Assembly (NCBI GenBank): GCA_014905825.1
Contig: JACGCN010000021.1
Span: forward strand, 372,001-436,000
DNA: 64,000 nucleotides
Direction: 5' to 3'
Source: Lyophyllum atratum
Lineage: Eukaryota; Basidiomycota; Agaricomycetes; Agaricales; Lyophyllaceae
Shown here: in pieces, positions 1 through 64,000 of the stretch
Position numbering within the stretch: position 1 is the stretch's first letter
Layout: every line of letters starts with the position of its first letter
Made by a program: the position numbers and the translations under genes
The notes under the pieces: generated by a model
What the model saw: the letters and a program-made list of their open reading frames with translations, nothing else
Databases searched by the model: none
What the model was told of the DNA's origin: nothing

Positions 1-253
1 TATACCGTAGAATTAGAAACATACCATATCACCGTTGAAACCCCCGCTGTTTGCGGCAACGTGAGCACTTGACACGAGGACGCCTTGTGTCGAACAATAT
101 CAATCGTCAGAGCCCTTGGCGGCAATGTTTATCTGGCTCAATCTGACATGCAGGAAACACCCAGGTTTTGACGGAAGCACCAGTGTCCGTGCGGGTCGTG
201 AGGAAGACAAAGTGAGTCACCGGGTGCTCTTCATGTCGAACACGGTCCTCATT

Positions 254-421
254 GTGGCTACAAGTAAAATCCGACAAGTTCTACCAATGGATACCCAAGG
301 AGAGAGATAATCTACAATGTCTTTAACACCCCGTCTGGTGTGGCTACAAGTACAATACGGCACGTTCTAGGAATCGATAAGCGAGCAGAAAGATAATGTA
401 CCCTGTCTTTAACACCTGTCC
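254..421. repeat. Imperfect tandem repeat, two ~82-86 bp units
   Basis: Two direct units start at 254 and 340, an offset of 86 bp. Both begin GTGGCTACAAGTA and both end with GTCTTTAACACC followed by a C/T-rich tail. By eye about three quarters of the bases match. The repeat lies just beyond the 3' end of the Helitron companion gene (minus strand), so it could be subterminal Helitron DNA. I could not locate a CTRR terminus with its hairpin. Confidence 0.7.
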
Positions 422-450
422 GTCTTGGGCTCTCCACCGCCCGGTTTACT

Positions 451-2045
451 CTAAACAGTCACCATCGCATCTGCATCGGAGAGGACGGCCGCTAGTTTCT
501 TGGTCCCGCGTGATGATGCAGCCTTGCCTTTCCCTTTAACCGGAGACCGGTCTTTTGCGACCGTAGCCGTCTCTGCGACAGGCAACTGGTCAGCGGCGGT
601 GGCTTCGAGACTGTCGCCCGATTTGGGCGAAGGTGAACGCAACCGGGCCCTCTTTATGACCTTGAAATTGGCGAAAGCCTCCGACCGCGCGCGGCGAGTC
701 GAGCCAAGGCTGGAACCGGACGAGGACGCGGAGGACGTGCCCACGAGTGAGGGAACCGAGGGGCGGACAGGAATTACGAGGGGTTCCTTGGAATAATCCA
801 GGACGCGAATGCTCTCAGCGTTAATCTGATAAATCTAGGGCGACAGCGGGTCAGCGTTCATCAGCGACAGCGCACAGCAGTATACGCACACGACGCTCGC
901 CACTCCCGTCCCGCAGCAAAAAGGCGTGCAGGGTACATTCGGCCATGATCAACGTACCCGGACGCAGCGCGGAATACGCATCCCAAGGAGCAATCAGTTG
1001 GTCGTCGGGGTCCCGGATATCCTGTTGTTTTAACTTGTTGGTCACCAAGTTAAAATAGGGACCTCCATAGTCTGGCAGCACGCTCGGGTCGTACCACGCC
1101 CCCGCAGTCACTGCAACGCCCGACGCGTCTGACCCAAGGTTAGCAACAATGCACCGTCCTTGATCATTAAAACCTCACCTCCGTTTGCTGTAGGTGTCGC
1201 GTCTGCCGTCTCATCAGCGACCGTCAGTGCCCGTTTCTTGATCCGGGTGTTCTTCCCGCCTTCGCCCCCACCTGGATTCTGGCACGCCAACACATTCAGT
1301 TGGCTATGTGACACAGAATAAACACTAGATGACGTACCCCATACTTCGGACCCATATGCAGCGTAATCAGGTCCTTGATGTCGGTGTTGTTGCCCTTCTT
1401 GTTCCGAATCCATTCTTTTGCCACCCCGGCCTGCGCTTTCCTGTTAGTGACCGCCCGCAACCCGATTAGATCGAGCTCACCCATTTGTTCGCCCGCTCCT
1501 CCGCCTCTTCCCCCTCGCGAATCTCATTCAACGACCCCAGTTGATTCATGTAAAGGTCCTCAATGATCTGGGTGGCGAAAGTCGGCCGTCCTATAACGAA
1601 CACGTCCTTGGATTTTGAGCCATCTCCCAAGGGTTCAAACTGCAAAACTCTCTCGTCAAAACTCAGTCATCATGACCGCATGTTCAAAACGCACCTCACA
1701 TCCTTGTCTTCCGGGGTAATGATTGCCCTTGGCATTCAGGATAGTACCAGCGGATTTTGGCATGATCTCGCCGAACACCACCGGTCCCCACTCCTTTCCG
1801 GATCGACAGTCGATGTAGGAGTAGTTATTAGACCAGCCTTGGATCTGGCGTTGAAAGTCGACATCGACCTCAGCGTTGGCGAGAGCACGGGGGCCCATCG
1901 TCTGGAAGCCCTCAGCGATGGTGTCAAAGACACCATTGGTGGCCCTGGCTTCGTACACGGCATACGCCTCCTCCGGTGAGGGGGTGTCCTCACGCTCTAC
2001 GATAGGCGAAGGAGAAACCGACAAGGTGGCAGTGGAAGAGGCCAT
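451..2045 (-). CDS. Helitron-linked conserved hypothetical protein, six exons, 441 aa
   Basis: Exons on the minus strand are 2045-1695, 1639-1481, 1430-1338, 1278-1179, 1128-890 and 834-451. All five introns are 50-59 nt with GT-AG ends, and the joined exons give 442 codons including stop. The protein has an N-terminal part carrying 'KEWGPVVFGE', a middle part with 'AGVAKEWIRNK', and a conserved-looking C-terminal core with 'WYDPSVLPDYGGPYFNL', 'RDPDDQLIAPWDAY', 'LRPGTLIMAECTLHAF' and 'YQINAESIRVLD'. A Ser/Lys-rich, NLS-like tail of about 110 residues follows. I recall this core from unnamed agaricomycete proteins, but no domain name. The beta-rich, YQINAESIRV-type segment could be a small OB-like fold; that is a guess. 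It is co-oriented with RepHel, starting 131 bp beyond the RepHel stop, and has its own TATA box, so it is probably a second Helitron gene. The open multi-exon frame argues against decay. Confidence 0.75.
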
Positions 2046-2081
2046 GGCTGAGTGATAGGAATCGACAGTGGATAGTCGAGG

Positions 2082-2089
2082 CTTTTATA
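2082..2089 (-). promoter_or_regulatory. TATA box of the Helitron companion gene
   Basis: TATAAAAG on the minus strand lies about 40 bp upstream of the ATG at 2045 and inside the 131-bp gap after the RepHel stop. It shows that the downstream gene has its own promoter and is not an extension of RepHel. Confidence 0.6.
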
Positions 2090-2176
2090 ACGCACGTCTC
2101 ATAGGAGTCGCGGCCACCAATGCCCTTCGAAGAGGAGAATTGTAAGGAGTTAGGGAGAGCGAGACTCGGCCGGCTT

Positions 2177-5100
2177 TCAGCTGCCTCGGACGTTTGAGAC
2201 ACCCGCATCACGAGGCAAGCGTCTCGGGCGCCGACGCCGTTGTTCGTGTTCAAGGGGGTCCAGGGAGCCGTCCAAGGCACGTGCCTTATGTTTTGTAGAC
2301 GGCGTCGATTGCTCAGGACCAATCGACGCGGCCACTGGACCGACAGCAGTAACCCGACGGCGCTTGCGCGCGCCGGGCGCTTGGGACTGATCTCCACGTT
2401 CGGGGAACGACGACGATGAGGCCGGCCCCAGGATTTTTTTCTTCCGGACCCTGTTAGCGTCCATGTGCTCGGCAAGTACAGTTGGTGCAGAGGCCACGGT
2501 GCTCGTATCACGTGCACGTTTCTTGATACGGGGCGCAGACACTATCGCAGGCGGTGGCGGCGCGGACGCCTTACCAGCCCCCCGACGTTGTAGGCGTTCC
2601 AACAATTTCCTTGGGTTTTCCCCATGTTCGAGGTGCGGGGCATCCTCATCCTTCTCGACATCGTCGCATTCGCTCATGTCACGTAGCATCCTTGCAGCTT
2701 CCGAAGCATCGTCCGTCTTCCCCCGAGCAACGAGTGTTCGCAGCCGGAGCACCTCAATCCGTCTTTTTTCGTCGCGGCTGTCTTGCGACAACGGGACCTG
2801 TACCCGTCTGGCTTCGAAATCCCGCAGTATGACCAGACCGTCCAAAGACGTCGCACGAGATGCCATGACGTATGGTGCTTCCGTTCCCCTGCAAGCCGCT
2901 AGATCGATAATCACGCGTTCCATCGTTTGCCCCTGCGCCCTGTGTGCGGTCATTGCAAACGCAGGCACTATGGGCACCTGCGTACGATGGAAGGTACATG
3001 TGTTGTTGTTGTAAGGATGCTTTAGCTGGAAAGACACAGAGTCCGCGAGGATAGGCATCTCATTCTGCATCAATCCTGGCATATGTTCCGCAGTCGCGTC
3101 TGGAATGTGGACAACGCATGACTGCAGGTGCCTGTCGCCCCGTGCATCCACTGTGTAGCGGATGCTCCTGATAGTCCCTCTGCTTCCGTTGACAACGCCG
3201 CCGTTGACGTCGAAATTCTGCGCGACCAAAACAGGCATCCCGACCACGAGCGGTATCTTTCCTAGCCGATACCCTGTCTTTACACACGAGATTCCACGCA
3301 GCTTTTTAACCAAAGCCTCGTCTGCAACAGGCGTCTTTTGCCTCCCGCGGCGGTCAGTGGCGTAGTAGTAGTGCAAGTCCTGACCTGTCTCCTTGGCAAA
3401 TTGGATCGCTGCACGTTCGTTGATGGCATCTCTTGTCGCATTGCTGGAGACGATTACAGGTGCATCCAGCCATCCACTTGCATTTCGGTTAAATGTTTTC
3501 GGGCTCATGATCCTGGTTTTCAGCATCGCCACGTCGTCAGGAGTACACCTGCCTTCCCGAAGCCGCTGTAGTAACTCCACAAACCCGGCATTGCGTTCAC
3601 CGGCTTGTCGATGCTGCTGATGCAGACAGACGACAGTCCGGACAGATAACCACAACAATCGGCCGGTCATCGCGTCCTGTGCGGCTGCACGTCGGCCTCT
3701 GGTCCTCAAATTCGCGTATAAACGTTGTTCGCCCACGGGCGGTAGTTGTGCAAAATCACCAGCGAAAATTACGTTGATTCCTCCGAAAATGCCGACATTT
3801 CCTTTGGCACGCGAAAGAGCCTCGCTAAGCTTGCTAAACAATTTGCAGCCGATCATGGAAACCTCGTCAACGAACAAAAAATCGACCCCTTCCCATAACG
3901 CGATCAAATCCTTGTTGTTGGCATTGGTTGTGTTACGACTGGCATGACCCATGCATAGCGCGGCGTGCAGCGTCATTCCACTCACGTTACGCGCCGCGAT
4001 ACCCATGAATGAGCACACCCGCAGTCGCCGGCTTTGGTTTTGCGTGTCAAAAAAATCCCGCAACGCATTCAGCACCCGAGATTTTCCTGTACCGGCGGGC
4101 CCGCCCAAGAACATGCGTAAAGGTTCGGAGGTGGTACAATCAACTTTGTTGGCACTCTGCTGAGCGATGATTCTGAAAGCGAGTGCCTGCTCGGCGTTCA
4201 TCGTCCATTTTTTCACGAGTTTTTCAATGGTGGTATCAATGTGGTCAGGAGCGCTTTGGGAACCTTGGGTTTCCATGATCTGGGGCAGCAAGGATGCGTT
4301 TCGCGAGTGGTCGGTGTTCGCTGCAGAAAGAGATTCGATCGTTGCACGCATGGGATTATTGGCCACGCCGGTTGCCTCAGGCGCTCTCGCGCCCTCCTTG
4401 GCCTGCTTCTTGAACTCTTTTCTACGCGTCACATAGGCTTCTCGCCAGCTGTCCTCAACATCATCATCACCTTCCTTTACTTCTTGCATTTTCGCGTCAC
4501 TTTCGTTGCCAATCTTGTCACGCTTCCCAGGGCTGAACAGGCCACCGTGTTGAGCCTGGAGCAAACAGTCTGTGACATCTTGCAAATTGTGTTCCGCGCG
4601 ATTGGACAGACATTCCTCGACGGAATCAATGTGCTTCATCACGTCCACGTCATCAACGGCTTCACCCATGAAATCATCAACCGTGTTCCTGGTTCCAATA
4701 AATTCCTGTCGCACCCGGAATCCTTTTCCCCGTGTCATGCGATTAGCGTAGTGCTCGTCCCTTTCGTCCTTGCACTCATGGAGGATCTGCATGTTGTCCA
4801 TGATTTCCCGGACACGGGGCTCTCCCGTGTTTGCACCCAGCAACCTCTCAAAAGCAGTACCCCAATCCTCCTCTGGCCGCCGCAAATCCGTAGCGTGTCT
4901 CCATGGGTGGAAAAAAATTAGCATCAGTCGGTGGTAACGACACTTTGTTTCGTGCTTGTCTCGGCGCGGTAGCGACGAAGACCCAATAGGCACAACGACA
5001 TGCCTCTGTAACGGCTGACGTATAATCTGATGATGCGTCGCCGCATTCTCATGTCCACATCCGAAATCTGACTTGGGACGGGTGCGCGATGTATCCATTA

Positions 5101-8100
5101 AAAGCTCGCGGGCGGAGAACAGCTGCTCCTCGGTTCGCACAGGGTCGTGGTCGTCTCCGGGCGCTATATCTTCACCTGCGTGAATGTCTTCTTCCATGAT
5201 CTCGTCCTCGGCTGTATCTTTGTCGTGTGTCCTTTTCTTAATCTTATCGACTTGGGCCATGAAATCCCATAGAGACAGATGCTGAAACATTACGCCACGT
5301 TGCACATAGTCTGCCACCAAGGACGACCTCCTCGTCAAAAGACCATCGTCGTCGATGTCAATTCGAACCTCCGTTTCCTCTCCAGTAACAGCGTCCACAT
5401 CAACGGTATCCTCACCCGGCTCCTCATTGTCATCCCTTTGTCTCTCTTCATCCTCATCTGGCTCATCATCGAGTTCGGATGAACTGTCGTCTGCCTTGTC
5501 TAGAGCAATCGCTGATGCATTATCGATGGGGTCCTCTTCAGACAGTGAGGTTTCGGCAGCCCCTCCACTGCCCATTTCTGGCTTTGATCGGTAGCATTCC
5601 GGGCTGGGTGACAGGCCATCGACATATGCTTCGAACAGTGTCCAGTGGAATTTTCTATACGTGTGGCTAGTGAAATGATCGCCATAACCCATCAAGTAGC
5701 TGGCCACCTGCTGTGCAGACAACTCCTGATGTGATATCATAGCATGTGCACATTTTTGAAGCATCTGCTTCGCGCGCACCGTCTTCAAATTGTCGCCCGG
5801 CAATTCCTCCCCAAGTTTGCTGACGGCCAATTCAAGCGCAGCAAAAGCGACGTGACTTTTCAATTGAGACTTGGAAATGTAGTTGGTAATATAATACAGG
5901 ACGGCTTTGGCACACGTCCCCGACCCTATGAACTGGATGTCCATGTTGCATCGCATGGCTTGAATGATGGTGGCGTTAAAGTTGTTGACCAAACCATCTA
6001 AACATCGGAGGGTAACTACGCCTGTCTCCGGATCAATCGTAGTGATAGGAATGAAGTTGGAGGGGTCAAGGTCGAATCGACACTGGTCTTTGGAGTATTT
6101 GTAACAAGTCTTTGAATGGCTGTGGACCTGACATTGTTCAACAATATTATGGAAATCCATAGCTTCGTCCTCTTCTGTTGGTTGAAGCATACCGTTTAAA
6201 CCCCTCACGGATGCGGCACGAAACTGGGAGGATGGAACTGCCGTCATGGATTCAGGAGCAGGTGGAACAGCGTTGGATATTGTATCATCCAGAAAGGCAA
6301 CCAGCCGTTGTTGAAAATCGGACCCGGGGTTGTTTGTAACTCGTTCCTTGATCTCGTTAGGATTTAAGGCGCCCTCCAACCATATCATCATATGACAATG
6401 GAGTGTGCCTCGACCTTGAGCTTCGACCACACCATAATACCCTTTGCAGAGACCAAGGATCCCCCCGTCCATATTTTTGCCGTGCCCGCAAAAGCCAAGC
6501 AATGTCTGGAAGAACGCTGTCATATACGTGTGAAAGAATTTGGCGGCAACGATGGGGTTCTTGGCTACTAGAAGCGATTGCTCCCAATAAGTTGGTATTT
6601 CCGTTTCGTCCATGTGGTCAACATCAATCTCATTCCCCGCAAGAAATTTGACGACTGGATTGTACACGTCAGCCGGATTGATTGTCAAGAAAAAACTTGG
6701 TAAGCCAAGGTGCATCATCAGACCTCGCATTTCATTCCTCATTGTCACTTTGCTTGGTGCCGACCCAGGGACTTGGGCGGTTATAACATTGACCTCTTTC
6801 ATGAGTTGCAATACCTGCCTTTCTTCGTCATCCCTTGCAGTCACAATGTCACCCCGAGTAGCGCGGTCTGTAACGGCCTGAACGGCTGCGAGGGAGACAT
6901 GTGCAAATTTACTGGCGACGCCGGCGAAGTCAGACCTCTTGACCTTTAAACTGGTGTGCAAAAGGAGCGCCCTCCGTTGTAAGATATTGAAAGCTATGAA
7001 CATGAACGAGTGGTGTTCCTGAAACCGGCGATCCGCGAGTGAAAACAAGTGGGTAACATGGGCTTTTAACGATACTGGTCGTTTCCGCTTTGGGTCTTCC
7101 ATGCCACCCAACCCATAGGGGTACAAAGTCGGGTACATCATTGGGAACAGTACGGGATTCTGATATTCGTTGACAGGGTTATGACCATGTGGAATGCTCA
7201 TGTAACCACCGTCGGCTTTGAAGTGTCTAACAGCTGCAGCACGAAGCTGATTCATTGAGGCGTGTCCGTCGACGTCGGTAATGACGACATTCTGAAATAC
7301 AGTGTCCTGCTGTGCGGCGTCTTCCGCTGGTTGACAGTTGTTACTGTCGTACCGTGCCTGTAGCATCTCCTGGGTATCAGTAGGCAAAATATGCTCGATA
7401 TGGTAAGGAAGAAAAGGAAGTTGACTGATTTCATGCAAAACGCGCTCGTTAATGCTGACGTTACGATATAGCGGATTATTATTGATTAGCCATACGAGGG
7501 CCGCCCGCACACGATCATGTTGAGCAAGTGATACCGCCGTTACCTATTTTGGATACTTACATAAGATACATGTTTTCTCTCCGATTTTGTCCATCCACAC
7601 CTCAGTGCATTCTACATTCACTGAGGTGTAAGTCCCTTATATATTTCACTCACTATCTCATACTGATACCTCGTAGTCTACCTTCTTTATTATTCAGGTA
7701 TACTCAATATATTTAGTGCATTCTACATTCACTGAGGTTCTACCTTCTTTATTATTCAGTCTCACCTCGCCGTTTCGCTCCGTTGCCCCGAATACCCGGT
7801 CCACTGCTCAACAGGTTATGGGCCCCGAACAAACCTTTGACATCTCGACCAGTAAGGTCACTCTACCGAAGCTGTCGAGCGATGGTTCCAATTGGTCGAC
7901 CTACAAAGACAGGGTCATGAACACGCTCACATCAAAGAAGCTTCGTCGTCACGTCACCGGTACAGCGCGTAAACCGGCGGAGCTACACGAGCAAAGCGGA
8001 GCCTTCTTCAGGGCTGGATCCCTCGCCCCTTTGTCGGATGAGGAGCTGGAGAAGCACGAGGATGCGATGGATGAGTGGTTGCAAAAGGAGGCGCAGGTCC

Positions 8101-11100
8101 GGGAGGTCATCTACGGAACTGTCGATCAGTCCACGTTCATTCAAGTCAAGAATGAAACTACCGCTGCTGCCGTTTGGAAGAAACTTGCCTCGATCCACGG
8201 CGATCGCGGTGTCTTGTTCGAAACCGACCTTCTCACGCGACTTCAGAATTCACGCTACGTCGAAGGCGATGATATGCGCACTCATCTCACCAACCTCACA
8301 TCCATCAAGGACCGCCTTGCCGAAATCGGTTCCCCACTCTCCGATGAATCATTCACCTCCTATATCCGCACTTCGATATCCCTCGTCCCTACATTTCGCC
8401 CCTTATTCACGACCCTTGCTGCTGCATCCCGCACTTCTGGAAAGCCTACGACGAGCCAAGATCTAATCTGGCACCTCACTGAGGAGGCGAACTCCACTGC
8501 GATAGAAGATAGCATCAATAAGTCCAATCAGGCCATGCTCGCAGCTCACGCAAAGTCGAAAGGGGAAAGCGGCCGTAAACCGAAGGGGAATGCGAGGGGA
8601 AAGGGTAAAGGGAAGGAGAAGGAGAAGCGTCAGTGTGGGAACTGCGGCATGACTGGGCACACCGATGACCAGTGTTTTACGGAAGGGGGAGGAATGGCTG
8701 GGAAGGCTCCCGATTGCGACGGCGAAAATTATGCCTTCCTCACCATCGACACTCCCAGCGACGACGACATCGAAAACGTCGCATTCGCCATCACCTCTGG
8801 GCATGATCATGAAGCCCATTCCGCATCTCCGTCTGCTGGTGTCATCCTCGATTCCGGTGCTAGTGGTTATTTCTCGCCAGACCGAGAGAAGTTCCTTAAC
8901 TTCCAGGAAATCACTCCTGAGCCTATCCGCGCAGCCGACAAACGCACGTTTAGCGCTCTTGGCAGAGGCGATCTTCGCATCGAGCTGCCTATGAAGAATG
9001 GGCAGAAGTCAACTCCCATTTTACTCAAGAAGGCATACTACGCACCTCAGATTGCCTTTACACTCGTCTCAGTGTCGTGTCTCGATCGCGCCGGGTGTTC
9101 CCTCCTCATCGAGGATGGGATGTGCGTCGTCCGCAGTCCAAAACCTCAACGAAGGATTATTGGCGAAGTCCCCGCAGTCCGTGGGTTGTATCGCATCGAT
9201 CCATCCGCCATCTTGTCCCCATCCCGTCATGTCGCCAATTCAGCGTCTAAGGTCATAACGATCAGTGAGCTCCACCGTCGAATGGGGCATATCAATCACA
9301 AAGACTTACGGGAGGCAGTCCGCCTTGGGATGGTCACTGGCGTTGAGCTCGACATGTCGTCGGAGCCCGAGGAATGCGCAGCCTGTATCAAAGGGAAGAT
9401 GTCACGTCAACCTTTTCCAAAGGAGAGCACGACCACCTACGAGCGATATGGCCAGAAAGTCGTGGCTGATTTGTGGGGTCCTGCTCAGACGAAATCCCTC
9501 GGTGGAGCATCATACTCTTACCTTAATATCGACGTCTCTACTCGGGAGGCGGAGATCTTCTTCCTTGCCCGGAAATCGGATACCTTCAAGACCTACAAGG
9601 ACTATGAAGCCTGGGTCAAGGTCCAACGTCAGGCGACGATCGAAATCTATGGTAGCGATGGGGGCGGCGAATTTATCAGCAAAGAATTCGACGAACATCT
9701 CAAATCGGTCGGGACAGTTCGTCATTTGACTGTCCACCACTCTCCCCAGTCCAACGGCATCGCCGAACGCGCCAATCGAACCTTCGTGGAGGGCGCTCGC
9801 ACCATGATGATCGCTGCAGGCTTGCCCAAATACCTATGGGCTGAAGCGTTCCGATGGATGGTGTGGCTGCGAAATCGCGCCCCAACCCGTTCCATCCCAG
9901 ATGGGAAGACTCCGCATGAAAGGGCAACAGGAAAGAAGCCTGACCTTTCGATGGTCCATGAATGGGGCTGTGTCGTTTATGTCAAACGTCGCGTTGCTGG
10001 GAAACTCGAGCCGAAAACAGAGGAAGCTCGATTTGTGGGTATAGATGACAAGGCAAAGGGCTATCGTGTCTACTGGCCTGAAAAGCGCAGGGTATCTGTG
10101 GAAAGGGATGTATATTTTAGCAGGGAAGCTATACTCAACCCGGAGAATGTCAAGTTTCCGGGGGAGTGGGACTTACCTTCGAATCCAGACATTCCCCAGC
10201 CTTCCAACCCTTCCAATTCGCCTCCCAGCACATCTCCCACCATCGAAAACCCTCCAGCTGCCGCTAAGGTCCCGAAATCGACCGAAAACGTCGGAAAATC
10301 ACTCGAAAATCCTCCAGATGTCTCAGACAACAAGAATCCCCCTCCTGCTGCTCCACCACACCTCAGAACTCGCCGGAATTCGCTTAAAGGCCTCCCACAG
10401 TACGACGAAAATGAGTACGGCCGTGGTCATCGCCGAAAACAGACGAAAAATGCCAATGCCGCTGAAAACTCGGAAAGCGCATTCGTTGCCGATTTTGATG
10501 GGATCCTCGATTCGGGCAGTGTCGAGTTTGAAGGGATCGAAGCTGAATGGTTTCAAGAGGCCATAGAGACGGCCATGGCAGCCAGTGAGGACGAGCCGCC
10601 TTTGAAGGACGCGCTCAGTGGTGATGAGAAAGAAGATTGGGCCGGCGCTATTGAGGCCGAGCTCGCCCAAATCGAGAAACTCGGCACGTGGGAACTAATA
10701 CAAGCACCCGCGGACGCCAATGTCATTCCCTGCCGTTTCGTCCTGCGTCGCAAACGCGATGCAAATGGCAATATTGTCCGCTTTAAGGCGCGTCTCGTCG
10801 CCAAGGGTTTTATGCAACGTTTCGGTGTTGACTACGACGAAACCTTTGCACCCACGGTCCGTGCAGCAACCCTTCGCACCCTCCTCTCTATCGCAGCTTC
10901 CCGCGGCTCGGTTGTCGAACAAGCCGACGTGAAAAATGCGTACCTCAACTCTTTCCTCAAGGAGAACGAGGTCATTCACATGAAATTCCCCCCTTACTAC
11001 CGCCGCTTTCGCACTCTACCACCTGAACTCGCCGATTTGACGGATTCACAGATTGTTTGCAAACTCAAACGACCACTCTACGGTACGAAGCAAGGCGCGC

Positions 11101-14100
11101 ACCATTGGTACCAGGAGCTTTGCCGCATCTTCAAGCTCCTTGGCTACTCCATCTGCATGGCTGATGAAGCTGTGTTCTACAAGTTCCAAGACGACAAATA
11201 CACGATCGTGGCCGCCGCAACCGACGACTTTACAATCATCGGTGATTCTACGGCAGCCACCACCCTGATCAAGAAGCAGTTCAGTGAACACTTCGAGATC
11301 GTGGACCTTGGACCTATCAACTGGCTTCTCGGAGTCAGTATCACGCGAGATCTGAATGCCAGAACTATGGCACTTGGTCAACAAGCTTATATTGAACAGA
11401 TTCTCGCTCGTTTTGGTCTCGAGGACGCTCGGATCGCTATTACACCCATGGAGCCGTCAATCGACCTCACTCCCGACTCCCCAGCCGTCTCTCACGTCCT
11501 TCTTTCACCCGCTGAAAAGACCAAATATCGCGAGATGATTGGTTCGCTCATGTACGTCACGGTCATGACGCGCCCCGACATTGCGTTTGCGGTCTCCACC
11601 CTTTCGCAATACCTCGACTCTGCCAGAACGACTCACATGGTCGCCGTTACTCGGGTTTTCCGCTACCTACGTGGCACGAGCAGTCTGAAACTCGTCCTCG
11701 GTGGTCACAATCCTGAAGTCACTGGCTATTCAGACGCAGATTGGGCGTCGCATATGCATCGCCACTCGATCTCCGGATTCGCCTATTTCGTCGGTCTCGG
11801 GGCGGTGTCCTGGAGCGCAAAGAAGCAGCCAATTATCACGCTCTCAAGCACGGAATCGGAATATGTCGCACTGACACATGCCGCTAAGGATATCATTTGG
11901 ATTCATAAATTACTTACTGAACTTTCTTTCTTTTACCCTATCTCCCTACCTACCACAGTTTTCTGCGATAACCAAGGTGCCATTCGCTTATCAAAGGACT
12001 CTACTTTCCACGGTCGCACGAAACATATCGACGTTCATTTCCATTTCATTCGACAAACTATTTCCTCCGGTCACGTCACTTTGCTCTATTGTCCTACTTC
12101 CGACATGATCGCGGACATCTTCACCAAGTCGCTTGCTCGCGTCAAGCTTGAAAAGTTCCGTGAACTTCTTGGTGTCGTCTAGTCCCGCGTTCATCTCGAG
12201 GGGGAGTGTTGAGCAAGTGATACCGCCGTTACCTATTTTGGATACTTACATAAGATACATGTTTTCTCTCCGATTTTGTCCATCCACACCTCAGTGCATT
12301 CTACATTCACTGAGGTGTAAGTCCCTTATATATTTCACTCACTATCTCATACTGATACCTCGTAGTCTACCTTCTTTATTATTCAGGTATACTCAATATA
12401 TTTAGTGCATTCTACATTCACTGAGGTTCTACCTTCTTTATTATTCAGTCTCACCTCGCCGTTTCGCTCCGTTGCCCCGAATACCCGGTCCACTGCTCAA
12501 CAGATCAGCACGCACAGCCAAAGGTTTAGCCTTTTCCCTCAACCACTTGTCACTGGGCTTTTCAGACCCAATGAAAAGAATGGTAATTGGTGTCACGATA
12601 TCGGCTATCGAAGGCGGGAGCATGGTGGCAATCTCTCCTGGGTCCTGTGGATAAATAATACAATGACCCTTGACGCCTTTCTGCACATTGACGTTAACCC
12701 GCGATGAATTTTCCTCCTGCAGCTGTACAATCCACATTTTGGCCCTACACAGGGCTATCATAGACTCCTCAACCTGCGTGAGTTCCTTAAGAGCGTCGGG
12801 AACTGGACCAAGGAACATTCTGTTCGCCAGTGCGAGACGAGGCAATTTTTTCCTGGACAGCGGCACCGAACATTCTACGCACAGCTGAAGAGACTGAACA
12901 CCATCAGGGGCCGTGACAATTCCTTCGGGGTCAAGCAGGACGTTTGCGAACGGACCTGTTGTGAACGGCAGAAAGCTCTTATTGAAGACGTGAGCAGAAC
13001 CATAACCGTGTTCGTCATCGGGGCAGGAAAGCATATCCGCATCATCGTCGTCTGAACCTTCATCCAAAGAAACTTGATTAATGGGTGTAGGACAGCCGGG
13101 ATACAGTAAGACGGTCAAATCCAAAGCCGCACAGGGAATCGTTTGCAACGCTGATACTAAGACGGCCTCGCCGCAACAAGCACAAGTTTTCGTTCGCAAA
13201 GCATCACTCGATGTCTGCTCGCGAAACATAGACATCAGTTTGTCCTTGAAGTCAGCCGATAACTTTGATGGCCAGTCAGCAGAAACCTTGCGCATTTTTA
13301 GTCTGTCGGGCAAGGACAACCTCATTGCGTCTAAGCTACTCTCCTTGCCATTTAGCAATCTTCGACCATGTCGTACCAACGTCTTCCGCAGCTTAGCCAG
13401 CCCGGCCGCGGTGTCATGGTCGATGTCATGGCATTTAAGAAGGCGCCGCAACGGTTTCAGAGCGATTTTTGGAGCCATGGATATAAATAAGTGGCCCTGT
13501 AGTTCATCGTTGTTTTGTCCGCCGGCGGAAGGCATGTCCTGACTGAAATCGGCGCAGGCAGGCGGAGAAAATGTACTTCCATGCAAACAGGTGCCGAGAG
13601 ATATGTACAAAAGAATGCCGTCTTTCAAGTCGGCCATGTTTCCTGTTATAGAGAAACCATGAGCCGCAGCCGTTTCGAGCAACTGGGGACGCGTTATTTC
13701 GTCGCACTGCATCAGGAACTCGTGACTGCACAGGTCACGTTCAATGACAGCACGAAAGGCCCTTAGTTGATTCTGTATGATATCTTTTTTATTTCCAGGT
13801 CCGACACGATATCCAATGCCTGCACAAACGATCTCCAACAAGTCGTGGCTAAACTTGTCGGTCCTCATACTGTCAATCACTGCATCGACCACGCGCGTCC
13901 GAAGCAAAGTAGATGGGGCCGAACCAGCGATAAACTGACATGTGGGTGTGCCTCGCATCGCACAAACACCAAACATCAAGTGATGGCAAAGTAAACGCTG
14001 ATTTACATGAGGGGATAGGCCCGGTGCAATACCATGTTCACGAAGACTGTCCAGCAGTATGGACTCATCAAAGGTATCCAAAACAAAATGCGGTGATTCT

Positions 14101-14688
14101 CGGTCCATAAGCGTCGCTAAGATGTGGGCGATGTTAGGCTCGCAGTAAGTAGAGGTCGTGGCAGCATCCGTGGTCATCACAGGGCGGGAATACAACGCTG
14201 TGGATGCCAAAAAATCATGGGTAGCGTGTTCAGGAACAGCATGTGCATTTATAACGGGGGGATCGTGATCCACAGGGTGCGGCGAAGCCGCGGCTGTGTG
14301 TGACAAAATGTCCACTGAAAGAGTGGTGAGCTTCAAAGGTCCAAATATGACGAGGTAGATACTGACACAGGGTCGGTTGAAACGTAGCGAGATCGAAGTC
14401 AACCGCGCGCGGTGGTTGGAGGTCCGACGCAATGAGATGTTCCCGGAAACCAGCGAACCAATCCAGATCAAAGACGACATCTGCGCTGGGGACGATGTTC
14501 AAGGGAATGAGACATGTGAAGGTGGAAGAGGAGGCATAGTGGGCTGTGACCGGAAGAGTTATCGAGCCTGTGGAAGCTCTGGCAGTCGAGCCGAGAATGC
14601 TCGACAAAACAGAATGTGGAAGGCGTGAGGTAGGGACTGAGGGGTCGAAACGAGCGGAGACCGCCACGCGTCCGATCCTGAAGCTCAT
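2177..14688 (-). CDS. Helitron Rep/helicase (RepHel), split by copia-1
   Basis: Rolling-circle transposase: a HUH Rep endonuclease nicks and joins Helitron ends and a Pif1-type helicase unwinds DNA. Exon 1 is 14688-14367, a 52-nt intron (14366-14315, GTCAGT...TTTCAG) follows, and exon 2 is 14314-12503 continuing at 7512-2177. Removing copia-1 plus one GATCA copy gives 2490 codons with no stop. In the joined protein (approximate residues): SAP-like helical stretches ~190-340; a Cys motif CACC ~485 in a DUF6570-like region; Helitron_like_N; the HUH pair 'TLHCHMMIW' ~1083; tyrosines in 'YYITNYISK' ~1252 and ~1256; an acidic linker ~1370-1430; Walker A 'GGPAGTGKS' ~1850; Walker B 'LFVDEVSM' ~1927; 'GDFAQLPPV'; 'TAHRAQGQTM'. 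The tail is basic (KKRAR, RKRRR). All catalytic motifs look intact; the only lesion is the retrotransposon. A TATATAA lies ~35 bp upstream of the ATG. Confidence 0.93.
7513..7517. repeat. Target-site duplication of copia-1 (left copy)
   Basis: GATCA directly precedes the 5' LTR (TGTTGAG...). The matching copy is at 12503-12507 directly after the 3' LTR (...CTCAACA). Five base pairs is the usual Ty1/copia duplication length. Confidence 0.95.
7594..7631 (+). promoter_or_regulatory. copia-1 hairpin over cap site and intron-1 donor
   Basis: ACACCTCAGTG pairs perfectly with CACTGAGGTGT (11 bp, short loop). The 3' arm ends in the GT that starts intron 1. The predicted transcription start (7604) lies within the 5' arm, so RNA started in this LTR lacks most of that arm. 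RNA reading through the 3' LTR would contain all of it. Confidence 0.7.
7604..7759 (+). promoter_or_regulatory. copia-1 LTR splice module (B1-intron-A1-spacer-B2-A2)
   Basis: B1 is 7604-7627 and intron 1 is 7628-7676 (49 nt, GTAAGT...CGTAG, branch-like ACTGAT). A1 is 7677-7697. A GTATAC donor at 7698 opens a spacer, followed by B2 at 7715-7738 and A2 at 7739-7759 (ending TTATTCAG). B2 equals B1 and A2 equals A1 base for base, and B2 joins A2 exactly as splicing of intron 1 would join B1 to A1. A possible intron 2 runs 7698-7759 (62 nt). The same module recurs in the 3' LTR. The sequence identities are seen directly; splicing itself is inferred. Confidence 0.85.
7814..7827 (+). promoter_or_regulatory. 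copia-1 primer-binding site containing the start codon
   Basis: GGTTATGGGCCCCG directly follows the LTR. Its first 12 bases are the complement of GGGCCCAUAACC, the anticodon arm of eukaryotic initiator tRNA-Met. This suggests half-tRNA priming as in Drosophila copia and Ty5. The ATG within it (7818-7820) pairs with the CAU anticodon and is the first ATG of the gag-pol frame downstream of the predicted cap site. Confidence 0.8.
7818..12182 (+). CDS. copia-1 Gag-Pol polyprotein, 1454 aa
   Basis: A single open frame encodes Gag, protease, integrase, reverse transcriptase and RNase H in Ty1/copia order. A UBN2/gag-like region is followed by a CCHC knuckle 'CGNCGMTGHTDDQC' (near 8633). The protease motif is DSGAS (near 8848). 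The integrase has its zinc-binding part ('HRRMGHI'), D in 'ADLWGP', D in 'GSDGGGEF' and E in 'NGIAERANRT'. RT starts around 'CRFVLRRKRDANG' and has TDDF where most copia elements have YVDD, with both aspartates kept. RNase H shows 'YSDADWA' and 'SSTESEYVAL'. The frame extends upstream into the LTR, but the first ATG after the predicted cap site is at 7818 within the primer-binding site. No frameshift separates gag from pol. Confidence 0.95.
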   Translation: MGPEQTFDISTSKVTLPKLSSDGSNWSTYKDRVMNTLTSKKLRRHVTGTARKPAELHEQSGAFFRAGSLAPLSDEELEKHEDAMDEWLQKEAQVREVIYGTVDQSTFIQVKNETTAAAVWKKLASIHGDRGVLFETDLLTRLQNSRYVEGDDMRTHLTNLTSIKDRLAEIGSPLSDESFTSYIRTSISLVPTFRPLFTTLAAASRTSGKPTTSQDLIWHLTEEANSTAIEDSINKSNQAMLAAHAKSKGESGRKPKGNARGKGKGKEKEKRQCGNCGMTGHTDDQCFTEGGGMAGKAPDCDGENYAFLTIDTPSDDDIENVAFAITSGHDHEAHSASPSAGVILDSGASGYFSPDREKFLNFQEITPEPIRAADKRTFSALGRGDLRIELPMKNGQKSTPILLKKAYYAPQIAFTLVSVSCLDRAGCSLLIEDGMCVVRSPKPQRRIIGEVPAVRGLYRIDPSAILSPSRHVANSASKVITISELHRRMGHINHKDLREAVRLGMVTGVELDMSSEPEECAACIKGKMSRQPFPKESTTTYERYGQKVVADLWGPAQTKSLGGASYSYLNIDVSTREAEIFFLARKSDTFKTYKDYEAWVKVQRQATIEIYGSDGGGEFISKEFDEHLKSVGTVRHLTVHHSPQSNGIAERANRTFVEGARTMMIAAGLPKYLWAEAFRWMVWLRNRAPTRSIPDGKTPHERATGKKPDLSMVHEWGCVVYVKRRVAGKLEPKTEEARFVGIDDKAKGYRVYWPEKRRVSVERDVYFSREAILNPENVKFPGEWDLPSNPDIPQPSNPSNSPPSTSPTIENPPAAAKVPKSTENVGKSLENPPDVSDNKNPPPAAPPHLRTRRNSLKGLPQYDENEYGRGHRRKQTKNANAAENSESAFVADFDGILDSGSVEFEGIEAEWFQEAIETAMAASEDEPPLKDALSGDEKEDWAGAIEAELAQIEKLGTWELIQAPADANVIPCRFVLRRKRDANGNIVRFKARLVAKGFMQRFGVDYDETFAPTVRAATLRTLLSIAASRGSVVEQADVKNAYLNSFLKENEVIHMKFPPYYRRFRTLPPELADLTDSQIVCKLKRPLYGTKQGAHHWYQELCRIFKLLGYSICMADEAVFYKFQDDKYTIVAAATDDFTIIGDSTAATTLIKKQFSEHFEIVDLGPINWLLGVSITRDLNARTMALGQQAYIEQILARFGLEDARIAITPMEPSIDLTPDSPAVSHVLLSPAEKTKYREMIGSLMYVTVMTRPDIAFAVSTLSQYLDSARTTHMVAVTRVFRYLRGTSSLKLVLGGHNPEVTGYSDADWASHMHRHSISGFAYFVGLGAVSWSAKKQPIITLSSTESEYVALTHAAKDIIWIHKLLTELSFFYPISLPTTVFCDNQGAIRLSKDSTFHGRTKHIDVHFHFIRQTISSGHVTLLYCPTSDMIADIFTKSLARVKLEKFRELLGVV
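12207..12502 (+). repeat. copia-1 3' LTR
   Basis: This is the second 296-bp copy, preceded by the purine tract at 12198-12206 and followed by GATCA (12503-12507). The splice module and hairpin are present and unchanged. Confidence 0.95.
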
Positions 14689-14721
14689 AGTTGGATTCGA
14701 CGTAGGGCGTCAAAAAAACGG

Positions 14722-14729
14722 TTATATAA
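14722..14729 (-). promoter_or_regulatory. TATA box of RepHel
   Basis: The palindromic TTATATAA lies about 35 bp upstream of the ATG at 14688. Its position supports choosing 14688 as the start, rather than an internal ATG in the long exon 2 frame. Confidence 0.55.
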
Positions 14730-14730
14730 A

Positions 14731-15377
14731 GAGTTCGAAAAAACATGTGTCAAATTGTTTGGACCTCCTTTTCTTTAGGGGTGTCGAAGGTGCAATCACC
14801 AATAGGACTGTGCCAAGTGCAGTATTTAGTGTTACGTCGCCAAACGGCTTCTCTCCATATCCGACCTCATGCCCACGACACATACGAGGATCGTCAGAGC
14901 GGCGGTACTAATTACGGAGGCTGTCCAAACGCCTACCATGAACTCACATGGGGGGAGACTGTGCACAGGAGTTCACTTGTCTTTTTTGTCAATGTTCATG
15001 AGCCACATCCTTCGCAGCTGCGAGTGGCACGAAGTACCGTCAGTTTAGCTGTAAGACGATTGAGCAATATATTGTAGGTGTTGGCTGTATTCACCAAAAC
15101 CACCATTCATGAAAACATCCCGTTGAGCGGTAGATGTCAAGAACCACATACCCTCATGACATCATTCTACCTATCGCGGTCGCCTACCCCATAGGTTCTC
15201 TGCGAACGAGGGTTGCATCCGCCTCCCGCTGTTGATACTTAGGCAAGCAGGGTGGCAACGACGTGGACATTTCATTTTTTGTGAGTCGTATTTTTATTAA
15301 CCTGATCCCTATACTAATGACGCTGCTAGCTATCAGAGGAGCACTATTCATATTGGACGTCAACCTGGGGACAAGTA
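14731..15377. other. Intergenic, nothing recognised
   Basis: No supported gene was found. The Helitron 5' terminus (TC, insertion between A and T) should lie in or near this stretch but cannot be placed without a second copy for comparison. Confidence 0.4.
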
Positions 15378-16512
15378 CTACTCTGGTACAATGTGAGTTG
15401 CACGGGGGGTGCTGTTCAATGAGAGGGGACTCACCAGGACCGCCTGCAGCTCGGTTGTTTCCTTCCATGGCTTGAGATCAAAATACGCCGGCAAGTTTTT
15501 CCAGACCTCCTTCCGCCCGAAATAATGAATCTTCCTGGCCTGCCTTTCACACTTAGCACACATCCCCCCGTTCCAGCTGGCATCCCATTTCTGCAGCGGC
15601 CTGATGGGTTGGACACTACTCTGGACGTCCAGTGACGTCCGGCAGACAAATGCCTCGCACACCCTGACGGTGGCGCATCCCTGCACTGGTATTTCTCCGC
15701 GATGTAGCCATCCAAAAGTGAGGGACCGCTGTGCGATCGCCAGGCGACGAGTGGCGACTGCGGACAGTTCCTCCTGCTTAGTGGTCAGCGTGGCCCTGGT
15801 ACCAATCGAGCGCGTAATGCCAAGGTGCCGGTCAGCCTGCAAATGTCGTCAGCCGTGCGGCACGCAACCATTGTGGTGGGATATACCGGAGTGAAAATGC
15901 AACAGATACGGTATAGCAAAGTGGGTAGAACACTATACAAGTCGTACTTATGGGCGATCTCAAGGAGATCGAACTCGATGCCTGCTGTCCAGGAAATAGC
16001 CGTAAACTGTGCCTCGTGTGCCAGATCCCAGGCTCTGAGGGTTGGAGGAAATTCGCTTGTCACAATGTCCAACATTTCGGCAAATAGACCTGGGTCATAC
16101 TTCCGGCCCATGTTCAGCAACGACCGCAAGGCTTCCAACGCAATCGGCTCTCGCGGAACCCTTGACGATGTCAGTGGCGAGCGATAGCAGATGAGAAGAC
16201 AGCTCACGCATTTACGCTGTAGACATGATCCACATATCGTAGAAGATCCTGGCCGTCGTCGCTTAAAACGAGCACGGTCAATGCGCCAGGTGACCGTTTA
16301 GGAGCGTTTTGCAAAATAGTGGTCCAGATCTCGGAATCCAAAACGTCCTCATCAATTTGTACCGCTGTTGACCCAGCACGTACAATCAGGTTACGGTAAG
16401 CACCCAAGGGAAAAAGGTAGAAAGGCAGCATCACGGTGTAGTTTGGAGGTGCGTGCATGCACAGTTTATAATGATCAGCCACGCACATGTTAAGCGATTT
16501 GCCCCTCGTCAA
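15378..16512 (-). CDS. BTB/POZ-domain protein, 5' end uncertain
   Basis: Recognisable pieces of the basidiomycete BTB family run along the minus strand. These are a BTB core ('NLIVRAGSTAVQI' to 'VLVLSDDGQDLLRYVDHVYS'), a linker with 'LRSLLNMGRKYDP' and 'EFPPTLRAWD', and a C-terminal Cys/Trp region ('GGMCAKCERQA', 'VWKNLPAYFDLKPW'). Exon 1 ends at 16208, then a 47-nt intron (16207-16161, GTGAGC...GTCAAG) and exon 2 (16160-15803). Continuing the frame into the last segment (15773-15378) requires removing 29 nt (15802-15774, GTACCA...AAGCAG), or else there is a frameshift. Read this way the product is ~352 aa, close to the 355-aa BTB gene at 36.4 kb. There is no ATG at 16512; the first in-frame one is near 16490, so a 5' exon may be missing. 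Such proteins probably act in protein-protein interaction or as Cul3 adaptors. Confidence 0.55.
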
Positions 16513-16559
16513 CCCCTTGCCAAGCCCCGCTGTACCAAAATAACTCAGGCCTCATAGGA

Positions 16560-17110
16560 GGATAGGAGAGTACCGTAGGCGCAGACTACGACACCAATGT
16601 CTTCACTTTACATCTAACATGACGACGACTTCGGTTCTTGCGTTTTCAGCATTTCACTAGTTAGCACAATCGTGGCAATGAGCACGTCAAGAGATTTCAA
16701 ACACGACCGCATACAACCCCACCAGGTGCTGATACTTCGACCTGGACGAAGGGCAGTGCAGGGGTTAGGGTGCGTTCTTCTTCAGGCCAGCGGGAGTGGG
16801 GAAGTGACATCGTATTGGATGGAGATTAGCGTCGACGACCAGGACCATGTGGTCGAAGGGCGGGGACGATGGTTGTGTCACAGAGGAGAAATACGATGTT
16901 ATCTCAGTGGCTGGCCCCCTGATCCTATAATGTAGGCCTCGAAATCGTTGATGCATTTGGATGTGATGAGGGCACGAGGAAAATTGGGGGACATGGGTGC
17001 GAGACTGGAGACTTCAGGAACGAGAACATCGAATACGGATCCAATGTGAATGTAGGCCAAGGAGGCTAAGAGCCATCCGGCACAGTTGTAGTAACCCCCG
17101 AAGGCCAGAT
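16560..17110. other. Intergenic, nothing recognised
   Basis: Short open frames occur on both strands, but none resembles a known family or shows coherent exon structure. Confidence 0.4.
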
Positions 17111-17113
17111 AGA

Positions 17114-17593
17114 CGATGACGATGCTTTTGTGGGCGCTGCTCACTGTGCTCGACAGCGACAGCGGTGGTGGAGGCAGTTGGAAGAGGGTGTGCTGTGCTA
17201 GACCCTCCCGGCGACGACGACAACAAGAAAACAAAATCACGCAGAAAATAAATCGGAGACCAATGTGCACGGGAGTGCAACGTCACAACGAAAGCAATTC
17301 GCGCGAGCGCGAATCGCCCCAAAACGCTACGGGTCGTAGACGGGTCTTCGATGACGATGCTTGTTGCTGTTTGTGGGCGCTGCTCACTGTGCTCGACAGC
17401 GACAGCGGTGGTGGAGGCAGTTGGAAGAGGGTGTGCTGTGCTAGACCCTCCCGGCGACGACGACAACAAGAAAACAAAATCACGCAGAAAATAAATCTGA
17501 GACCAATGTGCACGGGAGTGCAACGTCACAACGAAAGCAATTCGCGCGAGCGCGAATCGCCCCAAAACGCTACGGGTCGTAGACGGGTCTTCG
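17114..17593. repeat. Tandem duplication, units of ~236 and ~244 bp
   Basis: Two head-to-tail copies start with GATGACGATGCTT at 17114 and 17350. They are nearly identical. The second copy carries an 8-bp insertion near its start, and one G/T difference is visible in the 'AAATAAATC' stretch. A minus-strand frame (17014-18150) stays open across both, so the repeat is translated twice in it, but I do not recognise that protein. Codon context and low-complexity composition do not convince me it is a gene. Confidence 0.9.
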
Positions 17594-18940
17594 TAGGTTG
17601 GGAGACCAAATGGGGCTGCGTTCAAAGTGGTGGAGCGCCGTACGCAAATCACCCGCTGAATGGGTGCAGGGGCTTCTGAATAAGACGTCGACAGCATACA
17701 GCCCCGAGAATGAAAACGGCTCGCAATTGACGGTCGCGTGGATGGCGCGGTAGAAGGCGTGGCTTGCGTGGATGAGGGACAGGGGGCTCCAGGTGAGGTG
17801 GGGGCCGTTACGTGGTGGGTTGGCCGTTTTCGGTGGCGACGACAACGATTCACGTTTGCATAAATGTCTCGGGGTCGGTGTTGCACTGTCTTGGTCGCTG
17901 CCTCGAACACACCTAGGTGATGCGACAGTTGGAACACGTCAATACCGCAAAAGAACAAGTGCTTACGATGTTCACCCTCATTGCCTTCTCTTTCTCCTGC
18001 GTCTTTCTGTTCCTCAGCTCGTTCACGTTCTCCAAACAGTCCTCTTTCCATCGAACACTGCTCCCAACTCGAGATTCGCGATGCGCTCATGCTCAATGTA
18101 GTCGAAAGAAGGCAGATGACAGCGTAGTCGTCGCTAGCACTTGGTAGCAAGTAAAAACTTCAACCTGAAATCAGAATATCGTCAGTGGTGCAAGAAAATG
18201 AGAGAATCTAGCAGACATACACTTCCGATTGTGGCTGCATGCACGGTCATTAGCAAGTAATAAAGTAAATGAAAACTGTATGCTTTTGGGGCAGCATACG
18301 CGTGTAATTGAGTCCAAACCGCAACTTATACGGAGAGGCTTTCACCTTGGTGCCACCCCATAGCAATAAAGAGAGAGAGAGCACAGCGCGGTGCCAGGTC
18401 ATGGCGTCAGAAGCCATCGCCAAACATACACAGGCAAAGGAGATAAGATTCCCGCCACGCCCATTTGTCCTGGGTCATGACAAAGCGGTGTGTCTCTGGA
18501 TCGGCCACTGATTCTAGCTGATTCTGCTCCCCCAAAAACCAGAATTGATGATGAGGAACAGCGTAGTATGTTTCCACCTTATCAATATCATTTCGGTATT
18601 TTCTGGCTGATCACGCTTACAGCCACTCGTTTAGACGAGCCGACAAATAACAGCAAAGATTGACCAGGTTGCCACACGGAACATACAAAATAGTCACAGG
18701 GTCAGGTGACTATACCGGTGGTGGGTTTAAGAGGTTAAACGGGGGTTGTGGGACAGAAACCCACTACGTAAAGTAGCGGGTATAAAACCCTCCCCTGTTC
18801 CTTACGTAACAGAGTCGGGGATACCAGGGGAAGATGCCCCCGAGATAGCTGAAGTATCTCTATGCATCTACATATCTGCATGCGTATTCTTGAGAAGAGT
18901 TTACGATGCGTCGTGCTTGAAGTCCTGGATCACGGGGAGT

Positions 18941-19346
18941 TATAGGGCTGCTCAATTCTAACTGGATCGTCAGTTCGTCAGGTCGTCCTGGATCGTCGAG
19001 ATTCTGATTTCGCAGTCCGCTGTTGGCCGACCAAGCCGCTAGGGATGTGGGACCATCATTTGCTGTCATAACGTGTTATTATCTTGAGATTGAGAATAAA
19101 GAGAGAGCAAAAGTCAAGACAGCAGGACAAGAACAATTTACAGAGAGTAGGTTAGAGGTAAGTAGAGGATAGGGTAGCGCAAGGCCTAGGGCGTCGTCGA
19201 CGAAAAAAATATAAAAAAATTGCACGTGAGGCCGGGGATCGTTCCTGACGGCTTGGTCGGCCAACAGCGGACTGCGAAATCAGAACCTCGACGATCCAGG
19301 ACGACCTGACGAACTGACGATCCACTTAGAATTGAGCAGCCCTTAT
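18941..19346. mobile_element. 400-bp MITE with ~97-bp terminal inverted repeats
   Basis: The element body is 18944-19343. The left arm (AGGGCTGCTCAATTCTAA...) and the reverse complement of the right arm match over about 97 bp with only a couple of differences. Both sides are flanked by TAT (18941-18943 and 19344-19346). The three-base duplication points loosely to PIF/Harbinger, but TAT is not the usual TWA. The ~200-bp centre has no coding capacity. Confidence 0.85.
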
Positions 19347-20400
19347 GTCTGACAAGTGGGGAACCGCTGTCGGACTCCCACAGGGTTTTACCCGTGCTGT
19401 CCTGCCAAATTGGCCGGGGATTCTGCATATGTTTCGTGGTCGTTTTCACACTCTCTGGTGGGTACGTGTGTACTGCGGGTTTGTGAAGTAGTTATCGCGT
19501 CAACTTTGGTACATAACTTACATAAGTAGCAACCGTGGTGAACTGGTTGTTCCAACTGGGGACCTTGCCAGTATAATATACTCCTCCTCCTCCTCCTTTC
19601 GTTCAACACTGATCACGTTGCCGTGACTCCCAGTGTTTTATTTAGTCCCCCCTCCTAACTCTCCCTCTTCAACTTGACAATGGCTTGACAATGAGATAAT
19701 TTAGATTCGGATAGGCTAGGATAGGCTCTACTTCCTTCCGCCGACCAACTATCTTGACTCTCTATCGGCTCTCGTCATTCTTAGAAACTTCGATGATCAC
19801 GCGCAATCTGAGTTGAATGGCAGGCTCATCTCCTAGAACTTGAAGGCAAACGGACAGGACAAGGACAGGACACAGATATATTATGAACGGTAAATAATAA
19901 TTTTACTTGCCTGTTGTGCGTACTGAAACCCATACAAGTTCGCTGTCTGGTCCACATCGTATCATCCAGTTCGACAAGAGTCCTTACGGCCCATTGAACT
20001 CTTCCCAAATTTGCGACGCAATCCCCCGGCCGGCGCAAAAATGCCAAAGAGGTTCCTTCTGCGCACTTAGCCAGATCTGTTGCAGGCCTCAAGGCCAAAG
20101 GAATTGACGTACCGGGACGATCTCCGCACTAAAGTATCTAGGGGGAAAAAACCTCTAATTTTGAATCTGTCGGCGGCTACATGGTTTTTCCAATGTGAAT
20201 ATGGATGCGAAGGACATGTCACGGTTCCTCTTGCCGGGTCATGTGTCTTAGCGACCGCTGGGCAACTTAAAAATGGCTCGAGCGAGGAGCTCGATGGCGG
20301 GGAATCTACGGCCTTCGTTGTTGAATACGAAGGGGAAGAAGGAAGATGGTGTGGTGTATGGGACTATTATAGCGCTATTGGGTCAGTGGATCGATGTCCC
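19347..20400. other. Intergenic with a short TCC tract
   Basis: A (CTC)n run lies at about 19581-19597. No gene was recognised. CATATAAAC at ~20406-20414 is a plausible TATA element for the esterase gene that follows. Confidence 0.4.
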
Positions 20401-20481
20401 GGCGTGCATATAAACTCATCGCATGTAGCAGTTCGCCATCTCGATCCTGCCTCGCGTGGTTATACGAGATTGCGAAGTACA

Positions 20482-21756
20482 ATGTCCGTTCGTCTGTCGT
20501 CATTTGCGCGACTTGCCCTCTTCCTGTTGGCAGTCTTCCCTTCCTGGGTACAATGTGAGTTGGCCGAGTCTCCGCTAATGCGTCACCGATGTCACTAACC
20601 CCACCTAGGCAGCAGCAGTGAATCTCCTATGAAGCGGGCGGCTTGCCCAGCCCTACCAAGTAGCCCGCAGTTCTCCGACACTGCTCTGCCCGATCCCTTC
20701 ACCTTTCTGGACGGTTCAGCTGTAACCACCTTAGACGCCTGGACTTGTCGCCAGGCAGAGGTCAATTCGCTTTTCCAGATCAATGAGCTGGGTGCAAAGC
20801 CGCCGCCCCCCTCGACTCTGACCGCGACCTTGAGCTCATCCAATGCGCTTGCCATCACTGCTTCTGAAGCCGGAAAATCCATCACGTTCACGCCAACCAT
20901 CTCGCTCCCCACTACTGGGACGGCGCCATTCCCAGCCATCATAGCCTTTGATGGCTTGAGCATTCCCCGCCCAGCGGGCGTCGCTCTCATCACATTCAAT
21001 GTCGATGATATGGCACAACAGGTGAACCTCGCTAGCCGTGGCCAAGGAAAATTCTTCTCCCTATACGGGGCTAATGCTACTGCAAGCGCCATGATGGCCT
21101 GGGCCTGGGGAGTCAGCCGCATCATCGATGCGCTCGAAATGACACCTAGCGCCCACATTGACACGAAACGCATCGGCGTGACGGGATGTTCGCGTAATGG
21201 CAAGGGCGCGTTGGTCGCAGGCGCTTTTGATATACGCATCGCTTTGACGATTCCGCAGGAGTCTGGCTCCGGCGGTACGGACTGCTGGCGCCTGTCGGAT
21301 GCGCTGCAGGCGCGTGGGGTCGTCACGCAGACGGCGTCGGAGATTGTGCAGGAGAACGTTTGGTTCTCGAGGTCGTTTGAGACGTTCGCGAATACGTCTG
21401 TGAACACGTTGCCGGTCGATCACCATATGCTTGCGGGGCTGGTTGCGCCCCGAGCGTTGTTTGTTATTGACAATGTCGGGATCGACTGGTTGGGCGCGGA
21501 GAGTTCGCTTGGGTGCATGAAATCGGCGCGCAGGATTTGGCAGGCTTTGGGCGCGTCGGACAACATGGGATATTCGCAGGCGGCAAGCCATGACCACTGC
21601 TCGTTCCCGGCGTCGCAGCAGGCTGTCTTGACTGCGTTTATTGACAAGTTCTTGTTGGGTCTCTCGACTAACACGACGGTGACGGAGACGGCAGGGAACT
21701 ATACGTTTGATACGCCAGGTGTATGGGATCCCTGGAATGCCCCGCAGTTATCATGA
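20482..21756 (+). CDS. Secreted 4-O-methyl-glucuronoyl methylesterase (CE15)
   Basis: This enzyme cleaves ester links between lignin alcohols and glucuronoxylan side chains in the cell wall of plants. Exon 1 is 20482-20554, the intron 20555-20608 (GTGAGT...CCTAG), and exon 2 20609-21756, giving 406 aa. The N-terminus is a signal peptide ('LALFLLAVFPSWVQC'). Catalytic Ser ~219 lies in 'GVTGCSRNGKGA', an acidic residue ~242 in 'PQESGSGGTDCW', and His ~352 in 'ASHDHCSF', the Ser-Glu-His triad of the family. Length fits a CE15 without a cellulose-binding module. It stands alone, about 1 kb from the next gene. It indicates a plant-biomass-degrading lifestyle. Confidence 0.95.
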
Positions 21757-22700
21757 GTACATGGAAGGTATGGAATATTGAGACGTCTGGAGTTTTTCTC
21801 CTTCTGAACTTCATTCGTCTGTGATAATTTCCACCCCGCTACCGAACTGAGTACGTGCATAGCAATCAATCATGTATCGTGCTTACAGTGCTCCACATTA
21901 CCTTGGATTAAATGTCAACAAGCATCGCCGGCGTCATGCCAGTCTCGAGGCCATGCGTCGGGGGCAGTTTGAGTGTGAAACGAGTGTGGTCATATTAATA
22001 TCGGTGCCCTTGGTATTGACATCTTCATGGGCCGCTGCAAGGTCAAAAATCTGAATTGTGCAAACGTTAACCTCATGGCGAGTCGGTCCAATCACTGACA
22101 GTCACAGTAGGGTCGGCTGTGCCCGATCATTCGCAATTCTCACATGGTTGTTGCAACTCACCCTTTCACCTTCCCATCCCTCCTGCCTCTTACTACCATC
22201 ATCTTCAAAGATATCTTCGGCTTTTTTGGAATCGGTTTGATCATAACCGGTGAATTTTAGGCAATAGCTGCCAGACCTGGAGACGTCGCATGGTCAAGAT
22301 ATTTTTCGCATCTCCCTGCCCAGACTTACGGAATCTTCTGTCTCCTGGAGGAAAGCATCACGATTCACCTCACCAAAGTTATAAGTTGCGCATATACTTC
22401 AGCAGATCATGAATGTCTACACTATCGCAGATGTCATTGTGTCGATCGAACAGCGACGTTAGTGCGTATATGCGCTCAAATTCATGTTAGTCGATATTTA
22501 GGACCAAGAAGGCAGCCGTATCAAATCCTGACAAAGTAAAGCGCGAAGCATAGCGAGTGAGGACCGTTTAATCCATCGCAAGCTGTTTGCTGAAGTGCAC
22601 CTGTGGTACGGAGATAAGATTAGATCGAAGTGGTCTGGGGAAAACACGTGTCCGGAACTTTATACCCGAACCGCCGGTGATGATATTAATAAAAGTAAGC
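21757..22700. other. Intergenic, nothing recognised
   Basis: There is no supported gene between the esterase stop and the carnitine acetyltransferase start. Low-coding, AT-richer sequence with short chance frames. Confidence 0.4.
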
Positions 22701-22734
22701 TGCTCTGCTGTCCTGCTCGTCACGAAAAAGTCTG

Positions 22735-24869
22735 ATGCTTCGACTGGGCTCGTCGCTGGCCCGTCGTCCTTTGTCTCTCTCACCCATACCATCAATGGCA
22801 AAGAAGAACCACACATACACTGCTGATCCCAATGCACCCCCCATGCTGCGGTACCAGGCCTCTCTGCCATCACTCCCAGTGCCTCCACTTTCCTCGACAC
22901 TCGCAAAGTACATCGAGACCGTTCAACCCCTTCTGACCCCGGCGCAATTTGCACACACGAAATCCACAGCAGAGGCCTTCCTTGCCTCCCCGTTCGCGGC
23001 CACCCTACAAAAACGATTAGAGGATCGCGCCGCAGAGGTCGGCGATAACTGGCTGAGCGATTGGTGGAATGATGCGGCGTATATGGGCTACCGGGACCCC
23101 GTGGTCGTATTCGTGAGCTACTACTTCGTACACGTTGGAGACCGCCAGCGGAAGAGCGGGCCTAGTGCGGCAGCCCAGCTCATCAAGGCCATGCTGCCGT
23201 TCCGGCACATGGTGGAGACTGGGTCACTTGAGCCGGAGAAAGTGCGCGGAACCCCGCTGTGCATGGAATCGTACAAGTGGCTATTCCACGCGTCCAGGTA
23301 CCCCAAGATCCCCTCAGATACGGCGGCCAAGTTTTCTTCGGTGGAACATAATCACATCGTCGTTCTCCGGAAGAACCGCTTCTTCGTCGTACCCCTTGCG
23401 CATCCTGATACGGGTGCGGAGCTCTCGGCTGCAGAGCTTGAGGAGCAGTTCACCCGCATCACGCAGACTGCGACGACGCCGGGCACACCTATCGGCGCTC
23501 TGACGTCAGATAATCGCGATCACTGGACACATGCGCGGGAGGCACTCCTGGCGCTTCCCGGAAACGCCGAGAAGGCGCGTTTCATCGAAAGCGCGATGAT
23601 CATTCTGTGCCTTGACGATACTGCTCCTGTAACGCGAGAGGCGGCCGGTTGGGCGAGTTGGGTTGGTGATGGGCGGAATCGGTGGTACGATAAGCATCAA
23701 TGTACGATCACGATTGCCTCCTCCATTCGGTCTTTCTGATGAAGCTTAACAGTGATTGTGCACGATAATGGCCGTTCTGGTTTCCTTGGCGAACATTCGT
23801 GCATGGATGGCACCCCTACATTACGGATGAACGAATTTATGCTCGCGACCCTTGCCCGTGGCAAGGCTGAGCTTGGAGCGCCTAAAAGCGAGGACACTGG
23901 CAAGGAGCTTCCTCCTCCTACGGAGCTCGTGTTCGCGACGGACGAGAAGGTGAAGACGCTCGTGAAAGAGGCGGAGCAGCGATTCGACGAGTTAGTAGGA
24001 CGTCATGATATGAAGGTCCGTTGCTCCACTGTTTCTGCCACCAGCCCAGCCTGATCCAGCTCCCGCAGGTCCTCCACTACGAAGCTTACGGCAAGAACGC
24101 GATCAAGAGGCATGCCATCTCGCCAGACGCATGGGTACAACTTACAAAGCAGCTAGCGTTCTGGAAGATGTATGGCCGGATGGGGGTGACCTATGAGTCT
24201 GCCCAGACGCGCAAGTACAAGAAGGGCCGCACGGAGGTTATCCGTAGTGCTAGCAATGAGGGGCGCCAGTTCGTTGAGGCCATGGTTGAAGGCCGGACGG
24301 ATCCTACCCAACTACGGACGCTCTTCCAGCGGGCGGCGTCGAGACATATGCAGTATGGGGCCTGGGCGGCGGACGGGCAGGGAGTAGACCGGCATTTGTT
24401 CGGGTTGAAGAAGCTCGTGAAGACGGAGGAGGGAGAGGAAGTGCCTGAGCTTTATAAGGATGAGGCTTTTGCGAAGTCGAATCATTGGGAGCTGAGTACG
24501 AGTCAGCTCAGTAGTCCTTACTTCGATGGATGGGGCTACGGAGAGGGTGAGTGGCTACTTTTCTACGCTTGTTTTCTCCTTTGGAGGTGGAGCGTCTATA
24601 TGGGCATCTCATTCGTCACCTTAATCTCCTCCTTTCCGTTGGTCAGGCTTCTTACTTACTTATGTTCTAACTTTCACGCAGTCGTTCCGGACGGCTATGG
24701 CCTTGCGTACGCCATTGGTGACGAGTACATCCGGTGGACAATTACAAGCTTAAAGCGCGACAACGACGTGCTCGCACACTACCTCGCCGAAGCCGCGACA
24801 GAGATCCGGGACATGATGGAGGCTGCGAAGAAGGCAGATACGCCCAAGGAGGGGAAGGCGAAGTTGTAG
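22735..24869 (+). CDS. Carnitine O-acetyltransferase, 631 aa
   Basis: Transfers acetyl groups between CoA and carnitine for shuttling between peroxisome and mitochondrion. Exons are 22735-23701, 23753-24015, 24069-24546 and 24682-24869; the joined length is 632 codons including stop. Family motifs are 'NWLSDWWNDAAYMGYRDPVV', 'PLCMESYKWLFHASRYP', the catalytic-His block 'GEHSCMDGTPT' (His ~337), 'MYGRMGVTYESAQTRKYKKG', and 'PDGYGLAYAIGD' near the C-terminus. The first 20 residues are Arg/Ser/Leu-rich without acids, like a mitochondrial presequence, and a second ATG at ~22795 (MAKKNH) would give a shorter form. Yeast Cat2 uses such alternative starts for dual targeting, so this may too. No C-terminal peroxisomal AKL-type signal is obvious (it ends GKAKL, a weak match to the PTS1 class). 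Confidence 0.93.
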
Positions 24870-26413
24870 GTTGTACCGCGGTGGTCGTTACTTCAAATAC
24901 GAGGTTTGTAGTGGAAAGATTTGAGGACCAGGGACCTAGAGTCTAGATCCGATTCCTAGAACCTAGACAGTACTAATCATTCACCTTCGGGATTGTATGG
25001 ATTCGCCGGGTGACGCACTATGTATAGAAAGAAGTTTTGCGTTGGCTTCTACGGGAAGTGATGAGACCATAAGGCACATAGTTGGCGGGCTTTGTGAGGT
25101 GATGATGGGCCCTGCGGACCGATAGTGGCGCAACTTGGCTGCGCGATGAAGCTTGGCACGCCGAGTTAATAATCGAAAGACTTGGAGCCTCTGAGAGCTC
25201 ACGGAAAAGACTGATCATGCGATGCTCTTTGGATTGCACGGCGGAGCTGGTCAGAAATTCATTTGGTCACCGTTGCACGCATCACCAAAACGTAGTTCAT
25301 TATTAGCCGTTTGAACGTCCTTAGACATGTGTACAACGTCTAGAGTCAGTGATGGACATTAGTATAGCTGATGTACACATACATCCTGCGAGGAAGCAAC
25401 AGATGCATTCTAGACAGGCAGGCGTCTGAGTCTCTCTGGAAACACCATGAAAAATGATATGCCAGTAAGTATCCAGTTTCGCAAGGTTGTATTGCTGCTG
25501 CAGACCAAGATCGGTTACGACATATGTATGCCCGCGCCCAATTCGACACCGTATCCTGATACTTGAGCTTAATCTAACACAAGTCTTGTGATTGATGACA
25601 GTTCGTGCCTGAAAGCGTTCGTCGACACGGGAGGTTGGCGGAAGGTGCGAAATAGGGCCTGTCAAGTGATGAAGCATGCTACGGCTCGGTCAACTTGCCG
25701 AAGACCGGCGGCATAAAAGTTTCGAGGCAGAGAAGTGGAAGCAAAACAAGTCATGATTGCAAATCACAGATAGGCTCGAGCCTTGTGGAGCGTTCCTGAT
25801 CCGTAGACTTCGAAAAGAAAAGCGAAAACTTGGATCATTCTCGCAAGTAAGTTCTAGTATGACACGAGAGTCAACACTACCAATCCGACCATCTGATGGG
25901 ATGGACGGCGCAAGAGTGATGTACGTCTTTGAAACCATGTGCAATGTATCCATCCTAGTACAGTGCGTCGACCAATGGCCAATGTAGATTCAGGATCTGA
26001 AAGTCTTAAACGGCGGACACGCCCGAGATGGTAGTATAGGCCAAGGGGCGGGATACGGTTGAAGGGAATTCCTGTCGGCGCACAACAAGAACCTAGAGCG
26101 TCCTGCCAGGTGCGGCAGCCAATCCAAGATCATATGGAGACCAAAGCCAGAGATGAGAGCACGAGTCCTGAGAGGGGATGTAGCCAGACCGTCTGATCAT
26201 TTCAGGAGGGTACACTGACACGGAAGCTGCCCAGAAGATGATGGAGGATCGGTGGTAGGAAGGAGGTGGTGGCATTGTCAAAGCGCCTCTGATCGGTTTA
26301 CAAGGTCCCAGGAAGTATAGGACTGTGTCTTTAGAAGGAAGATTGTGGAAGCATGGATGGTCAACTGATAGTGTCCTGCAGCTGCCCAACATAAATGATT
26401 CGAACGGTTCACG
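24870..26413. other. Intergenic, nothing recognised
   Basis: Short frames on both strands show no family resemblance or splice-consistent structure. The MULE-like element begins just after. Confidence 0.4.
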
Positions 26414-27343
26414 GATGACACGCAGGCTCCTAAAACCAGCCGTCGATATGGTGAAGACGACTTTATCTGAGAGCGAGGTAGTTGTAAATCAGGTGGAATT
26501 TGGTCATGTGAGAATTTTGATGAGCCAATCAGAGCAGGGGTAGTTTGGTCGTCGTTCACCATATGACGGCTGGCAAAATACCACCGGCAGCTCAATCGGC
26601 ACATCAGCGGAGTGTCAACTCACGTGACCACGACGCGTTCGTTGAGATCGAGTTCAACAGCGGCATCGTGTTCAAGGTTCCGCTTTCACATCTCGCCGTC
26701 ACGCTCGTTTACACCTATTCTATGGCTATCTAATTGCTTTACAGCTCTACTTGATCCACTCTCTCCACCTCCTGACTCTCTTCGCCTGCATTTTCTTTGT
26801 ATTCATCACACTTCTAATAATGGCTACCACTAATCCACCAGCATCTCGCAACCGGAGCGTTAAGGACATCCGGAGAGTGGCATGGTAGTGAGCTCTCGAG
26901 AGGGTTAAATTTTTCTATTTGAAATTGACCCTGAGGAGGCCTAGTAATATAGTTTGCAACCGTCGATCACACGTACTCGGAGGCATGATATCGGGCAAAA
27001 ATTCTAGAACATTGCTGAATGATATTCTGCTACTTAACTCACTCGCTGGCTTGTCCCGTTGACATCTTCAAGGTGTTCAAAGACTGTACGAACTCAATCA
27101 ACAAAAACGCATGAACGCGTCGTAGCCTCGTGAGTTGACACTCCGCTGATGTGCCGATTGAGCTGCCGGTGGTATTTTGCCAGCCGTCATATGGTGAACG
27201 ACAACCAAAACTACCCCGATACTGATTGGCTAGTAATCACATGATGAGAAAATCTATTTTTACTGATCAAGCCTCAACACCCGCAGTGGGATAGAGTTGT
27301 CTTCACCATATCGACGGCTGGTTTTAGGAGCCTGGATGACACG
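26414..27343. mobile_element. Non-autonomous MULE-like element with 9-bp target duplication
   Basis: The element is 26423-27334 (912 bp), flanked on both sides by GATGACACG (26414-26422 and 27335-27343). Terminal inverted repeats of about 210 bp start CAGGCTCCTAAAACCAG. The outer ~36 bp and the inner ~85 bp are almost identical and the stretch between them has diverged. Each arm itself holds an inverted pair, CCAGCCGTCgATATGGTGAA and its reverse complement, so that motif occurs four times. A 9-bp duplication with long inverted repeats is typical of Mutator-like elements. No transposase is present. The centre has only a 22-codon frame starting at 26821. Confidence 0.9.
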
Positions 27344-27825
27344 ATGATTTTACTCCGGACCTATCTCGGATTACATAAGTTTGGAGCCTTGCGGTGCTCG
27401 TGGAGTTTGAACGCACATTTTCCCCTTACCCACTGCAGCCAAGAACGGTCAACGCTTTTCATTTCCATTGGCAACAGGCTGTTCTTTCATTTCTGCAACT
27501 TTCTTGGCATGTATATGAGCACCGCCTCGTCCGTCGAGGAGTTGAGTACTTTGTACCCCACTCCAATAAAATTCGCCAAGGTGTAGCCAACAATCATTTT
27601 GTGATCCAACAGGCGACACTGTGATCTCTATGCTAAAGATACACACGACATCCCGGACTAGATCAACGGGGCTAGCGGTGGATGTCGTCCTGATACAGTA
27701 GGTCATGACATATACAGAGCGTTGGCAGAGTTTGGCAGTCGGATTCACAGCACGCAAGCGTAATCTTAGATTTTAAAGTTGCCTAACCCGGGCGTTCGAT
27801 GCCCACACTTTGCCTTCTCATCTGA
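27344..27825. other. Intergenic, nothing recognised
   Basis: No gene was found. CTATAAAG at ~27827 is the probable TATA element of the DUF6534 gene that follows, about 85 bp before its ATG. Confidence 0.4.
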
Positions 27826-27912
27826 TCTATAAAGTCCGGAGTAATAACCTTCCCTTGCCAGTGCCTATTCAGCCCTGCGCTCCCCCTCAACTTGTTACAT
27901 AGCTTCGACAGC

Positions 27913-29594
27913 ATGGCCACCACCGCACTCCCTCCCATTCCTCCTAATATCGTTGATATGTAAGTGCTCATACTACCCACTAAACCCTTGCCTCATCAAA
28001 ACAATCGCTAGTACCGCACCTCAGCTAATCGGGACGCTATTTAACTGGATGCTTTATGGCGTGTTATCCGTCCAAACCTGTGAGTTGTAGATCTACCCGA
28101 CCCTGAAAGGCTCTGAAAGTACCTGTCCGATGCTACCAGATGTTTACTACCTAAACTTCCCCGATGACACACTTTTCAACAAATCCCTTGGTGAGGTTTC
28201 GCGTCGTCGGCATAGTTCTCACAGTATGCTAACCGGGACTGCCATCATCCGCAGTGTACGGGACTTACATTCTCGAAATTGTGCAGACCGCTATGACAGC
28301 TGCGGATTTGTACTTCTGGTACCTCCTCTCATTGTCCTATGCCTTTCTGCCCGTTCACGATGGTGTAGGTTTGCGAGTGGATACGGAAATATGCTCCATC
28401 TAGGAAGCGTGTACATCTCACCAGCAGACACGCCGATTCTTTGTGGAATCATTGCTGCTGTCGTGCAGCTCTTCTTCGCATATCGTATCTTCACCCTGCG
28501 GAGGTCATACTTGTGGATTTGCGTCCTGATTGTTTTGGTATGAGAAGCTTGACTGCCTCCACACTTTGGTTGACATTGACGTTCACTCTCATGTAGACTT
28601 CGATCGTTCAGACCGCTGGAGCTTTCGGAACTGCCATCCGAGTAAGTTACTCTCAGTATCAATTGTGTCTGTTGAAGGGTGTGGCTCATTCTCTTCAACA
28701 ACTTAGGGCTTCAAACTCGCAGAGTATTCCCGTTTCCACGAAAACGTGCTGTTCCCAGAGTCATTCCACGTATGTCGCCATCGATGTTTTCATAGCTATC
28801 TTGTCTGACCCCGCGGGCGGGATTGTCATAGGTCTGGCTTATCGGTGATACTGTGTGCGATATTCTCATCGCGGGCACGATGATATGGATTGTGAGTGTA
28901 ATGATGCCCGAAGTTGATATTGACTAAACGGAGAATCGTATGTAGTTCTACAAGTCGCGCCAAGAAGGAGTCGGCCACGCGACCAAGATCCTTGCCCAGC
29001 TCGTTCGCCTCATCGTCGAGACTAATACACTGACTGGTGAGTACTAAGATTCCATGAAGATTCAATTCTATTAAACTTAACCCATGACCGCTCATACCAG
29101 CTAGCATGGCCTTATTGTCTTTAATCGCTTACGTCGCGCTTCCGACCAACAATCTATTTGTCTGCACGTACGTATTGATCAACATCTCCCAAAATCGACT
29201 TGCAAGAGCTCATCTTTATCACGCAGAACGCTTATAATGGGAAAGCTGTAGGCTTAATTCCTCCCTACATTCTATCTCGCGTCTAAATTCGATTTTTTAG
29301 GTACTCCAACACACTTCTCGTGACATTCAACAATCGACTCGCCCTTCGTAAAAGCAACATGAATGAGCACAGTAGCTATGGGAGTGGAGGAACTGGTCGC
29401 ACGCCTGTCCGCCGTCCGGGCGAGACCTTCAACAGCGAGGTTAGCACTTTCCGTATCGCGACAGATCGATTCGCGACGACTGCGAAGTCTGACGTCGAAA
29501 GCTATGAGATCGGGGTGAGTTCTTTGTTTATTCAAGTGAAGCGGAAGACTGATGACTTTGCAATCGATTAAAGAGTATGAAGAGGCCAGAGTGA
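27913..29594 (+). CDS. DUF6534 integral membrane protein A, 326 aa
   Basis: A member of the basidiomycete DUF6534 family, multi-pass membrane proteins of unknown role. Thirteen exons (27913-27959, 28012-28079, 28140-28190, 28255-28318, 28369-28537, 28597-28641, 28707-28769, 28832-28891, 28946-29036, 29101-29167, 29227-29247, 29301-29514, 29574-29594) join to 327 codons. Landmarks are 'APQLIGTLFNWMLYGVLSVQ', 'YYLNFPDD', 'FASGYGNM', 'IIAAVVQLFFAYRIFTLRRS', 'VWLIGDTVCDILIAG', 'VETNTLTASMALLSL', 'TLIMGKLYSNTLLVTFNNR' and a hydrophilic Ser/Arg tail. About seven hydrophobic segments are evident. It lacks the intron between APQ and LIGTLFNW that the other four copies here have. The short last exon (SMKRPE) differs from the LKEVRVH-type ending of its paralogues. 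Confidence 0.9.
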
Positions 29595-31860
29595 GGGATT
29601 CACGATTGCGGGAGTGAACGATGCTAGATGCTAGAGGAGATACCCGGACTTTGTGCTCTTCATCTGCGTGTAACTCGTATGGCTTTGTAATTATTCGTTC
29701 TTTTGGGATATATCCACACTCGGCGTGGGTGGGAAGGATCATATGTAGAAGTACATATACACCTGCTTTTATGATCATAAAAGCTTTACTGCAGATGGCA
29801 GAACCATTCTCCGTATAATTGAGATTACCCCCTTTCGTAGTGCACGTCCGCCGTTCCCTTTCCTTTCCGTCGTCTGAGCATGGCATCGGACTACCCATTA
29901 CAGTTGGTTGGTTCCCGCTGAGGTGCGTGAGATTCTTATCGTCATGATCGGGCGGATTGCACCAATTTCTATATCGCCGGGGCTCCTCCGGTAAATACTA
30001 CAGTTGGGAAAGGTGATCAAGAAATTTAAACGCCTTCCGATTGCGTTCATTGCCCTACTGTCGGGCAAGTGGTTTTATACTAGCCGACACCCGATTTCAC
30101 AGTACTTACTCGATGAAGCTCCGAATGGGACGACGGCTGATCTAAGTTTCTGGACTAAGTATCAAAAAAGAAGCAAGGTGCGTTATCATCAGTATGGATC
30201 AGTATGGACCAGTATGGATGGATCAGAAGGTTATACATTGTCACTTCGTATAGACCAGGGGCTGATTGGGCTGATGATCATCTCGATCGGGTACAATTTG
30301 AATCCGTTCAGGTTCCACCGATCGTAACTTTTAGCCTCCGCCTCTCGAACTCGGACCACCATCACTTTATTCCCGCCACCCCTGAGTGGGGCTTACCCTG
30401 AGTTGACAGCAACATCAGCAGCTGGTTCAAACAGTCTCGCCCAAAGACCTGTGACGCGCATAGTTCTATGGTACCCCCCTGTCTACGTCTCCGACTACGT
30501 GCTTGGACCCATGTGATGTTGAGTAAGTCTACCTTGTCTGCACCCAGAAAGGCACTGAACGGCCGCGATCCTGAATAACCTGATAGCTTCGTGCCCGGAA
30601 CACATGCCTACCCATGAATCGTTGAACGCAAGCACAAAATATGGACCTGCGATGTCGTCATGTATCGTCTAGACTGCTAGTAGAAGAGAAGGGCGATGTG
30701 TCTATGATGCAAAATGAACTGAAAATGCTGCGCTCCGCAAGCTCATACATGTAAGAGTGGTCCCTGGGTCACCAAAACGCTTAACAAGGGTGCGAGCGCC
30801 GTGCGTATATCCCCTTCCCGCTATTTTAACTTACCTTTATCTGCAGTACCTATCGAAGAGGGCGAAACTGCACTTTCCAGACCAAGGCGAAAGGAACGCT
30901 GACACGCTCGGGCTGGCGGTGTGGGGTGTGACAGAGCACCCGCAGCGGCACTTCGGACAGCAGGGCTGGTAGCACCTATCATATTTCCGCAGACCGCTCA
31001 AATTGGTGCAAAGTCTCGGAATTTGGAATCGTTTCAAATTGAGAAATTGAGGTAAGCTCTTTTGCCAACCCGATCAATAATTTCGAATACTGAGGCAGTA
31101 TAAGTCTGTAGACGAGATACCTATATCTTTGAGCGTATCGTCGAGCACTTGTGATCAAATCATTTCCCTTCACCGTCGCCTCCTGTTTTCATCCTATGAC
31201 ATTCCTCATTTTTTGCCTTCTTGTCCGTTGTTACTTCACTGTCCTTTTCTCTATATAGATTTTCCACTGGTGCGATTACTTCTAACGACACCGATGTATT
31301 GTCCCGCAGGAGGTTGTCGCTTGCCATATGCCCGGGCTCCCCCAGGTAAAGGCCGAAACTTGTATCGTGCTGGCGTACCGCCCATCATCCACCGTGCGTG
31401 CCTTGATCGTTGTTAACCAGCGGCTCCTCGCTTCCCTTCTCATTAGCTCGCACCGCAGTCTATTTCTTACCCTCCTCCTTGACATATCCCATGCAAAATA
31501 ACCCGCGACACGATGTCCCTACTTCGATCTCTCTGGCTGGTGGACTTTCCAAGTACGCTACGAAGGCGTTGAGTCAGATCTTAGCTCAGACAAGACAGCC
31601 AGTGGTGGTGTAGGTGAGCCAGTCACGATTGGCCGACATCTAACTTGGTAGCTCTGATGGACGGAAGTGATTGATATATCGCAGCTGCGCGCAGGTCTCA
31701 TAACCGTCCTCCATCGGATAGGCTTGATTGCTCGTCTGGAGACAAGAGATGTCATTCGCGAGGCCAAGCGAAGTAATGCATATCGCAGATGGTTGTGCGT
31801 ACAGCTTAGGCAGTGGATGCACAGTCGTCGCCTTTTCCTTCGGCTCTTGCCTACCAGTAC
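29595..31860. other. Long intergenic stretch, nothing recognised
   Basis: About 2.2 kb without a convincing gene. There is a small repeated phrase (CAGTATGGATCAGTATGGACCAG, near 30190) but no mobile-element ends. A CTATAAAG at 31862 is the probable TATA element of DUF6534 gene B. Confidence 0.4.
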
Positions 31861-31943
31861 TCTATAAAGGAAGAAGCGGTGCCTTATTCGCTCGATCTCC
31901 GCGAGCGGACGACTGAACTGCACCCACACTTCACTCGATCTGC

Positions 31944-33772
31944 ATGGCGTCGGGACTTCCCCCCGTTCCTGACAATATCGTCGCCATGTAAGTAATCCAT
32001 TCCAGCCCTACCTTCCTGCGTCTTACTAGCTTGTAGCACCGCACCCCAGGTGGGTAGTCTTTTGTTGCTGTCCCGCGTGGTTCATGGACGAACATGTTTA
32101 TATGTGGCTACTTGAACCTTATGCTTAGTTAATCGGCACGTTATTCAACTGGGCCCTGTGGGGGGTGCTATCTGTCCAAACCTGTGTGTTTCCAGTTTCG
32201 CTAAACATAATGCTCTCGACCTCACATCCGTATTACATAGACATCTACTATCTGAGTTTCTTAGAGGACAAGTGGTTGATCAAATGTCTTGGTGAGGTTG
32301 ATCATATTCGGCGGGATATGTACCTAACGGCGGCTGCTGCCCTCATATACAGTATATGGAACGTACATTTTCGAATGCGTTCAGACTGCTATGACTGCTG
32401 CTGATTTGCATTACTGGTACATCCTCTTCTTCCACTCTTTGTTTCGGCCTTTGAAGACGAAACAGGTTTGCTAGTGGCTACGGAAACATGACTCACTTGC
32501 TGGACCCCTATATAGCACCTGTTGATACACCAATTATGTGCGGGATCTTGGCTGCTGTCGTACAATGCTTCTTCGCATTTCGAATCTTCAAGCTCCGAAG
32601 GTCGTATCTGTGGATTTGTATTCTTATCTTTTTGGTATGCAAATTTCATCACCTTAACACCTACGTTGACGCTCAATTCCATCTAGACCGCTATGGTCCA
32701 GACCGCTGGAGCTTTCGGGGCAGCTATTCGAGTCGGTGGCATTCATATTGTCCTGTCCCCTTCCGCTGATTCATACATCGTCTGCTCAGGCATATAAGCT
32801 TCAACGGTTTGACCGTTTCCATGAACATGTGCTATTCCCCCAGTCTTTCCATGTAGGATCACTGCTGTTCCCCTTGGTAGTTACCGAATCTGAACCTTCA
32901 GAATTGCCACAGGTCTGGCTTTTTGGCGACGTCGTAGCAGATACTTTGATCGCCGGGTCGATGCTCTGGATCGTGAGCGCTTTCCTTCACGGTGTCATGT
33001 TCAAATATTCTAAATCAAGGTCGCACTTTTCAGTTTTATACATCCAAGAAGCAGGAGCATCAGGATTTAAGCAATATCCTGGCCAAGCTCGTCTTCTTGA
33101 TTGTAGAAACAAACGCTCTCACTGGTGAATATCTGAACACTCAGAACTTGTAACTCGAGCTCGTCGGAGAAAGTTATTGATGACTCTTTACCTCAGCTGG
33201 AATGGCATTGCTCTCTTTCATCTTCTACGTGGTATTTCCCGTGAGTGCCAATCAAACCGGAGACCTATAAGGCTCTCGATTACTAAATTGTAGTCAGGAA
33301 AGCAATTTGTTCATCTGCACGTACGTACTGATCAATATTTCACAATCTCGCCAAGATACTCAGTTGATACCAGGGGTCTCATAATGGGAAAATTGTGAGC
33401 ATCTATCCTCGTCCTCTCTAACTACCACCTCAATCTACCCTTCTAGGTACTCGAACACCCTCCTCGTGACATTCAACAATCGGATTCTCCTTCGGAAACC
33501 CTCTCGGCTCAGCACGCACACCAATAGCGAGGATTACTGGCATGGAGCGCGGAGTTATGCGCGGAATTCCAGAGGCCATATCTTGCGCCCCGGGACTGGC
33601 ACATTTCGTGTTACCTCTGATCGGTTAAAGCCGAACGGGGACCTTCAGGAAATTGGAAAGGTAGAAATTAAGGTGGGTTCCGTTTCTATAAGCGCAACGT
33701 GGGGAACGCTGATTTTTCGTGCTGTCTGACGACATGACTTAGACGCTGAAGGAAGTCAGGTTACACCCCTAA
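31944..33772 (+). CDS. DUF6534 integral membrane protein B
   Basis: Co-oriented paralogue of gene A with the same exon order plus an extra intron after 'TAPQ' (donor GTGGGT). Conserved pieces are 'VYGTYIFECVQTAMTAADLH', 'FASGYGNM', 'GILAAVVQCFFAFRIFKLRR', 'VWLFGDVVADTLIAGSM', 'VETNALTGMALLSFIFYVV', 'IMGKLYSNTLLVTFNNRI', and a last exon 'TLKEVRLHP'. One junction (after 'GAAIR', ~32731) has a poor donor, GTCGGT, where gene A has GTAAGT. Otherwise the reading frame can be followed throughout. Function is unknown; membrane location is inferred from the hydrophobic segments. Confidence 0.85.
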
Positions 33773-33998
33773 CATAGATAGAGCATGATTTTTTGTGATT
33801 CTGTACTTGTCCAGGGTTATAGAGCATGTATTACTTACATTTCACCAATCCGTTTGCTCATGCATTCGGGATCACACTCTCATTCGAATTGCCGAGTGGA
33901 GCATTCAAAGTGAGGTGCGACGCGACGCGTCACGCAACACGTAACACGGAAACTCGTTTAGGGCAAGCTTCTTCAACTACCACGATGATAACGATGAC

Positions 33999-35723
33999 AT
34001 GACCACATCCACCGTGATTCGATCATTCGACCACGGCGTTCCAATGGCAATGCTTATCAGAGGCACATTCGTCACTTTGCCATCGCTTGGGGAGGTAAAG
34101 ATATTGTCAGAATGTCTACTGGGTCAGTATCACCATTCACCGGAACCACCCAAGCCCTCCATCATCTTTACCCGCTCATACATTGTATAACTCATCGGAA
34201 CATCTTTCGTATGGGATACTAGCTGTAGATAGCACAGGTCGTATAACTCACTTTGGTGCGGCTGATTCTCCCGCATCGCAAGCCCTAGTCGCCGCTACCG
34301 CACTCCCGCCAATCCAGATACCGAAAGGGAGCTTCTTGTTGCCACCCTTCTGTGATCTTCACCTCCACGCGCCGCAGTTCTTGTATCAAGGGACGGGACT
34401 GCATCTTCCACTGATGCAATGGCTGGATGAGTATGCTTTCAAGGCTGAGGAGAGGCTAGATGCCGACGCAGAGCTAGCAAGAAAGGTCTACAGGCGCCTT
34501 GCTCAGAGGCTCCGTGAGAATGGAACGGGGACGGTTCTGCTTTTCGGCACGATCAAGGAGGAGACAAAGTATGTATTGTTGTTCAGGCGATCTACTGAGC
34601 GACGACTCTCAACTTGCCTGGATCCATCAACTTAGTTTGATTCTTGCAGAAGCGATGCAGAGTGCTGGGATCAGAGCCTTCGTGGGCAAGCTCTCGATGG
34701 ACATATCCTCGCGCCCTGGCTACGTCGAAGCTTCTGCGAAGGCTTCTCTTGACTCAGCCCGCTCGTTTATCGAGCGATGCGAACAAATAGCAGCTCGCTT
34801 GCCAACCCACTCTCAACTTGTCAAGCCTGTTCTCACACCTCGTTTTGTCCCAACATGCTCTGACGAACTGCTAGCTGGCCTAGGGCGTCTGGCGATGGAG
34901 AAATCCCTGCGCGTGCAGAGCCACATGGCCGAGGCGCACGATCAGGTTGAATGGGTGCGCTCTACTAGGGGTTCTGAGGATATCGATGTCTTTGATCAGG
35001 TGCATATCATGCAACGCACCCCCTTTCTGCGAGCTAGCTGGCAGTTGACGTCTAAGATATCTAGCACGGCCTGCTCACGCCTAACACAGTCCAGGCGCAC
35101 TGCACGTTTCTAGACGCGCCGGCGCTGAGCCGCGTTGCCCGTAGTGGGACCGCAGTAGCGCACTGCCCGCTGTCGAACGCGTACTTCTCTGCTGCGCCGT
35201 TCAGGCTACGCGAGGCGCTCACTGCAGGAGTGCGCGTAGGGCTTGGCACGGATGTCGCAGGCGGATATAGTCTGGACATGATGAGCGCGATGCGACAGGC
35301 GGTCGTGGTGTCCCGGATGCGTGAGGGAGCAAGGCGGCTGGAGTGTGCTGAGGATGAAGAAGGTGGAGCGAGTGTTGCGGTGGATTGGAAAGAGGCATTG
35401 TACTTGGCGACCCAGGGGGGCATGGAGGCATTGGGGCTCGATCAAGGATCCGGGATGTTCAAGGTCGGGTCTGTGTTCGATGCTCAACAGAGTAAGTCTT
35501 GGAAGTTCCGTCCTTCTTTGAGCGTATGTCCTCATTTCAGCGACGGCTAGTCCGGGTATTTGATGAGAATGACGGCGCCGGCGTGGGGGCCCTTGATTTT
35601 TTTGACCTTGACTTCGAAGGGGGCTCGGAGGTCACCATTGAGATGGCGGAGAAGTGGTGGTGCATTGGGGATGCACGGAATCGCGTAAGGATGTGGGTGC
35701 AAGGTAAAATTGTGGACATGTAG
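33999..35723 (+). CDS. Guanine deaminase (amidohydrolase)
   Basis: Converts guanine to xanthine in purine salvage. Metal-binding motifs are 'CDLHLHAPQ', 'VQSHMAEAHDQVEW', 'IQAHC' and 'GTDVAGG', and the C-terminal 'AEKWWCIGDARNR..MWVQG' is typical of the family. Exons are 33999-34122, 34223-34568, 34636-34999, 35090-35491 and 35551-35723. The frame between 34999 and 35090 is the problem. A 10-nt micro-exon (35034-35043) flanked by 34- and 46-nt introns restores phase (473 codons in all), but a 34-nt intron is very short. The stretch also holds 'LTSK', expected in family members, so either a non-canonical intron or a small frame-breaking mutation is possible. The start could also be a later ATG near 34050. 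Confidence 0.85.
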
Positions 35724-36432
35724 AGAGTCATTCACAGGAGAACAACATCCTTCGTGTCATTGCCCTTCGCCCACCAGCCTCGCGCCCTGCCATTCACACG
35801 GTCCACCCCCTGTCAACATGCCAACTTGAAATACCATGCCCATTCCTCCCTCGGTAACGCCCCCCCCAGTCCACCTCTGCCACGAATATCACCCGCCTGA
35901 GCGTTTTCTCTTCTTGAGGAAGCGGACGAACGCTGTTCACGACATGCCGTGGCTCGGAGAGGACGTCTTGTTGCTCACAAAAGGACACGAATCAGGCCTG
36001 CGTTGAATAACTCATGGGTTTTGAGTCATTGTGGGGTGAGGTGTGATTTGAGAGAGACTCAAAGTCCGGCTTCGAGGATGCTGTGGTTCATGTAGGGAAA
36101 GAGGTTGCCAAGTTGGAGACGTGGGCTCCCGGCAAAGCACGCTTTTTCATCTTATCTGATGGCTGATCATTGCCCAAGCTCCGTCCATGTCAATAATCGT
36201 TATAGACGCAATAAAACGCGTCGGTATAGGCATATCGTGCCTTTAATTGGATAAAACCGAGGTTCTTGGGATCCCCATGGCTATCAGAAGGATTTTGTTG
36301 ACTTGATCAGATGTCTGTAAGCGCCCAGATAAAGTTTGATTCTCACGAACGCCTTTTCCTTACACACATGGACCAACGACGGTTGATCAAACGCGAAGTT
36401 GTTGTACTTTACTCATCTCTCTACTCGCCGCC
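35724..36432. other. Intergenic, nothing recognised
   Basis: No gene is supported between guanine deaminase and the BTB gene. Confidence 0.4.
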
Positions 36433-37552
36433 ATGAGCGTCTCCCTCTTGACCTTCATAACCAGAAGTCGCGGGGTCCCAGAGAAGGCGCGCAGGGACCC
36501 ATATTTCGAGGATGGCAACATACTGCTTATCGTGAGCGACGCCGCGTTCAAATTTTACAAGGGGCTACTCACAGCCAAGGCGACGTGGTTTGCCATGGCT
36601 GTTGCGAACATGACGGATGACACGGTAGATGTAGTGGAGGACTGCCCGGTGTTACCATTAACGGACGCAAGCCATGATCTCTCATGTTTTCTGTTAGCGC
36701 TGCACGAGGACGCCAGTGGATAGTGAGTGTTTATATTTCTCAGGCCGGTAAATTTTGCTGACCGCAAACCCAAGCTTCCCATTCGACTCCCTAACGGATT
36801 ACAATGTCCTCGCCGGAGTTCTGCGACTCGCCACCAAGTACGGCGCGGACGCAGTGCGGGCCAACGCCCTCGCTACCCTCGAAAAACTGTATCCCTCGAC
36901 TCTCACCGCCTGGGATCGGATTCGCAGTCGCCCCGACGCGCACATACGCTGGGACTGCGACCGGGTGCTCATTATCAACCTCGCGCGCGAAGTGCAAGCC
37001 TTCTCGATCCTCCCGTCTGCCATGGCCATGCTGACGAACGATTCCTCGGCCGGAGAGGTGTTCGGCGTCTCCCTCCACCCGTGTACACCCCGCCGCACGC
37101 TCTCCCCGCACTCGCGCCTGAACCCGGACGACGAGCGCGGGTTCGCGCTTATGAAGGAGTTTAATCATGTCTCGATCGTGCTTATGCTCAAGTTCATCCG
37201 CGATGTGGGGAAGGGATGCACGAGGCCGCCGGAGAGGACGCCTGTGGTAGCTGGACGCGCGCCGGTGGGGGCGAGGTCACTGAGGCCCCGCGCGAGTCTT
37301 TGCAGGGAGACGTTCAAGGAGATTGCGGCGGGGCTTCTTGAGTTGCTTGTGCTGGAAAACCCGGTCGGGTATGCCGATTTCGTGGGCTCGGTGGATCGGG
37401 TGATGCAGGATCGAGAGAGGGTTTGTAAGATTTGTTGGCAAGCGTTTAGGGAAGGGTATGTGGAGAGGAGAAAGAAGTGGTGGCAGGAGCTGCCGCGTGT
37501 TCTGGGCTTCTCGGGGTGGGGGGATGATCGGCTGCAGCCTGTGGAGATTTGA
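36433..37552 (+). CDS. BTB/POZ-domain protein, 355 aa
   Basis: Two exons (36433-36722, 36775-37552) are separated by a 52-nt intron (GTGAGT, branch GCTGAC, CCCAAG) and join in frame to 356 codons. The N-terminal BTB fold shows 'DPYFEDGNILLIVSDAAFKF', 'TAKATWFAMAV' and 'DCPVLPLTDASHDLSCFLLA'. It is followed by 'GVLRLATKYGADAVRANAL' and 'LYPSTLTAWDRI'. The C-terminus has 'RVCKICWQAFREGYVERRKK' and 'WWQELPRVLGF', the Cys/Trp ending typical of this expanded agaricomycete family. It is likely a protein-interaction module; partners are unknown. Upstream ~300 bp holds no clear TATA box. Confidence 0.9.
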
Positions 37553-38639
37553 TGGGGCGGCGAATATACGTGGCCTGAGTAAAACATGCAGGTGCGTATG
37601 GGAATGCGACGTATGTCCTCGTATTGATTTCGTTGTTTAGGGTCTTGATCCTTGGGACTTGACCTGTCGTCATGATTTTGGTATTGAATGGCACCGATCT
37701 TTGGAGATTGCCCTTCGAGCCGTTCTTTTCTTGTCGGCTCATATCGTTTTGGTGTAGTTTGTGACGACTACTTGGGCAAATTGCCCGCTGCATTGGCGAA
37801 GCGAGGAAGAGCTACCGCTTTGGGCCATTGATCTTATACCCTCGTCGATGTTGTCAGATTGTAGTTTTGTATATCTGAGGGCGCAGACGGTACTGCATCT
37901 GTATCTGTTACTGTAATAACGTGTATGATTACAGTCTGGTTTTCTACAGTTCCTGTGAGCGTTCGCTATATCTCCCCCTGCGTAAGCCAAGAAGCAAACA
38001 TCGCTGGCTGCAATGAAGACGGTTCCCGATCCTCCTTGGCAGCGAACGACTTAGTAGTATCCATGATCGATGACTGATGCATGAATTCAGATTGTGCGCT
38101 TTCCATATCGAGGTTTCGGGATAAAACAGTACATACCAACTGTCCAGACTCCTGTGGTAGGGTGCACTGCATAGTGGAATTCGCCCGATCAGGCAAGCCC
38201 TGGCTTGGGTAGTGCGTACTGCAGAGCCTTCATGTGTCCTGAACGCGCACGCCTATGGTGGTCCCCAAGAGGGGCGCGGAACTCATGGAGTCGGTATAGT
38301 CCTCCTCCATGGTGAGTTAATTGATGTGTCAAGAGACGTGGGCTTCAAGTTAGCGATCGGGGGCTGGTAAAGTTGTGTTCTGAGGCTGAGATCATAGTGT
38401 TCGCAAGACTGCTGGAAGGGCGAGTACCTCCAAAAAGTATGAATGTCCTCGCACCGTGGTCGACCTGATGCCAGTGATAATGGAGGTCAGTATTGATGAA
38501 ATGTCAGCGGAGAAGGGGTCGATGTTCATCTTGAAGAAGTGGAGGACCCTGGAGCGCCGGATTGCGAGGACTGATCAGTGATATACAAAAACTACAGCTG
38601 AGCGATACAGTGGGCAGTACAAAGATATGCTTCTACGTA
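37553..38639. other. Intergenic, nothing recognised
   Basis: About 1.1 kb between two convergent genes. I see no gene, repeat or RNA structure that I can support. Confidence 0.4.
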
Positions 38640-40126
38640 TCAAGAGGCAGAGGCTACCTGGGCCGTTTCTGGGCGATGGGCTTGGAGGTGCAAGGGATTT
38701 GCAAAATGGCCGGCCGACTTCATGAGCCACGGCTGTGTCAATCCCGTGCCCTGTGGAAGGCGCTTAGTGAGAAAAAAGAGGGGTTGATCGTAAAGGAGAC
38801 CTACTATGAAGTTCCCAGGGAATCCTAGATCAAACTCTACGGCTGACTCCAGGAAAGCGATCTGTTCCTGTGTAAGGCTGATATCCAGTGCTTCGAGGTT
38901 GCCAAGGAGGTGTTCAACCTTGCGTCCACCGATGATGGGGAAAACATAGGGCGTCTTCTGCAGGAGGTATGCAATGGCGACTACAAGAACCGTAAATGTT
39001 GGTTGATGCATGAAGATAAAATATGAGAGAGGCGGACCTGCAGTGATGTGCTTTGTGCCAACTTCTTGTGCAACCTTCTCGAGGGCAGCTGATACCTTCT
39101 TTTCCTTCTCGTTGCGCTCCCAGGGACCCATGATCTTCCGTCCTTCCTCCCCCGTGTTGCGACGTTCTTCCTCTTCAGCGTCTGTGCGGAATTTACCACC
39201 GGCGAGGACGTTCCAGGGCGCAAGCGCAATGCCTGGACATGATAGGTGAGAAGGAGTATGATTTTTCACTAAAATGAATTCCTGACCTTCAGAACGCGCC
39301 ATGGGAATGATGTCACGCTCAAAGTCGCGATCCATGACATTCCATGAGCCCTGGTAGATCACGAATGGAGTCAATGCGTGGTCACGCGCGTATTGATTTG
39401 CCTTGGAGACCACCCAAGCAGGCGAATCCGAGATGCCCTACAATGTATCATTACCTGCGGTGACATATCAAAAAATAACTGGTCGCTTACAAGGTACAGA
39501 ACCTTCCCAGCGAGGACAAGGGCGTGGAGACCACGCATCACTTCCTCGATGCTCGTCTCCCAATCCCACCAGTGCACGTAGAAAAGGTCGATATACGAAG
39601 TTCGCAAGTTCTTGAGGGATGCTTCGATGGCGAGGCGCATCGTCTTGACGTTATTCCCTGTGTAATGCACTTTCTGGGTAATGGACTTGTCAGTGCCCAC
39701 AAAGTTGGTTGTGTACTAGAGGAGTTTATTAGTGCCGCGCAAGATGCTATCATCGTGTGAATACCTTGGTCGCGATGAAAAGCTGGTCGCGAATGCCTCT
39801 GGTTTCTGCCCATTCACCAATAAACTGCTCTGATGTCTGTTCCTGGCTGGATAATCCACAGGCAGTGAGCTTCCGGATCTAGCATACGAAAGGTAGGAAC
39901 TAGTTACGTACTAATTGCTGGAAGTATCGATGAAATTGCCACCCGCGTCAAAATAGGCGTTGAGCAGTTTGAAACTCGCATCCCTGTCCATAGACCCCAT
40001 GAAGTCACTCCATTTGTCGCCGATGCTCATGGCGCCGAGCTGTAGAGGCGAGACATGCACACCGGCATTGGTGGACAGTCGTCGGTACACAGCAAGTTTG
40101 GTAGGCGGTGGTGGAGGTGTTGCCAT
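38640..40126 (-). CDS. Aldo/keto reductase, aryl-alcohol dehydrogenase type, 384 aa
   Basis: NADP-dependent reductase of aromatic aldehydes, related to ligninolytic aryl-alcohol dehydrogenases (AAD family). Seven exons on the minus strand (40126-39912, 39846-39765, 39715-39491, 39437-39287, 39232-39038, 38980-38805, 38750-38640) join to 385 codons. The catalytic tetrad is visible: Asp in 'GGNFIDTS', Tyr at 'SSNYQEQ', Lys in 'LFIATKYT', His in 'LFYVHWWDW'. The cofactor region includes '[12 protein letters not shown]', '[11 protein letters not shown]' and '[14 protein letters not shown]'. An in-frame ATG at 40162 would add 12 residues. It may work with the wood-degradation enzymes suggested by the CE15 gene. 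Confidence 0.92.
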
Positions 40127-40162
40127 GAAAGACATTGATGCAGCAAAGGGGATTGATGACAA

Positions 40163-41292
40163 GGTTGGTACGAGGGATACTGAGAGAGTAGCTTATCTCT
40201 CCTAGTACTGCAGGGCTCATCTTATACTCTGTCAGGATATGGATGAATAAGACGGCTGAGCAGCGTCATGAAGAGACACTCGGCATTGGCCGGAATAGTC
40301 GGTATATCTTCCCCTAAGACTGAGGCGCAACTAAGACTTAGAACATGCTGCCGAGGTTCTTCATATGGTGCACAGCTTGTCGGCACATGAAAGGTTGGTG
40401 ACGCGTAAGCCTGCGGTGTATGTGACTCTATCCCGTCAATCGGTCCCGAGGAGTTTTTGTTTCTCCGGACAGTCACATTTGAGATCGGAGCCTACAGAGA
40501 ACGGTCAGAACGCAGGGAAGGAAGACGATGTAGGTGTCTACGCGGTGCGAGTGCTTATACAGGCGGATAATGTCCGAAGCTGTCGGCAATTCTCTCGAAG
40601 CCGCTAATGTGCAAGAGGGGCCGACTCCTTTGCTAATTTTTATAGGGCCCAACCAGATTTCTTCGATAATTTAAAACCCAAAACCAACGATAAGACCTGG
40701 AAAGGCGAAACACGTAAGTTGAGTTGGAGAGGTTTACTGGAAAGGTTTTCGTACGTCGTTTTCGGTATATCACCTCAAAATGACGCAAAAAACATGCTGA
40801 ACAATGTTCGCAGTTTCGAGAACGATGTCTTACTACCTAGAGGAGAGGGTGAGTCGCTCCATGTACTGCAGTGACACAGAGTGAGACGTGCGAGAAACGG
40901 CAGCATGTGTGACTTTCGCAAATAATCCAGGAAAATTTAGCATTGTCTCGGACTGGAGAGAATATTCATTTTTCAGCGCGAACTCGAGAATGGTCTGTTC
41001 CTCCAGGAGGTCGCAATTTTCAGCCCCAAAGATATTAATAACGCACATCCCTGGGTTCCTGGACCAGCCTGAGTCCACGTAAACAGAATACAGGCAAGGC
41101 CCGGCGCCTTCCGACTTTCGACGTCCTTCCCCGTTTTGTGAGAGGCTGCCGGTTGACATTCGTACAAGTACAATGAAGTTATTAGGGAACAGCAGCATAG
41201 GGACCGAAGACGATCAACGTGGTTCAGGAGTAGATTCTTTCCCGTTTACGTAATTTCAAATTTCTATGAGCGCGGTCTCGAACTTTCTTTCG
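40163..41292. other. Intergenic, divergent promoter region
   Basis: Lies between the divergent reductase and RPAP3-like genes. No gene is supported; a minus-strand frame (41198-40833) resembles nothing I know. Confidence 0.4.
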
Positions 41293-41313
41293 TCCTCCTC
41301 CTCCTCCTCCTCC
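41293..41313. repeat. TCC microsatellite in the 5' leader of the RPAP3-like gene
   Basis: Seven consecutive TCC triplets lie about 20 bp before the ATG at 41334. Pyrimidine-rich tracts at this position are common near fungal transcription starts. Confidence 0.85.
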
Positions 41314-41333
41314 TTATTATCCTCGACAACCTA

Positions 41334-42956
41334 ATGGCAAACACCAAGGCGCAGGTTGAGAAGGAAAAAGTAAGCAAACCCGCGAACCATGTGTGACCTG
41401 CCAATTGATCCTCAGGAAACCAGGGAAACGCGTCGTTCAAGTCGGGAGACTACCCAAACGCAATCGGTCACTACAGTGCTGCTATCCTAGCAGACAGGAC
41501 GGACTATACACTGCCATTAAATCGCGCTGCCGCGTATCTTAAGCTAGGCAAGTACGTTTCTCCCGAGCTGAACATCTTGGCGAAGGCATGCCCATACTTA
41601 GTCCAGGCATGAGGATGCCGAGCGAGACTGCACGACCGTTTTGAGTCTGAGCGCGTTAAACGCGAAAGCTTTATTCAGAAGAGGACAAGCTAGGCTCGGG
41701 ATGGGGAAATTGGATGAAGCACTGTCAGGTACGTGACGCCCCTTGTATGGAAAGGGATTTCGAATGATTTCTTTTAGATCTCACGCAGGCATTGAAGCGG
41801 GAACCTTCTAACGACGCGATAAAGCAAGAGATTAAAAAGGTCAATGATCTTCTCGAAAAGAAAAGGTCCAAGGTGGGATACCGACCCTACTCCTTGTCAC
41901 CATTCGTTGACCATTTGTCAGGAGAACAAATTCAAAAAACTCGAGCAACCTTCGCCTACATCAGCGCCCAAGAGACGGAGAGTCCCTATCACCATCGTCG
42001 ACCCCACCGGACCACCTGCTGCGCCGACTGCCCCGCCTTCACAGAAGCCGCCCAAAAAAACAGCCATCGCTCCCGCGCCTAAATCTACTCCAAATATCGC
42101 TCCCTCCCTAGCAACAGGCACTGACGATCTTAAACCTGTTTCTACGCGCTCTCTCAAATCGGCCCCATCTACACCGGCCACGACATCAAAACCTTCCGAC
42201 ACCACACCCCCAGCTCTTAAACCTCCTACACCCGCATCTGCCCCTGCACCTGCATCAGCAGCTGCCCCATCATCACCGAAGCCAGAACAGCCGCGTACAT
42301 TCAAGGACGCCAAACAGGCGCGCGAGAGTGGAAAGCCCAGTCGCGTGGGGGGTGGTATATTCCGCGCATCTGGGGAGAACACGGTCTTCCCTCCGAGGAG
42401 TGGTGCATCTGATGCCTCCCCGAAACATGAACCGGGGCCGTCGTCTCTGGCCACTCCTAAGAGTCCACCTCCATCGTCTCCCATGAACGTCGACGCGCAG
42501 CCTGTGGCGGACGATCTACAGCCTGTGCCGCCGGCGAAAGCTCCTACGACGTTGTTTGAATTCTCGACGGCCTGGGAAGCTGCGTCCTCGACAGCGGAAC
42601 GCTGGGGTCTTATCTTGGTGGGTGACCTTGCTGTTGATCAGTCGATCATCCGAACATCGCTGACTTGAACGTTGCAGAGTGTTCCACCGCCCCGTATTCC
42701 AGCGCTGGTCAAGACCTCTCTCGAACCTGGCCTGCTGATATCCATCTTGACGGTGTTTAGAGAGGTGCTGCGCGTATCGCCAAATGCTGCGGCGACGGTG
42801 AGGGAGTACTTGGATGCCTTTGCGAAGGTGGAAAGATTTGGGACGATTGTGATGTTTCTGAGTCCTACGGAGAAGGCGGTGGCGAGGGAGGTGTGGGAGG
42901 CCGTTGGCGCTACTAAGGAGGATGTGCATAGGGTTTGGAGACCCGTTTGGGTCTGA
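41334..42956 (+). CDS. RPAP3-like TPR cochaperone, 451 aa
   Basis: Probable R2TP/HSP90 cochaperone that helps assemble RNA polymerase II and PIKK complexes. Six exons (41334-41369, 41424-41551, 41607-41728, 41778-41872, 41922-42617, 42678-42956) join to 452 codons. The N-terminal ~125 residues are TPR repeats ('GNASFKSGDYPNAIGHYSAA', 'LPLNRAAAYLKLGK', 'NAKALFRRGQARLGMGKLDE'). A Pro/Ala/Ser-rich linker with a KRRR cluster spans ~135-305. The C-terminus ('PTTLFEFSTAWEAAS', 'IPALVKTSLEPGLLISIL', 'MFLSPTEKAVAREVW') matches the RPAP3_C domain that binds RUVBL/PIH1D1 partners. Unlike animal RPAP3 it has one TPR domain, as in short fungal forms. Exon 2 starts after the second of two AGs (CCAG), which is needed for the frame. 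Confidence 0.92.
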
Positions 42957-43237
42957 GTTTATCCCCTGATCTGCCATAGATTTCAGAGACTACGCCATCA
43001 GGTTGGGATGGCGTAAGACGGTCTATGTTCGGCCGCAATCGTTTAAAACATGGACCATCATGAATCCACAAAAACCGTGGACGCTTTGATCAACGAGTTG
43101 CATGATGAACAGTATAAAGATTCGACTACGCCACATCCGAAAATAGCTTGACTACTGGTCATACTCTAATCTTAAATCTATGGCTTCAAAATGGTGACAT
43201 CCCCAAGGTGAAGATCTACTTGAGTAATTGAACATGA

Positions 43238-44532
43238 CTAAGGTGAGGGATACACCGCAGTCACCATGGCCCCGGTGGCAGTCGCTGCGGCAGTGGAGTA
43301 ATACGACTGCGATTTAGGGAGGAAATCAGACAGTGAAGCGATGAAACACGCGAAGCGTACCTTCATATTCCTGAAATAAGCAAAGCCGCCTTTACTGGCA
43401 TATTCAGGGGAGCTCCCGCCGAAGAACGTCGAGAAAAATATGCTTGACACGTCCACCTTGGCATCGTTTCTGAAGACAAAATAGTTATGGGTGAAGATGT
43501 GTTTATCGTCCAGGTATATGGCGAGACCCCCATTAGCCTCTGTGGCGCCGGCGCTTGGATTTGAATTCAATGTCAACACCATAGATACTTTCTGCCATCT
43601 TAAAAGCCAGAATGAGATGGTGGTAAAGACGATTGATTATGACCACCAAACATACCCTCCGACAGTGGACTTCCAGCTGCCGCGGTTGATGGAATAGCCA
43701 AAGGATGAAGGACTGGATATGATATTGGAGAGTTGGTCGAAACCCGTGTACCCGGGTATATAGGCGTAGACTGGCGCTGGATTAGATTTAGAATGGCTTT
43801 CATTCAAAGTTGGACAGACCTTCAGCATCACCATCCTGGCGCCAAACGACTGTAGAGTATCCATGATCATGTCGATCAATCAGAAATGGTGACAGTGGTA
43901 CGACATACTTCGTGTAGAGAAGCAGGTATTGGTATAGATACCACCTGAGCAATGTTCTCCCACTGTACCCCCGAAGAGCCCAAGCAGTTTCCCACCTGGT
44001 CAGTCTGTCAGCGAAAATCCAGCAGGCTTAATGGAGTTATATTCACCATTGACAAAATCCCACCCTTTGCTGAACGCGACCTAAAACATGTTAGATGGAT
44101 AGGACGCTGCCCGATTTGACTGAAGCTTGCCTCGTAGGTAAACATAGCTCGCTGCGCGTTCACGTTCCCGAAGGGATCAAGGTACATCCCTACGCCACCT
44201 TGTCCGACTTCGCTATGGGCATATGTTCCGTTGGGATAGCTCACGCGCAGGACCTTCTCCTTGTTGGCAGCATCGTAAGGATCTTGCACGAAAGAGATGT
44301 ATTCCGATCTTCCGGTGACGTGTGCCCAATTCTTTTCAATGTAGGACTGTGCAGCAGATGCCGAGGATATCGTGGTCGTAGGGAGAGGCAGGGATGCGAG
44401 GCTTGCTGGGTTCAGAGAGTACAGAGAGGCCACCGGATCCGCCACTGCACGTTTGGGGAGAGCTGTAGGTGTCAGCCCGCTGACAATTGGGAGGGCCAGT
44501 GATGCTAGAACAAGCGATATGGGGTAAATCAT
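43238..44532 (-). CDS. Secreted polysaccharide lyase, PL14-like, 324 aa
   Basis: Probable extracellular lyase of uronic-acid polysaccharides (glucuronan/alginate type). Seven exons (44532-44131, 44080-44047, 43995-43909, 43849-43820, 43770-43656, 43598-43361, 43306-43238) join to 325 codons. An N-terminal signal peptide ('YPISLVLASLALPIVSGLTP') precedes ~110 residues. The lyase core shows 'FSKGWDFVNGGKLLGLFGG', 'CSGG', 'IVWRQDGDAEVYAYIPG', 'IFFSTFFGGSSPEYASKG' and 'AYFRNMK'. A Ser/Thr/Ala tail of ~20 residues follows. The first intron starts GC (GAG|GCAAGC) and ends TTTTAG, a GC-AG intron. No GT alternative keeps the frame. Substrate cannot be told from sequence alone. Confidence 0.85.
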
Positions 44533-44955
44533 GATCAAGGGTATGGGGGTTTTCCCTGCACTTTACCGTATTTATCATGATGGGTGAGAGCTATGACGCA
44601 CGCGGGACAGTGCCAGGGTTACGCGCGCAGTTCTTTGACAGGGCATGACAAGCAGGCGGATCGACATAATGGACTCGTAACGTGCACTGGTTTCCACTGC
44701 ATGCAAGAGAGATGAACCGGGAATGCTTGGCACGCGGGTTGGAAAGTACTCGTATTTGCGATGAGCGTTGAGTAGCACGCAAGTTATAGCGCTTGTACGA
44801 CCCGCTAGCGTCCGAAAAACTGGAGACGAAGAAGAGAGTATTGAATGGCAGTGCAAAGAATGTAATTGGTAGAATCAATTCCTCGAACAAGTCCGTCATG
44901 GTCAGCCTACCCACATGAATTGCATAGTGCCCGAATGTCCGCTGTCAGGGTATAA
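44533..44955. other. Intergenic between the lyase and DUF6534 gene C
   Basis: No gene was recognised in these ~420 bp upstream of the lyase and downstream of gene C. Confidence 0.4.
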
Positions 44956-46738
44956 TCACTGATGTACTCTAACCTCCTTCAAAATCTACAATAAGAGAGT
45001 ACTTGAAGTCAGCCGTCTTCTCGACAAATCTACATATAAACAGAGCTCACCTCAATTTCAATGCTTTCAGGATCCTCATTGGGCATCCCACCACCTTGAA
45101 ATCGATCTGCTCCAAGACGATAGGTGGTACCGACAGCCCTATCGAAGGTATGACTCCCGATGGACCGGTGAGAGGACTCTTTATGATGTTTTGATCCAGC
45201 GTGTGCGTAGCCCGGACTGACGGAATTCCGAAGGACAATGCGATTGTTGAATGTCACGAGGAGTGTGTTGGAGTAACTAAGCTATGGACTAAGGTGCGAA
45301 ACAAATTGCACGAAGACGAATGCTTACAGTTTTCCCATTATAAAAGTTCTTGTCGTCAAATGAGCTCTCGCTAGTCCACGATCGGAGGTTGTCAATTGGT
45401 ACGTACGTGCAAATGAAAAAGTTTTGTCCCTGATGGCAAGTGAGCGGCTGAGAGACGAAGTAAATTGATCCATGCTTACGGGAAATGCTGCATAAAAGAT
45501 AAAAGACAGTAAAGCCATGCTAGCTGAGATCATCAGGCGTCAATCCTCTTATCGCTGGCCACGAAGCTTGGATACTATTCACCAGTGAGCGTATTTGTCT
45601 CGACAATCAAGAAAACCAGTTTCGCGAGAATCTTATTGCTATTAGCATGCTGATATTCGTCCTTCCGGGATTGGTAAAACTTGGGATTTGACATGCCTTT
45701 AGATGACACCAGCTTCGAGCTGAGAATACTCACAATCCAGAGCATCGAGCCTGCAATCAAGGCATCGGATACAGTGTCACCGAGCAGCCAGACCTACGGC
45801 GTTTACGCAGCGTCAGATCGGGTAAGCGTTAGACGCAATGACATTCGTACATGGAATGACTGAGGGAATATGATAGCCTCGTGAAAACGATCAAACTCTC
45901 CTAGCTTATAGGCCTAAGTGGGTGATATGGATTAGTGGATCCTAGCAAGACAACCTAAAGATCACTGACTCGCCACGCTGTTCCGAAGGCTCCAGCGGTT
46001 TGAACCACAGAGGTCTGGATGGAGGTGAGGGGGGCAGGTAGGGTGTGAAAGCAAGCAAGTATTACGTACCAATAGGATCAGGACGCAAATCCACCAATAC
46101 GACTTTCGCAACGTGTATATTCGATATGCGAAGAAACATTGCACCACGGCAGCTATGACTCCACATAGAAATGGAGTGTCCAGCGGGGAGATATACGTAT
46201 CTCCAAGGTGAATCATGTTTCCATATCCACTCGCAAACCTACGACATCGTTAACGGATAAAAGCGGATAGAAGAAGGGGAATTACCAGAAGAATACGTTA
46301 GCAGCGGTTATACAGGTCTGGGCGATCTCAAAGATGTATGTCCCGTAGACTGAATGAAGGTGGAAATTAGCATAGGCTCCCAGCAAATATGATGCAGATG
46401 TGAAATCTCACCTAGGCACTTCGTAGATAGCTTGTCGTCGGGAAAATTGAGGTAATAAATGTCTATTCTCGTCGCGTGAGCCTATGCAAACAGAGCGCCG
46501 GATCACATAGACACATAACGTACAGACTTGGACGGATAGTACACCATAGAGACCCCAGTTAAATAATGTTCCGAGTATCTAAGCAGTACGGTGAGCACAA
46601 ACGCTTTGACGCTAGGTAAAAACTTGCCTGGGGTGCGGTACTACAGATTGTTAAGACACAGAAAAGTGAGTGGAAACGAGATGAGGACTCTTACATAGCA
46701 GCGATGTTTTCAGGAATTGTCGGAAGTGGAGCAACCAT
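44956..46738 (-). CDS. DUF6534 integral membrane protein C
   Basis: Minus-strand paralogue of genes A and B, with the same exon series from 'MVAPLPTIPENIAAM' to a last exon encoding 'ILKEVRVHQ'. Visible segments are 'GTLFNWGLYGVLSVQVC', 'YYLNFPDD', 'GNMIHLGDTYISPLDTPFLC', 'VVQCFFAYRIYTLRKSYWW', 'VWLLGDTVSDALIAGSMLWI', 'SMALLSFIFYAAFPV' and 'VTFNNRIVLR'. The intron after 'TAPQ' begins GCAAGT instead of GT, making a GC-AG intron. A TATAAAAA at ~46829-46836 lies about 95 bp upstream. No frame break was noticed. Confidence 0.85.
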
Positions 46739-46839
46739 GCTGTTGAATCAGGGGGGTCGAATTGAGCACTCGACTGGAATGTAGTCTACAACTATCTCGT
46801 AGGCGCTTGATGAAGACCATCGTACTTCTTTTTATACAA

Positions 46840-49813
46840 CAATCAATGATAAGTTGATGATAGCGGGACACGGGATGAATCCTTCCATGAGCGAGAAAGG
46901 CCAAAAAGGGATGCAGATAAGCATTGCTCAAGGCTGCGTGTGTGTTTCAATGGACGCATCTGTATCGTAGGCGCCGATCATCAATACCCTCGCGTGTGAT
47001 ACGAGGTATGCCGAGAAACTCACTGCTGCCAGATGTCCTTCCCGACTTGTACATACGTACTACCTTACGAAGTCGCCATACTCGATGATACCTGCTGCCG
47101 ATCAGACCATTAAATTACAATAGCGGTGTTCACTGGCTCTAAGCCGTCTAGGCTGGCAGTCGAGAAATTGTCGCGCCAAGGTATGTTGATACGTCATGGT
47201 CCGACTGTTCACAAGTTTATGTGGTACTTTGATACCACCACCGATCGTTAGTGTCGACCACATCTGTCGTTCGTCAGATCATTTTTTTTCTTTAACGCAC
47301 AGGAACGTTGGGATCAGAGTCGCCACACGGTAGGTGGGAGCAAAACTTGAAAAAGCGGTGGTGGTGGCAATTGAACAGGTGAAAAGTCAGCCACAAGCAG
47401 CCGCAAATCAAGTCCACGTGCACCTGCTCGTTTCACCAACCGCCTATGTCCTCTAGTTCACACCACCACATCACTTGTCTCTATTCTCTTGAAGCCCGTA
47501 TATCTCCATCCCTCCATCGCACGTTTTTGAACTGATCAGAGGACCCATGTTCTGCGATCTCCCTGTTTATAGATCATGACTCGAGGTCTCCGATCCGTAG
47601 TTGTCGCCAGACTTTCCGTGGTCTCCCTCAAACTCTTCGAGACCTCAGATCTAATGCGTAAAAGGAACAGAATTAAAGGCTTTCTTGCAGGACACGGCCT
47701 TTCGCGATGTAACACCCTGTTCGTAAGCGGGCTTCATCACTTGATGTTGTGTAATCGGGGATCCTCAAGAAATGTCATGTTTTCAATTTTGTTCAGATGA
47801 GTTTCCTGTTGAATCGGCATCCATCCAATTTTTTTCGGCTCCAAGGCGCCATGGAGACAGCAGTATCCTCGTGTAAACCCCGCATATGCATAACACTCCC
47901 CGCGTTCTCGATACCCAGGAACTCTCGCTGTCGATTGGACTGCCCTAGCGCATCTGCTAAGATCCTAGCGCCGTACGAATTGCTCGAGTTCCTCTTTCCC
48001 CAGTTTGAGTCTTGAACTCTGGTGAAAACCCTTTCCTCGTATACGCCGATCTAAAAGCAAGGCATGTCACGCTTGTCATCGTACCTAAGTGACGGTATGA
48101 CCTCCATGCCTTTCCACACATGATGCATGCTCAAAGCGGTCGCATCTATTGACACGTCAACTGTCTGTCAATCGGCTCATGAGTATTCCTATAACTCGCC
48201 ATATCGCTCTATGTCGAGTTCCTGGGTCACCTTCACACAGCCTGACCTAGTAAGTACCCCGCCCCTCTCTATGTCCGTCATTCTCGATCGAAAATCTGGG
48301 AACACTAGTCCGAAAATAGACGCCTTAGGTCGGGAGACCTACGAAGATGATGCTGTCGTCTTGTAGACTTCATCGTCGCATGCCTGATATGTGGCCCATC
48401 GCGGTTTTCAGCGTCCTAGGAGGCACGGAGTCACGATATATACGGTGAGTTATTATACTTGCAATATACTAGCGTTGATCACTGATGGATTCGGAACTTC
48501 CTTTAGTTTATTGAGTATGGTTTGGGCTCTAACGCGGCTTCGGTTGCTTGCGAGAGAGGTGTCAAGGTCCAGTCAATATCGCAATCTACCAACAGCCATT
48601 CCGAGAATCTCGCCGTCATTTCATGATATTCCTGGTCCCTCACCTCCGCGGACGCTGCCACAGAGGACCACAACACTGACGCAGCTCTAATGTATAGCTC
48701 TAACTCGAGAAACTCCTAGTATCCTGGATAAGCTGCGCTTTCACACATGGATGTTCGCGAGCACGTAATGGCCAGATGCCAGCGTGGAAACAGTGCGTAA
48801 ATCACTGAGGATCCGCTGATTGCGAATGTAAGATGAACAGGTCTCGGGCCGGCGAATTATGAACAGCGGAGAGGGAACAATTTCGTAGAGTTATGGTCAG
48901 AAGATACATTCACTCCAGGATACCCACTGACAGGATCCAAAATGGGACCTCATGATGCCTCTACCGACATTAACATCGCTGGCATCCAGGGCGATTGAGA
49001 AGGATGAGTGAGGGCGTTATGATTTTTGTTCTCATCTTTGGCCTTGGATGCTGGCACTTTGCCACCATATTGATTTATGAACTAGCACATACCGTTGAAG
49101 GACTGTCCTTGTTTCAACTCAGTTAACGACTTCAGCTCAGAACCACCATAAAACTTGACAAATTCCTATGATTCGCAGATACCGTCGGAGACTGGCCAGA
49201 AGCAATGCACTCGACGCCCCCAACAATGACCATAATGATGGAAAATATGCCTTCTGTGAGTGAGTTCAAACCCCCTGGTGCTGAGCGTTGACGTAAATGA
49301 TCAATGCTAGTATGACAAACATCACAATATAATTCTGGTCGCTATCCGATCTCAGCGTGATCATGTCCCACAGAAACATCATCGGGGCGCATGCCAGATC
49401 ACTTATCCTACCTTATCTAGGCTCTAAAGAACGTCAGACTGTGGGGCTAACCCCTTTCAAACATCGCAGTATTACCTGTTCGAAATCCCATGGCTCCTCC
49501 GGGCTCCTCATGTGACTACCTTTCAAAACATATTTCATGATGCTATTCAATTCTAACGGATTCGGCGCAACTACTCTTCGCTTGCTAATTCCATACAGGG
49601 GAAATACCGCCGTTCAAACGACCAGCGAGTAGAGTGCCGGGATGTCATCCGCACAAGAGCCCTTGCACATCTCCATCCACACCTCTGAGCACAGCTACTT
49701 AGTCGGAAGGATATTTAGCTCGCCAGAACTTAGAAGTAGTATCGGTTTGTAAATTATTTCAACTGAAGGTCCGTAAAACATGTCGGTCCCGAGGGCCTGC
49801 ACTCGGGAGATGA
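46840..49813. other. Long intergenic stretch, ancient duplicated sequence only
   Basis: About 3 kb without a convincing gene. Phrases near 47750-48800 (for example GTGTAATC...AAATGTC and GGATGTTCG...GTAAT) resemble the sequence upstream of gene E near 55400-55500. This suggests flanking DNA was copied together with a DUF6534 gene and then decayed. Confidence 0.35.
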
Positions 49814-51615
49814 TCAATGGTGTACTCTAATCTCTTTCAGCACCTATGATGAAGTCCTCAAATGTCAGCTTCCTACGTCCCGCTGGTAAAATCGGGCACA
49901 CCTCAATTTCCACATTCTCCATATCGCGACTCGGCTTTCCTCCACGGTCAAACCGATCTTCTCCCGTACGATAAGTATTACCCAATGTACTATTGAATAC
50001 ATTGTTTCCAAAGGATTGGTCGGCACTGTGACTGAAGGATCCATGCCCATTCGATCTGCTAACGTTGTCCGACATGGCTCCTTTCCGAAGGGCAATGCGA
50101 TTGTTGAAGGTGACAAGAAGCGTGTTTGAGTACCTAAATCAACATAAGGGTCTGGATTATGTTGGACGGAACGAGGGGCTCACAGTTTCCCCATTATAAA
50201 GGTTCTTCGCATCCAAATGAGTACCAGGGTTGATGTGACGAACGCCGGATCTATACTTACGTGCAGGTAAAAAAATCTTGTCCCTAACAAGAAGTAAGCG
50301 GCTCCGGATGTGCATATCAGAATCAAATGGACGCTCACAGGAAACCCTGCATACAAGATGAAAGATAGCAAGGCCATGCTGGCTGGTAAGAGTTTAATGT
50401 TAATTTATTAGGTCTGATAATTCATGCAGTCGGAGTAATCACCTGTCAGCGTGTTTGTCTCAACGATTAAGAAAACCAGTTTCGCGAGAATAGCATTCCC
50501 ATGCTGATGTTTGTGTTCCTGGGATCTATAAAACTAGATAATTATCGATCAATCCAGAGGATCTCGGAAGTTTGAACACGAATCCCCACGATCCAAAGCA
50601 TAGAGCCCGCGATCAAGATATCGGACACGGTATCGCCAAGAAGCCAGACCTGGTATGAGATTGCTACAGGATCAGATTCTATAAAGGACTTCGATGATGA
50701 ACGCACATGAAATGACGCGGGAAATATCACATTCTCGTGAAAACGGACGAATTGTCCAAGCGCATGGGCCTAAGTAAATTATTGTAAATCAGAGTAACCT
50801 ATCGGCGGGAGCTGGGGGTCACCAACACGAAAAGCTGTTCCGAAAGCTCCTGCAGTCTGGACCAGAGAAGTCTAAACCAAAAAGGATGTCAGCTAGGGCG
50901 TGAAAACAGCGGAGCACTTCGTACCGCAATGATTCCAACACAGATCCACTTGTATGATCGCCGCAGCGTCCAAATACGATACGCGAAAAAACACTGCACG
51001 ACAGCAGCTATAATCCCGCAAAGAAACGGGGTGTCCAGAGGCGAGACATAGACACTACCCAGACGAATCATATTCCCATATCCACTCGCAAACCTGCACT
51101 GCCATTAACGCGAAAAGTGGAGAATAGTGAGAGAGGAGGTACTACCAGTAATACGCATCAGCAGCTGTAAGACATGTCTGCGCTACTTCGAAAATGTACG
51201 TTCCGTAGACTGAAGACGAGGGCAATTTGAGGATTAGAGTGTTGTAAAGGATTTAGTACAAATATGGAACCCTCACCGAGACATTTAATGGATAGCTTAT
51301 CGTCGGGAAAGTTGAGGTAATAAATGTCTGTTTGGATCTGGTAAATCTGCATACTTGGAGTATCGCGGCGGGTGGATGTGTGACGTACAAACTTGGACGG
51401 ATAATACACCATATAGAGCCCAATTGAACAACGTGCCGAGTACCTGAGAAGATTCGTCAAGCAGCGTCAAAATGTGTATGCGCACGCCGACTCCGACAGG
51501 CAACTCACCTGAGGCGCAGTGCTACGGGTTGGTGAGAAACAGATTGCGAGCTATGGAGGGAGCGTACTTACATGGTTTCGATGTTATCGGGGATGGGCGG
51601 AAGTACCGAAGCCAT
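49814..51615 (-). CDS. DUF6534 integral membrane protein D
   Basis: Runs from 'MASVLPPIPDNIETM' to a last exon 'VLKEIRVHH'. It shares exon structure with C and E and includes the intron after 'APQ' with a normal GTGAGT donor. Landmarks are 'YYLNFPDDKLSIKCLG', 'MIRLGSVYVSPLDTPFLCG', 'VVQCFFAYRIWTLRRSYKW', 'VWLLGDTVSDILIAGSMLWI', 'SMALLSFILYAGFPVSVHL' and a tail with 'SFSHSADQSFGNNVF'. It is closest to gene E in both coding and tail sequence, so D and E are the youngest pair of the cluster. Confidence 0.85.
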
Positions 51616-51724
51616 GCTGTTGAGCCGACTCAAAATGAGGCAGCGGGTTAGATCGAGTGAACAACTTGGATTCCAGGTACACAGGTCCTTCGTTGGCATT
51701 GGGAGAGCACATTATAGTTGTGTC

Positions 51725-52750
51725 TTTATGGGATATGCAATTTTGATCGTGAACCTCGATGGAAATACACCATAAGAAGACACAACCATCATGAGACCGT
51801 GCTTTACGTTGGGCTTTGAATTGCCCTGAAGTCCTGTCATAAGGCTGTCTTCTGCTGTCTCCTAGATGATTCGCATCTTTGATGATTTCAAGGTGTGTCC
51901 ACTTGGCGTTCACATCTGTACTAGCTATAATAGGTCACAGCTGGCTCGGTCAGTCACAATCTGTCAGATCATGTTTGTTTTCAATGGCGCACCTCTCGTT
52001 GCAGAGTAAGTCAAAATCACTAACTTCAAACAAGGGAACCAACAACACGCCGGTCTTTACGGTACAGATCTGCCAATCATGATATCACCATCCTTTGCTC
52101 TTCCCCTGTACTTACCATGGTCCGCACTCTGATAGTGTCTTGATTTTTGTTAAAGGTTGGTTGCGGCTGTTGGATTATCAGATCCCGATTGCGTTCAGTC
52201 ACGACCCCGAGGTCAAGGTACTCATGCTTGAAGTTGAAGGTAGTGGAGAGGCCTTGGTAAGCGAGTGGAAGGCGCACTGCTTTCGGTCCCGGGTCTTCCG
52301 ACCATTTCACTGCAGCGTCGACATATTAGCGCGTACGGGCTAGTCGGAGCAGTCTAGGGAGCAGATATCGGTTGGCACTTCCCCAATCAGCCCCTCGAGT
52401 ATACCCAGCACCACTTAGCGGCACCTGGAGCTCTCGTTTTGCTTGACGCTGAACTTGTCCTCACGATATAGAGCCTCGACTAGTCGTACCTTTAACGGGG
52501 ACCAGGTCTGGGCCAGGAAATACAAGCGTACATCATCGGAACTCGGTTATACATTTCTCTCGATGTGATCTTCGAGGGAGTGTAGCATGAAGGGATAGAG
52601 CAGATGTTCACGCAGGCCGCGCCTCTCGATCCCATACCTGTAAAAGACATAGGGTAACAAGGACATTCACTCGAACATGTGTGTCATATGCAGCCAACAC
52701 AAGCGCGTTATGATCATGTCTGAGTGCTCGAGAGCCTGCTCCCAAGATAA
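51725..52750. other. Intergenic between DUF6534 genes D and E
   Basis: There is no supported gene in this kilobase between the start of D and the end of E. Both genes are on the minus strand. Confidence 0.4.
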
Positions 52751-54536
52751 TCAATGATGTACTCGGATCTCCTTCATCACCTACGTGAAGTGATGGGATA
52801 ATTCCAAGACATCAGCCTCCCGCTTTTCGGCGAGCGAAATAGGACTCACCTCAATTTCTATGCTTTCCATATCTCGAGGCCTCCCTCTACGGTCAAACCG
52901 ATCTTCTCCCCTACGGTAAGTGTTACCCAACGTACTGATGAACATGTTGTTTCCGAGGGATTGATTGGTACTGTGACTGAAGGATGCATTTCCTTGCATG
53001 GCTCCTTTCCGAAGAGCAATTCGATTGTTGAATGTCACAAGAAGCGTGTTTGAGTACCTCAATTAACAGGTAAGGGTGCTGATTAGGCTGGACAGGACGA
53101 GAAGCTCACAGTTTTCCCATTATAAAAGTCCTTCGCATCGAGATGAGTTCTCTGGGATCGACATCGAGAATAAGGGATCGGGACGTACGTGCAGATAAAT
53201 AAATCTTGTCCCTGATAACAAGTAAGCGGCTCCGCATACGTACAGCAGAATCAAATGGATGCTCACGGGAAACCCGGCATATAGAATGAAAGAGAGTAAG
53301 GCCATGCTAGCTGGCGGATATCGAACATTGATCCAAGAGATCTGATAGTAATACAGCAAGTTGGAATATTCACCTGTCAGTGTGTTCGTCTCAACGATCA
53401 AAAAAACTAATCTGGCGAGAACTGTGTTCCCATGCTGATGTTTGTGTTCCTGGGACTTATAGAACTACAAATTTATCAGTTGATCCAGAGCATTTCAGAG
53501 GTCTGAACATGAGTACTCACGATCCAAAGCATAGAGCCTGCGATCAAGATATCGGAGACGGTATCGCCAAGAAGCCAGACCTAGTATGAAATGGCCCTAG
53601 GATCAGATTCAATGAAGGACCCAATGATGAACGCACATGAAACGAAGCAGGAAACATCACGTTCTCATGAAAACGGACAAACTGTCCCAACTTATGGGCC
53701 TAGGTAAATTATAGTAAAGCAAGTAACAGGGCAAGAGAAGAGGGTCACAAACTCGAACGGCTGTTCCGAACGCTCCTGCAGTCTGAACCAAAGAGGTCTA
53801 GAGCAAAATGAATGTTAGCCAAGGCGTGAAAACAGCGGAGCCCTTCGTACTGCAAGTATTCCAACGCAGATCCATCGATATGATCGCTGCAGCGTCCAGA
53901 TGCGATACGCGAAAAAGCACTGCACGACAGCAGCTATGATTCCACAAAGAAACGGGGTGTCTAGAGGCGAAATGTAGACATTTCCCAGATGGATCATATT
54001 TCCGTATCCGCTCGCAAACCTGCATCGCCGTCAACGGGACAAGTGGAGAGCGCTGAAAGAGGAAGTACCAGTAAAATACATCAGCACCCGTAAGACATGT
54101 CTGAACTACTTCGAAAAGATATGTTCCGTAGACTGGAGACGAGGGAAATCGTGAGTAGATCGATTTTTGCAAAGGACATAACCAGACAAGGAGCCTCACC
54201 GAGACATTTGGTGGATAGCTTATCATCGGGAAAGTTGAGGTAATAAATGTCTGTTTGAATTCAGTAAGCCTGCACGCTTGGGTTATTGGCGCAGGTAGAC
54301 ATGCGACGTACAAACTTGAACAGATAATACGCCATATAGAGCCCAATTGAATAACGTGCCGAGTATCTGAGAAATTCGTCAAGCGTCCTCAAAATCGTGA
54401 CTGCGCACGCCAACTACGACAATAAATCACCTGAGGTGCGGTGCTGCGTGCTGATGAGAAACAATTACGGGCTAAAGAGGGAGCGCACTTACGTTGTCGT
54501 GACGTTATCGGGAATGGGAGGAAGCTGCCCGGCCAT
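52751..54536 (-). CDS. DUF6534 integral membrane protein E
   Basis: Runs from 'MAGQLPPIPDNVTTT' to a last exon 'VMKEIRVHH'. It mirrors gene D: 'MIHLGNVYISPLDTPFLCG', 'VVQCFFAYRIWTLQRSYRW', 'LGDTVSDILIAGSMLWI', 'SMALLSFILYAGFPVSIHL', 'VTFNNRIALRKGAMQGN'. CTATAAAG on the minus strand at ~54636-54645 sits ~100 bp before the ATG, like the TATA elements of A and B. The role of the family is not known; all five copies here keep the membrane segments and differ mainly in the hydrophilic C-terminal tail. Confidence 0.85.
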
Positions 54537-54649
54537 GTTGTTGACTCGAGGAAGGAGCGTGTAGAGTTGAATGTAACCTTGGAGTCCAGGTTCACAGCTC
54601 CCTCGTTGGCATTGCGAAGGCAGATTACAGTTGGGCCTTTATAGGATCA

Positions 54650-55630
54650 CCGACTTCGATGGTGACGCTCGATGGAAATCCACCATGGGAAGATATAGCC
54701 GTGATGAGAGGGTGTGGGTATTCCGAACGCAAGAGAAGCACATGTGCATTGCCCTATGAGAAATATTGAGCTCCACTTGAAGCGCTGTTAATCGCTGACA
54801 CGCTATCAACGCGACGGGTCAATTGCAACCAAGTCCAAACTCCTTGCCAGAAAAACGCTGAGTTGACCTTGGGCCTTTGAGTCCTGCAGCCTGCTAAAGG
54901 CTGTCTTGTACATGGTGTTCAAGTAGGATACGATTTGATGATTCTAATCAAGCGCATCTGTGGCTCTAATATTGTTAATATTGTCTGCAACTTGCGTCAG
55001 TCAGTCAGAATCCAGTGCCAGATCGAGTTTACTTTTGGCTGACCTCTCGTTATAATCGGCGATGACATTGACTGTGACGGTGGGAGGCTAAAAGTGGGAT
55101 CCAAACCCACGTGGCTCTCTGGCTCTATCTATAATAATAAACGGGATTCCTTCACACCCCGCGTCACTACTTCATCGCTTCGACTGGTACTTATCGTCCT
55201 CCAATCTTTCGCTTGGGAACTATACAGAAGTCTTTCCTCTCTAGAAATCTTCATAATCCTTTGTGCTCATCTTGCTTCCAGCTTGACATATCCTTAGGTC
55301 AACGAGTCCCCCAATCCAATCGCCCGAGGCTAATAGCATCCGAGTTTTTTCCCATGAACTTGCCCACAAGTCTCGAATTGTCCTCCTCGACTGGCCATGT
55401 GTAATCAGGATGGACCCCTGGAAATGTCGCCGGCGCTGTTGATCACCTCTTAGTTAAAGGTCCTCTGTCTCTTCTGGATGTTCGTGATCATGTAATACCT
55501 GGGCTCATTGCGTCTTCACACCGTCTTGCTTCTATCCGTGCGCTCCGAGGCTAAGAAGCTCTGTTAGATGTTTTGCCGGTAGTTATGTCGAACTCGCTTC
55601 TCTCACTCAAGACATCGTCGAAGAGGAGGA
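54650..55630. other. Intergenic between gene E and copia-3
   Basis: No gene was recognised. Parts resemble the region upstream of gene C (see 46840-49813). Confidence 0.35.
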
Positions 55631-55977
55631 TGTTAGAATCCTATACCGTATAGACTAAGTGATAAGAGAGAATGTAAACCTCAGTCTCTTGTATAGTTGA
55701 CTAGTGTATTGATCATCGTACCTAAGTGATAAGAGAGAATGTAAACTAAGGTACGTCAGTAATGATAAGTATGGTGAGTAAGTAAGTGGCTCACCCTCAG
55801 TCTCTTGTATAGTTGACTGAGGGTGTAAAGACGAGTAGCTACGGGTATATATACTGTATGTATGATAAAGGTCCTTTGTATCTAAGAGGCCGTTTGTCAA
55901 GTATGAGATAAAGAAATAGACCGTGATCTAATCGGCCCTCGACACAAAGCGTCTAGGTGCCTGATCAGATCCTAACA
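55631..55977 (-). repeat. copia-3 3' LTR (347 bp)
   Basis: On the minus strand it starts TGTTAGGATC and ends ...GGATTCTAACA, inverted TGTTAG ends. TATATATA (55846-55853) lies 35 bp before the predicted cap site at 55818. The partner LTR is outside the window, so the boundaries rest on the inverted ends and the adjacent purine tract. Confidence 0.85.
55655..55818 (-). promoter_or_regulatory. copia-3 LTR splice module (B1-intron-A1-spacer-B2-A2)
   Basis: On the minus strand: B1 55818-55795, intron 1 55794-55746 (49 nt, GTGAGC...CTTAG, branch TACTGAC), A1 55745-55722, GTACGA spacer from 55721, B2 55702-55679, A2 55678-55655 (ending CACTTAG). B2 equals B1 (24 nt), A2 equals A1 (24 nt), and the B2-A2 junction equals spliced B1-A1. 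A hairpin CACCCTCAGT / ACTGAGGGTG (10 bp) spans 55825-55792 and covers the intron-1 donor. A possible intron 2 is 55721-55655 (67 nt). Confidence 0.85.
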
Positions 55978-56022
55978 CTCCTCCTCACCCTAGACGCTCC
56001 TCCTCGCATGGAATCGTGGCAA

Positions 56023-56904
56023 TTATCGGAGGCCAAGTAGATCACGGAAACGGTGGAACAGTTCGCGGGGGAGAGGTTTTGTGAAGACGTCCGCGACATT
56101 GTGTTTGGTGTTAACATAGCGGATATTGATTTCGTTGGATTGTACGCGCTCCCGAAGAAAGTGGTATTTAATGTCGACGTGTTTGACGCGTGCGTGGAGA
56201 AGGGGATCTTCGGAAAGGTTTATCGCGGCGTTATTGTCGCAGAGGATGGTGGTGGCTTCAGCAGAAACATCGTGATCGATACCTTTCAGTAAGGCGCGGA
56301 GCCAGATGCATTCTTGCGCGGCTTCGAACGCGGCCATGTATTCGGCTTCGCATGATGACGCTGCGACGGTTTTCTGTTTCCTCGCCGCCCATGAGACGGC
56401 TCCTGATCCTAAGCTCCATACGAATCCGCCGATACTTCGCCTGGTGTCGAGACAGGCAGCCCAATCGGAGTCCGTGAATCCAAGTATTGATGTGGAACTT
56501 TCTCCTCCGAGATGTAATTTGAGATCGCGCGTTCCTTTTAAGTATCGAACTAATCGGATCGCCGCGTTCCAGTGAATGGATGAGTATGAGTCGACGTATT
56601 GTGTTAGTTGTTGAACGGCGTAAGATATGTCGGGGCGCGTCGAGATCGCGAGATAGAGAAGACACCCGACAAGGGATCGATATGGGATTTTCGCAAGTGT
56701 GTCCTGCTCCTCCTTAGGTAGAGACGCGCGATCTACGCGTCGTAGCTTCAGTCCCGGGTCCATCGGGAGGGAAATGGGGGCTGCGTCTTTCTGGCCAAAC
56801 TGATGGATGACCTTGTCGATTAGCGCCGTTTGTGAGAGCCTTACGGATCGGTTGGGGAGGTCCCATTCCACGGCGATGCCAACGACGAACCGCGGTGTCC
56901 CGAG
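56023..56904 (-). CDS. copia-3 Pol, C-terminal part (RT end and RNase H)
   Basis: Continues the frame broken at 62205: 'WTISD' before the insertion joins 'LGTPRFVVGI' after it without a shift. It contains the RT connection ('YRSLVGCLLYLAISTRPDIS') and RNase H ('GFTDSDWAACLDTRRSIGG', 'ASSCEAEYMAAFEAAQECIW', 'LCDNNAAINLSEDP', 'HVDIKYHFLRE', 'VADVFTKPLPRE') and ends with a natural stop at 56023. Confidence 0.95.
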   Translation of the reverse strand, partial: LGTPRFVVGIAVEWDLPNRSVRLSQTALIDKVIHQFGQKDAAPISLPMDPGLKLRRVDRASLPKEEQDTLAKIPYRSLVGCLLYLAISTRPDISYAVQQLTQYVDSYSSIHWNAAIRLVRYLKGTRDLKLHLGGESSTSILGFTDSDWAACLDTRRSIGGFVWSLGSGAVSWAARKQKTVAASSCEAEYMAAFEAAQECIWLRALLKGIDHDVSAEATTILCDNNAAINLSEDPLLHARVKHVDIKYHFLRERVQSNEINIRYVNTKHNVADVFTKPLPRELFHRFRDLLGLR

Positions 56905-56909
56905 ATCTG
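56905..56909. repeat. Target-site duplication of copia-2 (one copy)
   Basis: ATCTG here matches ATCTG at 62205-62209 on the other side of copia-2. Confidence 0.95.
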
Positions 56910-57309
56910 TGTAGAGAATCACAATAAGTAAGCCTTAGAGTCCGACACAATGTGTTAGACGACTATATTATGTACCTGTAGAGAATCACAATAAGTAAGC
57001 TACAGGGAATAAGTCAGTAACGAAGTAAATAGGATGTAAGTAGAGTTGGCTCACCCTTAGAGTCCGACACAATGTGTTAGACGACTAAGGGTGCCCTTTT
57101 TCTGTGTACTAGGTAGATATACGATCGTGAAATAGAGTTCTGGTAAAGACTGGTAAATAACGAGCGGCAAACTGAATAGAAACGCACCACGACGCTCTGC
57201 GCCGTGGCGTAACGAATAAGCGAGACTTCTAAATATAGTAAAAGGCCATATAAGGAAACTTATCATATCGAGGACCTTCCCTCGGGTCTAGGCAAGTCCT
57301 ATCTCAACA
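56910..57309 (-). repeat. copia-2 3' LTR
   Basis: This 400-bp copy matches 61805-62204 base for base as far as I can follow by eye. It contains the same splice module and hairpin. Confidence 0.95.
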
Positions 57310-57330
57310 CTCCCCCGGACTTGTGAGACC

Positions 57331-60300
57331 CTACTGAGGCTTGAGGTTGAGGAGTCCGACAAATTGTTCATGGAGAACACGCGGGAGAGGTTTGGTGAAG
57401 ATGTCGGCAAGATTTTCGGTGGAGGGAATGTGGATGATCTCGACGTCCCCAACCTGTACGCGCTCGCGAATGTAATGGTGACGAATGTCGATATGCTTCG
57501 CGCGAGTGTGTCCCTTGGTCGACTTGGTAAGGGCGATAGCCGACGTGTTGTCTGCACGAAGGGTTACGGGCAAGGTTTGAGGCAAGTCGACTTCCACAAG
57601 GAAGTTGTGCATCCACAAGGCTTGTTGCGCACCGCGCGTCAGGGCCATGTATTCTGCCTCCGTGGTGGACAGCGCGACGGTGGGTTGGCGCTTTGAGGCC
57701 CAGGATACGGCGCAACCTGCCATCATAAAGACGTAGCCACCAGTAGAACGACGGGTATCGTAATCTCCCCCGAAATCTGCGTCGACGTACCCAACCGGTT
57801 TAAGACCCCCTTCAGTCCGCTTGTAGGTGAGCCGATAATCCAATGTCCCTTTTATGTAGCCCAAGACGTGAACCATAGCCTTCCAGTGTGCTGGTCCTGG
57901 GTTGGACTGGAACCTCGCGAGGAGGCCGACGGCGTAGGAGAGATCGGGGCGTGAAGCGCACTGCGCCCACATGTAGCACCCGAGGAGCTCGCGGTAGGGT
58001 TTGTCCTTCATGAAGAGGCGGTCGGCGTCGGTGTGTGGAGACTGAGAGTCGTCAAGGTGGATTCCGGATGGAAGGGGAGTAGGGTGAGGGTTACAGTCGA
58101 GATGGTTGAACCGCTCTAGGACGCGCTCTAAGTAAGCGCGTTGAGATAAAGTAATCGCACCCGTCTCCGCATCGCGGTCAACTCGCATTCCCAAAATGTA
58201 TTTCATCTCCCCCATATCCTTCGCCTCATACTCCTTTCCCAATTCCTCCTTCGCCACCTTCGCCCCTCCTGTTGTCGAAGATACCCCAAAGACATCATCC
58301 GCCCAAGTGCTCGTGATTGTGTGTTCCTTCCCAACTAACCTCGACCTCACACAGCTATCTGCGCGAGATGACTTGTACCCCAACTTTGTGTATGCCGCAT
58401 CGAGTGTGTGCCACCAGTCGTGGCCGCCTTGCATCATGCCGTAGAGGGATTTCTGGAGAAGACAGACCTTTCCCTCCCCCCCCTGAAATCCCGGCGGGAC
58501 GCGCATGTAAACGGTGTGCTCCAAGACGCTGTTGAGGTAGGCGGAGACGAAATCCAGCTGCCAGATGTGCAGGCCAAGCTGAGCGGCGATGGCGGCGGTG
58601 ATTCGCATCGACTCCAGACGCGCCACGGCGGCGTAGGTCTCGTCAAAGTCCTCCCCGTGGACCTGAGTATACCCCTTCGCGACAAGACGCGCCTTCCGCT
58701 TGATGATGTTCCCGTCAGCATCGAACTTATTGGCGTAGACCCACATGCAGTCGATGACACGCTTGTCAGCTGGGACAGAGTCCGCGGGGACGAGGCTAAA
58801 CACTTCCATCCGATCAAGAGTGTCGAGCTCGGCCTTCATCGCAGGAACCCACAGATCGGGACGTCGCATGGCCTCCCCATAATGTTTCGGGACGTAGGAG
58901 TCGGAGGCGATGGTGTTGTCCAGTGACGCCAGGAACGCGTGCATGTCCTGCGCAAGGAAAGCACGGGGGCGCGCAGAGTCAGTCGCCCAATCCTCACCCG
59001 CGGCTTTCGCAGCTTCTTCAAGCGCCAGGCTCTCACGGGTGGCGACGATAGCGTCGGTGGGTTTGGCGGTGGTAGCAAGGCGTGTGGAACGACGAGGCGC
59101 GGTAGGTGCATCAGGGGTGGGTGTGGCGGGGTTAGACGCGGCAAGTGCGGGGTTGGTGAGTGTATTAGGAAGTGCGGGGTGTAAGGGAGGATCGGTGGGG
59201 CGGATACGAGGTGCAACAGGCTGTCTGGGCTGAAGGAGTCCGGCCACAGCAGGGTTCGGGATGTGGTCGTCGACGGGGGCGGGGTTCTCGTCGCTGAGCA
59301 CGGTGATCGCGCGGTGCCCTGAGCCTTCCTCGAAGATGACATCTCGGCTAGTAATGACTTGGCGTGTGCCTTGATCGTAGAGTTTGTATCCGCTGTCCGA
59401 GTAGCCGACCATGACGTATTTGATCGACCTCGGGTTTAATTTAGAAACCACCAATTCCGTCGGTACCTTAGCGAACGCGACACAGCCGAAAGGGCGCAGG
59501 TGAGCGATCCCCTGACGTTTGCCAGTCCAGATCTCCCTCGGAACACGGTCGGGATGGCGGGAGGAAGGGATGAGGTTGCGGAGATAAATGGCGCATGCAG
59601 CGGCCTCGGCCCAGAGGGACTGTGGGAGCCCGCTGTCGGCGAGCATGCACCTAACACCCTCTATGATGGTGCGTATCGTGCGCTCAGCCAGTCCGTTTTG
59701 GGGGTGAGCGTAGGGAGTGCTGATTTCCAGAACGATACCGTGGTGTCCGCAATAATCGAACCAATCCTGGTTCACCCATTCTCTCCCGGCATCGACGCGC
59801 GCCACCTGCAGCTTGTTGCCTGTCTGTCTCTCCGATGTGGTGTGGTAGACCTTGAAGGCCGATAAGGTAGTCACGGAGTCCTTTCTCGACAAGTAGAACC
59901 CGTAGGAATGTGATGACCCGCCGTCCACCACCAGCATCATGTAGGACGCTCCCCCCAGGGAGAGTGTCGACGCCGGACCCCAAAGATCGAGGTGGCAGCG
60001 CTCGTTGGGCTTGGTCTCCGGTGTGACTTGCCCGTCATACGGGCGCGCGGTATGTTTCCCGTATATACAGTCCTCACAAAGGCCCGTCACCTCTAACCTC
60101 CCCAGGACGTGTAACCCGTCCACCAACTTCTTCCTCGCCATATTCCTGATGCCGCTCACACCAGCGTGTCCGAGTCGACGGTGCCAGACGTCGAGGTTGA
60201 CTGGGACGTCCTGGGAGCGTGCAATCATCGCCCGCACAGCGGGTGGGGATGTGTCGAGGAGATACATGCCGTTGGTACCCTTCCCGACCATAACAGGGCG

Positions 60301-61800
60301 TCCACTTGGGTCAGCGAACGTCGCCTTCCCCCCTGCAAAAGTGATGGTCCATCCCGCTGCGTCAAGTTTCCCAACGGATATCAGGTTCGCGGAAAGATCA
60401 GGGGTATGGAGTGCATTGAAGACGAGGTCGGAGGAAGCACCGTTCAGCCAGACGGTACGTTTAACGGTTCCTCGACCGACGATTTTGAAGGTGACGTCTT
60501 TATTTGCAGCCTGACCGAGTCGCGGTACCGCGAACACCTCATAATCCGTGAAGTCCCTACGATCCACGAAGCAGTAATCGCTCGCACCGGAGTCGGCGTA
60601 GGTATGGATGATGGTAGAGGTAGTCGCAGCGAGAGCGATAGGGGTGTCTGAGACAGGACGAGGGATAGTGAGGGAGTCTGAGATAGTGAGGGATCCCGAG
60701 AGGTACGCATCGATCACCTCCATTTGATTTGCCTCGATGGAGTTGCGCAGGGCGTCTGAGGTCATAACGGCGGGTAGGAATGCTTGGGATATGAGGGCGT
60801 ATGTTACGTGGGATGTGGCGCCGCTGGTATCGGCAACGTTCGCAGTGGGGACTGCGGGAGCAGTAGTGGTGCTCGAGGTATTTTGTTTTCCTCTGTTTCG
60901 GAAGTTAGGCGGGAATTGACCTTCCTTCCCTCCCCCCGGCCAGTAGCAGTCTTTGATGAGGTGCCCCGTCCGCTCGCAGTTCGTGTTTACGCATACGAGG
61001 TGGGACTTCCCCGACTGCTTGACCTTGGCCTGTAGAGCGGTGGTGGTAGTGCCGGTCTTAGCGCCCTGGCGCTTCAGACGTTCCCAGTGGAGGGACAGGA
61101 CCGATATGGCTTCGGCGGAGGTCTTCGTGGCGTAGACCGTAGAGACGATGACATTCCACGACTCGGGGAGTGACCTGAGCACGATAGCGCGGAACGCCTT
61201 ATCGTTGATGGCGGCTCCCTTGTCCGTGGCGGATTGCCATTTGGAACGGAGGGTTTTGATGTGCTCCAGGAAGTCAGCGCCGTCGGTAAGCATGACGTTT
61301 CGCAAATCTGTCTCCGCGTCGGCTGCTCCCAGCTCGGAAGCAGAGCCATAGATCTCAGTGACTGACGTCCACGCCTCGGCCGCCGTCCCCTTCATCTTCA
61401 CTCCAAGCCCAACGGGGTTTTTGGTGTTGTACGCGATGAGTGCGAGTACCCATGCATCGCGTACACCCCATTCAGCGCGAGACGGGGACGGAGAAGTCCA
61501 GTCCGTGGGTTCGGGAGGTAGCTGAGTGCTGGGAAGAGGGGATGGTTGTTCTATGGTGCCGTCGAGGTAACCTTCGGCGCCGCGAACCCTTACAGCGATT
61601 TGGATTCGGGTTTTGAAGCCAACGAAGTTCGACCCGTCGAACTTTTCTTCGTCAGGGAATGTGGGGGGGTTGTTGTTGTTTCCAGTAGACATTTTGTAGG
61701 GTGTAAAATGGGGAAAATGGGGAATATATTCCGTGTAAATAGTGTGAGTCCGTCTGAAGTGTCGTGTGATTTCGCAGGAAAGCGCAGAGCCGGGGCCCAT
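57331..61800 (-). CDS. copia-2 Gag-Pol polyprotein, 1489 aa
   Basis: One frame starts at the ATG inside the primer-binding site (MGPG..., as copia-1 starts MGPE...). A second ATG at 61692 (MSTGNNN) is a possible internal start. A gag region is followed by an unusual zinc knuckle 'CVNTNCERTGHLIKDC' (C-X4-C-X4-H-X4-C; copia-1 has the usual C-X2-C). Then come protease 'DSGASDYCF', integrase ('WHRRLGHAGV', 'CHLDLWGP', 'ARVDAGREWV', 'NGLAERTIRT'), RT ('WVYANKFDADGNII' start, WADDVFG at the active site with both aspartates kept) and RNase H ('GYVDADFGGDYDTRRSTGG', 'LSTTEAEYMALTRGAQ'). All catalytic residues I looked for are present, so the copy may be competent. Confidence 0.95.
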   Translation of the reverse strand: MGPGSALSCEITRHFRRTHTIYTEYIPHFPHFTPYKMSTGNNNNPPTFPDEEKFDGSNFVGFKTRIQIAVRVRGAEGYLDGTIEQPSPLPSTQLPPEPTDWTSPSPSRAEWGVRDAWVLALIAYNTKNPVGLGVKMKGTAAEAWTSVTEIYGSASELGAADAETDLRNVMLTDGADFLEHIKTLRSKWQSATDKGAAINDKAFRAIVLRSLPESWNVIVSTVYATKTSAEAISVLSLHWERLKRQGAKTGTTTTALQAKVKQSGKSHLVCVNTNCERTGHLIKDCYWPGGGKEGQFPPNFRNRGKQNTSSTTTAPAVPTANVADTSGATSHVTYALISQAFLPAVMTSDALRNSIEANQMEVIDAYLSGSLTISDSLTIPRPVSDTPIALAATTSTIIHTYADSGASDYCFVDRRDFTDYEVFAVPRLGQAANKDVTFKIVGRGTVKRTVWLNGASSDLVFNALHTPDLSANLISVGKLDAAGWTITFAGGKATFADPSGRPVMVGKGTNGMYLLDTSPPAVRAMIARSQDVPVNLDVWHRRLGHAGVSGIRNMARKKLVDGLHVLGRLEVTGLCEDCIYGKHTARPYDGQVTPETKPNERCHLDLWGPASTLSLGGASYMMLVVDGGSSHSYGFYLSRKDSVTTLSAFKVYHTTSERQTGNKLQVARVDAGREWVNQDWFDYCGHHGIVLEISTPYAHPQNGLAERTIRTIIEGVRCMLADSGLPQSLWAEAAACAIYLRNLIPSSRHPDRVPREIWTGKRQGIAHLRPFGCVAFAKVPTELVVSKLNPRSIKYVMVGYSDSGYKLYDQGTRQVITSRDVIFEEGSGHRAITVLSDENPAPVDDHIPNPAVAGLLQPRQPVAPRIRPTDPPLHPALPNTLTNPALAASNPATPTPDAPTAPRRSTRLATTAKPTDAIVATRESLALEEAAKAAGEDWATDSARPRAFLAQDMHAFLASLDNTIASDSYVPKHYGEAMRRPDLWVPAMKAELDTLDRMEVFSLVPADSVPADKRVIDCMWVYANKFDADGNIIKRKARLVAKGYTQVHGEDFDETYAAVARLESMRITAAIAAQLGLHIWQLDFVSAYLNSVLEHTVYMRVPPGFQGGEGKVCLLQKSLYGMMQGGHDWWHTLDAAYTKLGYKSSRADSCVRSRLVGKEHTITSTWADDVFGVSSTTGGAKVAKEELGKEYEAKDMGEMKYILGMRVDRDAETGAITLSQRAYLERVLERFNHLDCNPHPTPLPSGIHLDDSQSPHTDADRLFMKDKPYRELLGCYMWAQCASRPDLSYAVGLLARFQSNPGPAHWKAMVHVLGYIKGTLDYRLTYKRTEGGLKPVGYVDADFGGDYDTRRSTGGYVFMMAGCAVSWASKRQPTVALSTTEAEYMALTRGAQQALWMHNFLVEVDLPQTLPVTLRADNTSAIALTKSTKGHTRAKHIDIRHHYIRERVQVGDVEIIHIPSTENLADIFTKPLPRVLHEQFVGLLNLKPQ

Positions 61801-61804
61801 AACC
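61791..61804 (-). promoter_or_regulatory. copia-2 primer-binding site containing the start codon
   Basis: On the minus strand GGTTATGGGCCCCG directly follows the LTR, identical over 14 nt to that of copia-1 although the two interiors are unrelated at the DNA level. ATG is at 61800-61798. It is complementary to the initiator tRNA-Met anticodon arm. Confidence 0.8.
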
Positions 61805-61982
61805 TGTAGAGAATCACAATAAGTAAGCCTTAGAGTCCGACACAATGTGTTAGACGACTATATTATGTACCTGTAGAGAATCACAATAAGTAAGCTACAG
61901 GGAATAAGTCAGTAACGAAGTAAATAGGATGTAAGTAGAGTTGGCTCACCCTTAGAGTCCGACACAATGTGTTAGACGACTA
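61804..61982 (-). promoter_or_regulatory. copia-2 LTR splice module (B1-intron-A1-spacer-B2-A2)
   Basis: On the minus strand: B1 61982-61950, intron 1 61949-61895 (55 nt, GTGAGC...CTGTAG, branch TACTGAC), A1 61894-61871, spacer starting GTACAT at 61870, B2 61860-61828, A2 61827-61804 (ending CTCTACAG, the last G being the first base of the primer site). B2 equals B1 (33 nt), A2 equals A1 (24 nt), and they join as spliced. A hairpin CACCCTTAG / CTAAGGGTG (9 bp) covers the donor. GTATATC (62011-62017) lies 35 bp before the predicted cap site. A possible intron 2 is 61870-61804 (67 nt). Confidence 0.85.
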
Positions 61983-62204
61983 AGGGTGCCCTTTTTCTGT
62001 GTACTAGGTAGATATACGATCGTGAAATAGAGTTCTGGTAAAGACTGGTAAATAACGAGCGGCAAACTGAATAGAAACGCACCACGACGCTCTGCGCCGT
62101 GGCGTAACGAATAAGCGAGACTTCTAAATATAGTAAAAGGCCATATAAGGAAACTTATCATATCGAGGACCTTCCCTCGGGTCTAGGCAAGTCCTATCTC
62201 AACA
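61805..62204 (-). repeat. copia-2 5' LTR
   Basis: The 400-bp LTR upstream of gag. On its outer side comes ATCTG (62205-62209), the second copy of the target duplication. Confidence 0.95.
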
Positions 62205-64000
62205 ATCTGATATAGTCCACGCGGTACGCATCTGGGCTTTGAAACGGTCGTTTTCGGCTTTGGAGTCCGCAATGGATAGGAAGTCATCCACATGGACAGC
62301 GGCTATGATAGTACCAGTGTCAGTTTTGCGGTAATAGATGCAGGACTCGCAAGAAAGGCGTGTAAATCCCCAAGTCATCATGTTGTCGTTGAGCGTTTTG
62401 TTCCATATCCTTCCGCTTTGCTTCATGCCGTACAATCCCCTAACCAGACACCATACCCAGTCACCTTTCCCCGGTTCCTCGAATCCTTCCGGTTGTTCCA
62501 TGTACTGGGTTTCGTCTTCAGGTAGTAATCCATATAGGAAAGCCGTTTTCACGTCGATTTGAGTCGCGTCCCAGCCTTTAGAGGCGGCAATATGAAGGAG
62601 AATTCGCCACGACTCCATACGCGCTGTGGGTGAGGTGGTTTTGGTGTAGTCTCGCCCGTATATTTGTTCGTAGCCTTTGAATACTAGACGAACCTTGAAT
62701 CTGACCGCTTTCCCGTTTTCATCTCGTTTGATCTTAAAGATCGGGCGTCCCTTGCGTACTTTCTGACCTTGTGGTACCTCGGAACGAGGTATGAGCTTGT
62801 AAACCCCCATCTCCTTCAATGAGTTCAGTTCATCTCTATATCCCTCCGCCCATCTATCCGCGTCTGCGGAGGCCTTAGCTTCTGCCCACGTTTTCGGCTC
62901 ATCATCAAACTCGAGACTCGTCGGATCAATCCCTCCGGAGTCCATGATGGCTGCCAAGAGTCGATCATGATCGAGATCGTCCCTGAGCTCAGGAACATCC
63001 AGTAGATCCCTGATCTCGGATCCGGCGTCGACGTCATGGGTCTCGGCCTGTGCGCGACGTTCCGCTTTGGCGGCTTTGACGCGTTCCGCGCTCTCTTTCG
63101 ATTCCTGGACTGCGCGTTGCGTTGCAGTTGGGTGGTCAGGGTTGATTTTTGTAGTGGGCGTAGGTATGCGATTGGAACGTCGCAGAGGTTCGGGAGCAGG
63201 GGGTATGTCCGGTAAGGGTGCGAGATGGTCGACTGGCGGTAATGCCGGTGGATTAACCTGTTCCTCGACAATCGGCAGAGGTAAGGCTTCATCGTCGTCG
63301 ACATGGATCGGGTTAACAGTTGAGCTTGCACGAATATGCTCGAGAGTTGACGATTCTTCTGCGGCAGCGTCGGGAAGATGGAGAGGTGGAGGTATATGAC
63401 CGTCATGGCTTTCAAGGAAGCGGACATGGTATGATTGATGGACCTTCTGGGTTTGTCGCTCGTAGCACCGGTAGGTTTTCGAGTTTTGTCCGTATCCGAT
63501 GAGGATGCATTCTACGGAGCGCTCATAGATCTTTGGGTTATGTGCGTTGATAAGAACGAAAGCTCGACATCCTATTTCCCTCATATAGGAGTAGTCAGGT
63601 TTGCGTTCATACCAGAGCTCGAACGGGGTGGTTCCTTTGAGTGATTTGGTGACGGTCTTCTCATGTAGGTGCGCTGCCGTGAGGTAAAATTCGTCCCATA
63701 AATTTGTGGGGCATCCCGTCGCGATCCGCATGGTTCGCGCTTTTCCCATGAGCGTGCGATGCATGCGTTCGACGCGTCCCATGTGAGCTGAAGTATAGGG
63801 CGCGCCCAATTCCTGAGTTGTGCCTCGAGATTGTAACCACTTATCCATCTCGTGTCCTTTGAGTTCCCCATCGAAGCCGGTGCGATAGATACCGACTTTT
63901 AGTCCTGTCTCCGTCTCTCTCGCGAGTTCCCAAGCCTTCAGAGCAGGAAGTGCGTCGGACTTGAGTTTCAGGGGGATGGACCACGCTTTACTGGAATAGT
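62205..64000 (-). CDS. copia-3 Pol, integrase to RT (truncated by window edge)
   Basis: Open to position 64000, so the integrase N-terminus, protease and gag are not in view. The integrase core has 'TGFDGELKGHEMD' where the second catalytic aspartate normally sits in a TDxGGE-type motif, then 'APYTSAHMGRVERMHRTLMG' with the catalytic Glu. A Pro/Arg-rich linker follows. RT begins at 'EMGVYKLIPRSEVPQGQK' and has 'AAVHVDDFLSIAD' at the active site. It ends at 62205, where copia-2 interrupts, and continues at 56904. Confidence 0.95.

Follow-up and report, generated by a model that had tools for sequence, protein, structure and literature searches.

Copia elements of Lyophyllum atratum with an intron and an apparent spliced copy of its flanks in each LTR

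Copia elements in the window

The window analysed here is a 64-kb stretch of Lyophyllum atratum DNA, and its element copia-1 occupies positions 7518-12502 on the forward strand, with the target site duplication (TSD) GATCA on both sides (7513-7517 and 12503-12507). The 5' LTR (7518-7813; 296 bp, TGTTGAG...CAACA) is directly followed by the primer binding site (PBS) GGTTATGGGCCCC (7814-7826), which is overlapped by the ATG (7818) of a gag-pol open reading frame (7818-12182) encoding gag, an integrase region and RVT_2. The 3' LTR (12207-12502) is identical to the 5' LTR.

Both LTRs carry, in order, a segment B1, an intron, a segment A1, a spacer, and second copies of B and A that are fused to each other. 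In the 5' LTR, the presumed first exon B1 (7604-7627) begins at the presumed transcription start (C/AGTG, 7604), and is followed by intron 1 (7628-7676; 49 nt, GTAAGT...ACTGAT...TCGTAG) and the presumed second exon A1 (7677-7697), which ends in CAG/GT, the next bases being GTATAC. The spacer (7698-7714, 17 nt) contains the putative poly(A) signal CAATATA. It is followed by B2 (7715-7738), presumed landing site of the strong-stop cDNA, whose 5' edge is a hypervariable junction, and by A2 (7739-7759), whose terminal CAG is the presumed 3' splice site of a second intron of 62 nt comprising spacer, B2 and A2 (7698-7759). The same parts lie 4689 bases further on in the 3' LTR (B1, 12293-12316; intron, 12317-12365; A1, 12366-12386; spacer, 12387-12403; B2, 12404-12427; A2, 12428-12448). 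All coordinates stated in the original prediction are correct, and the exact repeat it described was confirmed: B2 matches B1 at 24/24 positions and A2 matches A1 at 21/21, joined at the intron ends.

The element copia-2, on the reverse strand, has the plan of copia-1 in different sequence and the TSD CAGAT on both sides. Its 5' LTR (61805-62204) consists of B1 (61981-61950), intron 1 (61949-61895), A1 (61894-61871), spacer (61870-61860), B2 (61859-61828) and A2 (61827-61805, plus the G at 61804 belonging to the PBS), and its 3' LTR (56910-57309) has the same parts. A third LTR of this type (55655-55818, reverse strand) contains B1 (55818-55795), intron (55794-55746), A1 (55745-55722), spacer (55721-55703), B2 (55702-55679) and A2 (from 55678). 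A detector was set to find B and A separated by 40-80 nt with GT-AG ends and followed, after 0-30 nt, by fused BA. On both strands of the window it returned five places, namely the two LTRs of copia-1, the two of copia-2 and the LTR at ∼55.7 kb. Shuffling in two-base blocks (358 kb of sequence) left no match, and three matches in the intended coding-sequence control are LTRs lying inside the slices. The pattern is not a chance product.

Occurrence in the genome

The plan of copia-1 (type I) is present at 64 of the 124 copia reverse transcriptase (RT, RVT_2) places examined in the genome, in about 38 sequence forms (37-39 depending on the key); a one-exon version (type II) occurs at ten more places, while 49 do not show the plan. 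In an RT tree with 23 type I rows, some branches exceed one change per site, and a family without the plan (L029, L032, L033) is placed inside a type I clade. This placement and the 49 places without the plan indicate that the device is dispensable.

The sequences of B and A vary from form to form, yet within each form B2A2 equals the spliced B1A1. Of 78 LTR instances, 75 show exact agreement of the two copies of B, and 76 that of the first 14 nt of A. A mismatch-tolerant search found 0-3 mismatches of 30 in type I tails and 10-14 mismatches of 30 in 48 of the 49 other tails, which is comparable to shuffles (10-15); the remaining tail (L006, 8 mismatches of 30) is a different repeat. No half-diverged B2A2 copies were thus found. 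Independent divergence of B1/A1 and B2/A2, or a junction displaced from the intron ends, either of which would contradict the original prediction, was searched for and not found. Exactly two copies of the end of B are present in 74 of 75 tails, the third copy in L098 being part of a second LTR fused through coding sequence, and the two B copies are 104-125 nt apart. All 37 of 37 differences are mirrored between the copies, which is a consequence of B1 being equal to B2 within each form and thus not independent evidence; the case rests on the mismatch-tolerant comparison of tails. Neither the 3' LTR of the collapsed element L043 nor the 5' LTR of L110 turned up in the stretches examined, and these collapsed LTRs are therefore indistinguishable from B1×B2 or R1×R2 recombination.

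Intron, promoter and junction signals

Among 76 longer structures picked without a GT-AG requirement, 75 have GT-AG placement, and the single exception is a low-complexity repeat in L059. Type I intron 1 is 49-62 nt long, with a YTRAY motif near its 3' end in 29/37 forms, and A1 ends in AG/GT in all 32 of 32 forms. Of the 16 PBS-bearing loci listed, 13 have an LTR that stops one base short of AG, the PBS supplying the missing base. In the element L127/L155, exactly the 50-nt intron 1 is missing from both LTRs, and its sibling L124 shows no other difference from it across 260 nt upstream and 62 nt downstream; L127 has thus lost intron 1, showing that the intron can be lost. Three features count against the replication route proposed below: the unusual intron 2 start GTCAAT in 4/32 forms, the very short exon A (14-27 nt), and the lack of AATA before B2 in 8/37 forms (raw count).

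The two B copies differ at their 5' edges. When close copies are compared, the base preceding B2 (position -1) is variable in 11 of 18 families and that preceding B1 in none of the 18, other positions being variable in 95 of 2322 cases. Such a hotspot before B2 but not before B1 is expected if first-strand transfer lands on B2. A TATA-like word (from a loose list) precedes B1 by 31-37 nt in 21 of the 38 forms and is lacking at that distance in 17, including copia-1 and copia-2; in copia-1 the nearest such word is 46 nt upstream. Bases -1/+1 at the start of B1 are always CA or TA (38 forms).

A hairpin over the 5' splice site

In copia-1, a 5' arm (7597-7607), consisting of ACACCTC upstream of B1 and the AGTG of B1, can pair with a 3' arm (7619-7629) that spans the last bases of B1 and, at the 5' splice site, the first two of the intron. 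The predicted fold has an energy of -17.4 kcal/mol (z -5.7), weakening to -3.5 kcal/mol without the 5' arm. Covariation across the 38 forms was assessed at five positions (k=4-8) that are not fixed, or only loosely fixed, by the anchors; 160 of 190 cells pair, compared with 101 (sd 8, maximum 126, 2000 shuffles) after exchange of 3' arms among the forms. In 34/38 forms the stem includes two or more intron bases, and in the other four it reaches the first intron base only, or none. An origin of this inverted repeat in self-priming of the strong-stop cDNA was rejected, because in 34/38 forms the upstream arm matches intron bases and not exon A.

In RNAfold predictions, presence of the upstream arm lowers the accessibility of the 5' splice site in 31/38 forms (mean unpaired 0.17 with the arm, 0.27 without it and 0.25 with shuffled upstream bases), and copia-1 itself behaves in the opposite way (0.34 with the arm, 0.21 without). 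The modelled accessibility thus backs masking of the 5' splice site only weakly.

Proposed replication route

Taken together, these features very probably reflect an R region that is split and duplicated, with a spliced leader, cDNA that lands on B2, and rewriting of B2A2 in each cycle. This reading of the mechanism had been put forward in the original prediction, and is strengthened by the hotspot at the spacer/B2 border, the exact loss of intron 1 from both LTRs of one copy, the promoter spacing to B1 (21/38 forms), and the covarying hairpin over the 5' splice site. We infer the splicing, cap and poly(A) sites of the LTR RNA from sequence.

Transcription would start at the A of B1. The host spliceosome would take both intron 1 and intron 2 (spacer, B2 and A2) out of the 5' leader, producing cap-B-A-(U5)-PBS, so that the minus strong-stop cDNA would end in the complement of B-A. 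Removal of intron 2 would also strip the poly(A) signal from the leader. At the RNA 3' end, polyadenylation would occur in or after B2-A2, and intron 1 of the 3' LTR copy would be kept unspliced. In the 3' LTR, the strong-stop cDNA would then land on B2, which is already in spliced form, and be extended through spacer, A1, intron 1, B1 and U3. Thus U3-B1-intron-A1-spacer would be inherited from the 3' LTR, while B2-A2-U5 would be rewritten from the spliced 5' RNA, preserving the intron and holding B2A2 identical to the spliced B1A1. The genome data suggest that each round of reverse transcription renews the fused copy from spliced RNA, and that the intron survives in this way.

The different treatment of the two RNA ends might be explained by the hairpin, which would pair the region of the 5' splice site with some 7 nt that immediately precede the cap site. 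These nucleotides would be missing at the RNA 5' end and present in the 3' LTR part; since the 5' arm lies upstream of the presumed cap, the hairpin would be formable only in 3' LTR RNA, where it may block both intron 1 splicing and mis-landing on B1. The 3' splice site of intron 2 would be assured only beside the 5' LTR, because in many families the first G of the PBS completes the AG. The fuller picture, of a fungal copia lineage with a spliced, duplicated R, in which both poly(A) signal and landing copy are lost through leader splicing and the hairpin acts as an end-dependent splice switch, is one that we favour with some reserve.

Alternative explanations

B2 might instead be the ordinary transcription start and R region, with B1-intron-A1 a fossil insertion or decoy in U3 and replication proceeding without splicing. 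The hypervariable base -1 at B2 alone would also fit an ordinary U3/R junction, and the 17/38 forms lacking a TATA-like word 31-37 nt before B1 agree with this account. However, B1 and B2 would then derive from the 3' and 5' LTR, respectively, and drift apart for lack of exchange, whereas they are equal in 75/78 instances, in forms that differ among themselves; for this reason a start at B2 was dropped as the main model. The TATA spacing where present and the invariant CA or TA start fit B1, and there would be no reason for some 38 forms to keep intron signals and a hairpin over the 5' splice site. We consider this explanation improbable, and regard as marginally less probable still one in which B2A2 arose in a single retro-recombination with spliced RNA and was kept alike by DNA-level gene conversion. 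The latter gains from the spacing of the B copies, as conversion is possible over 104-125 nt, and from L127, where B1-intron-A1 could have been converted by B2-A2. Such conversion would nevertheless often erase the intron or shift the junctions, and 64 places retain the plan; it predicts neither the contrast between the edge of B2, with its one variable base, and that of B1, which has none, nor the finding that B2 starts at the equivalent of a TATA-spaced start in 21/38 forms.

Fusion of B and A by strand slippage or hairpin-guided RT jumping at the DNA level, with coincidental intron-like ends, appears highly improbable. A strong hairpin does end near the 3' edge of B1, but GT-AG ends occur at 75/76 junctions that were not chosen for them, the lengths are those of short introns, branch-like motifs are present, and in 34/38 forms the upstream arm has two or more intron bases, not exon A, as its pairing partner, so that self-priming on spliced cDNA is not the explanation. 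A leader retaining intron 2 was also rejected: it would yield growing BA arrays, and two B-end copies are found in 74/75 tails.

Relationship to known retroelements

The elements resemble Ty1/copia (Pseudoviridae) elements in their LTRs with TG..CA ends, 5-bp TSD, polypurine tract (PPT), PBS, and gag-integrase-RT order in one open reading frame. Both copia-1 and copia-2 have identical LTRs, 5-bp TSDs (GATCA and CAGAT) and the Pfam order Retrotran_gag_2, gag_pre-integrs, rve, RVT_2, the rve match being below the curated cut-off in both. The PBS directly follows the 5' LTR, and is also found after the LTRs of type I and type II elements, and the PPT GGGGGAG precedes TGTTGAG. This PBS presumably resembles the internal initiator-tRNA site of Drosophila copia; no tRNA gene matching it was found, with none in the 64-kb window, and the one 14-nt match gave no tRNA by ARAGORN. 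Ty1/copia elements have a colinear U3-R-U5 with one R per LTR, whereas here the R-like unit occurs twice per LTR at 64/124 places, once apparently split by an intron and once in spliced form, with first-strand transfer placed on the inner copy. The doubled R-like unit is a variant feature and no ground for leaving the Ty1/copia family.

Penelope-like elements have been reported to keep introns through retrotransposition. To our knowledge, these have another type of RT and neither integrase nor LTR-style strand transfer, while the present elements have an rve-type integrase region and true LTRs with TSD. Retroviruses including HIV-1 are alike in their R-mediated first-strand transfer and in having a hairpin in R, but we know of none with an intron in the R of genomic RNA, 5' R and 3' R being the same unspliced sequence. 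Retroviral strong-stop cDNA is described as transferring to the 3' R, with the exact RNA 5' end affecting transfer (PMC4668388), and the HIV-1 hairpin in R is TAR (PMC13185573).

Among copia elements, barley BARE has a single open reading frame, transcripts of both spliced and unspliced kind, and distinct pools of RNA that serve translation and replication (PMC3735527). It differs in that splicing yields a subgenomic Gag RNA, and the abstract is silent on an LTR intron or its inheritance (PMC3735527). The fungal GalEa copia elements have an unusual priming region with a conserved hairpin replacing the PBS, and the strings "intron" and "splic" are absent from the main text of that paper (PMC5445492); in contrast, the elements described here have a PBS, and their hairpin lies at the U3/B1 border.

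Viral contigs scanned with the copia-2 RT contained no relative, and a PBS-based scan returned two viral contigs sharing one stretch, both without the plan. A homologous-protein search (8000 candidates scored) found relatives of up to 57% identity, at the protein level only. No description of an intron or spliced copy in a retrotransposon LTR was found in the titles and abstract openings retrieved from the open-licence literature.

Implications

Reverse transcription of spliced RNA is the standard route of intron loss, and because it normally erases introns, an element that keeps one in the stretch where copying begins stands out as a strong exception. The layout readily explains how two sequences that are not adjacent can evolve in exact concert without gene conversion at the DNA level, and the hotspot base makes first-strand transfer directly readable from genome sequence. 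It also points to a position-dependent splice switch, of a kind that a small reporter could reproduce. If true, the proposed route would answer two textbook problems, namely how a poly(A) signal can be passed over at the 5' end yet used at the 3' end, and what allows an intron to persist through reverse transcription. Since roughly half of the copia RT places examined here have the device, other fungi may well have it.

Organization of the copia LTRs in the window

Copia-1 (Ty1/copia) contains a single ORF with gag, an integrase region and RVT_2, bounded by identical LTRs (7518-7813 and 12207-12502; TSD GATCA), with its PBS (GGTTATGGGCCCC) at 7814-7826. All LTR parts named in the original prediction are present at the positions it gave, in the order B1, intron 1, A1, spacer and B2A2, where B2A2 is a spliced copy of B1 plus A1 and both repeats (B and A) are exact; spacer, B2 and A2 together constitute the presumed intron 2. 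Copia-2 (62204-56910, minus strand, TSD CAGAT) has the same plan in different letters (B1, GTGAGC..TAG, A1, spacer, B2A2), with B2A2 directly abutting the PBS, and a third LTR with this plan lies at ~55.7 kb of the window.

The ATG of the copia-1 ORF lies inside the PBS. This 13-mer has 94 perfect matches over the two genome strands (2 for a control pattern) and follows LTRs of elements both with intron 1 (type I) and of the one-exon version (type II, with repeats R1 and R2). Copia-1 is flanked by two minus-strand ORFs (2177-7510 and 12441-14480), with Helitron_like_N and PIF1 on one side and DUF6570 on the other, which look like one Helitron-type gene. A truncated RVT_2 match on the same strand as copia-2 (62205-63848) ends at the copia-2 5' edge, and copia-2 seems to have inserted into another copia element. 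Elsewhere in the window, 20629-21753 encodes a fungal glucuronyl esterase domain.

Distribution in the genome

From the 64.8 Mb assembly, 150 of 156 RVT_2 matches were used and merged into 124 places, for all of which a downstream stretch of ~0.8-1 kb was inspected. Among these matches, the type I plan is present at 64 of 124 places, including two assigned by inspection (L066, and one place judged from its 5' LTR, L052). Eleven places were called type II by script: ten consist of R1 followed by GT..spacer..R2 ending in AG, without intron 1, and L127, the one left, is a type I element from which intron 1 has been lost. The other 49 places include three degenerate type II copies (L009, L026, L107), two collapsed ones (L016, L110), copies that are truncated or unresolved, and families without the plan (e.g. 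L029, L032, L033, L069, L071, L074); 12 + 16 of these tails were read by eye and all 49 were tested by script.

Identity of the two copies

It was predicted that B2A2 tracks B1A1 within each copy, and this is borne out across the type I LTRs examined. B and A vary between the approximately 38 forms of the type I plan (37 distinct B1), and within type I LTRs B1 equals B2 in 75 of 78 instances and A1 and A2 agree over their first 14 nt in 76 of 78, some elements contributing a 5' and a 3' LTR as separate instances. The B mismatch in L093 is a script artefact (start set too far upstream), and the remaining two LTRs, L037 and L056, have one and two substitutions. Since these instances were detected via near-exact repeats, a second search took the best GT..AG structure while tolerating mismatches, scored on 18 nt of B plus 12 nt of A. 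Of the 76 type I tails, 74 have no mismatch in these 30 positions, one has 1 and one has 3, and 48 of the 49 other tails have 10-14, like shuffled sequences (10-15); no half-diverged copies were therefore found among these 76 and 49 tails. The remaining tail, L006, has 8 mismatches and is an unrelated repeat.

Splice signals and intron loss

GT-AG ends are retained in 75 of 76 structures once the demand for them is removed. Intron 1 is 49-62 nt long, most commonly starts with GTGAGC (18/37 forms) and has a YTRAY motif 8-30 nt from its 3' end in 29/37 forms. Presumed intron 2 (54-70 nt) begins at an AG/GT boundary at the A1 end in all 32 forms scored. An AG closes A2 in 24 of 32 forms, judged on one displayed LTR instance per form; the script favours AG-ending instances, and the G is in some cases flanking DNA rather than LTR. 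For the other eight, only the 3' LTR was scored, ending at A2 without the G. In L012, one of these eight, the PBS after the 5' LTR opens with the missing G, and the PBS likewise completes the AG of an LTR one base short in 13 of 16 listed PBS-bearing loci, the remaining three (L145, L016, L001) having U5. These signals suggest that both introns are spliced out of the leader.

L127 lacks exactly the 50-nt GTATGC...TTATAG segment present in its siblings L124, L128, L130 and L131. Around the missing intron it matches L124 without a difference for 260 nt upstream and 62 nt downstream; the other three siblings additionally differ from it at the base before B2. The 5' LTR of the same element (L155), beside the PBS, also lacks intron 1, and absence from both LTRs indicates that the intron-less form went through reverse transcription. 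Landing of a partially spliced leader on B1 would be expected to yield such a product, as would a spliced 3' LTR; gene conversion by B2A2 before reverse transcription would be a less direct route. Collapsed LTRs (U3-B-A-PBS in L043; R1-U5 in L110 and L016) match the product expected of mis-landing on the first copy, and simple recombination between the repeats would give the same.

In L043 (C76:566342), the reduced 5' LTR is missing both introns and the second copy, and its 3' LTR was not found within the fetched stretch. In L042 (C35:1381026), a U3-B fragment stops at the exon B 3' end and is followed by unrelated sequence.

Probable RNA ends and the proposed site of first-strand transfer

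B1 starts with A, preceded by C in 28 and T in 10 of 38 forms. A TATA-like word, from a loose list picked after examples had been seen, lies 31-37 nt upstream of B1 in 21/38 forms; the 17 without it include copia-1 (nearest at 46 nt) and copia-2 (none). AATA occurs within 25 nt before B2 in 29/37 forms, a raw count uncorrected for chance, and the type II element L008 has AATAAA. The cap is probably at B1, and the RNA probably ends in or after B2A2.

According to the original prediction, strong-stop cDNA from the spliced leader lands on B2 of the 3' LTR, and intron 1 survives reverse transcription. Closely related copies were compared within 18 families of two or more elements each (16 type I, including copia-1 with L003, and two type II; L009 and L127 excluded). 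The base just before B2 or R2 varies among copies (C, T or A) in 11 of 18 families, whereas that before B1 or R1 varies in none; elsewhere 95 of 2322 cells are variable, with any single spacer position at ≤4/18 (binomial P ~1e-11, relatedness ignored). Copia-1 has T here and its 94% relative L003 has C; the copia-3 LTR carries three additional bases at the same spot. In L025 (type II), R2 reaches 9 nt further upstream, duplicating the bases before R1 with the period staying at 57, as if the RNA start lay 9 nt earlier. Such a hotspot, read from sequence comparison, would be left by untemplated or start-site-dependent bases at the strong-stop cDNA terminus; its presence before B2 and not B1 places the working U3/R junction at spacer/B2. 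For HIV-1 as well, one study reports that transfer is influenced by the precise 5' end of the RNA (PMC4668388).

In L098, A2 is cut short at 9 nt and continues into coding sequence, beyond which lies a second LTR; an RNA 3' end within A2 might have been joined there by template switching.

A hairpin over the 5' splice site

Bases upstream of B1 pair with B1 and the intron start to form a hairpin. Since the anchors used for alignment fix or narrow the inner-pair bases, the test relies on the outer pairs (L037 and L056, 2 of 78 instances, were dropped as the anchor words are absent). For k=4-8, 160 of 190 cells pair, versus 101 (sd 8, max 126, 2000 shuffles) with 3' arms swapped between forms, the 38 forms being treated without relatedness correction. 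Pairing at position 5 is seen in 100% of forms, at position 6 in 97% and at position 7 in 92%; the CG, AT, GC, TA and GU pairs used track the changing 5' splice site. In 34 of 38 forms the unbroken stem extends over two or more intron bases; in three it covers a single one, and in the last form it reaches none. In type II elements a like hairpin lies at the sole 5' splice site, seen by eye in L008 as ACCTGAAGTCC...GGACTTCAG followed by GT.

The copia-1 hairpin has a predicted energy of -17.4 kcal/mol (z -5.7), weakening to -3.5 if cut at B1 as in a capped RNA. Because the upstream arm would lie outside the RNA 5' end, the leader would be spliced; because the arm lies within the 3' LTR, the 3' copy would be kept unspliced, with B1 hidden as a landing site. 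The hairpin may thus mask the 3' copy of intron 1 and B1. Computed accessibility changes in the expected direction in 31/38 forms and in the opposite direction in copia-1, and favours such a switch only weakly.

Age and novelty of the plan

In a midpoint-rooted RT-domain tree of 48 loci (23 type I, with many forms absent), some type I branches exceed one change per site, and the L029/L032/L033 family, which lacks the plan, is nested in a type I clade; support is weak at the deep branches, where long branches meet. The plan has outlasted much turnover of its own sequence and can be lost.

In the open-licence literature, searched by titles and abstract openings, no retrotransposon with an LTR intron and its spliced copy was described, and a replication step of this kind is not known to us from any other element. 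We file these elements as a Ty1/copia variant with what would be a new replication step.
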